Position numbers and translations under genes: made by a program
Notes under the pieces: generated by a model
The model's input: only the letters and a program-made list of their open reading frames with translations
Database searches by the model: none
Told to the model about the DNA's origin: nothing
Part shown: positions 1 through 64,000 of the stretch, in pieces
How the letters are laid out: every line of letters starts with the position of its first letter
Position numbering within the stretch: the stretch's first letter is position 1
Assembly: GCA_021300535.1 (NCBI GenBank)
Contig: JAJTED010000003.1
Coordinates: 1 to 64,000 of the forward strand
Direction of reading: 5' to 3'
Source of the DNA: Planctomycetaceae bacterium
GTDB lineage: Bacteria > Planctomycetota > Planctomycetia > Pirellulales > UBA1268
DNA: 64,000 nt

Positions 1-690
1 GAGCGTGGACAGGTCGGTGCCGGTGCCGGAGCCGAACTTGAAGAGCATGGCCTCGCTGCGGGCGAGGTCCATGATGTCCTCCATGTTGTCCTTCACGCTC
101 TGGATGAAGCAGGCACTTCCCTGGGGATACTCATAGGGGTTGTCCGGCATGACAACGTCGCGTTTCGCCTCGTCCCAGCGCCAGTTGCAGGGGGCACCCT
201 TGACGCCGTACTGGTTGAACAGGCCGACGTTGAACCAGACCGGGGAGTTGAAGGCGCCGTGCTGGTGGATGCACAGCCAGGCCAGGTCGCGGTAAAAGTT
301 CTCGCCGTCCTGCTTCGTCTTGAAGTAGCCATCTTTGGTGCCCCAGTCGGCGATCGTGCGGGCGACGCGGTGCACGAGCTGCTTGACCGAGTGCTCGCGC
401 TCCGGCGTGTGGATTTCGCCGTAGAAATACTTGCTGACGACGACATTGGTGGCGAGCTGGCTCCAGGCGGCCGGAATCTCGCAGGCCGGCTGCTCGAAGA
501 GCACCTTGCCGTCCTCCCCCTTGATGGCGGCCGTCCGCAGCTCCCACTCGGTCGTATCGAAGGGAGTGTCCACATCGACCGGGCAGAAGGTGGGCCGGAT
601 TTCGATCGCTGTCCGCTCCGCTGCTGGGTTCGCCCCGGCGCTGGAGGCCTGGGGGCCGGTGAGGGTGGCGGATGCGTCGAAAGCGGCCAT
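1..690 (-). CDS. nrdJ: Adenosylcobalamin-dependent ribonucleotide reductase, N-terminal part (runs off left edge)
   Basis: Manual translation from ATG at 690 (minus): MAAFDASATLTG...WSQLATNVVVSKYFYGEIHTPEREHSVKQLVHRVARTIADWGTKDGYF...FYRDLAWLCIHQHGAFNSPVWFNVGLFNQYGVKGAPCNWRWDEA...YPQGSACFIQSVKDNMEDIMDLARSEAMLFKFGSGTGTDLSTL. Open at the window edge, so absent from the ORF track. Confidence 0.88.
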   Translation of the reverse strand, partial: MAAFDASATLTGPQASSAGANPAAERTAIEIRPTFCPVDVDTPFDTTEWELRTAAIKGEDGKVLFEQPACEIPAAWSQLATNVVVSKYFYGEIHTPEREHSVKQLVHRVARTIADWGTKDGYFKTKQDGENFYRDLAWLCIHQHGAFNSPVWFNVGLFNQYGVKGAPCNWRWDEAKRDVVMPDNPYEYPQGSACFIQSVKDNMEDIMDLARSEAMLFKFGSGTGTDLSTL

Positions 691-1165
691 GGGGCGGTGC
701 TCCTTGCGGGGAAAAGTGTCGAGCCCGGGAAGTATACTTCCGTATAGTCTGTCTACAAGCGATTATCGGCCGGGGATTAGAAACCTATTGAATCCCTCAG
801 CCAGCCGGAGGCGGCGGAAAAACGCGAACGCCGGAAAGCAGCTCCATCTGCATGCTATCGCAAGATGTTGGGTCGGACGTCCCGTTGACCACTTCCTATT
901 GGCCGGGGCGTGAATGTAGCGTGAGCGTCAAGGCCGTCAAGCGGCTTTTCCTCGGCCATGGAAACGGGGCGGAAATCCCGTGTTCGAGCGCCCCCGGAGC
1001 CGGCTCCGGGCCTGGTGGCCGCGTTAGTCCGGGAGGGGGGGGGGCGGCCGTGGCTCGCCTTTCGCGGGGATGACGGCGACAATTGCCGCCGACACGACTC
1101 GCTTGTCGGCCACGGACTCCGGCTGTGTTCTGGCCCATCCCCCGCCCCTCGAGGAGACCCTGACC

Positions 1166-1723
1166 ATGGCCCACGTTCCCGGTTTACAGCGCCCGCTCGA
1201 CGGCATTCGCGTCTTGATGCTGGTGGACGAAGACTACGAGGATCTCGAGCTCTGGTACCCGAAGCTACGGCTCGAAGAGGCCGGTTGTCACGTGACCGTG
1301 GCCGGTTTCATGCAAGGCCGCACCTACGCCGGCAAGCATGGCTATCCGTGCACGAGCGACGCGGCGCTGGGCGACATGGAGGTCGGCGACTTCCACGGGA
1401 TCGTGATTCCGGGCGGCTGGATGCCCGACAAGCTGCGGCGGCACGAGAAAGTGCTCGACCTGGTCCGGGAGTTCGCCGCCCACGGCAAGCTGGTGGCGGC
1501 GATCTGCCATGGCGGCTGGATTCCCATTTCGGCAGGGGTGTATCGCGGCGTGCGGGTGACCGGGAGCCCGGGGATCAAGGACGACCTGATGAACGCCGGC
1601 GCGATCTGGGAAGATACCCCGGTCGTCGTCGACCGACATTTCGTGTCGAGCCGCAAGCCGGCCGACCTGCCGGCGTTCATGGCGGTGATCGTGGACGTTT
1701 TGGCGGCGGCGGCGGTGGTGTAG
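1166..1723 (+). CDS. DJ-1/PfpI family protein
   Basis: MAHVPGLQRPLDGIRVLMLVDEDYEDLELWYPKLRLEEAG...AAICHGGWIPISAG (nucleophile-elbow AICHG). Confidence 0.88.
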   Translation: MAHVPGLQRPLDGIRVLMLVDEDYEDLELWYPKLRLEEAGCHVTVAGFMQGRTYAGKHGYPCTSDAALGDMEVGDFHGIVIPGGWMPDKLRRHEKVLDLVREFAAHGKLVAAICHGGWIPISAGVYRGVRVTGSPGIKDDLMNAGAIWEDTPVVVDRHFVSSRKPADLPAFMAVIVDVLAAAAVV

Positions 1724-1732
1724 ACTGCAGCG

Positions 1733-2215
1733 GTGAGTCGGAACGCCTCCCCAGATCTCGATGCGGTCAGGGCCCTCGTCCGCGACGCGGGCCTGCGGTG
1801 CACCCCCGCCCGTCTGGCGGTGCTCCAGCACCTGCTGCGGGCCCGTGGGCCCAAGACACACGCCGAGGTTGCCGTGGCGTTGGCCGACCGGGGGTTCGAT
1901 CGGGCGACGATCTACCGCAACCTGACGGAGCTCACGGAGGCCCGGCTCGTGAGTCGGATGGAGCTCGGGGACCACGTCTGGCGGTTCGAGATCCGGCGGC
2001 CGCAGGCCGGCCACGGCAAGAAGGACGAGCATCCGCACTTCGTCTGCACGACCTGTGGCGAGGTGTCGTGCCTCGAAGGCGTCGATGTGGCGATCACGCC
2101 GAAGCCGGGTCGGACCCGACGACCGGGCGGCTCGAAGTCGGCCCCGGCGGCCGCGGGCGGCATCGGCTCGGTGCGGGAAGTGCTGCTCAAGGGCCAGTGC
2201 TCGCAGTGTGAGTGA
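1733..2215 (+). CDS. Fur family transcriptional regulator
   Basis: LRDAGLRCTPARLAVLQHLL...HAEVAVALADRGFDRATIYRNLTELTEARLVSRMELGDHVWRFE...HPHFVCTTCGEVSCLEG; CxxC pairs. Confidence 0.88.
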   Translation: MSRNASPDLDAVRALVRDAGLRCTPARLAVLQHLLRARGPKTHAEVAVALADRGFDRATIYRNLTELTEARLVSRMELGDHVWRFEIRRPQAGHGKKDEHPHFVCTTCGEVSCLEGVDVAITPKPGRTRRPGGSKSAPAAAGGIGSVREVLLKGQCSQCE

Positions 2216-2967
2216 TCGCCGCCCGCCATGAGGCGGCCGGGGGCGGGCCTGGCCTGGCCGGGACGGCGGGCTCGCGGCGCATGGCGGCGGCACCGCACGG
2301 GGCGCGTGCCACGGCTGCGAAGCGGGGCAGCCTGGGCAAACCCAAACCTTTGGCGGCGGGCTGCGTATCGTTCTCTAGCCACGAAGGGCGTAAGCGTTTC
2401 AGTCACGGAGGACTCAATCATGGACCCCCACTTCAACGAGTATCTGGCGGCGATCGCAGGCATGCACGACCTCTACGGCGAGCGGCCCGAGGATCACCCG
2501 ACCGAGTTCCACGCGGATGACGCGGCCGTGATCGGGACCGGCGCTCCGGTGCCGGCTGCTGCCTGATCCAGGCCGTCGACTGTTTGCGGTGCGCGGGATT
2601 TGCCGGGAGAACGCCGACGTTGCCGGCAGCGCTACCGCAGGATCAACGTGCTGATCACCAAGGCGGCGATGCTGGCGCCGACCGGCGTGCCGGCTTGGCA
2701 ATCCTGCTTCGCAGGCGTAAGCGTGCAGGACACGCACGTTTCAGTGCAAGAAAGTGCAAGAACAAGGAAAGGAGCGGAGAAAAGCGGCAAGACGTGCGTC
2801 CAACACGCTGCATGCCGCCCGGCAGGCGGCGCCGCAGACCGGTCCGGGGCTGCGTGGAGATCGGGACCGCAAGCGAGACGTCGCTGTGACGACCAGCTGC
2901 CCACGACGCTTGACTCCCACGGGAGACGCGGGCGGATGAAAGCCCCGCGCTCACGAGGCGACCGTGG

Positions 2968-3822
2968 TCACGCCGCCGCGTGACGACCGCATCGGCGGAA
3001 CCGCCGCAGTTGCCAGACACTCCCCATCGCAGCCACTCCCGCCACGCAGGCCAAATGGTTGGGCTCAGAGGCGGCGACGATTTTGGGATGGAGGTCGCTA
3101 CCTGTCGAAGCGACTGCGTTCTCTCCGCCGGTGGAGGCCTTGAGTTCCGTGGCTTTCAAGATCAGAGTCCACGCGTAATCGACAAGGTTTCCCGTCGCAA
3201 GACCAACGTCTTGTGTCAGGATCGGTGCCGCTGGGTCGCCGGCAGGTGTCGAGACAGTGGCGCTGATCCATGATCCGCTCTGCCCGAGCACGGGCGACGT
3301 GAATGCGCGATCGGTGCCGATTTCGCCGTTGAGGAAAGCGAGTGCGAGGTCATATCTCTTCATGTTCAGAAACACGCTCTCACCCATCTCGGCATTGATG
3401 TTGACCGACTCGCCGGTCCTGGTCAGGCGAGAATCGCTATCCAGATCCCCGATCGCATGCCGGGAATCAGAGACGTTGGAGACCAAGCGACTGGTCACGT
3501 CGGGTGAATGGATCGCGATCGTTTCCGCCCCGGCCGGTTGGGCGAGCATGGCGAAGAGCGAGATCACGGCGACCCCGGCGGCGAGGGCAAAGGAATTGAG
3601 GACGCGCACGAATTGTTCCTTTTCAGGCGGGCAGGTGAAACAGGCGGGCAGGTGAAACCTGCCAACACGTTTAGCAAGCGGCGTGCCAATTGGCGTGCAT
3701 TCGCCGATTGCTGGGGCAAGTCGCCCAGAAAAAGCAGAGTTTTCCAGCATCAAGGGTAATTTGCCGATTTCTTTTCCCCCTTGGACGGTAGCGCGGCCCC
3801 ATCGCCGGGTGGGGTGAATCAC
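2968..3822 (-). CDS. Secreted hypothetical protein with PEP-CTERM-like C-terminus (true start probably an internal GTG near 3615)
   Basis: Signal peptide VRVLNSFALAAGVAVISLFAMLAQPAGAET; tail SEPNHLACVAGVAAMGSVWQLRRFRRCG. Confidence 0.5.
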   Translation of the reverse strand: MIHPTRRWGRATVQGGKEIGKLPLMLENSAFSGRLAPAIGECTPIGTPLAKRVGRFHLPACFTCPPEKEQFVRVLNSFALAAGVAVISLFAMLAQPAGAETIAIHSPDVTSRLVSNVSDSRHAIGDLDSDSRLTRTGESVNINAEMGESVFLNMKRYDLALAFLNGEIGTDRAFTSPVLGQSGSWISATVSTPAGDPAAPILTQDVGLATGNLVDYAWTLILKATELKASTGGENAVASTGSDLHPKIVAASEPNHLACVAGVAAMGSVWQLRRFRRCGRHAAA

Positions 3823-4270
3823 CCCAGTAACGGGCTTGATGCCCGGTGCGAATCACGCCAGTCACACGCGTGTTGCCGGCGTGGAATGCCGCAGCAGCAG
3901 CAGTGTTGCTACTGGTGAATCGGCGCATAGGTGAGCCCAGCACTTCATCGTCACAACCGCCGCGCGGCTGGGATCGACATGCCGATCGTTTGCGTATGTT
4001 GTCAGGGTTGATGCTGGATGCTGTCGCGACGGGACAGGCTGCCGCCGAGTCTCGTCTCCATCGCTGCCGCATGGTTCGGCGTCTTCTGCAATAGTGAGGC
4101 TGCAAGGCTCTTGAGGCCTGATTTTCGTGTTCCGAAAAAAGGAAAGGCAACGAGCGAGTTGCCTCTGCTTGTGGCGTCGTCAATCGAATAGGAATGCGAT
4201 CGTTTCGGAGTCGATTTATGCGACGCGAGTTCTCCGCCCACATTTGGTCTACACCCAAGGATTCACACCC

Positions 4271-5107
4271 ATGTCGCAGCGTGAACGTGCCCAGCTTGAA
4301 AGGATGCTGGAAAGCCGGCTGTTCGTCGTCCGGCCGCGGATGGCGGCGATGCTGCGGTTTTTCGTCGAGGAATCGCTCCGCAACGGTGGTGCCGCCATCA
4401 ACCAGCGGCTGATCGCCACCCATGCCCTCTCCCTGCCCAGCGATTTCCGCCCGACGAAGAGCGCCTACGTGCGCACCCATGTCACGCGGCTCCGTCAGGC
4501 GCTCGGTGACTACTACGCGACGGTCGGCCGTGACGACACGATCATCTTCAGCATCACGCCTGGCCCGTACCGGCTCGTCGTCACCGAGGCACTGCCGGCA
4601 GCTGGCGCGAGCCTCGAGGGGCCGCGCCACGCCGTCGCCCAGTCTTCTGTGAGGCTCGTCGATGCGCGGCTGGCAAAGGCTACCTTGGTCGTGATCGAAC
4701 TGGATGACGAACGCTGTCTGGGCCCGCAACGGGGTCTCGGCCGCGAGGTGGCATCGGGGCTCATGGTGCGGCTCGTTGAGAGCCCATTCGTACGGGCCTC
4801 CGGACCGCTTCTCCGCAGTCGCCTCGCCGAGGAACGGCTGACCGGCGAGGCCGCCGCCGGCCGCTGGGGTTACGATTACCTCTGCGATGCCACGCTGAGT
4901 CCTGCCAATGACGAGGGTGTCGTTTGCAAGGCTGCCGTCATTGGCGTGCCTGGCGGGCGACGGATACTCGACGAGAGCACGACGATCCACAGGCAGCAGG
5001 GCGAGCCGCTGGCCGAATCCCTTGGTAACTGGCTCTTTCACCGCATTAGCGAGGTCTTCATGCAACTGCGCATCGACTGCGGCTCCGCGGTGGTGCCGGT
5101 CGATTGA
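4271..5107 (+). CDS. Hypothetical protein with winged-helix-like N-terminal region
   Basis: MSQRERAQLERMLESRLFVVRPRMAAMLRFFVEESL...YVRTHVTRLRQALGDYYATVGRDDTIIFSITPGPYRLVV; long ORF with good start context. Confidence 0.6.
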   Translation: MSQRERAQLERMLESRLFVVRPRMAAMLRFFVEESLRNGGAAINQRLIATHALSLPSDFRPTKSAYVRTHVTRLRQALGDYYATVGRDDTIIFSITPGPYRLVVTEALPAAGASLEGPRHAVAQSSVRLVDARLAKATLVVIELDDERCLGPQRGLGREVASGLMVRLVESPFVRASGPLLRSRLAEERLTGEAAAGRWGYDYLCDATLSPANDEGVVCKAAVIGVPGGRRILDESTTIHRQQGEPLAESLGNWLFHRISEVFMQLRIDCGSAVVPVD

Positions 5108-5248
5108 GCCAGCAGGCAAGACTCCTGCTCCGTGGAATCTCCTTGACCGATGTCTGTCCGCAGGACAGGGGTGATGCGGCAGCCGCCGGGCCCCCTCGGC
5201 TCGAGCCGGGGCACCATCTGCGGCGGTCCAGCGGCCGGGCCGCGCGGG

Positions 5249-5704
5249 CTACCAGACCGCGACCTTGACCACGATCTTCACCACCGGTTCCGGCTCGGCC
5301 CAGGCGCAGCACGGGGCATGGGCGTCGTCAGGAAAGAGAATCATGAACTGGCCGGCCGCCACCGGCACCGGCACCACATCCTCGGCGGCTGCGAACAGCC
5401 CGGCGTCCTGCTTCTCGTCGTAGGGCCGCGCGATCGTGGACAGGCTTGCCAGCGGCGCCCACTGGATCACCTCGCGGCCGCCCGCGAGGTACTGGACGTC
5501 GACGTAGCGGCGGTGGGCTTCGAGCGGGCCCGCCGCGGGCCGCGTCTGGTACCGCTGCACGAGCGCGAAGATGGCGTCGCCGTCTATCTCGTGGCGGCCA
5601 TCGGCGATGTCGGGCGTGGCCTGCTCCAGAAAGGCGAAGGCCTTGGCCAACCGGGCGTTCAGCGGAGCGTATCGCCGCCACTGCGGCAGTGAGTCGAGGA
5701 TCAT
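5249..5704 (-). CDS. YhcH/YjgK/YiaL family protein
   Basis: MILDSLPQWRRYAPLNARLAKAFAFLEQA...LEAHRRYVDVQYLAGGREVIQWAP...FMILFPDDAHAPC...VVKIVVKV. Confidence 0.85.
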   Translation of the reverse strand: MILDSLPQWRRYAPLNARLAKAFAFLEQATPDIADGRHEIDGDAIFALVQRYQTRPAAGPLEAHRRYVDVQYLAGGREVIQWAPLASLSTIARPYDEKQDAGLFAAAEDVVPVPVAAGQFMILFPDDAHAPCCAWAEPEPVVKIVVKVAVW

Positions 5705-5865
5705 CGGCGCGTCGCCTCTCGGAAGTCTGCCGGTCGATGGGACGATCATAGGGCGGTCCCCGGCACCTGGCCAAGCGGCCCGGCACGTCTCGATGCAGGT
5801 GACGGAGGTTTTCTCGCAGCCCGGGGACTGGCCAACGAACCAGCGGTAATGACCGACGGGGCCGC

Positions 5866-6033
5866 TCACAGCGGTAAACGCCCGAGCAAGGCGAGGATCA
5901 GCAGAATGACCAGGATCAGCCCAAGCAGTCCGCCTCCCGCGCCGAGGACGGTGTTCCCGCTACGGAAACCGTAGCCACCGCCCAGCAGCGACAGGATCAA
6001 AATCACAACGAGGATCAGTACGAGTGGACTCAC
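5866..6033 (-). CDS. DUF3309-like small membrane protein
   Basis: GTG start: VSPLVLILVVILILSLLGGGYGFRSGNTVLGAGGGLLGLILVILLILALLGRLPL; not in ORF track (short). Confidence 0.72.
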   Translation of the reverse strand: MSPLVLILVVILILSLLGGGYGFRSGNTVLGAGGGLLGLILVILLILALLGRLPL

Positions 6034-6225
6034 GGCTTGCTCCTCACGCAGAAAAAGGACACCTGCATTCGTGGGGTCCCTCCCGTACGTTCGGAGTGCA
6101 TTCCATTCCCGACTGGCAGACCAACTGACTCTCGCCTGCGGTCACACATGCCCCGGGCGACGGGTTCCTTTCGCACGGGGCACGTGTCGTACGCCTCCGT
6201 CCCCCACGTCTGCGACGGTGATCCG

Positions 6226-6732
6226 CTACGGCAGGATCACCTTGTCGATGACATGAATGACACCATTGGTGGCATGGATGTCCGAGTTCTGGACATGGGC
6301 CATCTCCTTGGCGGTGCCGATGTGCACGCCCGTCAGCAGGTTGTGCGTCACGGCGACCCTTGTCCCGCCGACCGTCGGGAGGTCTTTGATCTTCTTCACA
6401 TCAGCGATCAGAAGATCGTCCGGCACCACGTGCATCAACAGAATCGCCTTCAACTTTTCCTTGTTTTCCGGCTTGAGCAGGTCGTCCAACGCCCCTGATG
6501 GGAGTTTCGCAAACGCCTGGTCGGATGGGGCAAATATCGTAAACGGCCCCTTTCCCTTCAGCGTTTCCACGAGCCCTGCCGCTTCAAGAGCCTTCACGAG
6601 CGTCTTGAAATGGCCGGCCTCGACTGCAGTCGCAACGACATCTTTGGTCGCTCCCTGGGCTCCAGCCGCCCGCTCGATGCCGGGCTCCGCGGCCACCGTC
6701 GCCAGGGCACACGTCAACAGAAAACGTTTCAT
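6226..6732 (-). CDS. Fasciclin domain-containing secreted protein
   Basis: DVVATAVEAGHFKTLVKALEAAGLVETLKGKGPFTIFAPSDQAFAKLP...LLTGVHIGTAKEMAHVQNSDIHATNGVIHVIDKVILP. Confidence 0.9.
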   Translation of the reverse strand: MKRFLLTCALATVAAEPGIERAAGAQGATKDVVATAVEAGHFKTLVKALEAAGLVETLKGKGPFTIFAPSDQAFAKLPSGALDDLLKPENKEKLKAILLMHVVPDDLLIADVKKIKDLPTVGGTRVAVTHNLLTGVHIGTAKEMAHVQNSDIHATNGVIHVIDKVILP

Positions 6733-6948
6733 GGGTCAGTTACCTCTCGAAGGAAAAACCGGTCGTCGGTTCAACGGATAAACCGAACCGGTCTGGACAA
6801 CACTAAGAACGCTGGCGAGAAGGTGGAGGAAAGGTCATGCACGCCCCGTTTTCTCCGCGTCTGACGCAGTGGACATTTTGCTCCGGCTGCCATTCCCGCA
6901 GTTCAACGGATGCGGCCGGGTTGCACGACGCCTGACGAGTGCTCCCGT

Positions 6949-8370
6949 TCAGATCCATCTGATTCGCAGGAGCCACGCCTTGACTCCCTGCGTCAGCGCG
7001 GCGTAGCCCACGATCGAGAGCCCGAGCAACGGCCAGTACAGCGGCGGCAGCCGCGTGAACCCGAGGTACTGCCCCATGGAAGAGAATGGGAGGGCGACGC
7101 CGACGGCCATGACCACCGCCGACACGACCATCAAGGGCCACGAGGGGCGGCTCTGGAGGAACGGGATCTTGTTCGTGCGGATGATGTAGATGATCAGCGT
7201 CTGCGTGAGCAGGCTCTCGACGAACCAGCCCGTCTGAAACAGGCTGGCACTCCGCCGCGCCGCCTCCGGCGTGCCGGTGTCCCAGCAGTTGAACACGTAC
7301 AGCATCATGAAATACGTCGTGTAGTCGAACAGCGACGAGCATGGGCCGATGAAGACGATGAACCGGGTGAGTTGGCCCAGATCCCAGGGCCTGGGCCTTG
7401 CGACCTGCTCCGGATCGACGTCGTCGGTCGGGATGGCCGTCTGGCTGATGTCGGAGAGCAGATTGTTGGTGAGGATCTGAATCGGCATCATGGGCAGGTA
7501 GGGAACGAAGACGCTCGCCCCCAAGACGCTGAACATGTTCCCGACGTTGCTGCTTGCGGCCATGCGGACGTATTTGAGGATGTTGGCGAAGACCCTGCGC
7601 CCCTCGACGACTCCGGCCTCGAGGACGAGGAGCGACTTCTCGAGGAGGATCATGTCGGCCGAGGCTTTCGCGACATCGACCGCCGTGTCGACGCTGATCC
7701 CGACGTCGGCTGCCCGGAGAGCCACGGCATCGTTGATGCCGTCGCCCATGAACCCCACGGTGTGATCCTGTGCCTGCAACGCCCGAATGATTCGTTGTTT
7801 GTGCGTCGGCAAGACGCGGATGCGCGAGGACCGCGCGGTCCAGCAGGTTTTTCAGGCCTGCCTGAAAGGCCTCGTGCCAATTGCCCTTGGTGAAGCCGTT
7901 GATGAGGAACACCAATGGAACCATGACCGCCACAAACCGCAGGGTCAGCCAGGTGAAGCGTGCGATGCCCTTGTCGAAGGACGTGGGCGGTTCCGCCTCG
8001 GTCATGAAGCTCGCCGTGCCGCCCAGATACGTCTCCTGGCCGGTGGCGACCACGACCGCGGTGCCCGAACCGCTCTCCACGCTGGTGCCCAGGAATGCCA
8101 CGCTGGTGAATTCCGCGGGTGCGCTGGCCGCCGGGTTTTTCTCGACCTCGAACTTCTCGACCGGAAAGCTCTCGCCCGTCAAAGTGCTCTGGTTCACGAA
8201 CAGGTCCTTCGCCGTGAGCACGCGCACATCGGCAGGGATCATGTCGCCGGCAGCCAACGCCACGATGTCGCCCGGGACGAGCCGAGAAATGGGGATGTCC
8301 CTGGCCTGACCGCCGCGGATCACTGTCGCGCCGACGGAAATCATCGCCTTGAGCCTGGCGGCCGCGCTGT
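6949..8370 (-). pseudogene. Mg2+-transporting P-type ATPase (MgtA-like), missing N-terminus and central P/N domains
   Basis: Two fragments in different frames: SVGATVIRGGQARDIPISRLVPGDIVALAAGDMIPADVR...NQSTLTGESFPVEK...NWHEAFQAGLKN, then PTHKQRIIRALQAQDHTVGFMGDGINDAVALRAADVGISVD...; no DKTGTLT segment between them. Confidence 0.82.
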
Positions 8371-8519
8371 CGGTCGTGCCACACTCCGGTGATGAGGTGC
8401 TTTGGAATCACGGGACGCAACACCGTACGGTGGATGCGTGTTACCCGGCGGCTTTCGCGACGAGGGACGCCTCGCGAATGATGCCCCCGCGCCCGCGGCA
8501 CAGACACCCCACTCACGGA

Positions 8520-9092
8520 TCACTTTGCCCCAGGCCGTGTCTCGCCCAGTCGCTTCATCAGCGCGTCGTGCTCGGAGATCGCTTTGCCCAGCGAATCGTC
8601 GATGGTCTGGCAGCACGCCATTGCGGCTTTCGCATCCACGTTGTCCTCCATGCAGCAACTGCAGAGAGTCGCATGATTCCGCCTTGCTGCCGCGAGGTTG
8701 CGGTCGATGCTGTCCAGCGAGGCCAACGCCTCTTTGTCCTTCTGGGCCTCCGCCTGCCTACGCATCCAAGCGAGATGCTTCTCTGACTTCGTGATGTAAT
8801 CACCGATTTCATCAGCCGCGGCCTGCGCGATCTGTGGGCTCACGACGACAACGCCGGGCGACTCTCTGACGACTCCTTCGCCGCCGATGACCTGCCCTGG
8901 CACGGGCTGCGTGCTGCGGACGAACTCCTGGAAGGAAGCTGTCGACTCCCGGGCACCACGCATGGCGGTTCGCGCGCCACGGCCGTGAAAATCGAACCGC
9001 CCACGAGCTTTTGCGTCGGCGGACGGCTGTGCCAGCACCGTGCTGGCACACAGGGCGACAACCGCCGGAAGAAGGACGGCGAGTGACTTCAT
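8520..9092 (-). CDS. Hypothetical secreted protein
   Basis: MKSLAVLLPAVVALCASTVLAQPSADAKAR... signal peptide; C-terminal HATLCSCCMEDNVDAKAAMACCQTIDDSLGKAI. Confidence 0.55.
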   Translation of the reverse strand: MKSLAVLLPAVVALCASTVLAQPSADAKARGRFDFHGRGARTAMRGARESTASFQEFVRSTQPVPGQVIGGEGVVRESPGVVVVSPQIAQAAADEIGDYITKSEKHLAWMRRQAEAQKDKEALASLDSIDRNLAAARRNHATLCSCCMEDNVDAKAAMACCQTIDDSLGKAISEHDALMKRLGETRPGAK

Positions 9093-9139
9093 GGACGGAA
9101 CTCCACGGTAAGGGATGGTGATCCGCGTCCATGCAGCCG

Positions 9140-9612
9140 TCATTTATACGGCGCACCAGACTCACCGTCGTCACTTTTCGTTTCCATGCCGCCGACCACA
9201 ACACGTTGACGACGGTGGACACCTGGGTGAGCGATACGCCTCGAGATTCCGGCCCCCAATGACGCATGCGTAGCACCGTGGCCGCGTCTGAGGCCAGCGC
9301 ACCCGTGTCGCCTTGGCCGTATGCGGCCAGGATCAGAAGCGGATGTGCGATCAGCGGCGCAAGGAACACCTGCCCGATCCGGTGATGAATGCGTGACAAG
9401 CCATCGAGGCCGTGTGCCTGCTCCAGCCACGTTGCCCGACTCATGACGAAAGCTGGCAAATCGCCGCCGCCGACCTCGGTGCGCAGATCCGGCAACTCGA
9501 CCATCATCTGGCTGGCATGCAAAAATGGGCCGCCTGCCGCAAAGATGCCGAGACGATCGCGGCGGCCTGTTGGACAGTTCGGCACAGCGATCGCCTGGCG
9601 TGGGCGAGTCAT
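9140..9612 (-). pseudogene. Fragment resembling a ferric-reductase-like transmembrane domain protein, N-terminal part only
   Basis: PAFVMSRATWLEQAHGLDGLSRIHHRIGQVFLAPLIAHPLLILAAYGQGD; no flavin-reductase part follows. Confidence 0.45.
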
Positions 9613-10331
9613 GGCATTCGGGAGGACCGTTCCACTTCCCGGAAGCGGCCGATCAGCTCGGAGTGCTCACGGACGTGGATGATGTAGCCAGGGATCCTGC
9701 GGTCATGGTGCACCGCCATGAACGGCTCCCCCCAAAAACTCACGAGCGCCTCGCCCTTGCCGTCAATCGTGTCGGTCTCCGCGAGCACGAACGAGACACC
9801 TGAGTCGAGATCAGCCCAAGTGGGCGGCATTACGATTCCCCGCCCCTTGTACCTCGCAAGCGTCGCTCCGACCCGTGCGTGCCAGTGCTCGCGCTGCGAC
9901 TTGTCGAGAATGAGGCGAAACCCGGTAACGTGCGGATTGGCCAGGAATGGACGAAACATCAGGTCGCAGATCTCCTGGCTTTCGAACATTTGCGGGCAGG
10001 CGTTGAACCAGACCACTTCGCCCTGTGCGCGTTCGGCGAACTGGACGGTCGCCTGGCGAAGCCGCGCGGGGCCGATCAGATCGATCTCGGCCGGATGGGT
10101 CGTTTCCTTGATCTCCTCCAACAGCCGCACGGAGAGCTTCGATGCCTCCTCCATCGAGTTCCATCTCTCTTCGCTACGCAGGTCGCGCAGGAACAGGAGG
10201 GCGACCAAGACAAGAGTGATGACGCGAAGAATGTTGATGTCGGTGAGGTGGAGGAAGTGCAGGACGATGGCCGTGACCGCCGCGATCAGGCCTGCGATCG
10301 CCTCCCACTCGTACTTCCGTTGGCCTGCCAT
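9609..10331 (-). CDS. Hypothetical membrane protein
   Basis: MAGQRKYEWEAIAGLIAAVTAIVLHFLHLTDINILRVITLVLVALLFLRDLRSEERWNSMEEASKLSV...; two TM helices. Confidence 0.6.
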   Translation of the reverse strand: MAGQRKYEWEAIAGLIAAVTAIVLHFLHLTDINILRVITLVLVALLFLRDLRSEERWNSMEEASKLSVRLLEEIKETTHPAEIDLIGPARLRQATVQFAERAQGEVVWFNACPQMFESQEICDLMFRPFLANPHVTGFRLILDKSQREHWHARVGATLARYKGRGIVMPPTWADLDSGVSFVLAETDTIDGKGEALVSFWGEPFMAVHHDRRIPGYIIHVREHSELIGRFREVERSSRMP

Positions 10332-10665
10332 GGATCGATGCGTTCGCGGTTCGTCGCATCCCTACGGAGTGGCATTCTTTCCAGGGCCCGACGAGAAGGC
10401 GCATACCAGAGTCAACGGGCAGCCCAGCCCTTCTGCGACACCTGGCATCACGGACTCCTGGCCCCCGGTTCCGCAGTGGGCGTTCTGCAGCCGAGGGGCC
10501 ACTGCCGAGAAGCCACGGGCGCAGAGTGTCTCGAACGTGAAAACGGCCGGTCCATCGTGACGGAGTCGCCGAACAGCCCATGGCCTGATTGAGCCGTAAG
10601 AATCGCCAGCGAAAATCCAACATCGCGGCCGCTTTGCCGGAGCCAACGCCGTCTTGGGAGGCACC

Positions 10666-10863
10666 ATGAGCCCCTTTCGCTTCGACATGCTGATTCTGGC
10701 CGTGGTCATCGCTGGAGCCGCTATCGGTGGCATTTATCTGTACATGCTTGCCGTTCCTCGGAACGACGATGAGCACATGCACGATGGGCTCAGCGAGCCC
10801 GGGCACGTCAAAACCCATTTACTCAGGGCGATCGCACGACTGCGTCGAAAAAAGTTACGGTAG
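10666..10863 (+). CDS. Small membrane protein
   Basis: MSPFRFDMLILAVVIAGAAIGGIYLYMLAVPRNDDEHMHDGLSEPGHVKTHLLRAIARLRRKKLR. Confidence 0.35.
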   Translation: MSPFRFDMLILAVVIAGAAIGGIYLYMLAVPRNDDEHMHDGLSEPGHVKTHLLRAIARLRRKKLR

Positions 10864-11140
10864 CCCCCCATCTCCCGGAGCGCTGCCATGCGACGCAGGC
10901 CGTGCAGAAGGCCCGAAAGGAGTTCTGAGGCGTCAGGCTTTTTTCGTTGGCCAGCAGCGTCGAGAGCGTTGACGAGCGGACAGCCTGGGCGTGTAGCCTC
11001 CCCCCGCCTGGACACCCCGAGTAGTTCCTTCGAGCGCTGGGCGGGCATGGTGGCTGGTTCGAAGTGAGGTCAATCGCTTTCTTATTGGAAAACGACGGTA
11101 GCGCCCCTCAGTGGGCCCGGGTCCGGCCCGCAAAAGCGGC

Positions 11141-11515
11141 TCACGCGAACCGATCCTGCACCACAACCTCGGACAGGGCGAGTTGGCCGCCCTTCGGCAC
11201 GGCGGGTTTCACGGCCTTGCCAACGGCGATCATGAAGCCGATCACGTGGTCGCTCGGGAGGTTGATGATCTCGGCGACCTTCACCGGGTCGAAGCCGATC
11301 ATCGGGCAGGAGTCGTAGCCCATGGCCTTGGCCGCGAGCATGATCGTCTGCCCCGCGATTCCGCACGACCGCATCGCCTCGTCCCGCTGCAGCTGCTCCT
11401 TCCCTTCGTAGAACGGTCCCATCCAGCCCGTAACCAGTTTCTGGATCTCGGGCGCAGCGTTCCTCCAGTACCGCTCGGGCGCCTTCTTCCACGCTGCGAG
11501 GTCGGCCGTGAGCAC
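11141..11515 (-). pseudogene. Nitroreductase family, C-terminal part only
   Basis: LTADLAAWKKAPERYWRNAAPEIQKLVTGWMGPFYEGKEQLQRDEAMRSCGIAGQTIMLAAKAMGYDSCPMIGFDPVKVAEIINLPSDHVIGFMIAVGKAVKPAVPKGGQLALSEVVVQDRF; N-terminal half absent. Confidence 0.7.
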
Positions 11516-11653
11516 GATCAGGAGCGTGGTCAGCGGTCACGTGGCCGGCGGCGGCGGCCCATGTGCCCTACTTTGTCTGGGTCTCGATCGCCACGGTGCT
11601 GCAGCTCTCGATCACGTGGATGAACCGGGCGTAGCGTTACAAGGAGGGAACCG

Positions 11654-11866
11654 ATGGCCGAGATCGCGCCGGGCCGCTACCGGCACTACAAGGGCAACGA
11701 ATACACGGTCCTCGGCGTCGCCCGGCACAGCGAGACATTCGAGGAACTCGTCGTCTACCGGCAGGAATACGGCGACCGCGGGCTTTGGGTCCGGCCGGCA
11801 ACGATGTTCGCCGAGACGGTCGTGGTGGACGGACAGACCGTGCCGCGTTTCCGGTTTGTCGGCTAG
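11654..11866 (+). CDS. DUF1653 domain-containing protein
   Basis: MAEIAPGRYRHYKGNEYTVLGVARHSETFEELVVYRQEYGDRGLWVRPATMFAETVVVDGQTVPRFRFVG. Confidence 0.88.
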   Translation: MAEIAPGRYRHYKGNEYTVLGVARHSETFEELVVYRQEYGDRGLWVRPATMFAETVVVDGQTVPRFRFVG

Positions 11867-12215
11867 CCGCCGGCGAGCGGCCAGCAGCGAGCCGATCGGC
11901 TCAGCAGGCGTGGATCGGCCTCCATCGAGTTCGGCAAAGCCATTCCGAACGGCCGCTCGGAGGGCCTCCTGCGACTGCAGCAGCCGCAGGCCTTCCGCGA
12001 GAACGTCGCCTTCGGGGAGATCATCTCCGTCATTCCCAGCACGAAGGCCCCTTCCTTGAGCCCCGTGCGGACGTCGTCAAACACCCAACACGAGTCGTGG
12101 AGCAGGTAGGGGTACAGCGTCAAAACACGGCGCTCGCTCATGATAGATCTGTTCGCGGGTGCAGGTTTCCGGGGCGGCCATGGCGATGCTCCTTGTGTGT
12201 GGGATTGCGGTGCGG

Positions 12216-13457
12216 CTACGTGTTTTCGGGCTCCTGCCAATTGAGGATCAGGCTGAGCGCGGGTCCGGCAGCCATCGTCGTGGCGACGCACATCAGCACG
12301 CAGGCCACGAAGAGCCGCAGGTCGATCAGTTGCGCCTCGAAGGCCGCCGCGGCCATGACGATGCCGAGGATTCCCCGCGCATTCAGGCCGCACCCGACGG
12401 CGAGCGCTTGCCGGTTATCCATGCCCGCTAGCCTTCCCCCGATGAAGACCCCGCAGATTTTTCCCACGAACGCGACGGCCGTGATCAGCGCCACGAGCCA
12501 GGGATCGAAGCCTTCGACGAAGTCGGCACCGATCGCCATCGAGACGAAGAAGACCGGCGTGAAGACGGCAAAGGAAAAATCGCCGATGATCTCGAACGGC
12601 TGCGGGTATCTGCGATAGACCTCGGACAGCGCGATGCCGACCACGAAGGCGCCGAGGAATGAGTGCAGGCCGAGATATTCCGAACCGGCGGCTCCCAGCA
12701 GCGCCAGCAGCACGATGCAGGAGACGAGCGATGCGGGCTGCGGCAGGTTGCGGTGCGCCCACTGCAGGAGCGGGGGCAGGACGAACCTTCCCAGGAGCAG
12801 GATTCCGCCGATGAACAACGCCACGAGCCCAAGGATCGCCGCTCCCTGCCCCTGGTCGGTCGAATGCGGGGCGAACTCCGCCAGGATCACCGCGAACAGT
12901 CCCCAGCCCACGAGGTCGTCCACGAGGGTCGCCGACATGATCGTCCGGCCGATCTCGCTCTTGAAGAGCCCCATGTCCATGAGAATCCGGGCGATCACAG
13001 GATTGGCCGACAGCGAGAGAATCGATCCCATGAACAGCGCCGTCGCGAAGAGATCCTTCCGCGTGACGCCGATGACATCGGGGAAGACGTAGCACATCAG
13101 AAATCCCAGGACGAGGGGCACCAGCGTGCCGATCGTCCCCACGGAGAGGGCCTTGCGGCCGATCCGGCGGAACTCGCCGACGCTGATGTCGAGCCCGATC
13201 GTCACGATGAAGAAGAGCATGCCGACGCGGGCGATCGCGGTCCGGGCGCCCGTGATCGTGCCCGACGTCGGGAAGAGCCAGGCGTGGATGTCCGGAGCGA
13301 GCCGTCCCAGGACCGTCGGGCCCAGCAGGAGCCCGCCGGCGATTTCCCCGACGACCGCGGGGATGCCGATCCGCCGTGCCGCCTGCCCCATCACGACCGC
13401 GACAAAAAGCATCGCCGCGAGGTGCAGGGAGAGCAGGGCCCAGTCGGTCGCGGTCAC
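12216..13457 (-). CDS. Cation:proton antiporter (Kef/CPA2-type)
   Basis: 413 aa, many TM helices; VGEIAGGLLLGPTVLGRLAPD, GLDISVGEFRRIGRKALSVG, LVDDLVGWGLFAVILAEF, LGAFVVGIALSEV. Confidence 0.9.
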   Translation of the reverse strand: MTATDWALLSLHLAAMLFVAVVMGQAARRIGIPAVVGEIAGGLLLGPTVLGRLAPDIHAWLFPTSGTITGARTAIARVGMLFFIVTIGLDISVGEFRRIGRKALSVGTIGTLVPLVLGFLMCYVFPDVIGVTRKDLFATALFMGSILSLSANPVIARILMDMGLFKSEIGRTIMSATLVDDLVGWGLFAVILAEFAPHSTDQGQGAAILGLVALFIGGILLLGRFVLPPLLQWAHRNLPQPASLVSCIVLLALLGAAGSEYLGLHSFLGAFVVGIALSEVYRRYPQPFEIIGDFSFAVFTPVFFVSMAIGADFVEGFDPWLVALITAVAFVGKICGVFIGGRLAGMDNRQALAVGCGLNARGILGIVMAAAAFEAQLIDLRLFVACVLMCVATTMAAGPALSLILNWQEPENT

Positions 13458-13549
13458 AGCTGCAGGCTCCGGGCGTCCGAATCGCGACCGCCATAATAGT
13501 CGTTGAAACGACTATTGTTAAGAGGGCAGACGGCCGATAAGATAGATGC

Positions 13550-14083
13550 ATGGCGACTGCTCCCTCCTGCCGGGCCCGTCCGTCTTCTACCCCCTTCGAC
13601 TCGCTCGAGCAGGAGGCCTACCTGCAGCTCTGGCGAACCTACGACCGGCTGCGCGAGATCGACGAGCGGGTGTTTCATGCGCATGGCATCACCGCCCAGC
13701 AGTACAACGCGCTGCGCATCCTGCGTTCGGTGCGGCCTGGGTCGCTTTCGACCTCCGCGCTCGGCGCCCGGCTTGTCTCCCGCGCTGCCGACATGACGCG
13801 ATTGCTCGACAAGCTCGAAGAACGGGGATTCGTCGCGCGAAAGCGGTGCGCCGAGAACAGGCGAGTCGTTTTCGTATCGATCACGGCGGGCGGTGTGGCA
13901 GTCGTCGACAGGCTCGCGTCCGATGTCCAACGCTGCGGCAAGGATCAGTTGGGTCACCTCGAGCGGAAAACGCTGCAGGCCCTGATCGGAATTTTGCAGC
14001 AGGCCCGCGAACCGCACGAGGATCCGGCGATGGCACAGGCGTGGCCCGGAAACAGGCAATCGAAGCGGGGAGGTGAGCGATGA
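13550..14083 (+). CDS. MarR family transcriptional regulator
   Basis: FHAHGITAQQYNALRILRSVRPGSLSTSALGARLVSRAADMTRLLDKLEERGFVARKRCAENRRVVFVSITAGG. Confidence 0.88.
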   Translation: MATAPSCRARPSSTPFDSLEQEAYLQLWRTYDRLREIDERVFHAHGITAQQYNALRILRSVRPGSLSTSALGARLVSRAADMTRLLDKLEERGFVARKRCAENRRVVFVSITAGGVAVVDRLASDVQRCGKDQLGHLERKTLQALIGILQQAREPHEDPAMAQAWPGNRQSKRGGER

Positions 14084-15339
14084 TCCAGCAAGCCAGTCGC
14101 GGCCTGACGCAGCCGGATGTGGTGGTGATCGGGGGCGGCCCCTCCGGTGCGACCACCGCCACGCTCGTCGCGAAGCAGGGGCACTCGGTCCTCCTGCTCG
14201 AACGGGAGCATTTTCCGCGGTACCACATCGGCGAGTCGCTGATCCCCGAGACCTTCTGGGTGCTCGAGCGTCTCGGCATGCTCGAAAAACTCCGCGGCAG
14301 CAGGTTCGTCAACAAGCACAGCGTGCAGTTCGTGTCGGAGCACGGGCGGCTGTCGGAGCCGTTTTATTTCGCCGACCACAAGCCGCACGAAAGTGCGCGA
14401 ACCTGGCAGGTGCTGCGTCAGGACTTCGACATGATGATGCTGGAGAACGCGCGGGATCATGGCGTCGAGGTCCAGGAGGGGGTCCGGGTTCTGGACGTCC
14501 TGTTCGACGCGGGGCGGGCCGTCGGAGTCCGGGCCGCCGACGAGACCGGAGCCGTCCGGGAGATCCGCTGCCGCGTGGTGGTCGATGCGGCGGGCCAGAG
14601 CTGCATGATCCAGGATCGGCTGGGCCTCCGCGAATGGGATCCCGTCCTCAAGAAGGCTGCGATCTGGACCTACTGGAAGGGCGCCCTTCGCGACAGCGGC
14701 CGGGACGAGGGGGCCACGATGGTCATGCAAACGCAGGGCAAGCAGGGCTGGTTCTGGTACATCCCGCTGCATGACGACGTGGCGAGCGTAGGTGTCGTCG
14801 CCCCGTACGACTACCTCTTCCGCGGCCGTGATACGAAGGACATCGAGAAACTTTATTTCGAAGAGGTCGGGAGGTGCCCGGGAGTACAGCCGCGGATCGC
14901 CGGGGCTGAGCGGAACGGCCCCTTTCGTGTTGCGAAGGAATATTCCTACCGCTCGCGCCAGGTGGCCGGCGACGGCTGGGTGCTCGTCGGTGACGCGTTT
15001 GGGTTTCTCGACCCGCTCTACTCGTCCGGCGTGCTCTTGGCGCTCAAGTCGGGTGCCTGTGCCGCCGACGCGATCTCCGAGGGCTTGTCGAAGGGGGACA
15101 CCTCGGCGGCCCAGCTGGGCAAGTGGGGCCCGGAGTTCATCGCGGGCATGGATCGGATGCGGAGGCTCGTCTGCGAGTTCTACGACGGGCTCAACTTCGG
15201 GCAGTTCGTCCGCAAACATTCCGACCGCAAGGGGCTCATCACCGACGTGCTGATCGGTGATCTCTTCAAGGAAGATATCGACACCCTCTGGCCGCTCATG
15301 GATGAACTGAAGGCCGAGCAGTCGGTGGCTGTGTCATAG
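14080..15339 (+). CDS. FAD-dependent oxidoreductase (tryptophan halogenase / geranylgeranyl reductase-like)
   Basis: PDVVVIGGGPSGATTATLVAKQGHSVLLLEREHFPRYHIGESLIPETFWVLERLGM...WVLVGDAFGFLDPLYSSGVLLALKSG. Confidence 0.9.
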   Translation: MIQQASRGLTQPDVVVIGGGPSGATTATLVAKQGHSVLLLEREHFPRYHIGESLIPETFWVLERLGMLEKLRGSRFVNKHSVQFVSEHGRLSEPFYFADHKPHESARTWQVLRQDFDMMMLENARDHGVEVQEGVRVLDVLFDAGRAVGVRAADETGAVREIRCRVVVDAAGQSCMIQDRLGLREWDPVLKKAAIWTYWKGALRDSGRDEGATMVMQTQGKQGWFWYIPLHDDVASVGVVAPYDYLFRGRDTKDIEKLYFEEVGRCPGVQPRIAGAERNGPFRVAKEYSYRSRQVAGDGWVLVGDAFGFLDPLYSSGVLLALKSGACAADAISEGLSKGDTSAAQLGKWGPEFIAGMDRMRRLVCEFYDGLNFGQFVRKHSDRKGLITDVLIGDLFKEDIDTLWPLMDELKAEQSVAVS

Positions 15340-15417
15340 GGGCCTGGCCCACAAGGTGGGCGTCGATATACCCCACGCGATCATCCGTCGGCCTTCTGTC
15401 GAACACACTCGCATCGT

Positions 15418-15718
15418 CGTGCCAATCCGATAATCCGCCCATCGATATCGTGAAGGCGGGCGTTTCCCCAGATCGTTCATCGCGAGACGCCATCGTCACG
15501 AACGCCGACGGCTCCGTGGATCTCACGTTCGGCCCCGCGCCCCCCTGCGGCCTGCCGGAGAGCAACTGGATGAAGACACTCCCCTGCAACGGCTGGTTGA
15601 GGTTCGGCTTCGCGAACTCAAATCCTTAGAAGGTTCTGCTCCATCCGCCTCTGTGGCCCGACCCCGACCTAATTCGACCGCTCCTGGGTGCTGGCAGACA
15701 TCGAGGTGATCGAGTAGT
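15418..15718 (+). pseudogene. 3' fragment of a DUF1254-family gene
   Basis: Nearly the same as 40138-40365: ...AGVSPDRSSRDAIVTNADGSVDLTFGPAP...PESNWMKTLPCNGW..., then frame decay, ending FDRSWVLADIEVIE-like followed by tcgggaatggccgcagcg. Confidence 0.8.
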
Positions 15719-16703
15719 CGGGAATGGCCGCAGCGACCCCGGCACGACCTGCACCGTGAGGCCCGGCCGATGGCTTCTCAGCGTTCGTCTCGGGCGCCGC
15801 GTGTGGCGGAGCGTTGAGTCGGAAGATGAGCAGCGGCACCTCGAGCACCTTCTCGTGATGGATTGCATGACCATACAGCCCCTGCTCACCGAGGCATTCG
15901 CCGTGGTCGGCGGTGACGACGACCGTCGTCGGGCGGCCGCGAGCCATGAAGCACCGGAGCAGGTCAGCCATCTGTGCGTCGAGGAACTCCGCACATGCGA
16001 CCTGACGGGCCCACAGGTCTGTGTCGATCGTCGCGGTCGCGTCGTGCAGGCCCGACGCATTGAAGAGCCGACCAAGGCTCATGCGCTCGCCCTGGGGATC
16101 GGCTCCGACAGCCATGCCTTCGTGCCGGAAGGGGCTGTGGGTCTCGCCGAAGTTGGCGAACACGAAGCATGGGCGGTGGCGGGCCCGACGGGTGATTTGC
16201 TCGCGGAGCATTTCGACCTGCGTCCGGGCTCGCGTACCGGTGACGCGAAACCACTCGAAACCATCCTGCAACGGGCTGGGTCTTTTGAACCAGTCCATCG
16301 CCGCCACGCCCAGCGTCGCGTAGCCGCGGCGGCGAAACCCGTTCACGATGTTCACCGTGCCTTCCGGGAACGTCACCAGCGGCTTGACGGCAACGTTGCG
16401 ATGGGAGATCCGCCACAGCTGCTGGACGTAGCGGTTGTAGAACGGCAGGGGCTCGAACACGTGCGGCAGGAAGCCGTTGAACATGGCCTGATGCGCCGGG
16501 AGCGTGTACGTGGCCATGGCCCAGGCACGCCTCGCGGCGGCATGCCCGTCGAGCACCGGGGTTCGGGCCCGCTCGAAGGTGTCGTGGCGGCACGAATCCC
16601 AGGTGACGAGCAGGAAATCCTCGGTGTCGCCGCCGGACTGGAGCCGCCGATGCCGCCACTCGTCCCAGGTGCGGCCGATGATGCTGGTGCTGAGCCGGCT
16701 CAT
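15669..16703 (-). CDS. Sulfatase / alkaline-phosphatase superfamily protein
   Basis: MSRLSTSIIGRTWDEWRHRR...FLLVTWDSCRHDTFERA...MATYTLPAHQAMFNGFLPH...TTVVVTADHGECLGEQGLYGHAIHHEKVLEVPLLIF. Confidence 0.82.
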   Translation of the reverse strand: MSRLSTSIIGRTWDEWRHRRLQSGGDTEDFLLVTWDSCRHDTFERARTPVLDGHAAARRAWAMATYTLPAHQAMFNGFLPHVFEPLPFYNRYVQQLWRISHRNVAVKPLVTFPEGTVNIVNGFRRRGYATLGVAAMDWFKRPSPLQDGFEWFRVTGTRARTQVEMLREQITRRARHRPCFVFANFGETHSPFRHEGMAVGADPQGERMSLGRLFNASGLHDATATIDTDLWARQVACAEFLDAQMADLLRCFMARGRPTTVVVTADHGECLGEQGLYGHAIHHEKVLEVPLLIFRLNAPPHAAPETNAEKPSAGPHGAGRAGVAAAIPDYSITSMSASTQERSN

Positions 16704-17497
16704 GGTGAGTCTCCGGACACTGGACGCCGGCAGATGCCGACGTTGAATCGGGGCGTGCCGTAGACCGTCGCCAGGGCCGCGGGAACGATCGGAAAGTCGG
16801 CGAGCCCGGGCGCCGCGAGTCCCTGGAGCCGCGTCCAGCCGCGATCCGCCTTGCAACGGAACGGCCACTTTCGCCAGGCGAAGGCCGCCACCGGGTTGCA
16901 GGCGGTGAGCCCCTCGCGCACGGCGGCCACGGCCGCGGTGCGGGCCTGCAGTGCCGCGGTCTCCACCTGCACTCGCAGCTCCACTTCGTGGAAGTGGCGG
17001 CCAAGCATGGCGACGAAGTCGGCGGTGAACCATTCATGCTCGTGAAACCGGTTGCGGGGCCGGCCATCCACGAATGCCGGCGTGCTTGCCCGGTCGGGAG
17101 TCGATACCAGGAGCACGCCGCCAGTGGCCAGGAGGCGACCGGCCCGGGCGAGGAAGGTCTCGGGGTGCCGGAGGTGCTCGATGACCTCGAAGCAACAAAT
17201 CACTTCCCAGCCTTCGTCGACCCGCTCTAACTTCTCGCAGTCGTCCAACGCGAACGAGAGGTTCGGCGCCGTGAACTTGTCCCGGGCCGTGGCCACCGCG
17301 CCGGCATCCTTGTCGATGCCGAGGACGACGGCCGCGCCACCGTACCGGAGGATCGTCGCCCCGTAGCCGGCACCCGATCCGGCGTCGAGTACGCGGCGTC
17401 CGGTGGTGAACTCCGCCGCCATGAGATAACGGGCCAGATGCGGGGCCGCTAGATCGGCCCACTCTGCTCCGCCCGGCATGGCACGCTCGCACGTCAT
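16700..17497 (-). CDS. Class I SAM-dependent methyltransferase
   Basis: HLARYLMAAEFTTGRRVLDAGSGAGYGATILRYGGAAVVLGIDKDAGAVATARDKF...WEVICCFEVIEHLRHPETFLARAGRLLATGGVLLVSTPDR. Confidence 0.9.
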   Translation of the reverse strand: MTCERAMPGGAEWADLAAPHLARYLMAAEFTTGRRVLDAGSGAGYGATILRYGGAAVVLGIDKDAGAVATARDKFTAPNLSFALDDCEKLERVDEGWEVICCFEVIEHLRHPETFLARAGRLLATGGVLLVSTPDRASTPAFVDGRPRNRFHEHEWFTADFVAMLGRHFHEVELRVQVETAALQARTAAVAAVREGLTACNPVAAFAWRKWPFRCKADRGWTRLQGLAAPGLADFPIVPAALATVYGTPRFNVGICRRPVSGDSP

Positions 17498-18522
17498 GCT
17501 GCGACTCGCTGTGGGGCCGAACGTGTGCAGGCAGCCGTCACGATCGCGGCCAGCCTCGGCCCCCAGCCAGCGACGCTCCACTCCCGCTCCACGCGGGCCC
17601 GTCCCGCCTGGCCCATGCGGCGACGCAGGTCCGCCGAGGCGGCCAGCGTGGTGATGGCCCGCCGGCAGGCCTCGGGATCGTCCGCGAGAAATCCTGTTTC
17701 GCCGTGAATGACCAGACGAGCGTGAATGCCCACGGAGTTGGCCACCACCGGGAGGCCGGCCGCCATGTACTGCAGCACCTTAAGCCCGCACTTGCCGAGG
17801 CTCCAAGGGTGATCGGGCAGCCAGGAGATGCCGATATCGCCGCCGGCGAGGTCCGCGGTTTCCGTCGACTCGCGCCAGGGGACGTGCCGCGTCCGCACGC
17901 CGGGAAGCTCAGGAACCCAGTCACTGACGAGCGTCAGCCGTGCCGCCGGCGCGGCCGCGCAGGCCGCACGCAGCCAGGGTATGGCGTCGCCGAGCGAGGC
18001 CGCCGTGCTCCGGCTGCCGATCCAGACCATCTCGGGCCCGCCGGCAGGCCGATCATGCGCCGCGAGTGCGTAGCCCCTCGGATCGATGCAGGTGGGCACG
18101 AGTTGCACCCGAGCGGCTGGCGCGGCGCGGAGCGCCTGCGCCACGAGCTGTGGTGATCCTGCCAAGGACGCATCCGCCATGCGGATCATCCGCCGGAACC
18201 TCGACCAGCGAACCGGGTCGTTGGCCGTGGGCCCGCTGTTGCTGTCGCGCAGGTACACGGAGTCGTCGAAGTCGTAGAGCAGCGTGCGGGCGGCGCGACG
18301 GATCAGCCAGGCCTTGCCACCGCTGACGAGTCGCCGTTGGATGACGACGGCATCCGCGGCGGCGATGGCCTTCAGCGTCCGGACGAACTCGTGCCCGCCG
18401 CGTGGCCGCTGCACGTGCTCGAGCCGCCAGCCCGCAGCCGCCAGCGCCGGGGCGAACGCCGCCCATCGGTAGCGGTAGCAGACGAACTGCTCGCCTTCGC
18501 TCATGACCAACAGTCGCCGCAT
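17494..18522 (-). CDS. Glycosyltransferase (GT-B, family 4-like)
   Basis: MRRLLVMSEGEQFVCYRYRW...LLYDFDDSVYLRDSNSG...LGKCGLKVLQYMAAGLPVVANSVGIHARLVIHGETGFLADDPEACRRAI. Confidence 0.88.
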   Translation of the reverse strand: MRRLLVMSEGEQFVCYRYRWAAFAPALAAAGWRLEHVQRPRGGHEFVRTLKAIAAADAVVIQRRLVSGGKAWLIRRAARTLLYDFDDSVYLRDSNSGPTANDPVRWSRFRRMIRMADASLAGSPQLVAQALRAAPAARVQLVPTCIDPRGYALAAHDRPAGGPEMVWIGSRSTAASLGDAIPWLRAACAAAPAARLTLVSDWVPELPGVRTRHVPWRESTETADLAGGDIGISWLPDHPWSLGKCGLKVLQYMAAGLPVVANSVGIHARLVIHGETGFLADDPEACRRAITTLAASADLRRRMGQAGRARVEREWSVAGWGPRLAAIVTAACTRSAPQRVAA

Positions 18523-18802
18523 CACGTGCGTGCCCCGTGAAATCCACGCCGTGCGCACGTTCAGCCTGCGCGCGGCCCGACTCGTAAGGCCTTTGGTATC
18601 GGCTGCCGGACTGACAGCGATGGAGACCGGGCGGAAGAAATCTCGCTCCGTGAATCCGTCGCTTAGCCATCCTTTGCAGCTTCTGCCGGGAGCCGGCAGG
18701 CTGGGAGAGCTGTGGACGCGGGGCAACGGCCGGGCCTCAGCGGCGACGGGTGCCTGGTACATCAGGTGTGGGAGCGGCGGCCCCGCAGCCGAAAGAACAC
18801 GT

Positions 18803-20050
18803 ATGTCAGTTCCCGCCGAGCAGCAACGGTTCGCAATCCAGGACAGTGACGGCGGCCTGCGGCCGCCACGGGTCGGGGTCATCATCGACAAGTTTGATGC
18901 CGCCCGCGGAGGCGCCGCGGTCTACACCCGGGACCTCGTCGCCTGGTTGGTCGACCGCTGCTTCGAGGTGCACGTGGTGGCCCGCAACGTGGGCGAGCAG
19001 GAACGCAGGCTGCCGTGCGTATGCCACGAGGTCCGCTCGCGGTACGGCGGGCACGACTTCGCGGCCGCCGGGAGTGAATGCCTCGCCGCCTTGGCGATCG
19101 ACGTCAGTCACGACATGGGCGTGGCCGTCGGTTGCGACGTCTTTCAGTCGCACGTCGGGTCACCGGTGGCCTGCCAAATGGGCATGGATGCCGCCATGCC
19201 GTGGTGGTATCGGCATGCTCGCCGCCTCGTGCAGGGGCCCCGTCGCCGGCGAATCCGCGGGCTGGCCGCGCAGCAGTTCGGAAGCCCCAACTCGCTGTTC
19301 ATCGCCGTGTCGCAGCGGGTGGCGAACGATCTGCAGCGGCTTCAAGGCGTGCCACCGAACCGCATTCGCATCATCCACAACGGAGTCGACATCGATCACT
19401 TCGATTCCCAGCGGCATGTGGCGGCTGGTGTCGCCATCCGCCGGCGACTCGGCATCGACGCTGACGACGTGATCGTGATCGTCGTCGCCCACAATCATCG
19501 GCTCAAAGGCGTCCACGTGGTTTCGCACGCGGTGCGCCGCCTGCGTCGGGAGGGGCTGCCCGTCCGTCTGCTGGTCTGCGGCACGCCGCAGCCGGGATCG
19601 AGTTGCGGTCGAGCCGTGTCTGACTGGGTTCTCCAGGCGGGCAGCGTCATCGACACCGCCCCCTTCTATGCCGCCGCGGACATTGCGGTGCAGGCCTCCT
19701 TCTACGACGCCTGCAGTCTCGCAACGCTCGAGTCACTGGCCAGCGGACTGCCGGTGATCACGACCCGCGCGAACGGCGCGGCCGAATTGATCACGCCCGG
19801 GCGCGACGGCATCGTGCTCGACGATCCGGCCGACGTCACGGCCCTGACCGCGGCCCTCCGGACGCTGGCTGTCGATCGGTTGGGCCGGATGTCAATGGGC
19901 CGGGCGGCGCGTCGCTCGGCAGCCGCCCACGCGCGCGAGGGGACCTTCGCGGCGGTGGTGGGCGTCTACGCGGAAGTGCTCGCGTCAAAGGGCCGAACGC
20001 TCGTGACCCTGGCGGCGCCCGACCGACTGCTGAGACCGTGGGCCGCCTGA
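18803..20050 (+). CDS. Glycosyltransferase family 4 protein
   Basis: VGVIIDKFDAARGGAAVYTRDLVAWLVDR...IRIIHNGVDIDHF...FYAAADIAVQASFYDACSLATLESLASGLPVITTRANGAAELI. Confidence 0.9.
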   Translation: MSVPAEQQRFAIQDSDGGLRPPRVGVIIDKFDAARGGAAVYTRDLVAWLVDRCFEVHVVARNVGEQERRLPCVCHEVRSRYGGHDFAAAGSECLAALAIDVSHDMGVAVGCDVFQSHVGSPVACQMGMDAAMPWWYRHARRLVQGPRRRRIRGLAAQQFGSPNSLFIAVSQRVANDLQRLQGVPPNRIRIIHNGVDIDHFDSQRHVAAGVAIRRRLGIDADDVIVIVVAHNHRLKGVHVVSHAVRRLRREGLPVRLLVCGTPQPGSSCGRAVSDWVLQAGSVIDTAPFYAAADIAVQASFYDACSLATLESLASGLPVITTRANGAAELITPGRDGIVLDDPADVTALTAALRTLAVDRLGRMSMGRAARRSAAAHAREGTFAAVVGVYAEVLASKGRTLVTLAAPDRLLRPWAA

Positions 20051-20208
20051 ACTGCGATGCCTCCCGACGTGCCCACCACGGCAGGTGATGGCTCTTGGAG
20101 GCAGGCGTCGCAGAATCTGACGGAGCGGGAACTTCGCACGGAGCCGCAGGCGGTCGCACGCTGGTGGCGGTGGCATGAGTTCATCATCTGATCACCAAGG
20201 AAACTACC

Positions 20209-20484
20209 GTGATCGCGTTCCGAGTACTCGCTGAACTCACGGAACGGCTTTCGGTGGCCTAGGGGGACGGGCTGCACGCGGTGGTGCTCTTCGGTTCCAA
20301 TGCCCGTGGGAGTTCAAGGCCGGAAAGCGCCATCGACGTCCTGGCCGTTCTCGAGACCCTGGCCGGCGACTACGGCGACGAACTGGAGCGGGGGCTGACG
20401 GCGGTCTATCCGGTCGCCCTGCGGCTCGGTCGCCGCGTGAGCGTGAAACCCCTGGCACGCGACGAGGATGACAGGACGCTTTGA
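20209..20484 (+). pseudogene. MNT-type nucleotidyltransferase (antitoxin) remnant
   Basis: Homologous to 27230-27545 and 41528-41845, but with an in-frame TAG at 20260-20262 (TAC in paralogues), SDID changed to SAID, and loss of the C-terminus. Confidence 0.85.
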
Positions 20485-20570
20485 GCGAGTGCGACGCGGT
20501 ATCGTCGGGGCGATGATCCGGGGAGCGTCCTGTGACTTGACGCGAGCCGTTGCGGCACCCTGCGGAAAAA

Positions 20571-20654
20571 ATCTCCGCGTAAGATTTGTAACCTCCCCGT
20601 TTTTCTTCGGGGAACCAATGGGGTTGGCGAGAAAGCGACTCAGAAAAGACTCAC
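20571..20654 (+). repeat. Degenerate tRNA-Asn-tag element (tag 20571-20588, direct repeat 20635-20654)
   Basis: atctccgcgtaagatttg matches the tag at 13/18; gcgactcagaaaagactcac begins 64 bp downstream, the spacing seen in intact copies. Confidence 0.72.
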
Positions 20655-20699
20655 CTTCCAATCCGCAGGAGGACGCATGAGTTCGCACGGGTCGCCCTC

Positions 20700-21057
20700 A
20701 CAGTGCTCGTTGGCGAGCCGGAAGCAGAACTGCGTGAATCAGTCGGGTTCGATGGAAGAGAGCGGTCGCGAGCGGAGGACCTCATCGATGATCACCTCGA
20801 ACTCATCAAACAAAAATGGGCTGAGCACCTTGGCTGGCCGTGCCCCGAAGGCATGGCATGAGCAAGAAATGATCTTTGTCAGATTCGCGAGCGGCCATGA
20901 GGCGGGTTTTTCCACCAAGGGTAACCCGCGGCTGGAATCCGCTACCGAGGAAGATGTGGGCCGTATCGAAATCTCTCCGTTCGGGCTGCACTGGCCGACG
21001 CGCGATGAAGACCTTTCGTTTGCGGGAATCCTCGAGGAGCGTTACGGTCAACGGTGA
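20700..21057 (+). pseudogene. DUF4160/DUF2442 pair: DUF4160 N-terminally truncated, DUF2442 (20788-21057) largely intact
   Basis: VLVGEPEAELRESVGFDGRERSRAEDLIDDHLELIKQKWAEHLG overlapping ...MIFVRFASGHEAGFSTKGNPRLESATEEDVGRIEISPFGLHWPTRDEDLSFAGILEERYGQR; paralogue of 40651-41107. Confidence 0.78.
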
Positions 21058-21414
21058 CTAGTTGGACTCATTTGATTGGGGATCGCCCTCACCGCCGAAT
21101 CCTCTTTCAGTCGGCCCGCATGACGGGTCAGTGATCGGCGCTGATCCCGGCCGGCATCGCGGTGCATTCCGACCCACAGGTCTTTCGGCAGCGTTCCCGC
21201 TGGTCGCCTGCAGAACGAGGCCACCGGACGAGGCAGACCACCACCCTGCAAACGGTCAAAAAGGTGGAAGGGCCGGCAACCTTTCGGTGCCACGCAACGC
21301 AGGCAAACCCTGCCGTGCTCGGGCCTCGGTAGCCGGATGACGCTGCTGGCAACGCTTGATCGAAGGTGCTGGGTGGGGCGCCATGCAAGTCAGTGTGGTG
21401 TGCTGGCACGAAAG

Positions 21415-21499
21415 CGCCCCGACAGGGATCGCGCACAAGTGCTTTTTCATGCGGGAATCAACTGGTGCCCGGCCCCAGGTGCCGCAAAATCCGAAACAG
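21415..21499 (+). repeat. Degenerate tRNA-Asn-tag element (tag 21415-21432, direct repeat 21479-21499)
   Basis: cgccccgacagggatcgc (13/18), then gtgccgcaaaatccgaaacag 64 bp from the tag start and gggaactccgccaggagccgcatg, as downstream of the type II tags. Confidence 0.68.
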
Positions 21500-21791
21500 C
21501 GGGAACTCCGCCAGGAGCCGCATGTGCTCTGGAAGCGGGGCATTCCAAGGACGGCCCGGCCCGGCCCGCTATCAAGCACCGCTCGATAATCCGTCCCCCG
21601 GAGTCGACCACGAGCATTTTCTCGGTGTGCCGTCGGTTTGGCCTGACGCTGGGCGGCGGGATCGCCGTGATGCTGATGCTGGCCCGTAACGCGGACGCGC
21701 GGGTGGGGAATAAACGCAGGCTCGGCCGGCGAATGGATCTGCGAGCGTCGGGACCCAGCGGGCCGCCATACTATCGCGGAGCTGTCGGCTC

Positions 21792-23270
21792 GTGCACGGA
21801 CTGATCTTCTTCTACATGCAGAAGTTCGCCGACCTGCTCGCCACGGCGACGCACGCGGGCCGGCGATCATCGGTCTTCTGCGGCACGGCCCGCTACCTCC
21901 CCACGGGCGTCTATGACGACGCGGATGCGGTTGCCGTCCTCCAGGCGATCGCCGACGGCATCGACGAGCCGTTGCCCGGGCTGCTGCCCCGGTTCGGCGA
22001 GTTCCTCGCGCCGCATCTGATCAAGGTCGCCGGGCCGCTCGTGGATCCGACCTGGCGATCGCTCGACATCATCGAGCACACCGAGCCGCTCATCCACGCG
22101 ATGGTGCGGAAGAGCCAGCCCGGCGCCGAGCCCCCGGTCCTCGAGGCCTTGCGGGTCGGCGTCGATGAACTGCATCTGGTCTACAGTTCACGACGGCGGC
22201 TGTGCCGGCTGGCAGCCGGCGTGATCCGCGGAGTGGGCCGGCATTTTGGCGAGACACTGGAACTCGACGAGACCAGCTGCATGCTCCGCGGCGACCCGTT
22301 CTGCGCGTTCACCGTGCGGCGCACGGCCGCCGACACGCGGCCCGCCTTGGGGCACCTCGGCGAGACCGTCGTCGCGACCCCGGTGCCAGTCGGCTCGCCG
22401 CCGCCCGCCCCGCCTGACCTGCTCGTCGCCGACGCCATGCCGGATCGGATCGGCGACTACGAGATCCTCGGCCTCGCCGGCAGCGGCGCGATGGGCCGGG
22501 TCTACATGGCCCACGACGCCCGGCTCGACCGTCGGGTCGCGATCAAGGTCATGAATTCCGGCTCGGCCCGCGACCCCTTGGCTCGCCAGCGGTTCCTCCG
22601 CGAAAGCCGGGCCGCAGCTGCGGTCGAGCATCCTCATGTGATGACGATTTATCAGGTCGGCGAGGATCGCGGGCTGCCGTTCATCGTCATGCGATACCTC
22701 GAGGGCTGCACGCTGGCGGAATATTGCCGGGCCGGAAACCCGTGCCCGCTGCGGGAGGTGCTGCGGATCGGCCGGGAAGTTGCGGCGGGTCTGGCGGCGG
22801 CCCACCGCCGCAGCCTGGTACACCGCGACATCAAGCCCGCCAATATCTTTCTCGACGGCGACGACCGCAGTGTGCGAATCATTGACTTCGGGCTCGCACG
22901 GGAGTTCGGGCGCGGATCGGCACAGGTCACGGTGGACGGGGCCGTGATCGGCACGCCGGCCTACATGCCGCCGGAGCGGATTGCCGGCCAGGACGTGGAC
23001 GGGTCCAGCGACCTTTTCGGTCTCGGGGTCGTTCTCTACGAACTGCTCGCCGGCCGGCTGCCGTTCGAGGGCACCACTATGGTGTCGATGCTGGCGTCGA
23101 TCTCGCGGGGCCGACCCCTGCCGCTTCGGGAGGTCGCCCCGGACCTGCCCATACCGGTGGCCGATTTGGTGATGCGGCTCATCGCTCACGACAAGTCCGA
23201 TCGACCCTCCGCTGCGGAGACCATAGTCGACACGATCGCGACGCTGGAACGCGACCTGCCGGCAGGATAG
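21792..23270 (+). CDS. Ser/Thr protein kinase with N-terminal H-NOX (heme NO/O2-binding)-like domain
   Basis: N-term MHGLIFFYMQKFADLL...FGEFLAPHLIKVAGPL...IIEHTEPLIHAMVRKSQPGAEPPVLEAL...LHLVYSSRRRLCRLAAGVIRGVGRHFGE (YxSxR motif); kinase IGDYEILGLAGSGAMGRVYMAHDARLDRRVAIKVM...SLVHRDIKPANIFLDG...RIIDFGLAREFG. Confidence 0.85.
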   Translation: MHGLIFFYMQKFADLLATATHAGRRSSVFCGTARYLPTGVYDDADAVAVLQAIADGIDEPLPGLLPRFGEFLAPHLIKVAGPLVDPTWRSLDIIEHTEPLIHAMVRKSQPGAEPPVLEALRVGVDELHLVYSSRRRLCRLAAGVIRGVGRHFGETLELDETSCMLRGDPFCAFTVRRTAADTRPALGHLGETVVATPVPVGSPPPAPPDLLVADAMPDRIGDYEILGLAGSGAMGRVYMAHDARLDRRVAIKVMNSGSARDPLARQRFLRESRAAAAVEHPHVMTIYQVGEDRGLPFIVMRYLEGCTLAEYCRAGNPCPLREVLRIGREVAAGLAAAHRRSLVHRDIKPANIFLDGDDRSVRIIDFGLAREFGRGSAQVTVDGAVIGTPAYMPPERIAGQDVDGSSDLFGLGVVLYELLAGRLPFEGTTMVSMLASISRGRPLPLREVAPDLPIPVADLVMRLIAHDKSDRPSAAETIVDTIATLERDLPAG

Positions 23271-23529
23271 AGCAACCCCTCTTCTGTAGTTGCCGGGCTG
23301 AGCGGGTGGGTCATCTGGCTTCCATGGTCAGGTCGGCACGTTCGGTTTCCCCATCGTCACTGATTTCCGAGTGGACGGCCGATCTGCTCGTAGAACTCCT
23401 GCTCATCCGTCGCCTGCTCAGTGCGACGCTGTCGCCCATCGGCGAACAACTCGGCCGCCTGGGCCATGAGCTGCTTCTTTCAAGCCGTGACCCGGCTCGT
23501 TTGGATGCTAAACTGGCCCGCAGTTTATC

Positions 23530-23907
23530 CGCAGTCAATGGGCGAAGTCGAAGCGTTCGCTTGCTGCGGCTGAGGCGATCTTCGAGACCGACCCGGACTC
23601 AGCGGCATCGAGGGCGTACTATGCGGCCTTTCACGGTGTGACCGCGGTCCTCGCAGGACGCGGCATGGAATTCACGAAGCACACGGCGGTGCGGGCGGCC
23701 CTGCATCGGGATCTCATTCAGTCTGGGGCGCTCTCTGTGGACCTCGGTCGTGATTACGACTTCTTGTTGGATCTTCGCGAGACCGCCGACTACGGCGGCG
23801 TCGCCGAGGCCTCGCTGGCGAGTGCGAGGCAGGCGATCGAGAAGGCGAGGGCGATCTTGGCCGCGCTCAAGACGCTTTTGCCGAATGACGCTCCCGGTAA
23901 TGCTTGA
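23530..23907 (+). pseudogene. HEPN-domain protein remnant lacking a start codon
   Basis: FIRSQWAKSKRSLAAAEAIFETDPDSAASRAYYAAFHGVTAVLAGRGMEFTKHTAVRAALHRDLIQSGALSVDLGRDYDFLLDLRETADYGGVAEASLASARQAIEKARAILAAL; TAA just upstream in frame. Confidence 0.82.
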
Positions 23908-24391
23908 GGGACGCTGCTCGGTGCGGTTCGATACGAGCCCGTGCGTAGGCCCGAAGTGCGCAGGGAATGGCACCACCCGGCAGGGAGCACCCTGGGGCTC
24001 CAGACCGCTTGCGTCATGGGTTCCCGTCCAGCACTGGCTTCCCAAGAGAAACCCCCGCCCGATGAGCCGAGGACGATGCGTTTTTGGGAATCTTCAGAGC
24101 GGCGGCCGCTCCACGATCCGCAGATGATCGACATCCACAGTCTCTGACCGGTGCCGGACGCGAGGCACCGAAGCCCCGGGATCGGCGGACTGCGAGCCGG
24201 TCTGCGCCGAGGCGAGAAAATCGCCATCGCAGGGGGTGAGTGGCGTTTCGGAAAACCGTCTCTGGACGCCCAAGCTGCTCCCCCCTGCGCTCATGAGTCG
24301 CTCGTCAGCCGGGAGATCCTTGCCGAAGTGCCATTGACCGGGCTAAACCTTCCCGAAGCGATTCTTCCAGCACTCAAGAGAGCCTCACCGC

Positions 24392-26119
24392 ATGGCATCC
24401 TCCGCCGGGCAGCGACCCTTCAATGACGGCCCATCGATTCTCAATCAGCCGCGGGTGATTCCCGGCGCGGGGCCAGCGCCCCACAACGATTCGCGGCATG
24501 GGTGGGCCTACGAGAAGCCACTCAACGATCCGGCGATCGCCGAGATCTGGTGCTACACCCCACGGTACGGATACCGCGTTGGCGAGACAATCGACTTCCA
24601 CGTCCACTCGACGCGCACGGTGTTCGAGATCGAGATCTATCGGGAAGGGCCCACGCCGGAGGTGGTCTACCGGCAGGCCGGTATTTCGGCGACGGCGGCG
24701 ACCACGCCTGCCAATCCCCACGTGGTGGGCTGCAGCTGGCCCGTGGCCTTGCAGGTGAAGGTCCCGAGTGAGTGGCGATCGGGCTTCTACGTCGTGATGG
24801 TCCGCGTCCACGATGAAGACGGAGGCATCTTCGAGCGGGAGCATTTCTTCGTGGTCAAGCCGACGACACCCGCGCGCGCGACCAGCATCGCTTTCGTGGT
24901 CTCGACCGCGACGATGAACGCCTACAACGACTGGGGTGGCGGCAACAGCTATCACGGCGAGGGGGGCACGCCCCGCTTCAAGAAGGCGTTTCCGCGCACC
25001 TCACTGCTCCGGCCCTGGTCCCGTGGCCTGATCAAACTGCCCGGCGGCGCTCCACGCGCCGTTTCAACCGCCGAACTGGCTCCCTTCGCGGTGCCCAGCC
25101 TGCCAGCCCACGCCTATGCGCACCATTACGGATTCGCCCGTGACTACGGCGATGCCAGCTGGGCCCTCTACGGCAAGCTCTTCATCGAATGGGCGGAGGC
25201 CGCGGGCTACACACTCGACTACTACACCCTGCACGATCTCCACGACGATCCCCATGCGCTCGAGCCCTATCGGCTCTCGATCGTGGTCGGACACGACGAG
25301 TATTCGAGCTGGCCGATGCGGCAGGCGATCGAGCACCAACTCGCGGTAGGGGGCAATCATGCCCGCTTTGCGGGCAACAACATCTGGCAGGTGCGCTACG
25401 AGGACGGCGGCACCACCTTCGTCAACCATAAGGATGAGACCACAGACCCTCTCCTCGGCACGGACCAGGACCGCTTCGTGAGCAACGCGTGGGACCTCCC
25501 CTGCGTCGGCTGGCCGCTCGCGCACACCTTCGGCCTCACCGGCTCCAACGTCATCCACGCGATGTACGGAGGGGCCGCGCCCCGGTCCAGCGGCGGATTC
25601 ACAATCTACCGCCCGTGGCACTGGAGCCTCGAGGGGAGCGACCTGTACTTCGGCGACCTGATCGGCGGTCGGCCCGATTGCATCGCCGCGTACGAGATCG
25701 ACGGCTGCGACTTCACCATGCGGGACGGCCTTCCCTATCCGACGGGTAAGGACGGAGCCCCGGCAAACCTCACGATCATCGCCATGGCCCCTGCGGTGCA
25801 GCACGAAGAGGATCACTTCAACGGCACCACCGCCACGACGATGAACTCCGTCGCCAACCCATCCATCAAGGGTGACGGAATGGGGCTGCCGCATTTGGAG
25901 GAGCATGAGGGAGCGCGGCACCCGAAATACGGAGCGGGCATGATCGCCAGCTACGACCGCGGTGTAGCGCCGGGCGATGGCACGATGTTCGTCGCCGGAG
26001 CCACCGACTGGGTGGTGGGCCTCCAGCGGCGGAACTGGTTCGTCGAGAAGATCACGCGTAACGTGCTCGACCGTCTCTCGGACTCCCGACCGCAGGCACC
26101 GGCGCCCCGTCGCGGTTAA
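24392..26119 (+). CDS. N,N-dimethylformamidase large (beta) subunit-like protein
   Basis: IAEIWCYTPRYGYRVGETIDFHVHSTRTVFEIEIYREG...VVSTATMNAYNDWGGGNSYHG...EYSSWPMRQAIEHQLAVGGNHARFAGNNIWQVRYED...ATDWVVGLQRRNWFVEKITRNVLDRL. Confidence 0.78.
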   Translation: MASSAGQRPFNDGPSILNQPRVIPGAGPAPHNDSRHGWAYEKPLNDPAIAEIWCYTPRYGYRVGETIDFHVHSTRTVFEIEIYREGPTPEVVYRQAGISATAATTPANPHVVGCSWPVALQVKVPSEWRSGFYVVMVRVHDEDGGIFEREHFFVVKPTTPARATSIAFVVSTATMNAYNDWGGGNSYHGEGGTPRFKKAFPRTSLLRPWSRGLIKLPGGAPRAVSTAELAPFAVPSLPAHAYAHHYGFARDYGDASWALYGKLFIEWAEAAGYTLDYYTLHDLHDDPHALEPYRLSIVVGHDEYSSWPMRQAIEHQLAVGGNHARFAGNNIWQVRYEDGGTTFVNHKDETTDPLLGTDQDRFVSNAWDLPCVGWPLAHTFGLTGSNVIHAMYGGAAPRSSGGFTIYRPWHWSLEGSDLYFGDLIGGRPDCIAAYEIDGCDFTMRDGLPYPTGKDGAPANLTIIAMAPAVQHEEDHFNGTTATTMNSVANPSIKGDGMGLPHLEEHEGARHPKYGAGMIASYDRGVAPGDGTMFVAGATDWVVGLQRRNWFVEKITRNVLDRLSDSRPQAPAPRRG

Positions 26120-26284
26120 GGAGCTTGCTCAGGGCTCCCTGCGACGGCCAGCAACTCGAATCTCGGCACCGTCCCCAAGGCACACGGCCGAGGTCACTTG
26201 CATGCGACCAAGGGGTGACCCGTACCGAGGGACGCCCTTTGCGCTCGAACGGCTCAGGATTTAGGAAGGGGGGCAGGACGGGGC

Positions 26285-26487
26285 CGGTGTTTCGCCTCGA
26301 AGGTTGGCAGGGACGGTACCGCGACTGGGAGGTGTCGAAGATCGTCTCGAAGATCGGCAAGGCGGCGGGCGTGTGCGCTTGGCTTGGGAATACGCCGAAA
26401 GTGGCGGAAAAGCACTATCTCCAAGTCACCGACGAAGACTTTCAGCGGGCGTTGTTGCGATGTGTTCCCGAGCAGCGCGCTGGATAG
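26285..26487 (+). pseudogene. Tyrosine recombinase (phage integrase) C-terminal remnant
   Basis: VCAWLGNTPKVAEKHYLQVTDEDFQRALL (GNxxxxAxKHYLQVTD integrase C-terminal signature); upstream catalytic region absent. Confidence 0.75.
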
Positions 26488-26513
26488 TGTCGGCTTACCT
26501 GACCATCAAAGAG

Positions 26514-26555
26514 CCACCCGACCGAGTTCCGAGAAGACCGGTCGGGTGGTTTTGT
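26514..26555. terminator. Rho-independent terminator
   Basis: ccacccgaccg...cggtcgggtgg followed by ttttgttttt. Confidence 0.75.
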
Positions 26556-26576
26556 TTTTGCTGCTGGTCGCCGCGC

Positions 26577-26951
26577 CTACCCGAGAGCGTTCTTTATCGC
26601 CTCGTCGTCCATGCCGTTGATGGTGATCACCTTGGATGCTGACGAGTGACCGCTCACGACGCTGACGGCATCAGTGGGTAGCCTGAGCTTTTCGGCGAGA
26701 AGTGATACCACCGCCTCATTGGTTCGCCCCTTCTCTGGCGGTGCCATCACCTTGATCTTCAAGGCTTCTCCAAGCCAGCCCACGATCCTGTCCCGTGATG
26801 ACCCTGGAACCACCTTGACCTTAAGGCGGACAAACGGTTCGGGAGCCTTCGTCACGGTGCCTGCGATCCCGTATGTGTTCGCTTTTGAGGGCGACTCAAA
26901 AAGCGACTCAAAACCCGACTCACTCTCTGCCCGCAGGAGGTCGCAGGGCAC
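26577..26951 (-). CDS. DUF167 (UPF0235/YggU) family protein
   Basis: FVRLKVKVVPGSSRDRIVGWLGEALKIKVMAPPEKGRTNEAVVSLLAEKLRLPTDAVSVVSGHSSASKVITINGMDDEAI. Confidence 0.85.
   Translation of the reverse strand: MPCDLLRAESESGFESLFESPSKANTYGIAGTVTKAPEPFVRLKVKVVPGSSRDRIVGWLGEALKIKVMAPPEKGRTNEAVVSLLAEKLRLPTDAVSVVSGHSSASKVITINGMDDEAIKNALG
26891..26923 (+). repeat. Triple direct repeat of the tag-element arm motif
   Basis: gcgactcaaaaagcgactcaaaacccgactcac; followed by cccgcaggaggtcgca as after the 40414 element. Confidence 0.7.
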
Positions 26952-27048
26952 CGCACCGACAAAACGGCATACCCATCAAAAGAGCAGGCCGCAGAACGAC
27001 TTGCGTCATCCTGCGGCCTGATGCGATCTCTTGCGAAAAGTGGCGTAG

Positions 27049-27133
27049 CTCCCCGAGTAGGATTCGTCACAACCGCTGTTTTCTTTGTGAATAAACGGGG
27101 ATCGGCAAGAAAGTGACTCAAAAAACGACTCAC
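27049..27133 (+). repeat. tRNA-Asn-tag element, type I (tag 27049-27066, direct repeat 27113-27133)
   Basis: ctccccgagtaggattcg 18/18 to tRNA-Asn 3' end (rev. comp.); gtgactcaaaaaacgactcac 64 bp downstream. Confidence 0.93.
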
Positions 27134-27200
27134 TCGGTAGAGTCGGGAAGTCCGCAGGGAGCTGCAGGAGGCCGCATGCTGGTGACGGTAGAATGTAGAG

Positions 27201-27545
27201 ATGAAATTGCTGGCTGAGGAAACTGCCATGATCGCGTCCCGTGTAATCGATGAACTCAAGGAACGACTGTCGGCGGTCTACGGCGACCGCCTGTACGCGG
27301 TTGTCCTGTTCGGCTCCGAAGCTCGGGGAAATGCCGGGCCAGACAGCGACATCGACGTCTTGGCAGTTCTCGAGACTCTGGCCGGCGACTACGGTGAGGA
27401 ATTGGAGCGGGGACTTGCGGCGGTGTATCCGATCGCCCTGCGGCTTGGCCGCCGCGTGAGCGTGAAACCGCTGGCACGAGAGGAGTATGATCGCGGCGAT
27501 AGCCCATTGCTCCGCGAGGTGCGTCGCTCAGGCGTGGCGGCATGA
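27201..27545 (+). CDS. MNT-domain nucleotidyltransferase (antitoxin of HEPN/MNT pair)
   Basis: VVLFGSEARGNAGPDSDIDVLAVLE motif; stop overlaps start of HEPN gene (ATGA). Confidence 0.9.
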   Translation: MKLLAEETAMIASRVIDELKERLSAVYGDRLYAVVLFGSEARGNAGPDSDIDVLAVLETLAGDYGEELERGLAAVYPIALRLGRRVSVKPLAREEYDRGDSPLLREVRRSGVAA

Positions 27546-27925
27546 ACGAGTTCATCCGCAGTCAATGGGCAAAGTCCAAGCGTTCGCTTGCTGCGGCTGA
27601 GGTGATCTTCGAGACCGATCCGGACTCAGCAGCATCGAGGGCTTACTACGCTGCGTTTCATGGTGTGACCGCGGTCCTCGCAGGACGCGGCATGGAATTC
27701 ACGAAGCACACGGCGGTGCGGGCGGCCCTGCATCGGGATCTCATCCAGTCTGGCGCGATCTCTGCGGATCTCGGTCGTGATTACGACTTCTTGCTCGATC
27801 TCCGCGAGACCGCCGATTATGGCGGAGTTGCCGAGGCATCCCTGGCGAGTGCGACAAAGGCGATCGAAAAGGCAAGGAAGATCCTGGCCTCGATCGAGCC
27901 ACTTTTGCCCGATAGCGCCGCCTGA
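27542..27925 (+). CDS. HEPN-domain protein (toxin of HEPN/MNT pair)
   Basis: MNEFIRSQWAKSKRSLAAAEVIFETDPDSAASRAYYAAFHGVTAVLAGRG...; paired with MNT. Confidence 0.9.
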   Translation: MNEFIRSQWAKSKRSLAAAEVIFETDPDSAASRAYYAAFHGVTAVLAGRGMEFTKHTAVRAALHRDLIQSGAISADLGRDYDFLLDLRETADYGGVAEASLASATKAIEKARKILASIEPLLPDSAA

Positions 27926-27980
27926 AAAACGGTGCTGCATTCGGCTCAGTGCGAGCCGGTGCGGCCCCCTGCATAAGAAG

Positions 27981-28065
27981 CTCCCCGAGTAGGATGCGTA
28001 ACATCCGCCGTTATCTCCGAGAAAAGACATGGGTCGGCGACAAAGCGACTTAAAAAACGACTCAC
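27981..28065 (+). repeat. tRNA-Asn-tag element, type I (tag 27981-27998, direct repeat 28045-28065)
   Basis: ctccccgagtaggatgcg (17/18); gcgacttaaaaaacgactcac 64 bp downstream. Confidence 0.92.
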
Positions 28066-28087
28066 GTTCCAGTCCATAGGAGGACGC

Positions 28088-28300
28088 ATGACCTCGCACC
28101 AGGCCCCCGGGCGGTGTTCGACAAAGGGCTGCGGCAGACGAACCCCCACCCCGGCATCTGCCCAGCAATCACGCCACGCGGAGCCGGGCTCCGAGACCGC
28201 AGCACGGTACACTCGAACGTCAATGACCATGCCCCCATCCACGTCCATGTTCGCCGGGGCGGGCCTCATCGATGACCACCTTGTCAGTCGGCGCGCATAA
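28088..28300 (+). pseudogene. DUF4160 remnant with internal deletion
   Basis: aatgaccatgcccccatccacgtccatgttcgccggggcgggcctcatcgatgaccacc joins the start (NDHAPIHVHVRRG) and end (LIDDHL) of the 40651-40887 gene; leader also matches 40530-40650. Confidence 0.72.
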
Positions 28301-28545
28301 CCGGCCAGTGATCGGCGCCTGATCCCGGCCGTCATCACGGTGCATCCCGACCCACAGATCCTCCAGCAGCGTTCCCGCTGGTCGCCCGCTGAACGAAGCC
28401 ACCAGGTGATTAATTACGACATCCCGACGGCATGCATCCGATCAACGGATTTTAGCGAATCCACCGGGTAGTTTCCCTGCACCGGCACCATCGGCGGCGG
28501 CCGTAGGCGCACCATTGTGATGCGTTTGTCTCGAGGAGAGCCGGT

Positions 28546-31377
28546 ATGAATCGCGGAAGCAAAGATCGATACGGAGGTTGGAGACGCCGGTGTGTCGGCC
28601 TTGTTTGCGGACTGGTCTGGATCTGCCTCCCGGCACAGTCCCACGCCATCTGTGGTCTCGATGCGGCAGCCTTCGATCAAGTCCGCGATGTCGACGACCT
28701 CGACGCCCGGCAGGCGTGGGCGCGGCAGGTTACGCGGCAGGGGGGCGCGTCGTGCGTCGTCTGCCATGTGGCCGACTATAGTCCCCGGAATCGGTACGGA
28801 ACCGCGATCAACATGCTGGTGACCGGTTACGACCGGGAAAATTCCGCCCGCAAGCGCGAGGCGGGGCGGCGGGTCAACGACATTCCGGCCGATCCGTCGC
28901 TCCCCAACTCACCGACCTTCGGCGAACTAATCCGCCGCGGCCTGCCGCCTGCCGCCGATCTCGCGGCCAACCGTGCCGCGATCCAAAACCTCCCGGCCGA
29001 TCCGCCCCAGGAGGTCACGGTCGAGCAGGCCCGCGAACTGGTGTGGCAGGCGGAGGAGAAATCGGATTATGCGATCCTCCAGCTCAGCCGGACGCCCGAC
29101 GTGAGCCCGGAAGTCGCGGCCGTGCTTGCCGGGTTTCGGGGCGAGATGTTGATCCTGGGGCTGCGGTCGCTTTCGCCGGAGGTCGCCCAGGCGCTCGGAA
29201 ATAGCCGGGCGGCCACGGTCTGGCTGCACTCGGTCACGGCGGTCACTCCCGAGGCGGCCGCGGCCATCGCGGAGGTGCCGGGCCATCTGGTGCTCTCCGG
29301 CCTGGTGGAACTCGAGTCGGTGCCGCTGGCGCGGAAACTGGCCGGGCGACCGGCGGCGTTGTCGCTCCCCTACCTGAAAAAGATCGGGCCCGAGGTCGCC
29401 GCGGCGCTGGCGGAGGCCCCCCGCGGCCTGACACTGGCCGCCCTGGCCGATGTGCCGGTGGAGGTTCAGGAGGCGCTCGCCAAGACCGCCACATCCCTCT
29501 CGTTGCCGAGCCTTAAGTCGTTGGACTCGCTGCCGCTCACCAGGAAACTCGCCGCCGGCTATGCATCGTCGGTCCTGCTACCGGGCATCCGGGCGCTGTC
29601 CGTGGAACAGGCGGAGGTGATCGCCGCGGTGGATCGTGTTTTCTTCCTGGGAGGCACCTTCCTGCCGCTGTCCGTGATGTCCGAGGAAGTCGCGACCGTG
29701 TTCGCGAAGCGTCCGGCGGCGGGCCGGCTGGCGCTCGGGGCTGGGTCGATCGCCGATCCGGCCTTCAAGATCCTGGTCGAGTCTCCCGTGCGCATCGAGT
29801 TGCTGGACACGGCCTCATTCAGTGCCGAACAGGTGCGGATCATGGCCGCGGCGGTGGATCGCGTTCCGGGCGGCCCAGCCGGGACGCGCTCGAAATTCAA
29901 CGTGCCGATGGTGACGACGCTCGACTCCGCCCTGCTGGCCGAGACGCTGCTGCGATCCTCGGACGGTCTTTTCGGGGTGACGAGCATCTCGCCCGCGGTG
30001 GCCGAGGCGCTGGGCCGCAATCCGGAAGCGGCGGCCGGCAAGCCGAACGCCGGGCTGAACTTTCCCAGCCTCGAGGAACTCAGCCCCGAGACGGCCCGGC
30101 TGCTCATGAACCGGCGTTGGAACGGGATCTCGCTGCCGGCGCTACGGGATGCGAAGCCGGAGACCGTCCGCAGCCTCGTGTGTCAGGCTTCGTGTGTGAC
30201 GTTGGGCCTCACGGCCATCACGCCCGAAGTGGCTGCCGCGTTCGGCGAAATGGCCAGCGATACCTTCAATTTGGGAGGCGGTACCCTTGCGTTTCCCTGC
30301 CTGTCCGAACTTTCCCCGGAGGCCGCCCGGGTGCTGGTGGCGGCGCTGAACCGCGGAAAGGAGGTGCCGACGTGGGGCGGTCTCGACCGGACGCCGCAAT
30401 TATTCATCGGCGGACGTGGTCTGGCGGGCATAGCTCCGCCGTTGACCCCGGCACTGGCTCGTGAACTGGCGCAGTATCGGGGCCGGCTCTCGATCGCCGG
30501 CCTGCGGGGGGAGCTTTCGCCGGAGGCGGCCGCCGCGTTGCAGGCGTATCGCGGCCCGTTCATCGATCTCTCCGGCCCCGCGATCGACAGGCCGTCGCCC
30601 GAAACGGCGGCGGAACTGGCCAAGATCCCCGTGAAGCTCGACCTGCCGCTCCGGGTGCTCGACTCGGTGCCGCTGGCCGAGAAGCTCGCCGGTCAAAGCA
30701 GTATGTCGCTCAACGACCTGACCGTGCTCTCCGACGAAGCGGCCAAGGCACTGGCGAGGCACGAGCGTGACCTGTCCCTGAACGGCCTGACCACGCTCTC
30801 TGCCGAAGCCGCACAGGCGCTGGCGCGGCACCAGGCCCTTGGCCTGCGGCTCAACGGCCTGACCACGCTCTCCGAAGAGGCGGCCAAGGCATTGGCGCAG
30901 TACAAGGGCTTCCTGTCGCTGAACGGCCTGACCAAGCTGCCTGATGACGCGGCCGAGGCATTGGCGCAGCACAAGGGCAGCCTGGTCCTCAACGGCCTGA
31001 CCACGTTGTCTGCTGACGCGGCCCAGGCCTTGGGGCAGCATCAGGGCGATTTGTCCCTCGCCGGCCTGACCAGGCTCTCGGCCGAGGCGACCAAAGCACT
31101 CGCTGCCGCCGATAAGTGGTCCGGCTTTCTTCCTCGGGTCGCCGCGCTCGACTCCCCGGATGCGGTCGCCGTCGCCGAAGCCCTCGCCACGAAGAAAGGC
31201 CCGCTGAATCTCCCCAGCCTCAGGAAAATCTCTCCCAAGACGCTCACGGCCCTGATCCAGAAGGGAGACGTCGAAATCCCGCTCATCGAGACGCTCGAAC
31301 TGATCCCCGAGCCGGACGGTAGCGGCACCGACGACTTCGTGATCCCCGAGGGCTTCCGGCAGCGGCGGAAGCGGTGA
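28546..31377 (+). CDS. Large secreted protein with one CxxCH heme motif and LRR-like tandem repeats
   Basis: Signal peptide; GGASCVVCHVADYSPRNRYGTAIN; C-terminal ~24-aa repeats (LSLNGLTTLSAEAAQALARHQ-like). Confidence 0.85.
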   Translation: MNRGSKDRYGGWRRRCVGLVCGLVWICLPAQSHAICGLDAAAFDQVRDVDDLDARQAWARQVTRQGGASCVVCHVADYSPRNRYGTAINMLVTGYDRENSARKREAGRRVNDIPADPSLPNSPTFGELIRRGLPPAADLAANRAAIQNLPADPPQEVTVEQARELVWQAEEKSDYAILQLSRTPDVSPEVAAVLAGFRGEMLILGLRSLSPEVAQALGNSRAATVWLHSVTAVTPEAAAAIAEVPGHLVLSGLVELESVPLARKLAGRPAALSLPYLKKIGPEVAAALAEAPRGLTLAALADVPVEVQEALAKTATSLSLPSLKSLDSLPLTRKLAAGYASSVLLPGIRALSVEQAEVIAAVDRVFFLGGTFLPLSVMSEEVATVFAKRPAAGRLALGAGSIADPAFKILVESPVRIELLDTASFSAEQVRIMAAAVDRVPGGPAGTRSKFNVPMVTTLDSALLAETLLRSSDGLFGVTSISPAVAEALGRNPEAAAGKPNAGLNFPSLEELSPETARLLMNRRWNGISLPALRDAKPETVRSLVCQASCVTLGLTAITPEVAAAFGEMASDTFNLGGGTLAFPCLSELSPEAARVLVAALNRGKEVPTWGGLDRTPQLFIGGRGLAGIAPPLTPALARELAQYRGRLSIAGLRGELSPEAAAALQAYRGPFIDLSGPAIDRPSPETAAELAKIPVKLDLPLRVLDSVPLAEKLAGQSSMSLNDLTVLSDEAAKALARHERDLSLNGLTTLSAEAAQALARHQALGLRLNGLTTLSEEAAKALAQYKGFLSLNGLTKLPDDAAEALAQHKGSLVLNGLTTLSADAAQALGQHQGDLSLAGLTRLSAEATKALAAADKWSGFLPRVAALDSPDAVAVAEALATKKGPLNLPSLRKISPKTLTALIQKGDVEIPLIETLELIPEPDGSGTDDFVIPEGFRQRRKR
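30700..31110 (+). repeat. Coding tandem repeat (~66-75 bp units) inside the LRR-like protein
   Basis: Repeated aacggcctgaccacgctctctgccgaagccgcacaggcgctggcgcggcac-like units. Confidence 0.75.
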
Positions 31378-31464
31378 CTGGACCGCGCCGCCGTTGCTCT
31401 GAATCGCCGGCTCAAGGTGGAGTTGCGTTGACCGTTCGTCGGTCTGGCTCTGTCAGCGGAAAAG

Positions 31465-31548
31465 CTCCCCGAGTAGGAACAGTTCGAATCGCTGTTTTCT
31501 GGGGGAATGCCGTAAAACCGGCTCGAACGTGACGTAAAAAGCGACGTA
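31465..31548 (+). repeat. tRNA-Asn-tag element, type III (tag core 31465-31478, direct repeat 31529-31548)
   Basis: ctccccgagtagga exact; gtgacgtaaaaagcgacgta 64 bp downstream. Confidence 0.9.
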
Positions 31549-31925
31549 AGCCCGAAGTACGCCGGGACGGGCACCGCCCGGCAGGGAGCACGCTGGGGCT
31601 CGAAACCGCTTCCGTCACGAGTTGCCCGTGATCGACATCCACAGCCTCTGACCCCTCCGGACGCGAGGCATTACCGAAGCCGCCATGGGGGCGGTCGGGA
31701 GAGACTCTACGCCGACGCCAGAAAACCGCCACCAAAGGGAGGAAGGCAAGCGTTCCGGAAACCGCCCCCGGGAGCCCGAACGGCTTTCCAGCCGACGCGA
31801 GAGTCGCTCGCCAGCCGGGAAATCGTTGCGGAGGTGCCGTTGACCGGGCTATCCTTCTATCCCTTGTGAAAGGCTCGGCAATCTATCGGAAGGTATCATA
31901 CTGATCCGTTCTCGAGGATCAGGCA

Positions 31926-33044
31926 GTGCGTTTCAACCGGCGATTTCCTCTACTCTCAGGCCAGACGTTCTGGATCGCCCACGCCTGTTTTTGGCTGACC
32001 GCGTTCGCTGGCGCGATGATCGTGATCCGGGCGTTCAAGCCGGCCCTGCCGGACGCAGCGTGGTTCGTCGGCATGCGGGTGGTGGCGGCCTGCCTGATCA
32101 CGGCAGCCGTGCGGATGGCCGCCAAGAGCTCGCCGCTGCTCGAGCGGTTGGGGATTTCCAAGATCGGGCTGACGGTGGGGGGGCCGCTGGCCGGCGCGGT
32201 CGTGATGACCCTCGCGTTCATGGTCTACGGCACGCTCTCGGGAGGCTCTCCGCTGACGATCGACATCTCCGCCGGCGCTCCCAACCGGCTCGGCCTCGCC
32301 GCCCGGTTTCTCCTCGATGTGATCCTGCTCGGCACATGGTCGGCGGCCTACTTCGGCTCCCACCTGCTCCGCGACCAGCGGGCAGCGGAACTGCGCGCCT
32401 TCGAGGCCGAAGCCCTCGCCGCCCGCAACGAGCTCAACCACCTGCAGGCCCAGATCAGCCCGCACTTTCTCTTCAATTCGCTGAACACGATCCTCGCCTG
32501 CAAGCAATCGCCCGACGACATCGAGGTGATCACGCAGTCGCTGGCGAAGTACCTGCGGTTCATCCTCCGCCCCGTCGCCACGCTCGAGCCGCTAGGCCGG
32601 GAGATGGACGCCCTCGAGGATTACCTCACGATCCAATCGTTCCGGTTCGGCGACCAACTCTCCTGCCGGATCGACTGCGACACCGACATCCGCCGCATTC
32701 CGGTGCTGCCCGCCATGATCCAGCCGCTCGTGGAAAACGCGCTCAAGTACGGACGCCACGCCGACGATCAGCCGCTGGAGGTGACAGTGCGTGCCCGCCG
32801 CGATCACGACAAGCTCTTCATCGAGGTCGCCAACACGGGCCACTGGGTGCCCGCAGACCAGGCCCAGTCGACCAACACGGGCCTCCACACGCTCCGCCGC
32901 AGGCTGCTCATCCATGGCGGCCCTGAAGCCACCGTCACCATGTCGGAACACGACGGCTGGGTGCAGGTCGTCATCCAGATTCCCCTTACGGCGGAGTATG
33001 CTCTCCCCTCCGTCGCGCCGGAGCCCACGGAGATTGCCGGATGA
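31926..33044 (+). CDS. LytS-like sensor histidine kinase (His_kinase family)
   Basis: ELNHLQAQISPHFLFNSLNTILACKQSPDDIEVITQSLAKYLRFIL...LPAMIQPLVENALKYG; TM N-terminus. Confidence 0.92.
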   Translation: MRFNRRFPLLSGQTFWIAHACFWLTAFAGAMIVIRAFKPALPDAAWFVGMRVVAACLITAAVRMAAKSSPLLERLGISKIGLTVGGPLAGAVVMTLAFMVYGTLSGGSPLTIDISAGAPNRLGLAARFLLDVILLGTWSAAYFGSHLLRDQRAAELRAFEAEALAARNELNHLQAQISPHFLFNSLNTILACKQSPDDIEVITQSLAKYLRFILRPVATLEPLGREMDALEDYLTIQSFRFGDQLSCRIDCDTDIRRIPVLPAMIQPLVENALKYGRHADDQPLEVTVRARRDHDKLFIEVANTGHWVPADQAQSTNTGLHTLRRRLLIHGGPEATVTMSEHDGWVQVVIQIPLTAEYALPSVAPEPTEIAG

Positions 33045-33820
33045 TCACTGCCCTGCTCGTCGACGACGAACCCAAGGCGATCGACCGCCTCTCCGAGATG
33101 CTCGAAGCGGTCGAATCGATCGACGTGATCGGCCGTGCGAGCAGCGTCGACGAAGCCGAGAGATTTCTCCGGGGCAGGGCTCCGGACGTCGTGTTTCTCG
33201 ACATCACGATGCCTGGCCGGCTCGGTGTCGACCTCCTCGGCAGCATCCCCCAGGGTACGGCGGTGGTCTTCGTGACGGCCCGTGAGGGCTACGCGGTCGA
33301 GGCGTTCCGATCCGGAGCCGTCGACTACGTGCTCAAGCCGTTCGACCACGACCGCCTCGCGATCACGGTGGAGCGGCTTGAAAAGCGGTTCGCCGCCAAC
33401 GAGGGCCGGGGCACGGGCGAGCCGGCTGCGGCAGACCTCGGCGGCGACCGGACCAAAGCCCGGGAAATCTCCGGCGACGAGGGGCAGGCGGTGCGGCTCG
33501 CGAGCGGCCGCGGCGCCGGTTTCGTCGTGGTGCCCTACGCCACCATTGCTTGGATCGAGGCCGTGCAAAACTACACGCGGGTCCAGATCATCGGGGAACA
33601 GCTGACGGTGGTGCGCCGCACGATGCAGGAGTGGGAGGCGATATTGCCCCCGGCGTTCGCGCGGATCAGCCGCTCGCTGATCGTGCAGGTTCCGATGATC
33701 CGCTCCACGCAGTGGCAGTCGCGCGACCAGATGCTCGTCTTCTTCGCCGGGCTCGACGAGCCGCTACCGATCGGCCGCACGCCGATGGCCCGTCTCAAGG
33801 ATCTCTTGCGGCTCTCCTGA
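33041..33820 (+). CDS. LytTR-family response regulator
   Basis: MITALLVDDEPKAIDRL...DVVFLDITMPGRLGVDLL...VDYVLKPFD...IAWIEAVQNYTRVQIIGEQLTVVRRTMQEWEAILPPAFARISRSLIVQ. Confidence 0.93.
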   Translation: MITALLVDDEPKAIDRLSEMLEAVESIDVIGRASSVDEAERFLRGRAPDVVFLDITMPGRLGVDLLGSIPQGTAVVFVTAREGYAVEAFRSGAVDYVLKPFDHDRLAITVERLEKRFAANEGRGTGEPAAADLGGDRTKAREISGDEGQAVRLASGRGAGFVVVPYATIAWIEAVQNYTRVQIIGEQLTVVRRTMQEWEAILPPAFARISRSLIVQVPMIRSTQWQSRDQMLVFFAGLDEPLPIGRTPMARLKDLLRLS

Positions 33821-33970
33821 GGCGTTCCAGCCTTCGGCCGCCGCCTCGGGATGGAGCCGCAGTCGTGATCGCACGTCGTCATCACCCGCCGATGCAGAGC
33901 AGGCGGAGAGGAGCAGGCCCTTGATGGCGACCTGCTCCCCTTGCGTTGGAATCACGTTGGCGGGTTGGTG

Positions 33971-35881
33971 TCAGACCTGCTTGCGACGGCGGAACACGAC
34001 ATAGCCGCCACAGGCCAGACCGGCGAGGGCCATGGCCCACGTTGAAGGCTCGGGCACCGCGACGAAGTTGAGCATCACGTCCTGCCCGGCGAGCGAGGTC
34101 GTGAAGGAGCCTCGCGCCGTGGGCGAGAGCGAGTTGCCCTGCGAGTCGAGGAGTGAGCCGCCGAGGGCGAGGTTCGACAGGTTGCTGGTCGTACCGCCCG
34201 AGAGGTCGTAGACCATCCAGGAACGGTTGACGTTCCAGAACGCATTCGTCCAGTCGACCGAACTGCCCGCGCCGTTGAACGAGAGGGCGAGCGTCGTCGA
34301 ACCCGAGAACGTGAGGTTGCCCGCGGGGAGGATGATCTGGTCGTAGTTCGAGCCGGCGCCGCCCGTCGTATTGGCGTTCAGCTCCCAGTTCACGACCGCG
34401 CCAGCCTCGTAGGTGAGGTTGCCGCTGAAGGTCTGGGCTCCCGGGGAGTTGCCCGGGGAGTGGGTGCCGATGATCGTGGCGTTGCCACCCACCGTGCCCG
34501 TGCCGCTCAGGCTCGCGACCAATGCCACATTCAGGCCGCCTGCGATCGAGCCGTTGAGCGCGAGTTCGCCGTCGCTGACGTTCGTGGCGCCCGAAAACGT
34601 GTTCGCCCCGGCGAGTTGCAGGGTACCCCCGCCGACCTTCGAGAAGCCGCCCGAACCGGAGATGCCGCCGGAGTAGGTCGTGCTCTGGCCGTTGCCGCCG
34701 GCCGTGAGCGTGCTCGAGCCGAGGGCTACGTCCAACGAGCCGGCGAGCGAGCCGATCGTCTCGTTGCCGCCGAGCGCGAACACGGCGCCGGCGGTGCCGG
34801 TGACCGCCGACGAGTCGGAGAGCAGGTTCGCCGCCGCGAGCGAGAGCCGTCCAGCGCTCACCGTCGTCGTTCCCGTGTAGCTGCTCGCAGCCGAGAGCGT
34901 AAACGTGCCGCTGCCCACCTTCGTGAAGCCGCCGCTGCCCGTGATCGAGCCGGCGTAGGACGTCGAGTTGGCGTTGCCCGCCGTAAGCGTGGCGCCGGAG
35001 GCGATATCGATCGTGCCGCCGGATCCGGCGAGCGAGGCCACGGTGTCGCTGCCGCCGATCGAGAGGCGGCCGGTGTTGACTGTCAGCGAGGCCGTGTCGG
35101 CGAGCGTGTTGGCCGAGGTCGTGGCGACCGTGCCCCCTCCGACGACGATCGCCGTCGAGGCGAGCGTGACGCCGTTCGCCGCCGTGAAGGCACCCGAGTT
35201 GACGGTCGTCGTGCCGGCCCATAACTGGCTGGCGTTCACCTGCACCGCCGTGTTGCGACCGCCGGCGACGGTGAAGTCGACGTTGGCCTGCGTGGCGTTG
35301 GGACCGAGGGCGGTGTTTAGCGTGAGATTCGTGGTGGTGCCCGTGTCGCTTCCGTAGACCACGTAATCCTTGCTGTTGTCGTTGTAGATGGGCCCGCTCA
35401 GGATCAGACTGCCCTTGACGGGGTTGAGTTGGATGTCAGAGGCGCCGTCCGAACCGCCCGACAGGTCCATGTTCACAGTCTGGGTGAACGAGCTGTTGTT
35501 CTCGATCCGCGTCTTGAAGCCGATGCCGCCGCCGTTGCTTTGCGAAAGCGTACGGGACACGGTGAACGACGAGTCCCAGAAGATGTCGTTTACCTGCCGC
35601 CAATCACCCCAGTTGTAGTTCAGCCCGGTGACGTTCGAGTTTTGGTTTTGGCTGAACCTGAGGCTGTTGCCATAGCCCCACGAGGGCAGCGTGTTGCCCT
35701 GCCAGTTGCCGGAGTTGCTGAAGTTGCTGGTGTTTGCACCATCGTTCCCGACCCACACCAGGTCGGCCGCCGCGGCAAACGGCGGCAGCGCTACGATCAA
35801 CGCGAGCAAGCTCACAGCTTTGAGGGTGAGCATCGGCATTAGGCGAGCGAGCGAGCGGACTGCGAAGGAGTGGTTTTTCAT
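33971..35881 (-). CDS. Autotransporter-associated beta-strand repeat protein with PEP-CTERM sorting signal
   Basis: Repeated GSGGFTKVGSGTFTLSAASSYTGTTTVSAGRLSLAA-like units; C-term VPEPSTWAMALAGLACGGYVVFRRRKQV. Confidence 0.93.
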   Translation of the reverse strand: MKNHSFAVRSLARLMPMLTLKAVSLLALIVALPPFAAAADLVWVGNDGANTSNFSNSGNWQGNTLPSWGYGNSLRFSQNQNSNVTGLNYNWGDWRQVNDIFWDSSFTVSRTLSQSNGGGIGFKTRIENNSSFTQTVNMDLSGGSDGASDIQLNPVKGSLILSGPIYNDNSKDYVVYGSDTGTTTNLTLNTALGPNATQANVDFTVAGGRNTAVQVNASQLWAGTTTVNSGAFTAANGVTLASTAIVVGGGTVATTSANTLADTASLTVNTGRLSIGGSDTVASLAGSGGTIDIASGATLTAGNANSTSYAGSITGSGGFTKVGSGTFTLSAASSYTGTTTVSAGRLSLAAANLLSDSSAVTGTAGAVFALGGNETIGSLAGSLDVALGSSTLTAGGNGQSTTYSGGISGSGGFSKVGGGTLQLAGANTFSGATNVSDGELALNGSIAGGLNVALVASLSGTGTVGGNATIIGTHSPGNSPGAQTFSGNLTYEAGAVVNWELNANTTGGAGSNYDQIILPAGNLTFSGSTTLALSFNGAGSSVDWTNAFWNVNRSWMVYDLSGGTTSNLSNLALGGSLLDSQGNSLSPTARGSFTTSLAGQDVMLNFVAVPEPSTWAMALAGLACGGYVVFRRRKQV

Positions 35882-35967
35882 GGCACTGCTGTGGGGGGGG
35901 CACCCCGATGGGGGCCCCTTGAAAATAATCCGTTTCCGCCAGAAATCAACGATCCGGCCGAAAAAGT

Positions 35968-36041
35968 GACGAATCGGGATTGGGTAGGGACGAATCGGGC
36001 GCGCCCCTGGGACGAATCGGGATTGGGTAGGGACGAATCGG
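35968..36041. promoter_or_regulatory. Four 10-bp direct repeats GACGAATCGG at 21-22 bp spacing upstream of the autotransporter gene
   Basis: Copies start at 35968, 35989, 36011 and 36032; central palindrome GGGCGCGCCC at 35997-36006. Confidence 0.6.
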
Positions 36042-36048
36042 CCGCGCG

Positions 36049-36540
36049 TCAGGCGACGCGCCGAGGTGCGCCAGGCTCTGCCGGATCGGAGCCGGCGTTG
36101 AGCCGGAAGATCAGCAGCGGCACCTCCATCACCTTCTCATGGTGGAAGGCATGTCCATACAAGCCCTCCTCGCCGAGGCACTCACCATGGTCCGCGGTGA
36201 CCACCACCGTCGTCGGGCGTGCGCGCGCCGCGAAGCAGGCCAGCAGGTCGGCCCCTTGCTCAGCCAGCTCATCGCGTCGCCTCCGCGCTGAGCACGGACG
36301 GCGGCGACCCGGCACTGGAGCGCCGTGCTCTCCACCCGCACGCCGTCGGCCGTCAACTGCGTGCCTGCCCGAGCGAGAAACGACTCGGGACGCCGGAGGT
36401 GCTCGATCACCTCGAAGCAGGTGATCACCCGCCATCCGCCGTCGACGCTCCGCAGCTCCTCGCAGTCGTCGACGGTGAAGGCGATCCCTGCGGCGGCGAA
36501 TCGTCGGGCCGCCTCCTGTCTCTCCCGCCCGGGGCCCGCC
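36049..36540 (-). pseudogene. Remnants of sulfatase C-terminus and SAM methyltransferase
   Basis: 36049-36260 resembles 15820-15990 (TTVVVTADHGECLGEEGLYGHAFHHEKVMEVPLLIFRLNA); 36280-36520 resembles the methyltransferase (VITCFEVIEHLRRPESFLARAGTQL). Confidence 0.8.
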
Positions 36541-36645
36541 GAACGACTGGGCAGAGCTCGTGCAGGTCACCTTCAAAAACGACGAGAGGCAGAAGGTTTT
36601 GCAACCCCCTGCCTCCTGGTGCCACTCTAGACATGAGTGGCGTAG

Positions 36646-36730
36646 CTCCCCGAGTAGGATCACGCACGACTGCGTTTTCCTGCTGGAAACCGGGGAATGG
36701 CGTAGGAAGGCGACGCGGAATCCGACGCAG
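36646..36730 (+). repeat. tRNA-Asn-tag element, type II (tag 36646-36663, direct repeat 36710-36730)
   Basis: ctccccgagtaggat...; gcgacgcggaatccgacgcag 64 bp downstream. Confidence 0.92.
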
Positions 36731-36813
36731 TGGGGACTTCGCAGGGAGCCGCATGGGGCCGCAGGCTTGTGGCGGTAGAATGAAACTCACAACTGCTGTC
36801 CAAGGAAAATCCC

Positions 36814-37012
36814 GTGATCGCGTCCCGTGTGCTCGACGAACTCAAGGAACGGCTGTCGGCAGCCTACGGCGAACGCCTGCACGCGGTTGTCCTCTTCGGC
36901 TCCGAAGCCCGCGGGGATGCAAGACCGGATAGCGACATCGACGTCCTCGTCGTTCTCGAGACTCTGACCGGTGACTACGGCGAAGAACTAGAGCGGGGAC
37001 TTGCGGCGCGAG
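36814..37012 (+). pseudogene. MNT nucleotidyltransferase truncated after ~65 codons
   Basis: MIASRVLDELKERLSAAYGERLHAVVLFGSEARGDARPDSDIDVLVVLETLTGDYGEELERGLAA, then homology stops; no HEPN partner follows. Confidence 0.85.
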
Positions 37013-37039
37013 AAGCTGTTTCGGAAGCGAGGGCGTTGT

Positions 37040-37387
37040 ATGAGGATGGCGAAGCGTTCGGTATGCCCGGTTGCCTGTGCGCTGGATCTCCTGGGTGACA
37101 AGTGGACGCTGCTCGTCGTGCGGGACATGGCCTGTGGCAAGACGCTCTTCAAGGAGTTCTCCGCATCCCCTGAGCGGATCGCCTCGAACATCCTGTCCGA
37201 TCGGCTGCAACGCCTCGTCCGCTCTGGATTGGCCGAGTCTTTCAGCCCAACGCCAGCGACTGGCTGGAACGGCTATCGCCTGACCCCAAAGGGCAAGTCA
37301 CTGCTGCCCATCCTCGGAGTGCTCCGAGACTGGGGCCTTGGGCACATCAAGGGCACCGAGGCCCGGATGAAGCCCGTCATCTGGTGA
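37040..37387 (+). CDS. HxlR family transcriptional regulator
   Basis: MRMAKRSVCPVACALDLLGDKWTLLVVRDMACGKTLFKEFSASPERIASNILSDRLQRLVRSGLAE. Confidence 0.9.
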   Translation: MRMAKRSVCPVACALDLLGDKWTLLVVRDMACGKTLFKEFSASPERIASNILSDRLQRLVRSGLAESFSPTPATGWNGYRLTPKGKSLLPILGVLRDWGLGHIKGTEARMKPVIW

Positions 37388-37459
37388 TGCCAAGGTCAAA
37401 AAAACCTAACCTCTCGGATGGATCCAGAAATGTGGAGAACATCAAGAGAGACGAAACCC

Positions 37460-38977
37460 ATGCAGAGACTCATCTCGGTCGCCCTCGCCGCTGTGCTCAT
37501 GCACGCTGGGTCGGCCTCCGCGCAGGTCGCCCGCTTCGAGGCCTTGAGCAATCTTCCGTTCGCGGAGAACCGGCCCACAGCGGAGAGCGCACAGACCCTG
37601 CGCGACGAGCTGCTGTTCCAGCGGGCGACGCAGACGTATCTCTGGGCCCTGCCGTTGATCAACACACTCGGGATGAAGGTCGGCTCGGAAAAGGTCTTCG
37701 GCGCCGGTTACAACGTCCTGCCGGTCTGGAAGAAACGCCTCGACTCGAAGACCCGGATAACGACCCCCAATTCCGATGTCATCTATGCCATGGGCTACGT
37801 CGACCTCGGCAAAGATGGCCCGCTGGTGTTCGAGGCTCCGCCCAACCTGCAGGGCATCCTGCTTGATGCCTGGCAGCGGCCCATTCCGGTGGATGGCGGC
37901 AGGTTCTTCGGGGACGTCGGCCTGCCGGGCCCCGACGGCGGCAAGGGCGGGAAGTTTCTGCTGCTACCGCCCGGCTACGAAGGAGCGGTGCCGGACGATT
38001 GTTTCGTCTACCGCTCGCCGACCAACAATGTGTTCGTTTTCCTGCGCGCGTTCTATCAAGATCCGAAAAATCTGACACCGGCCGTTGCGCTCATCGAACA
38101 GTCCAAAATCTATCCGCTCAACGGCCGGGAAACCGCGCGGCCGATGCAGTTTCCCGATGCCTCCGGTGTGCCGGTCAACATGCTGCCGATCAGCGACGGC
38201 AGCGCCTTCGATGCGCTCAAGAAACTGGTGGAGAGCGAGGGCACTGCTCTTGCCGACTCCGATTCGCTCGGCATGCTGGCATCGATCGGCATCGCCAAGG
38301 GCCGGCCCTTCGAGCCCGACGCCAAGACACGGGCGATCCTCGATCACGCCGCGCGGACGGCCTACAAGATGAGCCGCGTCATCGGCTTCGAGGAGGTGAT
38401 CGCCGGCCGGTCCCTGCGGATCTATCCCGATCGCCGGTGGATCAACCCCATGGCCGACGCGACCCCCGAGAATGTCGGGGGGCCTTTCGACCTCGGCTGG
38501 CGCAGGGTGGCCGGTGGCTATCTCGATCTCGACGCCCGGATCTGGTTTTTCACCAACTACTATTCGGTCAGTCCGGGCATGCTGTCGCAGACGCCCGGCC
38601 GGGGCGCCAAATACATGATCGTCTTTGTCGACAGCGAGGGCGCAAACCTCTCGGGCGGCAGCAGCTACCGGCTCCATCTGCCGCCTGACATCCCAGCCGC
38701 CAACTTCTGGTCGGTGACGCTGTACGAGGCCGAAAACGGCTCGGGACTCGCCAACGGCCAGCCGTTCCCGTCGCTCGGTTCGCGCGACACGCCGACGCAG
38801 AACGCCGACGGCAGCACGGACCTCTATCTGGGCCCCGAGACGCCCGCAGGCAAGGAGCGGAACTGGCTCGCGACGGTGCCTGGCAAGGGATATTTCGCCG
38901 TCCTTCGGCTCTACGGGCCGACTGAAGCTGCCATCGACAAGCGTTGGAAACCCGGCGACATCGAGAAGGTGCCCTGA
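37460..38977 (+). CDS. DUF1254/DUF1214 domain-containing secreted protein
   Basis: MQRLISVALAAVLMHAGSASAQ...TQTYLWALPLINTLGMK...TPNSDVIYAMGYVDLGKDGPLVFEAPPNLQGILLDAWQRPI. Confidence 0.88.
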   Translation: MQRLISVALAAVLMHAGSASAQVARFEALSNLPFAENRPTAESAQTLRDELLFQRATQTYLWALPLINTLGMKVGSEKVFGAGYNVLPVWKKRLDSKTRITTPNSDVIYAMGYVDLGKDGPLVFEAPPNLQGILLDAWQRPIPVDGGRFFGDVGLPGPDGGKGGKFLLLPPGYEGAVPDDCFVYRSPTNNVFVFLRAFYQDPKNLTPAVALIEQSKIYPLNGRETARPMQFPDASGVPVNMLPISDGSAFDALKKLVESEGTALADSDSLGMLASIGIAKGRPFEPDAKTRAILDHAARTAYKMSRVIGFEEVIAGRSLRIYPDRRWINPMADATPENVGGPFDLGWRRVAGGYLDLDARIWFFTNYYSVSPGMLSQTPGRGAKYMIVFVDSEGANLSGGSSYRLHLPPDIPAANFWSVTLYEAENGSGLANGQPFPSLGSRDTPTQNADGSTDLYLGPETPAGKERNWLATVPGKGYFAVLRLYGPTEAAIDKRWKPGDIEKVP

Positions 38978-38979
38978 CC

Positions 38980-40362
38980 ATGACACGACTTGCATCCCGG
39001 CTCGGCCCGCTCGAACTGGAGAATGGCTATCCCACCGATGCCACCGTCGTGAAGATCTTCGACGACATCGATTACCAGAGGGCGTGCCAGGCCTACCTCT
39101 GGGCCTTGCCGCTCATGGCGATGCAGCAATGGCAGAGCGAGCACCTCGCCAGGTTCGGCGCCGGAAAGCTCGACTATGTCGACTACATCACCTTCCAGGA
39201 CAAGCTCGGCCTCCTCACGGCAAATGCCACGACGCCGTACATCATGGCGTTCCCCAACCTGCAGGAAACCGGTCCGCTGGTGTTCGAGGTTCCCGCCGGC
39301 CCCACGGCGGGCGGCTTCACCGATTTCTGGCAGCGGCCCATCACCGATTCGGGCCAAACCGGCCCCGACAAGGGCGCCGGCGGCCGGTATCTGATCCTCG
39401 GCCCCGACGACCCGGAACTGAAGCCGGAAGGGTATTACGTCTTCCGTTCGCCCACGGTGAACGTCTGGTCTGCCCACCGCGCGCTCGACCCCGATCCAGC
39501 CAAAGCCAAGCAGCTTATCGAGGGGTTGAAGATCTATCCCTTCAGCCAGCGTGAAAACCCCGCCCCAACCCGTCACGTTTCGCCGGCTGGTCGCCCGTGG
39601 AGCGGCGAACAACCGCGTGGCCTCGCCTACTGGGAAGGCCTGTCGAAGATCATCCAGGAAGAACCCGTCCATGAGCGCGACAGGATCATGATGGGGATGC
39701 TGCAGCCCTTGGGAATCGAGAAGGGCAAGCCGTTCACGCCGACTGAACGGCAGAAGGAAATCCTCATCGACGCCGCGCAGACGGGGGAGGTGATGGCCCG
39801 GGCGATCGCCTATCGAAAGCGGTTCGAAGGCGCGAAAGTCTGGCCGGGCAGGAACTGGGAGCTGTCGCTGTTGCTTGCCGAGACCAATCAGGAAGCGCCG
39901 CACCATACGCAGTTGGATGAGCGCACGAGTTGGTTTTACGAAGCGGTCGGTGTCTCCGTGGGCATGATGGGCCGCGCCGTCGGAGTCGGGCAGGTCTACC
40001 TCGAGGCCGCGAAGGACAGCCAGGGCCACTGGCTCGATGGTGCCAAGACCTATCGCCTCACGGTCCCGAAGGACGTTCCCGTAACGCAATTCTGGTCTGT
40101 CACCGTGTACGACAACGAGACCCGCTGCTTCGTGAAGTCGGGCGTTTCGCCGGATCGTTCATCGCGAGACGCCATCGTTACGAACGCCGACGGCTCCGTG
40201 GACCTCACGTTCGGCCCCGCGGTTCCCGCCGGCACGCCGGAGAGCAACTGGATCAAGACGCTCCCGGGCAAAGGCTGGTTCAGCTACTTCCGCCTCTACG
40301 GCCCGACCCAGACCTACTTCGACCGCTCCTGGGTGCTTTCGGACATCGAGGTGATCGAGTAG
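38980..40362 (+). CDS. DUF1254/DUF1214 domain-containing protein (tandem paralogue)
   Basis: ACQAYLWALPLMAMQQWQ...TTPYIMAFPNLQETGPLVFEVPAGPTAGGFTDFWQRPI...FWSVTVYDNETRCFV. Confidence 0.88.
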   Translation: MTRLASRLGPLELENGYPTDATVVKIFDDIDYQRACQAYLWALPLMAMQQWQSEHLARFGAGKLDYVDYITFQDKLGLLTANATTPYIMAFPNLQETGPLVFEVPAGPTAGGFTDFWQRPITDSGQTGPDKGAGGRYLILGPDDPELKPEGYYVFRSPTVNVWSAHRALDPDPAKAKQLIEGLKIYPFSQRENPAPTRHVSPAGRPWSGEQPRGLAYWEGLSKIIQEEPVHERDRIMMGMLQPLGIEKGKPFTPTERQKEILIDAAQTGEVMARAIAYRKRFEGAKVWPGRNWELSLLLAETNQEAPHHTQLDERTSWFYEAVGVSVGMMGRAVGVGQVYLEAAKDSQGHWLDGAKTYRLTVPKDVPVTQFWSVTVYDNETRCFVKSGVSPDRSSRDAIVTNADGSVDLTFGPAVPAGTPESNWIKTLPGKGWFSYFRLYGPTQTYFDRSWVLSDIEVIE

Positions 40363-40413
40363 TCCGGAATGGCCGCGGCGGGCTCGTAGGGCCACTTTCA
40401 AAAAGAGCCAAAG

Positions 40414-40498
40414 CTCCCCGAGTAGGATTCGTAACAACCGCCGCTTTCTTCGCGAAAAACTGGGTGTCGGTAAGAAAGCGACTCAAAAAACGACTCAC
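40414..40498 (+). repeat. tRNA-Asn-tag element, type I (tag 40414-40431, direct repeat 40478-40498)
   Basis: ctccccgagtaggattcg 18/18; gcgactcaaaaaacgactcac 64 bp downstream. Confidence 0.93.
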
Positions 40499-40650
40499 TC
40501 CCCAATCCGCATGATCCCGCAGGAGGTCGCACCGGGCCCCCGAGCGGTGTTCGGCAAAGGGCCGCGGCAGCGAACCCGCCTGCCCGGCACCCGCTGAGCA
40601 ATCAGGCCACGGCGGGGAGGGCCTCCGAAACCGCGGTCATGTACACTTGA

Positions 40651-40887
40651 ATGATGCCGAAGATTTTCGAACAAGATGGCTATTCGTTTTTCTTCTACAG
40701 CAATGACCATGCCCCCATCCACGTCCATGTTCGCAGGGGCGGGGGCGAAGCGGTGTTCGTTGTCGAACCGGAAGTAGAACTGCGTGAATCAGTCGGGTTC
40801 AATGTAAGAGAACTTTCGCGAGCGGAGGACCTCATCGATGACCACCTCGAACTCATCAAACAAAAATGGGCCGAGCACCTTGGCTGA
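40651..40887 (+). CDS. DUF4160 domain-containing protein
   Basis: MPKIFEQDGYSFFFYSNDHAPIHVHVRRGGGEAVFVVEPEVELRESVGFNVRELSRAEDLIDDHLELIKQKWAEHLG. Confidence 0.9.
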   Translation: MMPKIFEQDGYSFFFYSNDHAPIHVHVRRGGGEAVFVVEPEVELRESVGFNVRELSRAEDLIDDHLELIKQKWAEHLG

Positions 40888-41107
40888 CCGTGCCCTGAAG
40901 GCATGGCATGAGCGAGGAATGATCTTTATCAGGTTCGCCAGCGGCCATGAGGTGAGTTTTCCCACCAAGGGCAACCCGCGGCTGGAATCCGCTGCCGAGG
41001 AAGATGTGGGCCGTATCGAAATCTCTCCATTTGGGCTGCACTGGCCGACGCTCGACGAAGACCTGTCGTTCACGGGAATCTTGGAGGGGCGTTGCGGTCA
41101 ACGGTGA
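40838..41107 (+). CDS. DUF2442 domain-containing protein
   Basis: MIFIRFASGHEVSFPTKGNPRLESAAEEDVGRIEISPFGLHWPTLDEDLSFTGILEGRCGQR; overlaps DUF4160 gene. Confidence 0.88.
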   Translation: MTTSNSSNKNGPSTLADRALKAWHERGMIFIRFASGHEVSFPTKGNPRLESAAEEDVGRIEISPFGLHWPTLDEDLSFTGILEGRCGQR

Positions 41108-41358
41108 CCGTGCGGTTCATGTGAGGCAGCAGACTTTGGGTCCGCGCAGCCAGCCATAAGTGTTACGCGGTTCCGTAGAAACACGAGTGAGCGAGAGACA
41201 CACTGCACGAAATGCTCTCGTGGCTTGCGGATCGCGGGCTTGATGGGCCTCCGCATCAACAAAATGGCTTCCCCATCAAAAGACCAAGCCGCAGAACGAC
41301 TTGCGTCACTCTGCGGCTCCGTGCGATCTCGTGCGGCCACTTTCAAAAAGAGCCAAAA

Positions 41359-41444
41359 CTCCCCGAGTAGGATTGCGCACAATCGCGTTTTCCCGCCAGA
41401 AAAACAGGGCTTGCCGAGTCAAAGCGACGCAGAATCCGACGCAG
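41359..41444 (+). repeat. tRNA-Asn-tag element, type II (tag 41359-41376, direct repeat 41424-41444)
   Basis: ctccccgagtaggattgc; gcgacgcagaatccgacgcag 65 bp downstream. Confidence 0.92.
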
Positions 41445-41527
41445 CGTGAACTTCGCACGGAGCCGCAGGAGGTCACACGCGGGTGGCGGTAGAATGAGTT
41501 CATCATCTGATCGTCAGGGAAACTGCC

Positions 41528-41845
41528 GTGAGAGCGTCCCGGATACTCGCTGAACTCAAGGAACGGCTTTCGGAGGCCTACGGCGAACGGCTGCACGCGG
41601 TTGTCCTCTTCGGTTCTGAAGCCCGAGGAGATGCCAGGCCGGATAGCGACATCGACGTCGTGGCCGTTCTCGATAAATTGGCCGGCGACTACGGCGATGA
41701 ACTGGAGAGAGGACTAGCAGCGGTGTATCCGGTTGCCCTACGAATCGGTCGTCGCGTCAGCGTGAAACCCCTGGCACGCGATGAGTATGAACAGGGCGAC
41801 AGCCCGCTGCTTCGCGAGGTGCGTCGCTCGGGTGTTGCGGCATGA
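41528..41845 (+). CDS. MNT-domain nucleotidyltransferase (antitoxin of HEPN/MNT pair)
   Basis: VVLFGSEARGDARPDSDIDVVAVLDK; overlaps HEPN start. Confidence 0.9.
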   Translation: MRASRILAELKERLSEAYGERLHAVVLFGSEARGDARPDSDIDVVAVLDKLAGDYGDELERGLAAVYPVALRIGRRVSVKPLARDEYEQGDSPLLREVRRSGVAA

Positions 41846-42225
41846 AGGAGTTCATCCGCAGTCAATGGATGAAGGCGATGCGTTCGCTTGCTGCCGCCGA
41901 GGCAACTCTCGACACCGACCCAGACTCAGCGGCATCACGAGCGTACTATGCCGCGTTTCACGGGGTAACCGCAACGCTCGCGGGGCGAGGCATGGAATTC
42001 ACGAAGCACACGGCGGTGCGGGCGGCCCTCCATCGGGATCTCATTCAGTCCGGTGCGCTCTCTGCGCATCTCGGTCGTGATTACGACTTCCTGCTCGATC
42101 TTCGCGAGACCGCCGACTACGGCGGCGTCGCCGAGGCGTCCCTCGCGAGTGCGACGAAGGCGATCGAGAAGGCGCGGGCGATCCTGGCCGCGCTCCAGCC
42201 TCTGTTGCCGGATGGCGCTGTCTGA
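41842..42225 (+). CDS. HEPN-domain protein (toxin of HEPN/MNT pair)
   Basis: MKEFIRSQWMKAMRSLAAAEATLDTDPDSAASRAYYAAFHGVTATLAGRGMEFTKHTAVRAALHRDL... Confidence 0.9.
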   Translation: MKEFIRSQWMKAMRSLAAAEATLDTDPDSAASRAYYAAFHGVTATLAGRGMEFTKHTAVRAALHRDLIQSGALSAHLGRDYDFLLDLRETADYGGVAEASLASATKAIEKARAILAALQPLLPDGAV

Positions 42226-42280
42226 AAGATGCCGCCTGGTGCGGCCCTAGGCGAGCGGGTGCGGCACGCTGCGAAGAAAG

Positions 42281-42364
42281 CTCCCCGAGTAGGAACAGTG
42301 CGAATCGTTGTTTTCGCGGAGAATACGGCAAAGCCGGCTTGGACGTGACGTAAAAAGCGACGTA
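42281..42364 (+). repeat. tRNA-Asn-tag element, type III (tag core 42281-42294, direct repeat 42345-42364)
   Basis: ctccccgagtagga exact; gtgacgtaaaaagcgacgta 64 bp downstream. Confidence 0.9.
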
Positions 42365-42565
42365 GGCCCGGAGTGCGCAGGGAACGGCACTACCCGGCAG
42401 GGAGCACCTTGGGGCTCGGTACCGCCTACGTCACGGGAACCTAGTCAGCGCGTGTACTCATCCAGAAGAACCCCTATCCGATGGGCCGAGGACGATGCGT
42501 TTTCGGGAATCGCCAGCCCGTGGGCCGGCAACGACCGCGTCGTCCCGGGCTATTCCCGGGCTATC

Positions 42566-43993
42566 ATGAGCGATATGCCACCCCTGGAATACTTTCCCGT
42601 CATCGACGTCGGCCCGCTCATGAAGGGGCTCGTGATCGGCGGCCTGGGCATCTTCCACGTCTTTCTCGCCCAGTTCGCCATCGGCGGGGGCATGCTGCTC
42701 TGCTACCTGCAGTGGCTCCACATGCGGGGTGCTTGCCGGCTGGCCCGCCGATTCGCCGACGACTACTTCAAGGTGCTCGTGCTCGTGAGCTTCGTGCTCG
42801 GCGCCGTTACGGGCGTGGCGATGTGGTTTACGAGCATTCAGGTCAGCCCCCGCACGATCGCCACGATGGTGCGGGAGTTCCACTGGGTGTGGGCCACCGA
42901 GTGGACGTTCTTCTGCCTGGAGGTCGTGGCCGGGTATCTCTTCTACCGCTACGGGCCGCGGCTCACCGACCCGGCGCGGCTGCAGCTGCTCCTGCTCTAC
43001 TCGGGCGCCTCGTGGATGAGCCTGTTCTGGATCAACGGGATCCTGTCCTGGCAGCTGACCCCCGGCGGCTGGCTGGAATCGCACGACGTGTGGGCCGGGT
43101 TTTTCAATCCTGGATTCCTGCCCTCGCTCATTTTTCGCACGATCTCCGCGGCGGCGATCGCGGCGCTGGCAGCCTGCGTGCTCGTCAACGCGGTGGGGGG
43201 GTTTTCCCGCGAGGAGCGGCACGAGCTGGTGGCCGTGTGTGCCCGGCCGCTGGTCGCCATGCTGGCGATGCCGTTGGTGGGGGCCTGGTATCTGGCGACC
43301 ATGCCCGCCGACAGCCGCGGCTGGACGACGGGCGGCAGCGTGCCGATGACGCTGTTTCTCACGATGGCCGTGGGTAGTTCGACGCTTGTCGGCCTGTACG
43401 CGGTCGTGGCCATCCTGCGCCAGCGGTTGTGCGTCAACGGCGCCACCGCCACGCTGCTGCTGGCCCTGGCGTTCGCCGCCACGGCCGGGGGCGAGTTCGT
43501 GCGCGAAGGCGTGCGGAAGCCGTTCACGATTCGTGAGTATCTCTACTCCAACTCGATCGCCCGCGACGGGATCGGGCAGCTCCGGCAGAGGGGCTGTGCC
43601 ACCGACGACCCCTATCCGCTGCGGGATGCGGCGGCGTATCCCAACGCCCAGCTCGCCCTCGGCGCGAAGGTGTTTCGGGTCCAGTGCTCCGTGTGCCATA
43701 CGCTCGAGGGCATGAACGCCGTGTGCGAGCTGGCGGCGACCTGGTCGATCGACCAGCGGCGGCTCAACATCGCGCAGCTCCAGCGGACGAAGCCCTTCAT
43801 GCCGCCCTTCGCCGGCACGCCGGCGGAGGTCGAGGCGGTCGTGCAACTGATCGGCTGGATCCGGGCCGGCAGGCCTCCGGACTGGGAGGAGGCGCACGAT
43901 GCCGCGGTGCTCGCGCAGATCGGTCGCTGGCTCGACGAGGCGGGCACGGGCCCTGGTGACGCGCGACTTGCCGCAACGGGGCCACTGCGATGA
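42566..43993 (+). CDS. Cytochrome bd-type oxidase subunit I-like membrane protein with C-terminal cytochrome c (CxxCH) domain
   Basis: IFHVFLAQFAIGGGMLLCYLQW...FHWVWATEWTFFCLEVVAGYLFYRYG...VFRVQCSVCHTLEGMN...MPPFAGTPAEVEAVVQLIGWI. Confidence 0.75.
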   Translation: MSDMPPLEYFPVIDVGPLMKGLVIGGLGIFHVFLAQFAIGGGMLLCYLQWLHMRGACRLARRFADDYFKVLVLVSFVLGAVTGVAMWFTSIQVSPRTIATMVREFHWVWATEWTFFCLEVVAGYLFYRYGPRLTDPARLQLLLLYSGASWMSLFWINGILSWQLTPGGWLESHDVWAGFFNPGFLPSLIFRTISAAAIAALAACVLVNAVGGFSREERHELVAVCARPLVAMLAMPLVGAWYLATMPADSRGWTTGGSVPMTLFLTMAVGSSTLVGLYAVVAILRQRLCVNGATATLLLALAFAATAGGEFVREGVRKPFTIREYLYSNSIARDGIGQLRQRGCATDDPYPLRDAAAYPNAQLALGAKVFRVQCSVCHTLEGMNAVCELAATWSIDQRRLNIAQLQRTKPFMPPFAGTPAEVEAVVQLIGWIRAGRPPDWEEAHDAAVLAQIGRWLDEAGTGPGDARLAATGPLR

Positions 43994-45123
43994 ACGCGGC
44001 CCTTCCCTTCGGCCTGCCCGGTGCCACCGCCTTCTATCTCGCGCTCTACCTGGCGACCTTCGTGGTGCACATGGTGTTCATGCACTACGTGCTGGCCGGA
44101 GCGACGTATCTCGCCTGCGGGCGGTTGCTGGGAAAAGCCCGCTGTGCGGCCTGTGAGTGGCAGGGGATCCTGCTCGACTGGCTGCCGTTTGCCACGGGGC
44201 TGGCCATCACGGCCGGAGTGGCACCGCTGTTGTTCGTCCAGATGCTCTACGGCCGGGAGTTCGCCACGGCCAATCTGCTGCTTTCGCATCGCTGGATGGC
44301 GATCCTGCCGGTGCTGATTGTCTGCTTCTACCTGCTCTACCTGCAAAAATCGGCCTGGATCAGCAGGCGCCAGTGGGTCTGGCGGCCGCTCGTCTCCGTC
44401 GCCGTTTGCGCAGGATTCCTGTTCATCGCCCTGAGCTGGACGGAGAATCACCTGCTCATGCTCGACCAGGCGGCGTGGCCGCGGCTGTATGAATCCGGAG
44501 GCCTGCGGTACGAATCCGCCGGCCTCCTGCCGCGGCTGGCCGCCTGGTTTTTCCTGGCATTTCCAAGCCTGGCGATCGAGCTGGCATGGCAGGGCAGGCT
44601 CACCGGCGTCGGCACCCACGCCGTCCCGCAGCCCACCGCGGCGGTGGCGGGGCTGTCGCCGGTGAGACGGCTGGCCCTGACGGCCGGTGCCGGGTTGGTC
44701 GGTTGCGTGACCGCTGCGGTGCTCTACTGGTCGACGCTTTCGGCTGCCGTCCGGGCCGCCGTGGCGGGGCCACTGGCCGGTCCGTGGCTGGCCATCCTCG
44801 GCGGGGCGGTGGCCGTGCAGGCAGCAGTCTGGTTCATTGCGGCGATCCGTGGCCGGCTGTCGTGGCCCCTGCTGGTCGCGGCGACCGCCGGCTGGATCGT
44901 CGGCCTCGTCGCCGTCGCGGTCGTTCGCGAAGCGATCCGCCTCACTGCCGTCGATCTTGCCGCGTCGGCCGCATCCCATGCCGCGGCGCTCCGGATCGGG
45001 GGATTGCCGGTATTCCTGGTGTTTGCGGTGCTCAACGCCGCAGCCATCATCTGGTGCATCTATCTCGTCCGCATGACGACACACTCGCCAATGAAGGACA
45101 AGGTCATCGATCGAGGCGGGTAG
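43990..45123 (+). CDS. Polytopic membrane protein, partner subunit of the preceding cytochrome
   Basis: 377 aa, many TM helices; ATG overlaps the upstream stop. Confidence 0.65.
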   Translation: MNAALPFGLPGATAFYLALYLATFVVHMVFMHYVLAGATYLACGRLLGKARCAACEWQGILLDWLPFATGLAITAGVAPLLFVQMLYGREFATANLLLSHRWMAILPVLIVCFYLLYLQKSAWISRRQWVWRPLVSVAVCAGFLFIALSWTENHLLMLDQAAWPRLYESGGLRYESAGLLPRLAAWFFLAFPSLAIELAWQGRLTGVGTHAVPQPTAAVAGLSPVRRLALTAGAGLVGCVTAAVLYWSTLSAAVRAAVAGPLAGPWLAILGGAVAVQAAVWFIAAIRGRLSWPLLVAATAGWIVGLVAVAVVREAIRLTAVDLAASAASHAAALRIGGLPVFLVFAVLNAAAIIWCIYLVRMTTHSPMKDKVIDRGG

Positions 45124-45183
45124 TCGGGACGAAGGCACCTCGCGACGAAACGCCGCGGAGCATGCGAACGTCCCGCACGGGAT

Positions 45184-46371
45184 TCAGACCCTCCCGCGGA
45201 GCATGCCGTACCAGTAGAGCCGCGGCAGCACCTGTGTTTTCAGAAGCCACATGCTGTAGCGCTCCTTCGACTGGTCGATGGGAAACGATTCCTTCGGCTT
45301 GTTGTCGTAGTCGAACTCGGCGAGCACCATCCGGCCGTAGCCAGTGACCACCGGGCACGACGTGTAGCCGTCATAGGCCGCATCGCACGGCTTCCCCCCC
45401 ATTGCAGCAAGCAGGTTATGCACGAGCACCGGCGCCTGCTTGCGGATCGCGGCGCCGGTCTTCGAGGTGGGCAGGCCCGCCGCGTCGCCCAGGGCGAAGA
45501 CGTCGGGATAGGTCGGGTGTCGCAGCGTGAACTTGTCGGCCGCGCACCAGCCCTGCTCGTTGGCGAGCGGGCTGCGCTTGATCACGTCGGGGGCGCTCAT
45601 CGGCGGTGTCACATGGATCATGTCGTAGGAGACGACGCTCCGCTCGTGGGTGTCGAGATGCTCGAGGACCGCCTCGTGGGCGTCGGGTCGCAGTTCGACG
45701 AGATTCTGGCGGAACCGGGCGTCGATGCCTTTGCGGGCCACGACCTGCTCGAGCGTCTTGCGATACTTCTCCACCGCGAAGATCGCCTTGGCCGGGGAGG
45801 CGAACACGATCTGCGTGCGGTCGCGCACCCCCTGGCGTCGAAACGCGTCATCGGCGAGATACATGATCTTTTGGGGCGCGCCGCCGCACTTCACGGCCGT
45901 GTTGGGCACGGTGAAGAGGGCCGTGCCTCCTTTGAAGCCGCGGATCGTCTCCCAGGTGTAGGCGACGTGCTCGAAGGAATAGTTGCTGCAGATGCCGCGG
46001 GTGCCGATGCCCCCGGCGAGGCCCGGGATCGCCGTCCAGTCGATCTGGATGCCCAAGGCGACGACGAGCCAATCGTAGGTGAGCCGTCGGCCCGAGGCCG
46101 TGGCGACCGCCTTCTGGTCGGGCAGGATCTCGGTCACGCGGTCCCGGATCCAGTCGACCCCGGCGGGGATGAAGTCGGCCTCCTGGCGGCGACTGGCCTC
46201 CGGCGGGAAAACGCCGGCCCCCACGAGCGTCCAGAGCGGCTGGTAGAAGTGGCTCTCGGAGGGCTCGACGATCCCGATGTCGAGGCGGGCGGCGGCCCTC
46301 CGCAGCCGGGCGGCCACGGTGATTCCGGCGGTGCCGCCCCCAAGAATAAGGACGCGATGGTGGTCAGGCAT
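45184..46371 (-). CDS. Sulfide:quinone oxidoreductase-like FAD/NAD(P) oxidoreductase
   Basis: HRVLILGGGTAGITVAARL...YDWLVVALGIQIDW...PNTAVKCGGAPQKIMYLADDAFRR...HPTYPDVFALGDAAGLPTSKTGAAIRKQAPVLVHNLLA. Confidence 0.86.
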   Translation of the reverse strand: MPDHHRVLILGGGTAGITVAARLRRAAARLDIGIVEPSESHFYQPLWTLVGAGVFPPEASRRQEADFIPAGVDWIRDRVTEILPDQKAVATASGRRLTYDWLVVALGIQIDWTAIPGLAGGIGTRGICSNYSFEHVAYTWETIRGFKGGTALFTVPNTAVKCGGAPQKIMYLADDAFRRQGVRDRTQIVFASPAKAIFAVEKYRKTLEQVVARKGIDARFRQNLVELRPDAHEAVLEHLDTHERSVVSYDMIHVTPPMSAPDVIKRSPLANEQGWCAADKFTLRHPTYPDVFALGDAAGLPTSKTGAAIRKQAPVLVHNLLAAMGGKPCDAAYDGYTSCPVVTGYGRMVLAEFDYDNKPKESFPIDQSKERYSMWLLKTQVLPRLYWYGMLRGRV

Positions 46372-46460
46372 GGCTGTCGATGCTCCGTTGGGATACGTCG
46401 AGTATATATCGACTCATCGCGATATTTCCATTACTGTTGTGGCCCCGCTGGAAAAACTCA

Positions 46461-46488
46461 TTGACACATCGGAATGTTCCGATATGAT
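46461..46488 (+). promoter_or_regulatory. Sigma70-like promoter (TTGACA - 16 bp - TATGAT) with perfect palindrome ATCGGAATGTTCCGAT in the spacer
   Basis: TTGACA 46461-46466; palindrome 46468-46483; TATGAT 46483-46488; upstream of ArsR-family gene. Confidence 0.7.
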
Positions 46489-46554
46489 TCCCAGGCGCTG
46501 GGAGTTCCGGCGCGAGTTCAGGCCCCCCAGCCCGCCACCGTCAGAGCCGTGGTC

Positions 46555-46908
46555 ATGGTCGACACGAAGCGCAAACCCGCCCGTCCGCCGAAGCTCACGA
46601 GCCTCGAAAACCTGGGCCAGGCGGCCGAATGCCTGAAGACCCTCGCCCATCCCCACCGGCTCCGCATCGTGCAGATGCTGCTCGGCGGCCGCTACACGGT
46701 GGGCGAATTGGCCGAGGCTTGCGAGATTCCGAGCCACATGGCTTCCGAGCACCTGCGGCTGATGCAGCGGTGCGGCTTCCTCGACGTGGAGAAGGAGGGG
46801 CGGTGTGTCTATTACACGATCGCCGAGCCCCACCTCGCCAGCATCATGGCCTGCATCGAGTCCCGCTTCGGCGGCCCGAAGTCCCAGCGAACCGGGGTGT
46901 CCACCTAG
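46555..46908 (+). CDS. ArsR family metalloregulator/sulfide-responsive repressor
   Basis: LGQAAECLKTLAHPHRLRIVQMLLGGRYTVGELAEACEIPSHMASEHLRLMQRCGFLDVEKEGRCVYYTIAEPHL; start at 46555 rather than 46474, based on the promoter position. Confidence 0.88.
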   Translation: MVDTKRKPARPPKLTSLENLGQAAECLKTLAHPHRLRIVQMLLGGRYTVGELAEACEIPSHMASEHLRLMQRCGFLDVEKEGRCVYYTIAEPHLASIMACIESRFGGPKSQRTGVST

Positions 46909-47010
46909 GCGTCGTGCCGCTACGGTCCCGCTGCCGGTTTCAAAACGTATCGTAATATCACGACACCGCGACTCAAGTGATTCGTTCCTGACCCCACGGA
47001 GGATGATTTC

Positions 47011-47970
47011 ATGGTTGCCACGATTTCCCCGACGACGCTCGCCGATCTTCGCCGCAAGGGCGACAAGTTGACCCTCATCGACGTCCGCACGCCCGCCGAG
47101 TTCGGCGAGGTGCATGTCGATTTCGCCCACAACATCCCGCTCGACCGGCTCGATGCACAGGCCGTGACGTCGCTCGCAGGCAGTGGGCCCGTGTACTTCG
47201 TCTGCAAGTCGGGCACCCGCAGTCAGAAGGCCTGCGAAAAGCTGCTCGCCGCGGGCATCAAGGACGTGGTCAGTGTCGAAGGGGGCACGGCCGCCTGCGA
47301 GGCTGCCGGGGTGCCGGTCGTCCGCGGCCGCAAGGTGATGTCGCTCGAACGGCAGGTGCGGATCGCCGCCGGCGCGCTCGTCGCCGTCGGTGCGGCGCTG
47401 GCCGCCTTCGGCCCGGAATCGCCGGTCAACTGGCAGGCGATCGGCGCGGGCTTGGCCGGCTTCGTGGGCTGCGGCCTCGTGTTCGCCGGGATCACCGATA
47501 CCTGCGGCATGGCGATGCTGATCGCCCGTATGCCGTGGAACCAGGCGTCGGGTGGGGCCTGCCGTACGGCCACGACCTGTTCCCGCGCCATCCTGCTCGG
47601 GCTCGTGCTCGGAGCGGCGTCCGGCACTGCGGTCGCCGAGCACACGAAGGACTCGCTCGACGTCGTGAAGCAGGCCGTGCGCGAGCAGAAAGCGGTGATC
47701 ATCGACGTGCGCGAGCCGGATGAGTGGCAGCAGGGACATCTGGCCGGGGCCGGCCTGCTTCCGTTGAGCGTGCTCGAGCGCGGCGTGCCCCCGCAGGAAC
47801 TCGCGAAGACCCTGCCCAAGGACAAGGTCATCTACTGCTACTGCCTCGCGGGCGGCCGCTGCGCCGAGGCCGCCGCGATCCTCAAGCCGCTCGGGTACGA
47901 CGTCCGGGCGATCAAGCCCGGCTATCCGCAGCTCGTGAAGGCCGGCTTTCCTGCCGTCGTCGGCAAGTGA
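47011..47970 (+). CDS. Double rhodanese-domain protein with DUF2892-like membrane segment
   Basis: LTLIDVRTPAEFGEVHVDFAHNIPLDRL...YFVCKSGTRSQKACEKLLAAG...AVIIDVREPDEWQQGHLAGAGLLPLS...VIYCYCLAGGRCAEAA. Confidence 0.88.
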   Translation: MVATISPTTLADLRRKGDKLTLIDVRTPAEFGEVHVDFAHNIPLDRLDAQAVTSLAGSGPVYFVCKSGTRSQKACEKLLAAGIKDVVSVEGGTAACEAAGVPVVRGRKVMSLERQVRIAAGALVAVGAALAAFGPESPVNWQAIGAGLAGFVGCGLVFAGITDTCGMAMLIARMPWNQASGGACRTATTCSRAILLGLVLGAASGTAVAEHTKDSLDVVKQAVREQKAVIIDVREPDEWQQGHLAGAGLLPLSVLERGVPPQELAKTLPKDKVIYCYCLAGGRCAEAAAILKPLGYDVRAIKPGYPQLVKAGFPAVVGK

Positions 47971-48013
47971 CGCGCCGGCTACCCGTTCCCCCAACATCAC
48001 TGGAGACATCGCC

Positions 48014-49417
48014 ATGAAGATCCAGCAGTATTACCTCGCATGCCTGTCGCACGCGTCGTACATGATCACCGACGAGAAGACGAAGACGGCCGCGGTGGTC
48101 GATCCCCAGCGCGACATCGATCAATACCTCGCCGACGCCAAGGCCGGCGGGTACACGATCAAGCACGTCTTCCTCACGCACTTCCACGCCGACTTCATCG
48201 CCGGGCACATCGAGCTGCGCGACAAGGCCGGGGCGACGATCCACCTCGGCCGGCAGGCGGAGGCGGAATTCGAATGCGTCCACATGAAGGACGGTGACAT
48301 CGTCGAGTTCGGCGACGTGAAGCTTGAGATCATGGAGACGCCGGGCCACACGCCGGAAGGCATCTCGATCCTCGTCTACGACCTGGCGAAGAGCCGCACC
48401 GAGCCGCTGGCCGTGCTCACCGGCGACACGCTCTTCATCGGCGATGTGGGCCGGCCCGACCTGCTGGCGAGCATCGGCGTGACCGCCGACGAACTGGCCG
48501 ACATGCTCTACGACAGCATCACCAACAAGCTTGTGAAGCTGCCCGACGCCACGCTCGTCTATCCGGCCCACGGGGCGGGCAGCATGTGCGGCAAGAGCCT
48601 GTCGAAGGAGACGGTCTCCACAATCGGCGAGCAGAAGAAGTTCAATTACGCCCTCCAGCCGATGAGCCGCGAGGCGTTCAAGGCGATCGTCACGGCTGAC
48701 CAACCGGAGGCGCCGGACTACTTCGTGCACGACGCGATTCTCAACCGCAAGGAGCGGGCATCGCTCGGCGCGGCGATGGAGAAGACACTCAAGCCGCTGT
48801 CGCTCGACGAGGTGCTCGCGCTCGAAAAGTCGGACGGCCAGCTGCTCGACGTCCGCGACGGCATCGACTTCGAAGGGGGGCACCTGAAGGGATCCCTCAA
48901 CATCGCCTTGAACGGCAAGTATGCGACCTGGGCGGGATCGATGCTCTCTCATGACAGGCCGATCGTCGTGATCGCCGAGGAAGGTGGCGAGGAAGAAGCC
49001 GTGATGCGGCTCGGCCGGATCGGCTTCGACAACGTTGCGGGCTACCTCGCCGGCGGCATGAACGCCCTGGCAAAGCGAGACGATCTCGTGGAGCGGACGG
49101 CGCGGATCACCGCGCCGGCCCTCGGCGAATGGCTCGCCGGAAAGCGGCCCGACGCCGGTGCGGCGCCGATCGTCGTGGACGTGCGGAGCGAGGCGGAGCA
49201 TGCAGGCGGGCATATCGCAGGGAGCCTCAACATCCCGCTCACGCATCTCGACGAACGAATGAGTGAGATCCCGGCCGGCCGGCCCGTGGCCGTGCACTGT
49301 GAAGGAGGCTACCGCTCCGCGATCGCCGCAAGCCTGCTGCAGAAGCTGGGCCGCCGTGACGTGCACGACATCGTGGGCGGTTACAAGGCCTGGCTCGCCG
49401 CGAAGCTCCCCGCATGA
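48014..49417 (+). CDS. MBL-fold hydrolase with C-terminal rhodanese domains (persulfide dioxygenase-like)
   Basis: HVFLTHFHADFIAGHIELRDKAGATIHLG...ETPGHTPEGISILVYD...LTGDTLFIGDVGRPDLLA...PAHGAGSMCGKSLS; rhodanese VAVHCEGGYRSAIAASLLQ. Confidence 0.9.
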   Translation: MKIQQYYLACLSHASYMITDEKTKTAAVVDPQRDIDQYLADAKAGGYTIKHVFLTHFHADFIAGHIELRDKAGATIHLGRQAEAEFECVHMKDGDIVEFGDVKLEIMETPGHTPEGISILVYDLAKSRTEPLAVLTGDTLFIGDVGRPDLLASIGVTADELADMLYDSITNKLVKLPDATLVYPAHGAGSMCGKSLSKETVSTIGEQKKFNYALQPMSREAFKAIVTADQPEAPDYFVHDAILNRKERASLGAAMEKTLKPLSLDEVLALEKSDGQLLDVRDGIDFEGGHLKGSLNIALNGKYATWAGSMLSHDRPIVVIAEEGGEEEAVMRLGRIGFDNVAGYLAGGMNALAKRDDLVERTARITAPALGEWLAGKRPDAGAAPIVVDVRSEAEHAGGHIAGSLNIPLTHLDERMSEIPAGRPVAVHCEGGYRSAIAASLLQKLGRRDVHDIVGGYKAWLAAKLPA

Positions 49418-50292
49418 TCGCCTCCCTCCTGGCGACCATCGACGCCGTTGCGGTCACGACTCCCCCCACGTGGGCAGCGGCGGCGTCGGTGGCGGCCGGT
49501 GGCATCGTCGGCCTGTCGCTCGGCCTCACCGGCGGCGGCGGCGCGATCTTCGCCGTGCCGCTGCTCGTCTACTGGATCGGCGTCGATCCGCGGACGGCCG
49601 TGAGCATCTCGCTCGTCACGGTGGCGGCGACGGCGCTCTTCGGTGCAGTCGAGCGGTGGTGGTATGGCCAGGTCGAAGTTCGCACGGGGCTGCTCTTCGC
49701 GGCGGCTGGGATGCTGACCGCTCCGGCCGGCAGCTGGCTCGGCGGGCACGTGCCGCCGCAGACACTCATGGCCGCGTTTGCGGGACTCATGCTGCTGATC
49801 GCCGCCAGGATGTGGCGCAAGGCGGCGGATCGCACCGAGAGGGCGGCGGCCGGGGTGTTTGCCACGGGGGTCGGCCCGACCTGCAGTCGCGATGCCGAGG
49901 GCCGGCTGCGGATGACCACGCGCTGCTTCGTGCTCCTCACGCTCGTCGGGCTCTTGGTCGGGCTGCTCTCCGGCCTGTTCGGTGTCGGGGGCGGGTTCCT
50001 GATCGTGCCGGCGCTCGTCGCCTTCGCCACGATGGACGTGTTTCGCGCGGTCGGCACGTCGCTCTTCGTGATGACGCTCGTGGGCGCCGCGGCCGTAGCC
50101 GCCCAGGTTGCCGCCGGTCGCAGCATTCCGCTCGACATCGCCGGCAGCTTCGTGGGGGGCGGTGTCCCCGCCCTGTTCGTCGGCTCGTGGATCGGCCGCA
50201 AGATCGGCGGCCCGACGCTCGCCCGTGTGTTCGCCGTGGCGATCGTCATCGTCGCGGCCTTCATCATCTTCAAGACGTTCCTTCGCTTCTGA
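49414..50292 (+). CDS. Sulfite exporter TauE/SafE family protein
   Basis: AAGGIVGLSLGLTGGGGAIFAVPLLVYWIGVDPRTAVSISLVTVAATALFGA...LVGLLSGLFGVGGGFLIVPALV. Confidence 0.9.
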   Translation: MIASLLATIDAVAVTTPPTWAAAASVAAGGIVGLSLGLTGGGGAIFAVPLLVYWIGVDPRTAVSISLVTVAATALFGAVERWWYGQVEVRTGLLFAAAGMLTAPAGSWLGGHVPPQTLMAAFAGLMLLIAARMWRKAADRTERAAAGVFATGVGPTCSRDAEGRLRMTTRCFVLLTLVGLLVGLLSGLFGVGGGFLIVPALVAFATMDVFRAVGTSLFVMTLVGAAAVAAQVAAGRSIPLDIAGSFVGGGVPALFVGSWIGRKIGGPTLARVFAVAIVIVAAFIIFKTFLRF

Positions 50293-50321
50293 TCGCCTCG
50301 TATCCCCAGGAGAGAACACTG

Positions 50322-50897
50322 ATGAGTTCTTTGCATCGCCGCCTCCCATTCGTACTCCTCGCCGTCGTCTATGCCTCGCTCGTCACGTCTTTGTCTCCAG
50401 CGGCGGAACCGGGCGCCGGGCTGCCGTCCCTCCAGTTTCCGCAGATCGAAAAGTATGGTTCGGTCGTCGCGCTGCCGGACGCCGGCGAGCGGATCCGAAG
50501 TGGAGGAAAGATCTACTTCGACACAACGGCGGCGGCACCGGCCGGCAAACCGAATCGGGGGCTTGAGAGTGCAGCCCGCCTGGTCAACCTCCATGCCCTC
50601 CAGGGCCTGTCGGGCCCACGGCCCCAGATTGCCGTGATTCTCCATTTCAACGCGACCGTGGCGGCGCTCAAGGACGAAGCCCATGAGAAGTCCCCAGCCG
50701 GCGGCTCCAATCCGAACCGCGAACTGGTCGAAAAACTGGTTGCCAATGGCGTGGAAGTGTGGGTGTGCGGCCAGTCTGTCATTCGTGGCGGCAATCCGCT
50801 GTCGGACGTGCTGCCCGGCATCCGCATCGCGCAGTCCGCCATGACGTTCAACATCAACCGCCCCGCCGACGGCTGGACCGCGATCGGCGTCTACTGA
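50322..50897 (+). CDS. DsrE-family secreted protein
   Basis: Signal peptide; LVNLHALQGLSGPRPQIAVILHFNATVAALKDE...LVEKLVANGVEVWVCGQSVIRGG. ORF track merges this into a longer wrong-frame extension. Confidence 0.75.
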   Translation: MSSLHRRLPFVLLAVVYASLVTSLSPAAEPGAGLPSLQFPQIEKYGSVVALPDAGERIRSGGKIYFDTTAAAPAGKPNRGLESAARLVNLHALQGLSGPRPQIAVILHFNATVAALKDEAHEKSPAGGSNPNRELVEKLVANGVEVWVCGQSVIRGGNPLSDVLPGIRIAQSAMTFNINRPADGWTAIGVY

Positions 50898-50908
50898 CCG
50901 GAAGCCAC

Positions 50909-51712
50909 ATGCCGACAAGCCGAGGGCTGCGACACGCGATCGTGCTGGCAACGCTGATTGCCGGATCGCCGGCCCGCGGTCAGGAGCTTCAGGAGCTCGA
51001 TACCGACCGCGATGCATTCACCCCCGCCACACGGCCTGTGGCGGTGGGCCACGTGCTCACGGAGGCCTCCTACTCGTTCATCGACAACCGCGGCACACCG
51101 GCCACGAACAGCTTTCCGGAACTGCTCATTCGCCGCGGGGCCACCGAGCGTTTCGAGTGGCGGCTCGGTTTCAATTACGAATCGGGCTCGGGAGGCAGTG
51201 TCGTGACGGCCGTCGAGGGGGGCGAGGGCGTCGAGGGAGACGAACTCGCCTCGGAGTCGAACATCCTCTACGGCTTCAAGGCGCTGGTGACTGAGCAGGG
51301 CGGTTGGGCGCCGCGATCGAGCGTGATCGTCGAGGCGTTCACGCCGCTCTCGGGTGATGTGTGGGGCACGGAGCCGGCGATCACCTATGCGTTCGGCTGG
51401 GAGTTGCCGCGCACATGGCGGCTGGACGCCGCGATCCGCTACGTGCTTGCCGACAGCGCGGAGGGGCTCTTCGACAAGTGGTTGCCCTCGGCCGTGCTCC
51501 GCATGCCGGTCACCGAACGCTGGGAGGTTCACGCCGAGTGGTTCGGCAGTTGGACCGACGGCCTCGAGGACGAGAAAGTACGGCCCTTCGTGGGCCCCGG
51601 CACGCACTTCATGATCACGCCCAGCCTCGAGATCGGCTGCCGCATGGGCTGGGGCCTCACTCAGGATGCGGCGGCGTACTTCGTGGACTCTGGCCTCGGG
51701 TGGCGGTTCTGA
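50909..51712 (+). CDS. Outer-membrane/transporter-like protein
   Basis: Signal peptide; LQELDTDRDAFTPATRPVAVGHVLTEASYSFIDNRGT...ERFEWRLGFNYESG...; terminal aromatic GLGWRF. Confidence 0.65.
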   Translation: MPTSRGLRHAIVLATLIAGSPARGQELQELDTDRDAFTPATRPVAVGHVLTEASYSFIDNRGTPATNSFPELLIRRGATERFEWRLGFNYESGSGGSVVTAVEGGEGVEGDELASESNILYGFKALVTEQGGWAPRSSVIVEAFTPLSGDVWGTEPAITYAFGWELPRTWRLDAAIRYVLADSAEGLFDKWLPSAVLRMPVTERWEVHAEWFGSWTDGLEDEKVRPFVGPGTHFMITPSLEIGCRMGWGLTQDAAAYFVDSGLGWRF

Positions 51713-51825
51713 AGTTCGCCGCACCCCTGCATGGATGCGACGCAATCCGTGCGGCCGTGCCCGCACGACTCCCGGTTGGCGTGGAGCCCCAGACGCCGCA
51801 CTGGACTCGACAGTTGGCCGGCAAA

Positions 51826-51897
51826 CTCCCCGAGTAGGATTCGAACCTACAACCTACCGGTTAACAGCCGGCCGCTCTACCGTTGAGCTATCGGGGA
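51826..51897 (-). tRNA. tRNA-Asn (anticodon GUU)
   Basis: tccccgatagctcaacggtagagcggccggctgttaaccggtaggttgtaggttcgaatcctactcggggag folds as a cloverleaf; loop CTGTTAA gives anticodon GUU. Confidence 0.97.
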
Positions 51898-51950
51898 TCG
51901 AGACATCGAGAATACCGCATCCAGGCTGTGAAATCGATACGGGCTGGGCT

Positions 51951-52388
51951 TCAGCCGGCGGCCGCGTCGTGCCGCTTTTCCAAGAGCACGCTGTTGCCCT
52001 TGGCGTTGTATTCGATCCGGGTCATGAACGACTTCATGAGCATCACTCCGCGGCCGCCCGGCATCTCCAGCCGGTCGTCGGCCGTACAGTCGGGCACCTG
52101 GCCGGGGTCGAAGCCTTCCCCCTCGTCTGTAATCCGGATCCGGGCCAGGCCCGGCGTCACCTCGCAGGACACATGCACCTTTTTCGCCGGGTCGAGTTTG
52201 TTGCCGTGGACGATCGCATTGACGATTGCCTCTTCGGCCGCCAGGTGGATCGCGAAGATGTCGGAGGGTGACCAGCCGTGGATGCCGAGCTGCTCGAGCA
52301 GTTCGTCCGTGACGAGGCGGCTTGCCCCGCGCTGGCTGGGGAGATCGACCTCAAGATTCCAGCCGGACTCGGCGGGACGATGTTCCAT
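51951..52388 (-). CDS. Anti-sigma regulatory factor-type ATP-binding protein (SpoIIAB/RsbW-like)
   Basis: FAIHLAAEEAIVNAIVHGNKLDPAKKV...RIRITDEGEGFDPGQVPD...GRGVMLMKSFMTRIEYNAKGNSVLLEKR. Confidence 0.9.
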   Translation of the reverse strand: MEHRPAESGWNLEVDLPSQRGASRLVTDELLEQLGIHGWSPSDIFAIHLAAEEAIVNAIVHGNKLDPAKKVHVSCEVTPGLARIRITDEGEGFDPGQVPDCTADDRLEMPGGRGVMLMKSFMTRIEYNAKGNSVLLEKRHDAAAG

Positions 52389-52425
52389 GGCAATCCCCCG
52401 CGGCTGCGGCCGGCGGACCGGTTGG

Positions 52426-52782
52426 TCACGCGAAGGCCGCGATCGCCTCCGCCTCGTCGGTGCGGATGTCGAACACTTTGTTGAGCTTCGTGATTTGAAA
52501 GACCTCGAGGATCTCCGGACGGATGGCACAGAGTTTGAGGCGGCCCTTGTGCGACTTCACCTTCCGGTCGAGCGTGATCAGCTTGCCGAGAGCGGCGCTG
52601 GACAGGAACTCGACGCCCTTGAAGTTGAGCAGGATGCTTTTGCGGTTGTCGTGCTCCACGAGGCCGAACAGCTCCAGCCCCAGCTCCTGGATTGACGCTT
52701 CATCGAGGATCTTCCTGTCCTGGAACTTCACGACCGAAACGTCGCCCACCTTGGAGACGTCGATCCGCCGATGCGTTGCCAT
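52426..52782 (-). CDS. STAS-domain anti-sigma factor antagonist
   Basis: GDVSVVKFQDRKILDEASIQELGLELFGLVEHDNRKSILLNFKGVEFLSSAALGKLITLDRKVK. Confidence 0.9.
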   Translation of the reverse strand: MATHRRIDVSKVGDVSVVKFQDRKILDEASIQELGLELFGLVEHDNRKSILLNFKGVEFLSSAALGKLITLDRKVKSHKGRLKLCAIRPEILEVFQITKLNKVFDIRTDEAEAIAAFA

Positions 52783-53119
52783 GCGGGCCTCGAAACGGAA
52801 TCCCGAAGGAATCAAACGGGAAACACGCAGCCTAGCCGGTCGGTCGGTGGTTTGCCATGCGGGCGGAGGCTCGCGCCGGAACGGCGGCCCGGTGGCCCGA
52901 AGACGGCTGCTCTCGCTGCCAAAGTGGCAGCGGCTTGTGGCCCTGGGAAGCGCTGGGTGCCTGGCGGAAATGGCTTTTTCAAGCCGAAAAAACCAATCCC
53001 GGGCGACGGTAAAGTTTCTGGCGCGCCAGTTGCTCCCGGAGGTTGGTCCGTCGTGTTCGCAGCCGAGCCACGGCAGCCGACCCCTTTCGACCATTCCCCG
53101 ATTCAGACGAGGTTCCCGC

Positions 53120-53443
53120 ATGTCGTCCGCGACCGCCAAGCCTGCCAAGAAGAAGTCGAGCCTTATCCCCCTCGGAGACCGTGTGGTCGTGCAGCGGGAG
53201 GAGAGCGAGCAAAAGACCGCCGGTGGCATCCTTCTGCCCGATTCCGCCAAGGACAAGCCGGCTCGGGGCACGGTCGTGAGCGTCGGCGAAGGGCGATTCG
53301 ATGCCAAGGGCCAGCGGCATGCCCTGCAGGTCAAGCCCGGCGACCGGGTCGTGTTCACGAGCTATGCGGGCGAGCCGTTCAAGGTGGGTGACGACGAGCT
53401 CCTCCTGATGCGTGAAGACGACATCCTCGCGATTCTCGGCTGA
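53120..53443 (+). CDS. groES: Co-chaperonin GroES
   Basis: LIPLGDRVVVQREESEQKTAGGILLPDSAKDKPARGTVVSVGEG...VVFTSYAGEPFKVGDDELLLMREDDILAIL. Confidence 0.96.
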   Translation: MSSATAKPAKKKSSLIPLGDRVVVQREESEQKTAGGILLPDSAKDKPARGTVVSVGEGRFDAKGQRHALQVKPGDRVVFTSYAGEPFKVGDDELLLMREDDILAILG

Positions 53444-53518
53444 CCATTCGGCCGGGGCGAAGGTCGGCCCGGCACCATCGATCTACAGTTTCGCACCATT
53501 TCTCCCAGGAGTGATTGA

Positions 53519-55150
<1,632 letters not shown>

Positions 55151-55469
55151 TTTTCATGCGAAACCCGGGCATCCTGCCCGTTTTCGCTTGGGCCGGCGCG
55201 GGCACAGCCAAGGTGTGCCCGGCCGGCCGGGCGGTCGCACCACCGGGCGACCGCGGCCGCAGCGGTGCTGCGGCTGGGCGACTCGCCTGCGGCGAGGGTT
55301 GCCCCGCGGTCTGTTGAACAGGAAACCACGGCAGTTGCGCCGGGTTCCCAAGCAGCCCCGGGCGGGAGCCCGGGGACACCGGGCCGGAAAACCACGCCGC
55401 ACGAAGGCATGCGGTTCGCGGTTTCGGACCGACATCGCATGGCACCCGGGAAGGCCTGCAACCCGGAGT

Positions 55470-55495
55470 CCCCCGGCTTCCGCCGGGGGCTTTTT
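55470..55495 (+). terminator. Rho-independent terminator-like hairpin
   Basis: cccccggcttccgccgggggcttttt. Confidence 0.65.
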
Positions 55496-55638
55496 GTGTG
55501 CTTCACCCGCGGCCCAAGCAGCCCCGGGCCGGAAAACCACGCCGCCGTCCATGTCGCACGACGGCATGCAAACCCGCACCATCAAGCGAACATCCAGCCA
55601 GGGGGATCGGCAACCCCTGTGTCACCACTTCTCAGCCT

Positions 55639-55806
55639 TCATGGCTGGGGAGGAGTGCGCGTGAGGTCGTCGAGCGGCACGAAGCCGTCGGTGCCGGGGG
55701 GCGTGTCGGCCTGGCCGCAGGACGGGCGGGCAAGCTGCCGCCAGAGCGTTCGCACCAGCCACAGTCCGGCGGCCACGGCCACGGCGATCGCGATCAGGTC
55801 CTGCAT
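55639..55806 (-). CDS. Short FeoB-associated membrane protein
   Basis: MQDLIAIAVAVAAGLWLVRTLWRQLARPSCGQADTPPGTDGFVPLDDLTRTPPQP directly downstream of feoB. Confidence 0.6.
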   Translation of the reverse strand: MQDLIAIAVAVAAGLWLVRTLWRQLARPSCGQADTPPGTDGFVPLDDLTRTPPQP

Positions 55807-55811
55807 GGCCG

Positions 55812-57794
55812 TTACCAGCCGAGGGCGGTGCCGAGCTGGTACGTGGCGAAGGCCCCCAGCCAGGCGAGGGCGGTCATGTAGGTGAATGTCACCACCGGCC
55901 ACGCCCAGCTGCCCGTCTCCTTGCCGATCACCACCAGCGTGCTCGCACACTGCGCGCACAGGGCGAAGAACACCATCAGCGACAGGGCGACCGGCACCGT
56001 GAACACCTTGCGGTCGGTGCCGTCCCACGTGGCCGCCTTGAGCCGGCGGACGAGGGCCGTCGCCCCCTCCTCCTCGCCGGGGTCGACGTCGCCGAGGTTG
56101 TAGATCACGCCCAGCGTGCCGAGCACGACCTCGCGGGCCGGAAAGCTCGCCACCGCCGCGCATCCGAGCCGCCAGTCCCAGCCCAGCGGCCTGACCACCG
56201 GCTCGATCAGCCGTCCGGCCCGCCCCAGGAAACTCTGCCGCAGGGCCTCGCCCTGCTGTTCGGCATCCGTCAGCGCGGCCGCCGCGGGCAGGACGGGCTT
56301 GGGATAGCTGCCGAGGGCCCAGATCACCACGCTCATGGCGAGGATCAGCGTGCCGGCGTTCTTGAGGAACGACCAGACGGCCTCCCGCACCCGCTCCGCC
56401 ACCACCGCCGGTCGCGGGCAGCGCCAGCCCGGCAGCTCCATCACGAAGGGCTGCGGCGGCCCGCGGAACACGGTTCGCGACAGGATGCTGGCCACGATGG
56501 CGGCGACGATCACGCCCACCGCGTACATGCCCACGAGCACGACGGCCGGCAGCCGCAGCCACGGCACGCCGACGGCGACGTTCGGGATGAAGGCGCCACA
56601 CAGCAGCAGGTAGACCGGCAGCCGGGCGGAGCAGCTCATCAGTGGCGCGACGAGGATCGTGAGCAGGCGGTCGCGGCGGTTCTCGATCGTGCGGGCGGCC
56701 ATGATGCCGGGGATCGCGCAGGCGAAGCTGGAGAGCAGGGGGATGAACGACTTGCCGCTCAGGCCGGCCCACACCAGCAGCCGGTCCATGAGGAACGCGG
56801 CCCGGGCGAGATAGCCACAGCCTTCCAGGATCGCGATGAACAGGAAGAGCAGGGCGATCTGCGGCACGAACACCACCACCCCGCCGACGCCCGCGAGCAC
56901 GCCATCGACGACGAGCGACCGGAGCGCCCCCGCGGGGAGGCGTGCCTCGGTCCAGGCGGAGACGGTGTCGACGCCGGTGGAGATGAGATCCATCAGGGGC
57001 GCCGCCAGCTGGAAGATCGACGTGAACAGGGCCAGCATCACGGCCACGAACACGAGCGTGCCCCACAGGCGATGCGTGAGCCAGCCGTCGATCCGCTCGT
57101 CGAGCGGCCGCCGGGCCGGTGCCGACCGCTGCACGATGCCTTCGAGGGACCGATCGATCCAGGCATAGCGGGCGATCGCCGCGCGGGCGGCCGGAGGGCG
57201 GGAGCCGTCGATGGCCGCCACGTGCCCGGAAAGATCCGGGGGCGACGGCGGCGGTGCGTGGGCCGCGGCGACGATCGTGTCACCGAGGGCGGCGATGCCT
57301 ATGCCGGTCGGGGCGACGACCCGCACGACGGGGCAGCCGAGCCGGGCGGCGAGCGTGCCAGCGTCGATCGTGATGCCCTTCGTGGCGGCGACGTCGGTGA
57401 GCGTCAGCGCGATGACCGTCGGCAGGCCGAGTTCCAGCGCCTGCCCGGCGAGATACAGGTTGCGGGCGAGGTTGGTGGCATCGACGACGACGATCACACA
57501 GTCGGGTCGCGGCAGGTCCGCCATCCGACCGTGGAGCACGTCGATGGCGACCTGTTCGTCGGGGCTGTGCGCGGTCAGGCTGTAGGTGCCGGGCAGGTCG
57601 ACGAGGTCGATGGTCACGCCTCGATGGGTGAACCGCCCGACCTTTTCCTCGACGGTGACGCCGGGATAGTTGCCGATCCGGGTCGGAATCCCCGCCAAGG
57701 CCGTGAACAGGGTGCTCTTGCCGGTGTTCGGGTTCCCGAGCAGAGCCGCCGTCAGCCGCGGGCGTTCGGAATCGCGGCCGGATTGGAGGACCAT
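55812..57794 (-). CDS. feoB: Ferrous iron transporter FeoB
   Basis: ALLGNPNTGKSTLFTALAGIPTRIGNYPGVTVEEKVG...DLPGTYSLTAHSPDEQVAIDVL...FVPQIALLFLFIAILEGCGYLARAAFLMDRLL. Confidence 0.96.
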   Translation of the reverse strand: MVLQSGRDSERPRLTAALLGNPNTGKSTLFTALAGIPTRIGNYPGVTVEEKVGRFTHRGVTIDLVDLPGTYSLTAHSPDEQVAIDVLHGRMADLPRPDCVIVVVDATNLARNLYLAGQALELGLPTVIALTLTDVAATKGITIDAGTLAARLGCPVVRVVAPTGIGIAALGDTIVAAAHAPPPSPPDLSGHVAAIDGSRPPAARAAIARYAWIDRSLEGIVQRSAPARRPLDERIDGWLTHRLWGTLVFVAVMLALFTSIFQLAAPLMDLISTGVDTVSAWTEARLPAGALRSLVVDGVLAGVGGVVVFVPQIALLFLFIAILEGCGYLARAAFLMDRLLVWAGLSGKSFIPLLSSFACAIPGIMAARTIENRRDRLLTILVAPLMSCSARLPVYLLLCGAFIPNVAVGVPWLRLPAVVLVGMYAVGVIVAAIVASILSRTVFRGPPQPFVMELPGWRCPRPAVVAERVREAVWSFLKNAGTLILAMSVVIWALGSYPKPVLPAAAALTDAEQQGEALRQSFLGRAGRLIEPVVRPLGWDWRLGCAAVASFPAREVVLGTLGVIYNLGDVDPGEEEGATALVRRLKAATWDGTDRKVFTVPVALSLMVFFALCAQCASTLVVIGKETGSWAWPVVTFTYMTALAWLGAFATYQLGTALGW

Positions 57795-57826
57795 GATCGA
57801 CCGGGGGTTCGGTGGCGGGCGGCGGA

Positions 57827-58063
57827 TCAGGGGGTCGCAACCGCGACCCGCGCCGCTTCGCTGTGCCGCAGCGACAGCCGATAGCCGCGGACTTCCACTT
57901 CCAGCGGATCGCCGAGCGGCGCCCGCCCGATCATGCGGACCTCGACGCCCGGTGTCAGGCCCATCTCCAAGAGCCGCAGCGACACCGCGTCATCACCAAC
58001 CACGTCGGTGATGGCCGTGGCATGGCCCGGAGGCAGGCGGTCAAGCGACGCCGGATGGGACAT
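57827..58063 (-). CDS. feoA: Ferrous iron transport protein FeoA
   Basis: MSHPASLDRLPPGHATAITDVVGDDAVSLRLLEMGLTPGVEVRMIGRAPLGDPLEVEVRGYRLSLRHSEAARVAV. Confidence 0.92.
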   Translation of the reverse strand: MSHPASLDRLPPGHATAITDVVGDDAVSLRLLEMGLTPGVEVRMIGRAPLGDPLEVEVRGYRLSLRHSEAARVAVATP

Positions 58064-58098
58064 GGGGTAAGGGAGACGAGCGACCGAGCCCGAAAACA

Positions 58099-58113
58099 TG
58101 AGAACAATTCTCA
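58099..58113. promoter_or_regulatory. Fur-box-like palindrome TGAGAACAATTCTCA upstream of feoA
   Basis: TGAGAA-CAA-TTCTCA perfect dyad ~35 bp upstream of feoA ATG; bioD diverges. Confidence 0.55.
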
Positions 58114-58181
58114 AAACCAACGGAAGTGTAGAACCAAAAGCGTCCTCCGGCAACCGGAACCAGCGACAAGAGAGTGAACCA

Positions 58182-58868
58182 ATGGCCCGCGGCGTGTACG
58201 TGACCGGCACCGATACGGATGTCGGCAAGACTGCCGTGGCCGTGGCGATCCTGCGCCAACTTGCCGGCCAAGGCCATGCGGTGGGCGCCTACAAGCCGGC
58301 GGCCAGCGGGGGTGCTGCCGGAGGGGATGCCGCGGCGTTATGGGCCGCTGCCGGCCGGCCGCTGTCGCTGGAAGCCGTGTGTCCGCAGGTCTTCTCCGCG
58401 GCCATCGCGCCGCACCGCGCCGCCCGCGTGGCAGGCCGCATGGTCGATGAGCGGCTGTTGCGGACGGGATTCGAGCCGTGGCGCGAGGCTGGCGGGATCG
58501 TCGTCGTCGAAGGGGCGGGGGGGCTGTTTTCTCCGCTCGGCGACACGACGCTCAACGTCGATCTCGCCCGCGATCTCGGGCTGCCGTTGGTGGTCGTGGA
58601 CGCCGCGCGGCTGGGGGCGATCGGCCGCACGCTCGGCCTCGTGCGGGCGGCGCGGGCCGAGGGACTCACCGTGGCTGCGGTCGTCCTATCGCAGGTTGCG
58701 GCACTCGCGGGCGCGGCGGACGATCCGACAAGCCCCGCCGGGATCGCCGCGGACAGCCGCGCGGAACTGGCCGCGCGGCTGCCAGGCGTGCCGATCGGCA
58801 TGCTCGCGCACGCGGCCGAGAGGATCACGCCGGCGATCGACTGGGTGAGGCTGGCGTGTCGGCCGTGA
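58182..58868 (+). CDS. bioD: Dethiobiotin synthetase
   Basis: MARGVYVTGTDTDVGKTAVAVAILRQLAGQGHAVGAYKPAASGG...GGIVVVEGAGGLFSPLGDTTLNVDLARDLGLPLVVVDAARLG. Confidence 0.93.
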   Translation: MARGVYVTGTDTDVGKTAVAVAILRQLAGQGHAVGAYKPAASGGAAGGDAAALWAAAGRPLSLEAVCPQVFSAAIAPHRAARVAGRMVDERLLRTGFEPWREAGGIVVVEGAGGLFSPLGDTTLNVDLARDLGLPLVVVDAARLGAIGRTLGLVRAARAEGLTVAAVVLSQVAALAGAADDPTSPAGIAADSRAELAARLPGVPIGMLAHAAERITPAIDWVRLACRP

Positions 58869-61014
58869 TCGGCGGGGCACCGCGGCCGAGATCGAGCTGC
58901 AGCGTTACGCCCCAGCGGCCCGCGGCATCCGGCGTCACGATCCAGTGGGGCATCACGACGACCGACTGATGAACGAGCTCGAAGCCCCCTTCGGACTGGC
59001 TCACCGACTGAATCGGGAACGTCCAGACGCCGGCCTCCGCTCCGTTGGTCGCCGCGGTGAACGTCAGCCGGGCCTGGATGTCGAGCCAGCCGTCCACGAG
59101 CGTCAGGCCGCGGGCCGCCGGCAGGTCGAGATGCGATCCTAGTTCACCGAGCTCCCGCCCCGCCTCGTCGGCGAAGAACCGGCCCGCGGCGGTCGCCGGC
59201 AGGCCGGCGAAGTTGAACTCCACCGCAAGGTGCTGGCGGAAGTCGGCGGGCAGGTCCGTGAGCTGATAGGCGATCTCGAGCGCGGATGATCCCGCCGCCA
59301 TCGTGATCGACTTGGCGAGCGTGAAGGGGATGCCCCAGGCGTTGCCGGTGCGGGTGAGCGTGACGGCGATGCGGTCCGGGCTGCGGTGCACCTCGGCCAC
59401 GTATTCGCCAGCCGCGAAGTCGCCGCGCTCCAGCGTTGCCCCTTCGATGATCGCCTGCGCGGCGACGTCCACGTCCCAGAAATGGTCGACGAGGCTCTTG
59501 CGGCGCCAGCCGTCGTAGCGGACGAGCCGCTCGAGTCCCGCCTGCTTGAACCGCGCCGCCTGCGCGGGGTCGACGATGCTCCGCGCCGCGCCCGGGCCGG
59601 CGAGCACCTGGGCATGATAGGCCTCGGGCCGACGGTCGAGCGTGGCGAGAATGTTGTGCCGCTGGGCGTGGAGGTCGAGCTCGTAGAGCATGCCTCCCTT
59701 GGCCGGCGCGAGCCAGGCATCGAGGGTGTCGCTCGCCAGCCGGATCTCCGGCCGGCCGTCGAAGTCGAAGTCGCCGACGAGGGCGTCGATCCGCGGCCCC
59801 GTCCGCCCTTCCGCCCGGTCGGCGGCCAGGTCGGCGGCGATCAGTTCGTGATACACGGCGTTGCGCAGGTGCGGCAGATAGATGCCGCCGAAGGCGCCGT
59901 GCCAGTAGCTGCAGTTGCACTGGCCGCGGTAGAGCGCGAGCTCCGCGTCGGCCAGCGCCTGCCGGTCGGTCACGCCCGCCTGCCGCAGTCGGTCGAGCCG
60001 GGTGCTCACCGCCATCATCCGGGCGTACATCTCGTTGGCCTCGGGATAGCGGAGGCGAAAGTTCCGCCACGAGCCGCCGCGGATGAAGCGGGCGACGCCG
60101 GCGAGCCGCCGATCTCCCTCGGCAGCCTGGCGGGCCGCGATGCAGGCCAGCTGCGGCTCCGGCGGCAGCACCCATTCCGTCATCTCGCGGTAGCTGCATT
60201 CCGGCAGCCAGACGGTGCCCGCCGGAGACTGGTCGCGGACGACCTCCGACGGGAGGCACATCCGGATCCAGTCGGCGTTGGCCTCGAGCAGCCCGAAGAA
60301 CCGCGTCAGCCAGCCCTCCTCGTAGCAGCTGCGATGGGTGTCGGGCCAGGCGCCGAACTTCTCGCCGTCGTCGCCGAACACGGCCAGTGCGCCCGGCCGT
60401 CGCGTGGCCATGAACCGCAGGTGGTCGATGGCGGCCTCGGGCGCCGCGAACGGGATCACATAACGGAGCCGCTCGCTCACCGGGAACACGGCCAGCGTCG
60501 CGCCATCCCCCTCGGTGAGCCAATGGCGGTCGAGCTGGTCGTCGGCGAGTCCGGCCGCCTTGAAGTGCGCGTCGTCGAGGATCGTCCAGGAGATGCCGGC
60601 CTGGGCGATGTCGCGGGCCATGCCCGGATCCCAGACCCGCTCGGCCACCCACATGCCGGAGACGTTCGCCCCCAGTCGGCGTTCGAGCCAGGCCGCGTAG
60701 CGGGTGATCTGCCCGATGCGGTCGCGGGCCGGCAGCATCGCCAGCACCGGCTCGTAAAAAGCGCCGCCCACGATCTCCAGGCGGCCGGTCGCCGCCAGGG
60801 CCGCCAGCCGGTCGAGGTAGTCGGGATGGTGGCGGTCGAGCCACTCGGCCAACGGGCCGCTGGTGTGCATCGCGATGCGGATGCCGGCGTGCCGCTCCAC
60901 CAGATCGAGGAACGGCCGGTAGCTCTCCTGGTAGGCCCGCTCGATGACGTCGTCGAAGTTGCCGACGGGCTGGTGATCGTGGACCACGAAGACGAGGCGG
61001 ACGGTCGGCGCCAT
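58825..61014 (-). CDS. GH57 glycoside hydrolase (alpha-amylase/4-alpha-glucanotransferase-like)
   Basis: RLVFVVHDHQPVGNFDDVIERAYQESYRPFLDLVERHAGIRIAMHTSGPLAEWLDRHHPDYLDRL...EIVGGAFYEPVLAMLP...GMWVAERVWDPGMARDIAQAGI. Confidence 0.92.
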   Translation of the reverse strand: MAPTVRLVFVVHDHQPVGNFDDVIERAYQESYRPFLDLVERHAGIRIAMHTSGPLAEWLDRHHPDYLDRLAALAATGRLEIVGGAFYEPVLAMLPARDRIGQITRYAAWLERRLGANVSGMWVAERVWDPGMARDIAQAGISWTILDDAHFKAAGLADDQLDRHWLTEGDGATLAVFPVSERLRYVIPFAAPEAAIDHLRFMATRRPGALAVFGDDGEKFGAWPDTHRSCYEEGWLTRFFGLLEANADWIRMCLPSEVVRDQSPAGTVWLPECSYREMTEWVLPPEPQLACIAARQAAEGDRRLAGVARFIRGGSWRNFRLRYPEANEMYARMMAVSTRLDRLRQAGVTDRQALADAELALYRGQCNCSYWHGAFGGIYLPHLRNAVYHELIAADLAADRAEGRTGPRIDALVGDFDFDGRPEIRLASDTLDAWLAPAKGGMLYELDLHAQRHNILATLDRRPEAYHAQVLAGPGAARSIVDPAQAARFKQAGLERLVRYDGWRRKSLVDHFWDVDVAAQAIIEGATLERGDFAAGEYVAEVHRSPDRIAVTLTRTGNAWGIPFTLAKSITMAAGSSALEIAYQLTDLPADFRQHLAVEFNFAGLPATAAGRFFADEAGRELGELGSHLDLPAARGLTLVDGWLDIQARLTFTAATNGAEAGVWTFPIQSVSQSEGGFELVHQSVVVMPHWIVTPDAAGRWGVTLQLDLGRGAPPITADTPASPSRSPA

Positions 61015-61096
61015 GGGGTGTCTCGACGGGCGATGCGGCGGGAAAAGCAGGATTCTCGACCCGCGGCGGGTCGCGCGCCAAACCGGTCGGCGGCCG

Positions 61097-62092
61097 TCAG
61101 GCCTCCCGCAGCCGGCGGGCGGATTCGACCGCCGAGAGCGTCGTGATGTGGCAGCCGGTGCCGAGCTCGAAGCCGGCGAACTGGGCCAGCCGCGGTAGGA
61201 TCTCCAGGTGCCAGTGCCAGGCCGGCGAGACGTCGGCCCCGCGGTGCGGCGCCTGATGGAGCCACCAGTTGTAATCGGCGCCGGGGGCGAGCCGGCCGAG
61301 CCGGTCCACGAACCAACGGGTCAGCTCGGCCACCGCGGCGACGTGCTCCGCTGCCGCCGCGTGAAAAAAGGCCGCGGCTGTCGTCGGCAGGATCCAGGTC
61401 TCGAATGGCTGCCGCGGCGCGGGGGGCACGAGAGCCACCAGGCCGTCCGTTTCGGCGACGACGCGGCCTGCACTGCGGGCGTCCGCGATGAGCCGACCGA
61501 ACGGATCGATCGCCGCCGCCGCGGCCGCCAACTCCGCCGCCACCACCGGCGGCACGAAATCGAGCGCGACGAGCTGGCTATGGAGATGCTCGAGCGAGGC
61601 GCCCGCCCGGGGGCCCGAGTTCTTGAACACCGTGGCCCAGGCGAGGTCGTCCCGCCGGGCGAGATCGGCCAGCCGGCGCTGGCAGAGCATCCACACGTCG
61701 CGCCACGCGGCGGCGTCGAGGGCCAGGATCGACCGCTCGTGAGTCGCCGACTCGATGACCACGTCGTGGACGCCACGGGCAGGCCGATCGGCGGCAGCCG
61801 CGGCGGCTTCCGCGTGCTGCATGACGATGGGATACCCGTTGGCCACGATCCGCGCCCGCCAGGGCAGGGCGGGGTCGGCCGGCGTCCGCAGGCTGTGAGG
61901 CGGCGTGCGGGATTCGTTGCCGGCGCAGAACGGGCACCAGGTCTCGGGGTCACCGCCGCCCGCCGCCAGGTCGGCGTCGTCGGGACGGGCGCTTCGCTGC
62001 GGCGCCACGAATACGTGCCGCCCCGCCAGGGAGTCGTGGTGGACCCGCGGTCCGTGGGGGGCGTGCGGTGGCGGCGGGGGGCGATGGTGCAT
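61097..62092 (-). CDS. galT: Galactose-1-phosphate uridylyltransferase family protein
   Basis: CPFCAGNESRTPP...ARIVANGYPIV...GVHDVVIESATHERS...VFKNSGPRAGASLEHLHSQLVAL...YNWWLHQAPHRG...HWHLEILPR. Confidence 0.88.
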   Translation of the reverse strand: MHHRPPPPPHAPHGPRVHHDSLAGRHVFVAPQRSARPDDADLAAGGGDPETWCPFCAGNESRTPPHSLRTPADPALPWRARIVANGYPIVMQHAEAAAAAADRPARGVHDVVIESATHERSILALDAAAWRDVWMLCQRRLADLARRDDLAWATVFKNSGPRAGASLEHLHSQLVALDFVPPVVAAELAAAAAAIDPFGRLIADARSAGRVVAETDGLVALVPPAPRQPFETWILPTTAAAFFHAAAAEHVAAVAELTRWFVDRLGRLAPGADYNWWLHQAPHRGADVSPAWHWHLEILPRLAQFAGFELGTGCHITTLSAVESARRLREA

Positions 62093-62199
62093 GGGAAACG
62101 CCAGTATGCACCGGGAACCAGCGCCGCACAGTGTGCGTGTTGAACCCCCGCGGTGTGGTCCGTACACTCGTCGTCGCTCAACCAGCGGAGAAAAGCAGC

Positions 62200-62730
62200 A
62201 TGCTCACCGTCGGCGATTCGTTCCCGCAGTTCGCTTGTCAGGCCTGCGTCGGCACCGAGAAGGATGCCACCAAGCGGCTCACCAACGCCGACTTCGCAGG
62301 CAAGTGGGTGGTGTACTTCTTCTATCCGAAGGATTTCACCTTCGTCTGCCCGACGGAGCTGGCCGAGTTCAACAAGCAGCTCAAGGCCTTCGCCGACCGC
62401 GACACGGCCGTCGTGGGCGGCAGCACCGACAACGAGTATTCCCATCTCGCCTGGCGGCGGGCCCATCCCGACCTCACGAACCTCGGCTATCCGCTGATCG
62501 CCGCCCAGAAGCTCTCCGCCGAGTTGGGCATCCTGGAGAAGACGGAGGGCTATTGCCTGCGGGCCACGTTCATCGTCGATCCGCACGGCGTCATCCAGTG
62601 GGTGGACGTCAACCAGGGCCGCGTGGGTCGCAACGTGGCCGAGGTGATCCGCGTGCTCGACGCCCTGCAGAGCGACGAGCTCTGCCCGTGCAACTGGAAG
62701 AAGGGCGACCCGTACGTGAAGGTCGGCTGA
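62200..62730 (+). CDS. Peroxiredoxin (AhpC/TSA family)
   Basis: MLTVGDSFPQFACQACVG...WVVYFFYPKDFTFVCPTELAEFNKQLKAFADRDTAVVGGSTDNEYSHLAWR. Confidence 0.95.
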   Translation: MLTVGDSFPQFACQACVGTEKDATKRLTNADFAGKWVVYFFYPKDFTFVCPTELAEFNKQLKAFADRDTAVVGGSTDNEYSHLAWRRAHPDLTNLGYPLIAAQKLSAELGILEKTEGYCLRATFIVDPHGVIQWVDVNQGRVGRNVAEVIRVLDALQSDELCPCNWKKGDPYVKVG

Positions 62731-62769
62731 CCGCCCGTGCCGTCGGGTGGCGGCGGCCGGGGAGGGCTC

Positions 62770-63141
62770 ATGAGTGCGGGGAAGCGAACCTGGGCGGGCA
62801 AGTTCGGTGACTCGTTCCGCGGGCTGTTTCGCGCGGTCGTCACCGAGTCGAGCTTCGCGGCGCATCTGCCGGCGGCGGCGGCGGCCGTGGCCTGCGGCTG
62901 GTTCTGTCGAATCTCCGCCGGAGAATGGTGTTTCGTCGCCCTCGCGATCGGCGCCGTACTCGCGGCGGAGACCTTCAATTCGTCGATCGAGATGCTCGCC
63001 AAGGCCCTCGACCGCGGCCCCGACGAGCGGATTCGCGACGCCCTCGACATGGCCAGCGGAGCGGTGCTCGTGACGGTGGGTACGGCGATCGTCGTCGGAC
63101 TCGTGATCTTTTGGCCGCGGCTGCTGGCCTTGCTTGGCTGA
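62770..63141 (+). CDS. Diacylglycerol kinase (DgkA family)
   Basis: [30 protein letters not shown]...[50 protein letters not shown]. Confidence 0.9.
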
Positions 63142-63263
63142 CGCCGCCGCGCGGGCGGCCGACTGCCGTTGACCCGCGCGACGCCGGCGGCGTACGGTGC
63201 CCGTGGTCAGTGGGGCGGCCAGCGCGGAAGCCCCGTTTCCTGCCACCTTTCTGGAGACGTTTC

Positions 63264-63878
63264 ATGGGCAACATCGGCAAACTCGTCGCCGAGGCGATCG
63301 GCACCTTTTGGCTCGTGCTCGGCGGCTGCGGCAGCGCCGTGCTCGCGGCCGCCTGGGCCGCCGACCCGCACCTCGGCATCGGCTTCGTGGGCGTGTCGCT
63401 GGCCTTCGGCCTGACGGTGCTCCTGCCGGGCTACGTCGTCGCCCAAGTGATCGGCGGCATTCTCGGGGCGCTGGTCCTCCACCTGGTCGCCTCGGGGCTG
63501 CCCGGCTTCGATGCCGCCGCCGGTGGCTTCGCCTCCAACGGTTATGGAGCCCATTCGCCGGGCGGCTACTCCTGGCAAAGCTGTTTCATCATCGAGGTCG
63601 TGCTCACGGCCGTGTTCCTGTTCGTGATCCACGGCGCCACCGACCGCAAGGCCGGCAGCGTGATCGCCCCGATCGCGATCGGCCTGTGCCTGACCCTCAT
63701 CCACCTGGTGAGCATCCCCGTCACCAACACCTCGGTGAACCCGGCCCGGAGCACGGCGACGGCCGTGTTCGCCGGCGGCTGGGCGCTCTCCCAGCTGTGG
63801 ATGTTCTGGGTGGCGCCGCTGGTGGGCGGCATCGTGGGCGGCCTGCTCTACAAGGCCGTGGACGATTGCGCCGACTGA
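63264..63878 (+). CDS. aqpZ: Aquaporin Z-like protein lacking the first NPA loop
   Basis: [31 protein letters not shown]...[30 protein letters not shown]...[44 protein letters not shown]; only one NPA box. Confidence 0.88.
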
Positions 63879-63920
63879 TCCGGCAGGCGACGTGGGGACG
63901 GCCGGGCCGCCGTCCCCGCG

Positions 63921-64000
63921 TCACTGCGCCCGGATGTCGTAGCAGAGGAGCGCGTCGCCCTCGCGCAGATACAGCCGGCCGTCGGCGATCACCGGGTGGG
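63921..64000 (-). CDS. C-terminus of PQQ/BamB-like beta-propeller protein (runs off right edge)
   Basis: rev. comp. gives ...PPVIADGRLYLREGDALLCYDIRAQ*. Confidence 0.6.
   Translation of the reverse strand, partial: HPVIADGRLYLREGDALLCYDIRAQ

Follow-up and report, generated by a model that had tools for sequence, protein, structure and literature searches.

A conserved planctomycete fusion of an H-NOX domain to a Hanks-type Ser/Thr kinase, a probable soluble heme-based gas sensor

Introduction

NO-type H-NOX domains lack a distal tyrosine and have histidine kinases or c-di-GMP enzymes as their targets, and O2-type H-NOX domains possess this tyrosine and are fused to chemoreceptors (PMC12329717, PMC8738867). 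Several described systems resemble the protein studied here, in which an H-NOX domain precedes a Ser/Thr kinase. In the HnoX/HnoK systems of Shewanella and Vibrio, an H-NOX NO sensor exhibiting the same heme residues and zinc-cysteine positions controls a kinase, but that kinase is a histidine kinase on its own chain, which signals to response regulators, whereas here a Ser/Thr kinase is covalently attached. In the beta subunit of soluble guanylate cyclase, too, an N-terminal H-NOX opens a soluble enzyme of several domains; its output is cGMP, with PAS and coiled-coil regions in between, whereas here a kinase follows a disordered linker. The H-NOX–MCP chemoreceptors also combine H-NOX and output domain in a single chain, yet they are membrane-bound O2 sensors with the distal tyrosine and have no kinase domain. 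On the kinase side, the PknB-type bacterial Ser/Thr kinases share the catalytic domain family, but are anchored in the membrane and use extracellular PASTA sensors instead of a heme-type sensor on a soluble protein. Compared by description, HRI, the mammalian heme-regulated eIF2alpha kinase, is also a Ser/Thr kinase whose N-terminal region responds to heme, although it is eukaryotic and its heme domain is unrelated.

To our knowledge, the inputs of bacterial Hanks-type kinases are mostly unknown, and the fusion would give this class an intracellular signal. With a conserved fusion of this kind, a gas would act on Ser/Thr phosphorylation without intermediates, and the one-chain design would open the coupling between H-NOX and effector to study without a separate partner. 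We found no description of an H-NOX–Ser/Thr kinase fusion in the titles and abstracts searched, which include a minority of subscription papers. The initial annotation had called the fusion an unusual gas-sensing route, which agrees with this search; it is nevertheless a conserved family and no isolated oddity. A known sensor thus sits on a known effector, in a conserved combination that is undescribed as far as we found, and the architecture itself would show in domain databases.

One gene encodes sensor and kinase

The window analysed is a stretch of 64,000 nucleotides from a Planctomycetaceae bacterium (assembly GCA_021300535.1, contig JAJTED010000003.1). On its plus strand, as are all features of the gene given below, an uninterrupted frame of 492 codons runs from a GTG start at 21792 to a stop at 23270 (21792-23270), and the V/M-H-G start is common to family members. 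The 492-residue protein comprises an H-NOX (HNOB) sensor domain (residues 1-176, 21792-22319), a proline-rich linker (22320-22448) and a Hanks-type Ser/Thr kinase domain (residues 223-477, 22458-23222), which is followed by a tail of about 15 residues. The linker counts about 43 residues here and 39-86 across the family, and residues 180-214 are modelled with very low pLDDT. No membrane-type hydrophobic segment was found in any family member, the highest 19-residue Kyte-Doolittle mean being 1.66, and this, with the short tail, makes the family proteins look soluble.

Compared with its orthologs, the window gene exhibits 0.45-0.55 substitutions at third codon positions and 0.19-0.25 at second positions, so that third positions differ 2-2.7 times as often. 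It is therefore a coding sequence under protein-level constraint. Two Pirellulales metagenome genomes carry full-length orthologs that are 59% (L002) and 54% (L003) identical. A two-gene chimera or a frameshift artefact is ruled out by 60 loci with the identical fusion, and because these loci of the same taxonomic order share the domain order, a chance pairing of domains is excluded as well.

The N-terminal domain is an H-NOX

The Pfam profile HNOB (PF07700) matches residues 33-158 with 57.3 bits (E 2.3e-15), well above its cut-off of 25.5. In a phmmer search of PDB sequences, the closest solved sequence is the H-NOX of S. oneidensis (So H-NOX, 2kii/4u99, E 1.5e-10), and residues 35-175 align without gaps to its residues 36-176. 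Pfam also reports a V4R match of 32 bits over residues 132-176, overlapping the C-terminus of the H-NOX. V4R domains lack the heme motif set, and a V4R-only identity was rejected, as this match covers only 45 residues and overlaps the 57-bit HNOB match.

The AlphaFold2 model of the H-NOX part, built from an alignment of only 3 ortholog sequences, has a pLDDT of 68 and a pTM of 0.67, with residues 20-44 diverged and poorly modelled. With this moderate-confidence model as query, a Foldseek search against the PDB gave only structures of H-NOX or of soluble guanylate cyclase at ranks 1-45 (E 6e-9, TM about 0.65); TRAPP/BET3 proteins appear beyond rank 45 (E about 1e-4), with a guanylate cyclase alpha chain at rank 50. 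The full-length model, from the same 3 sequences, reaches a pLDDT of 55, so the domain interface was not read from it and the fold search used the H-NOX part alone.

The residues that hold the heme in characterised H-NOX proteins are present in the expected register, and we counted them in 61 full-length fused proteins, including three from genome G440. The predicted proximal ligand is His102 (22095-22097), which the phmmer alignment places opposite His103 of So H-NOX and which occurs in 61/61 proteins. The porphyrin-propionate motif YxSxR takes the form YSSRR, with Y131, S133 and R135 (22182-22196) each conserved in all 61. At the position of the heme-distorting proline, Pro115 in the window (22134-22136), 51 of the 61 proteins exhibit P and 10 exhibit A, while the hinge-type glycines G69 and G143 are invariant. 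The initial annotation had proposed an N-terminal H-NOX with a proximal histidine and YSSRR as the porphyrin contact, and had named a non-H-NOX fold or a missing heme histidine as what would overturn the assignment. The profile match, the top PDB sequence and the fold all bear the proposal out, and every diagnostic heme residue agrees with H-NOX.

Three invariant cysteines mark the fused group

So H-NOX binds zinc through Cys139, Cys164 and Cys172, with His161 as fourth ligand (PMC7108781). The equivalents of the three cysteines in the window protein are Cys138 (22203-22205), Cys163, which closes the segment from Glu160 (22269-22280), and Cys171 (22302-22304). Each is found in 61/61 fused proteins, versus 1/27 free-standing H-NOX domains of the same order. 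The cysteines of the So/Vc zinc subset are thus all there, but the fourth ligand of that subset, His or Gln, is replaced in the window by Glu160, which takes the place of His161; among 60 fused proteins this residue is E in 48, Q in 7, K in 4 and H in 1. Together, the three cysteines probably make up a zinc/thiol site, which would stabilise the domain.

In V. cholerae H-NOX, oxidation of the zinc-cysteine site activates the protein without heme (PMC7108781). This precedent, together with cysteines that are as invariant as the heme residues and that set the fused group off from its free-standing relatives, raises the alternative of a protein that is mainly a redox sensor, in which zinc bound to Cys138, Cys163 and Cys171 and disulfide oxidation would switch the kinase, the heme being secondary or absent. 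We consider this unlikely, since the conservation of H102, Y131, S133 and R135 in all 61 proteins would be needless in a heme-free sensor, and the fourth position holds Glu where known zinc sites have His or Gln.

The distal pocket points to NO

The position that holds Tyr140 in O2-binding H-NOX proteins is Leu140 in the window (22209-22211). It is L in 58, M in 1, V in 1 and G in 1 of the 61 fused proteins and never Tyr; nor is Tyr among the residues listed for the fused proteins at positions 9, 74, 140 and 144. As the distal-pocket tyrosine of the O2 sensors is missing, NO is the expected ligand, and by these residues the domain would belong to the NO-type (non-O2) H-NOX class, which is defined by the lack of a hydrogen-bonding distal Tyr. 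CO binds most ferrous H-NOX proteins, and Ile5, a pocket residue of the O2-binding T. tengcongensis protein, is retained in 58/60 fused proteins, both of which could suggest that O2 or CO is sensed instead of NO. The absence of the O2-stabilising Tyr140 from all 61 proteins argues against this reading and leaves it distinctly improbable. In the genome, which is 86% complete, a copper nitrite reductase (TIGR02376) was not found, and one COX1-family oxidase is present.

The kinase domain is complete

The Pfam profile Pkinase matches residues 223-477 with 164.2 bits (E 5e-48), and the motifs GxGxxGxV, VAIK, HRDIKPAN, DFG and PPE are all present. The catalytic loop HRDIKPANI (22821-22847) contains the catalytic Asp346, conserved in 60/60 proteins where the sequence is not N. 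Across the 61 proteins, the G-loop, K252, E271, HRD (HRDxKxxN), K348, N351, DFG, PPE, D407 and R471 never vary, the only exceptions being Ns in assemblies and a single gap at R471. A candidate phosphosite of the activation loop is Thr380 (22929-22931), being T in 50/61 proteins and acidic in 9/61. The best NCBIfam match is the PknB-type model NF033483, below its cut-off. With its full set of catalytic motifs, the domain is the complete Hanks-type kinase that the initial annotation had placed after the H-NOX, and the two are joined in one protein. No histidine-kinase domain was found on this protein with Pfam, and in the part of the neighbourhood that was scanned the nearest His_kinase ORF found is at 31926-33044, 8.7 kb away.

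Proposed mechanism

The protein is probably a soluble, one-protein Ser/Thr kinase that senses gas through heme. NO, or possibly CO, would bind a ferrous heme that has His102 of the H-NOX domain as its ligand. The bond between His102 and iron would then break, and the two halves of the domain, distal and proximal, would shift as in characterised H-NOX proteins. This movement could pass through the flexible linker to the covalently attached kinase and switch its activity towards its putative substrates, most likely by releasing or imposing inhibition, and perhaps through dimerisation and autophosphorylation of Thr380. Through the cysteine site, oxidation may act as a further (redox) input, for which V. 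cholerae H-NOX is a precedent (PMC7108781). More tentatively, we suggest a dual-input family of planctomycetes in which a single H-NOX reads both heme-NO and zinc-thiol oxidation and directly controls the attached Hanks-type kinase. If true, this would constitute a pathway from gas to phosphoserine/threonine that uses neither a second messenger nor a histidine kinase.

Distribution and phylogeny of the fusion

PF07700 is matched in 92 of 397 sampled genomes of the window's order. We scored long frames against the H-NOX profile and for a kinase, and found H-NOX followed by kinase in one frame at 60 loci in 59 of the 397 genomes, a few of these loci being truncated at contig ends. The window's own family (f1) accounts for 41 loci, family f15 for 15 and family f3 for 4 loci in 3 genomes. 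In the rest of the phylum, three fused copies occur in genome G440 and one divergent copy in genome G503. A further locus (L214, genome G122) exhibits one internal stop and looks like a broken fusion.

In a tree of 124 H-NOX domains, a single group (SH-aLRT 99) of 66 rows contains all 64 fused domains, and its two non-fused rows are L214 and the free-standing L201. In the kinase tree, a clade with 99/99 support unites the f1 and f15 domains and excludes 17 other kinases of this genome as well as acidobacterial kinases. The kinase domains of f3, G440 and G503 fall outside this clade, with weak to moderate support. The simplest reading of both trees is that one old H-NOX lineage became associated with kinases, and that in some lines the kinase was replaced or the fusion arose separately.

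Two other phyla were sampled with 399 and 297 genomes, and the few long H-NOX frames examined there carry no kinase. Several of them bear a PilZ-like domain as judged by eye; in the sample centred on an Azospira genome, six loci (L248, L249, L250, L253, L254 and L257) encode an H-NOX with a C-terminal PilZ-like region, also recognised by eye, in frames of about 420-570 residues, and most have the same MHG start. Genome G306, which has an H-NOX–kinase (L137), also encodes a chemoreceptor-like protein with a C-terminal H-NOX (L153, reverse complement, 1127-3242). At locus L206 of genome G472 (reverse complement, 4110-6733), an ORF that matches the kinase (140 bits) comes directly after an H-NOX-like ORF, the two frames overlapping; the H-NOX match is weak (62 bits), and the locus is a possible two-gene counterpart of the fusion.

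A displaced copy in a repeat-rich island

At about 30-35 of the 41 f1 loci, a gene for an SQHop/DUF4159 protein and a gene for a protein with a lipobox-like start are found upstream of the H-NOX–kinase gene, and on its other side are hisS, on the opposite strand, a YkgJ-like gene and recJ. Among these, recJ and DUF4159 were assigned by Pfam, and hisS, the YkgJ-like gene and the lipobox by eye. None of these neighbours adjoins the window copy. The same genome keeps the usual locus on another contig (C121, locus L218), without the H-NOX–kinase. There, the frame of the upstream gene (4975-6060) extends to 6060 and overlaps the hisS stop at 6038, and the C-terminal tail seen in relatives is replaced; the overlap is apparently a scar that the departed H-NOX–kinase gene left behind. 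Copies from the same genus, most of which are at the usual place, are those with which the window copy groups, and this makes a move within the lineage more probable than acquisition from a distant source. Five more f1 copies are out of place (L112, L115, L120, L121 and L149). A search of plasmid records gave no match spanning at least 80% of the query, and the neighbouring genes offered no hint of a substrate.

The gene had also been described as lying inside an island, and in this genome it is indeed missing from the locus that it occupies in relatives and sits amid repeated small modules. That it is a displaced, decaying gene without function in this genome is highly improbable: its position in a repeat-rich island, away from the conserved locus, and an HNOB match more diverged than any other in its genus (60 bits vs 72-79) would fit such decay, but its frame is open, its heme, cysteine and kinase residues are all intact, its substitutions cluster at third codon positions, and it encodes the only H-NOX of the assembly.

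The island contains repeat copies that are 75-90% identical, at 20126-20471, 23522-23882, 27144-27490, 27549-27909, 36589-37008, 40753-41108 and 41251-42294. A repeated ORF of the island (23512-23907 and 27503-27925) appears HEPN-like by eye, and a small ORF at 27201-27545 may be its nucleotidyltransferase partner. An ORF that matches DUF2442 (Pfam, 43 bits) lies at 20677-21057, a short distance upstream of the H-NOX–kinase gene.
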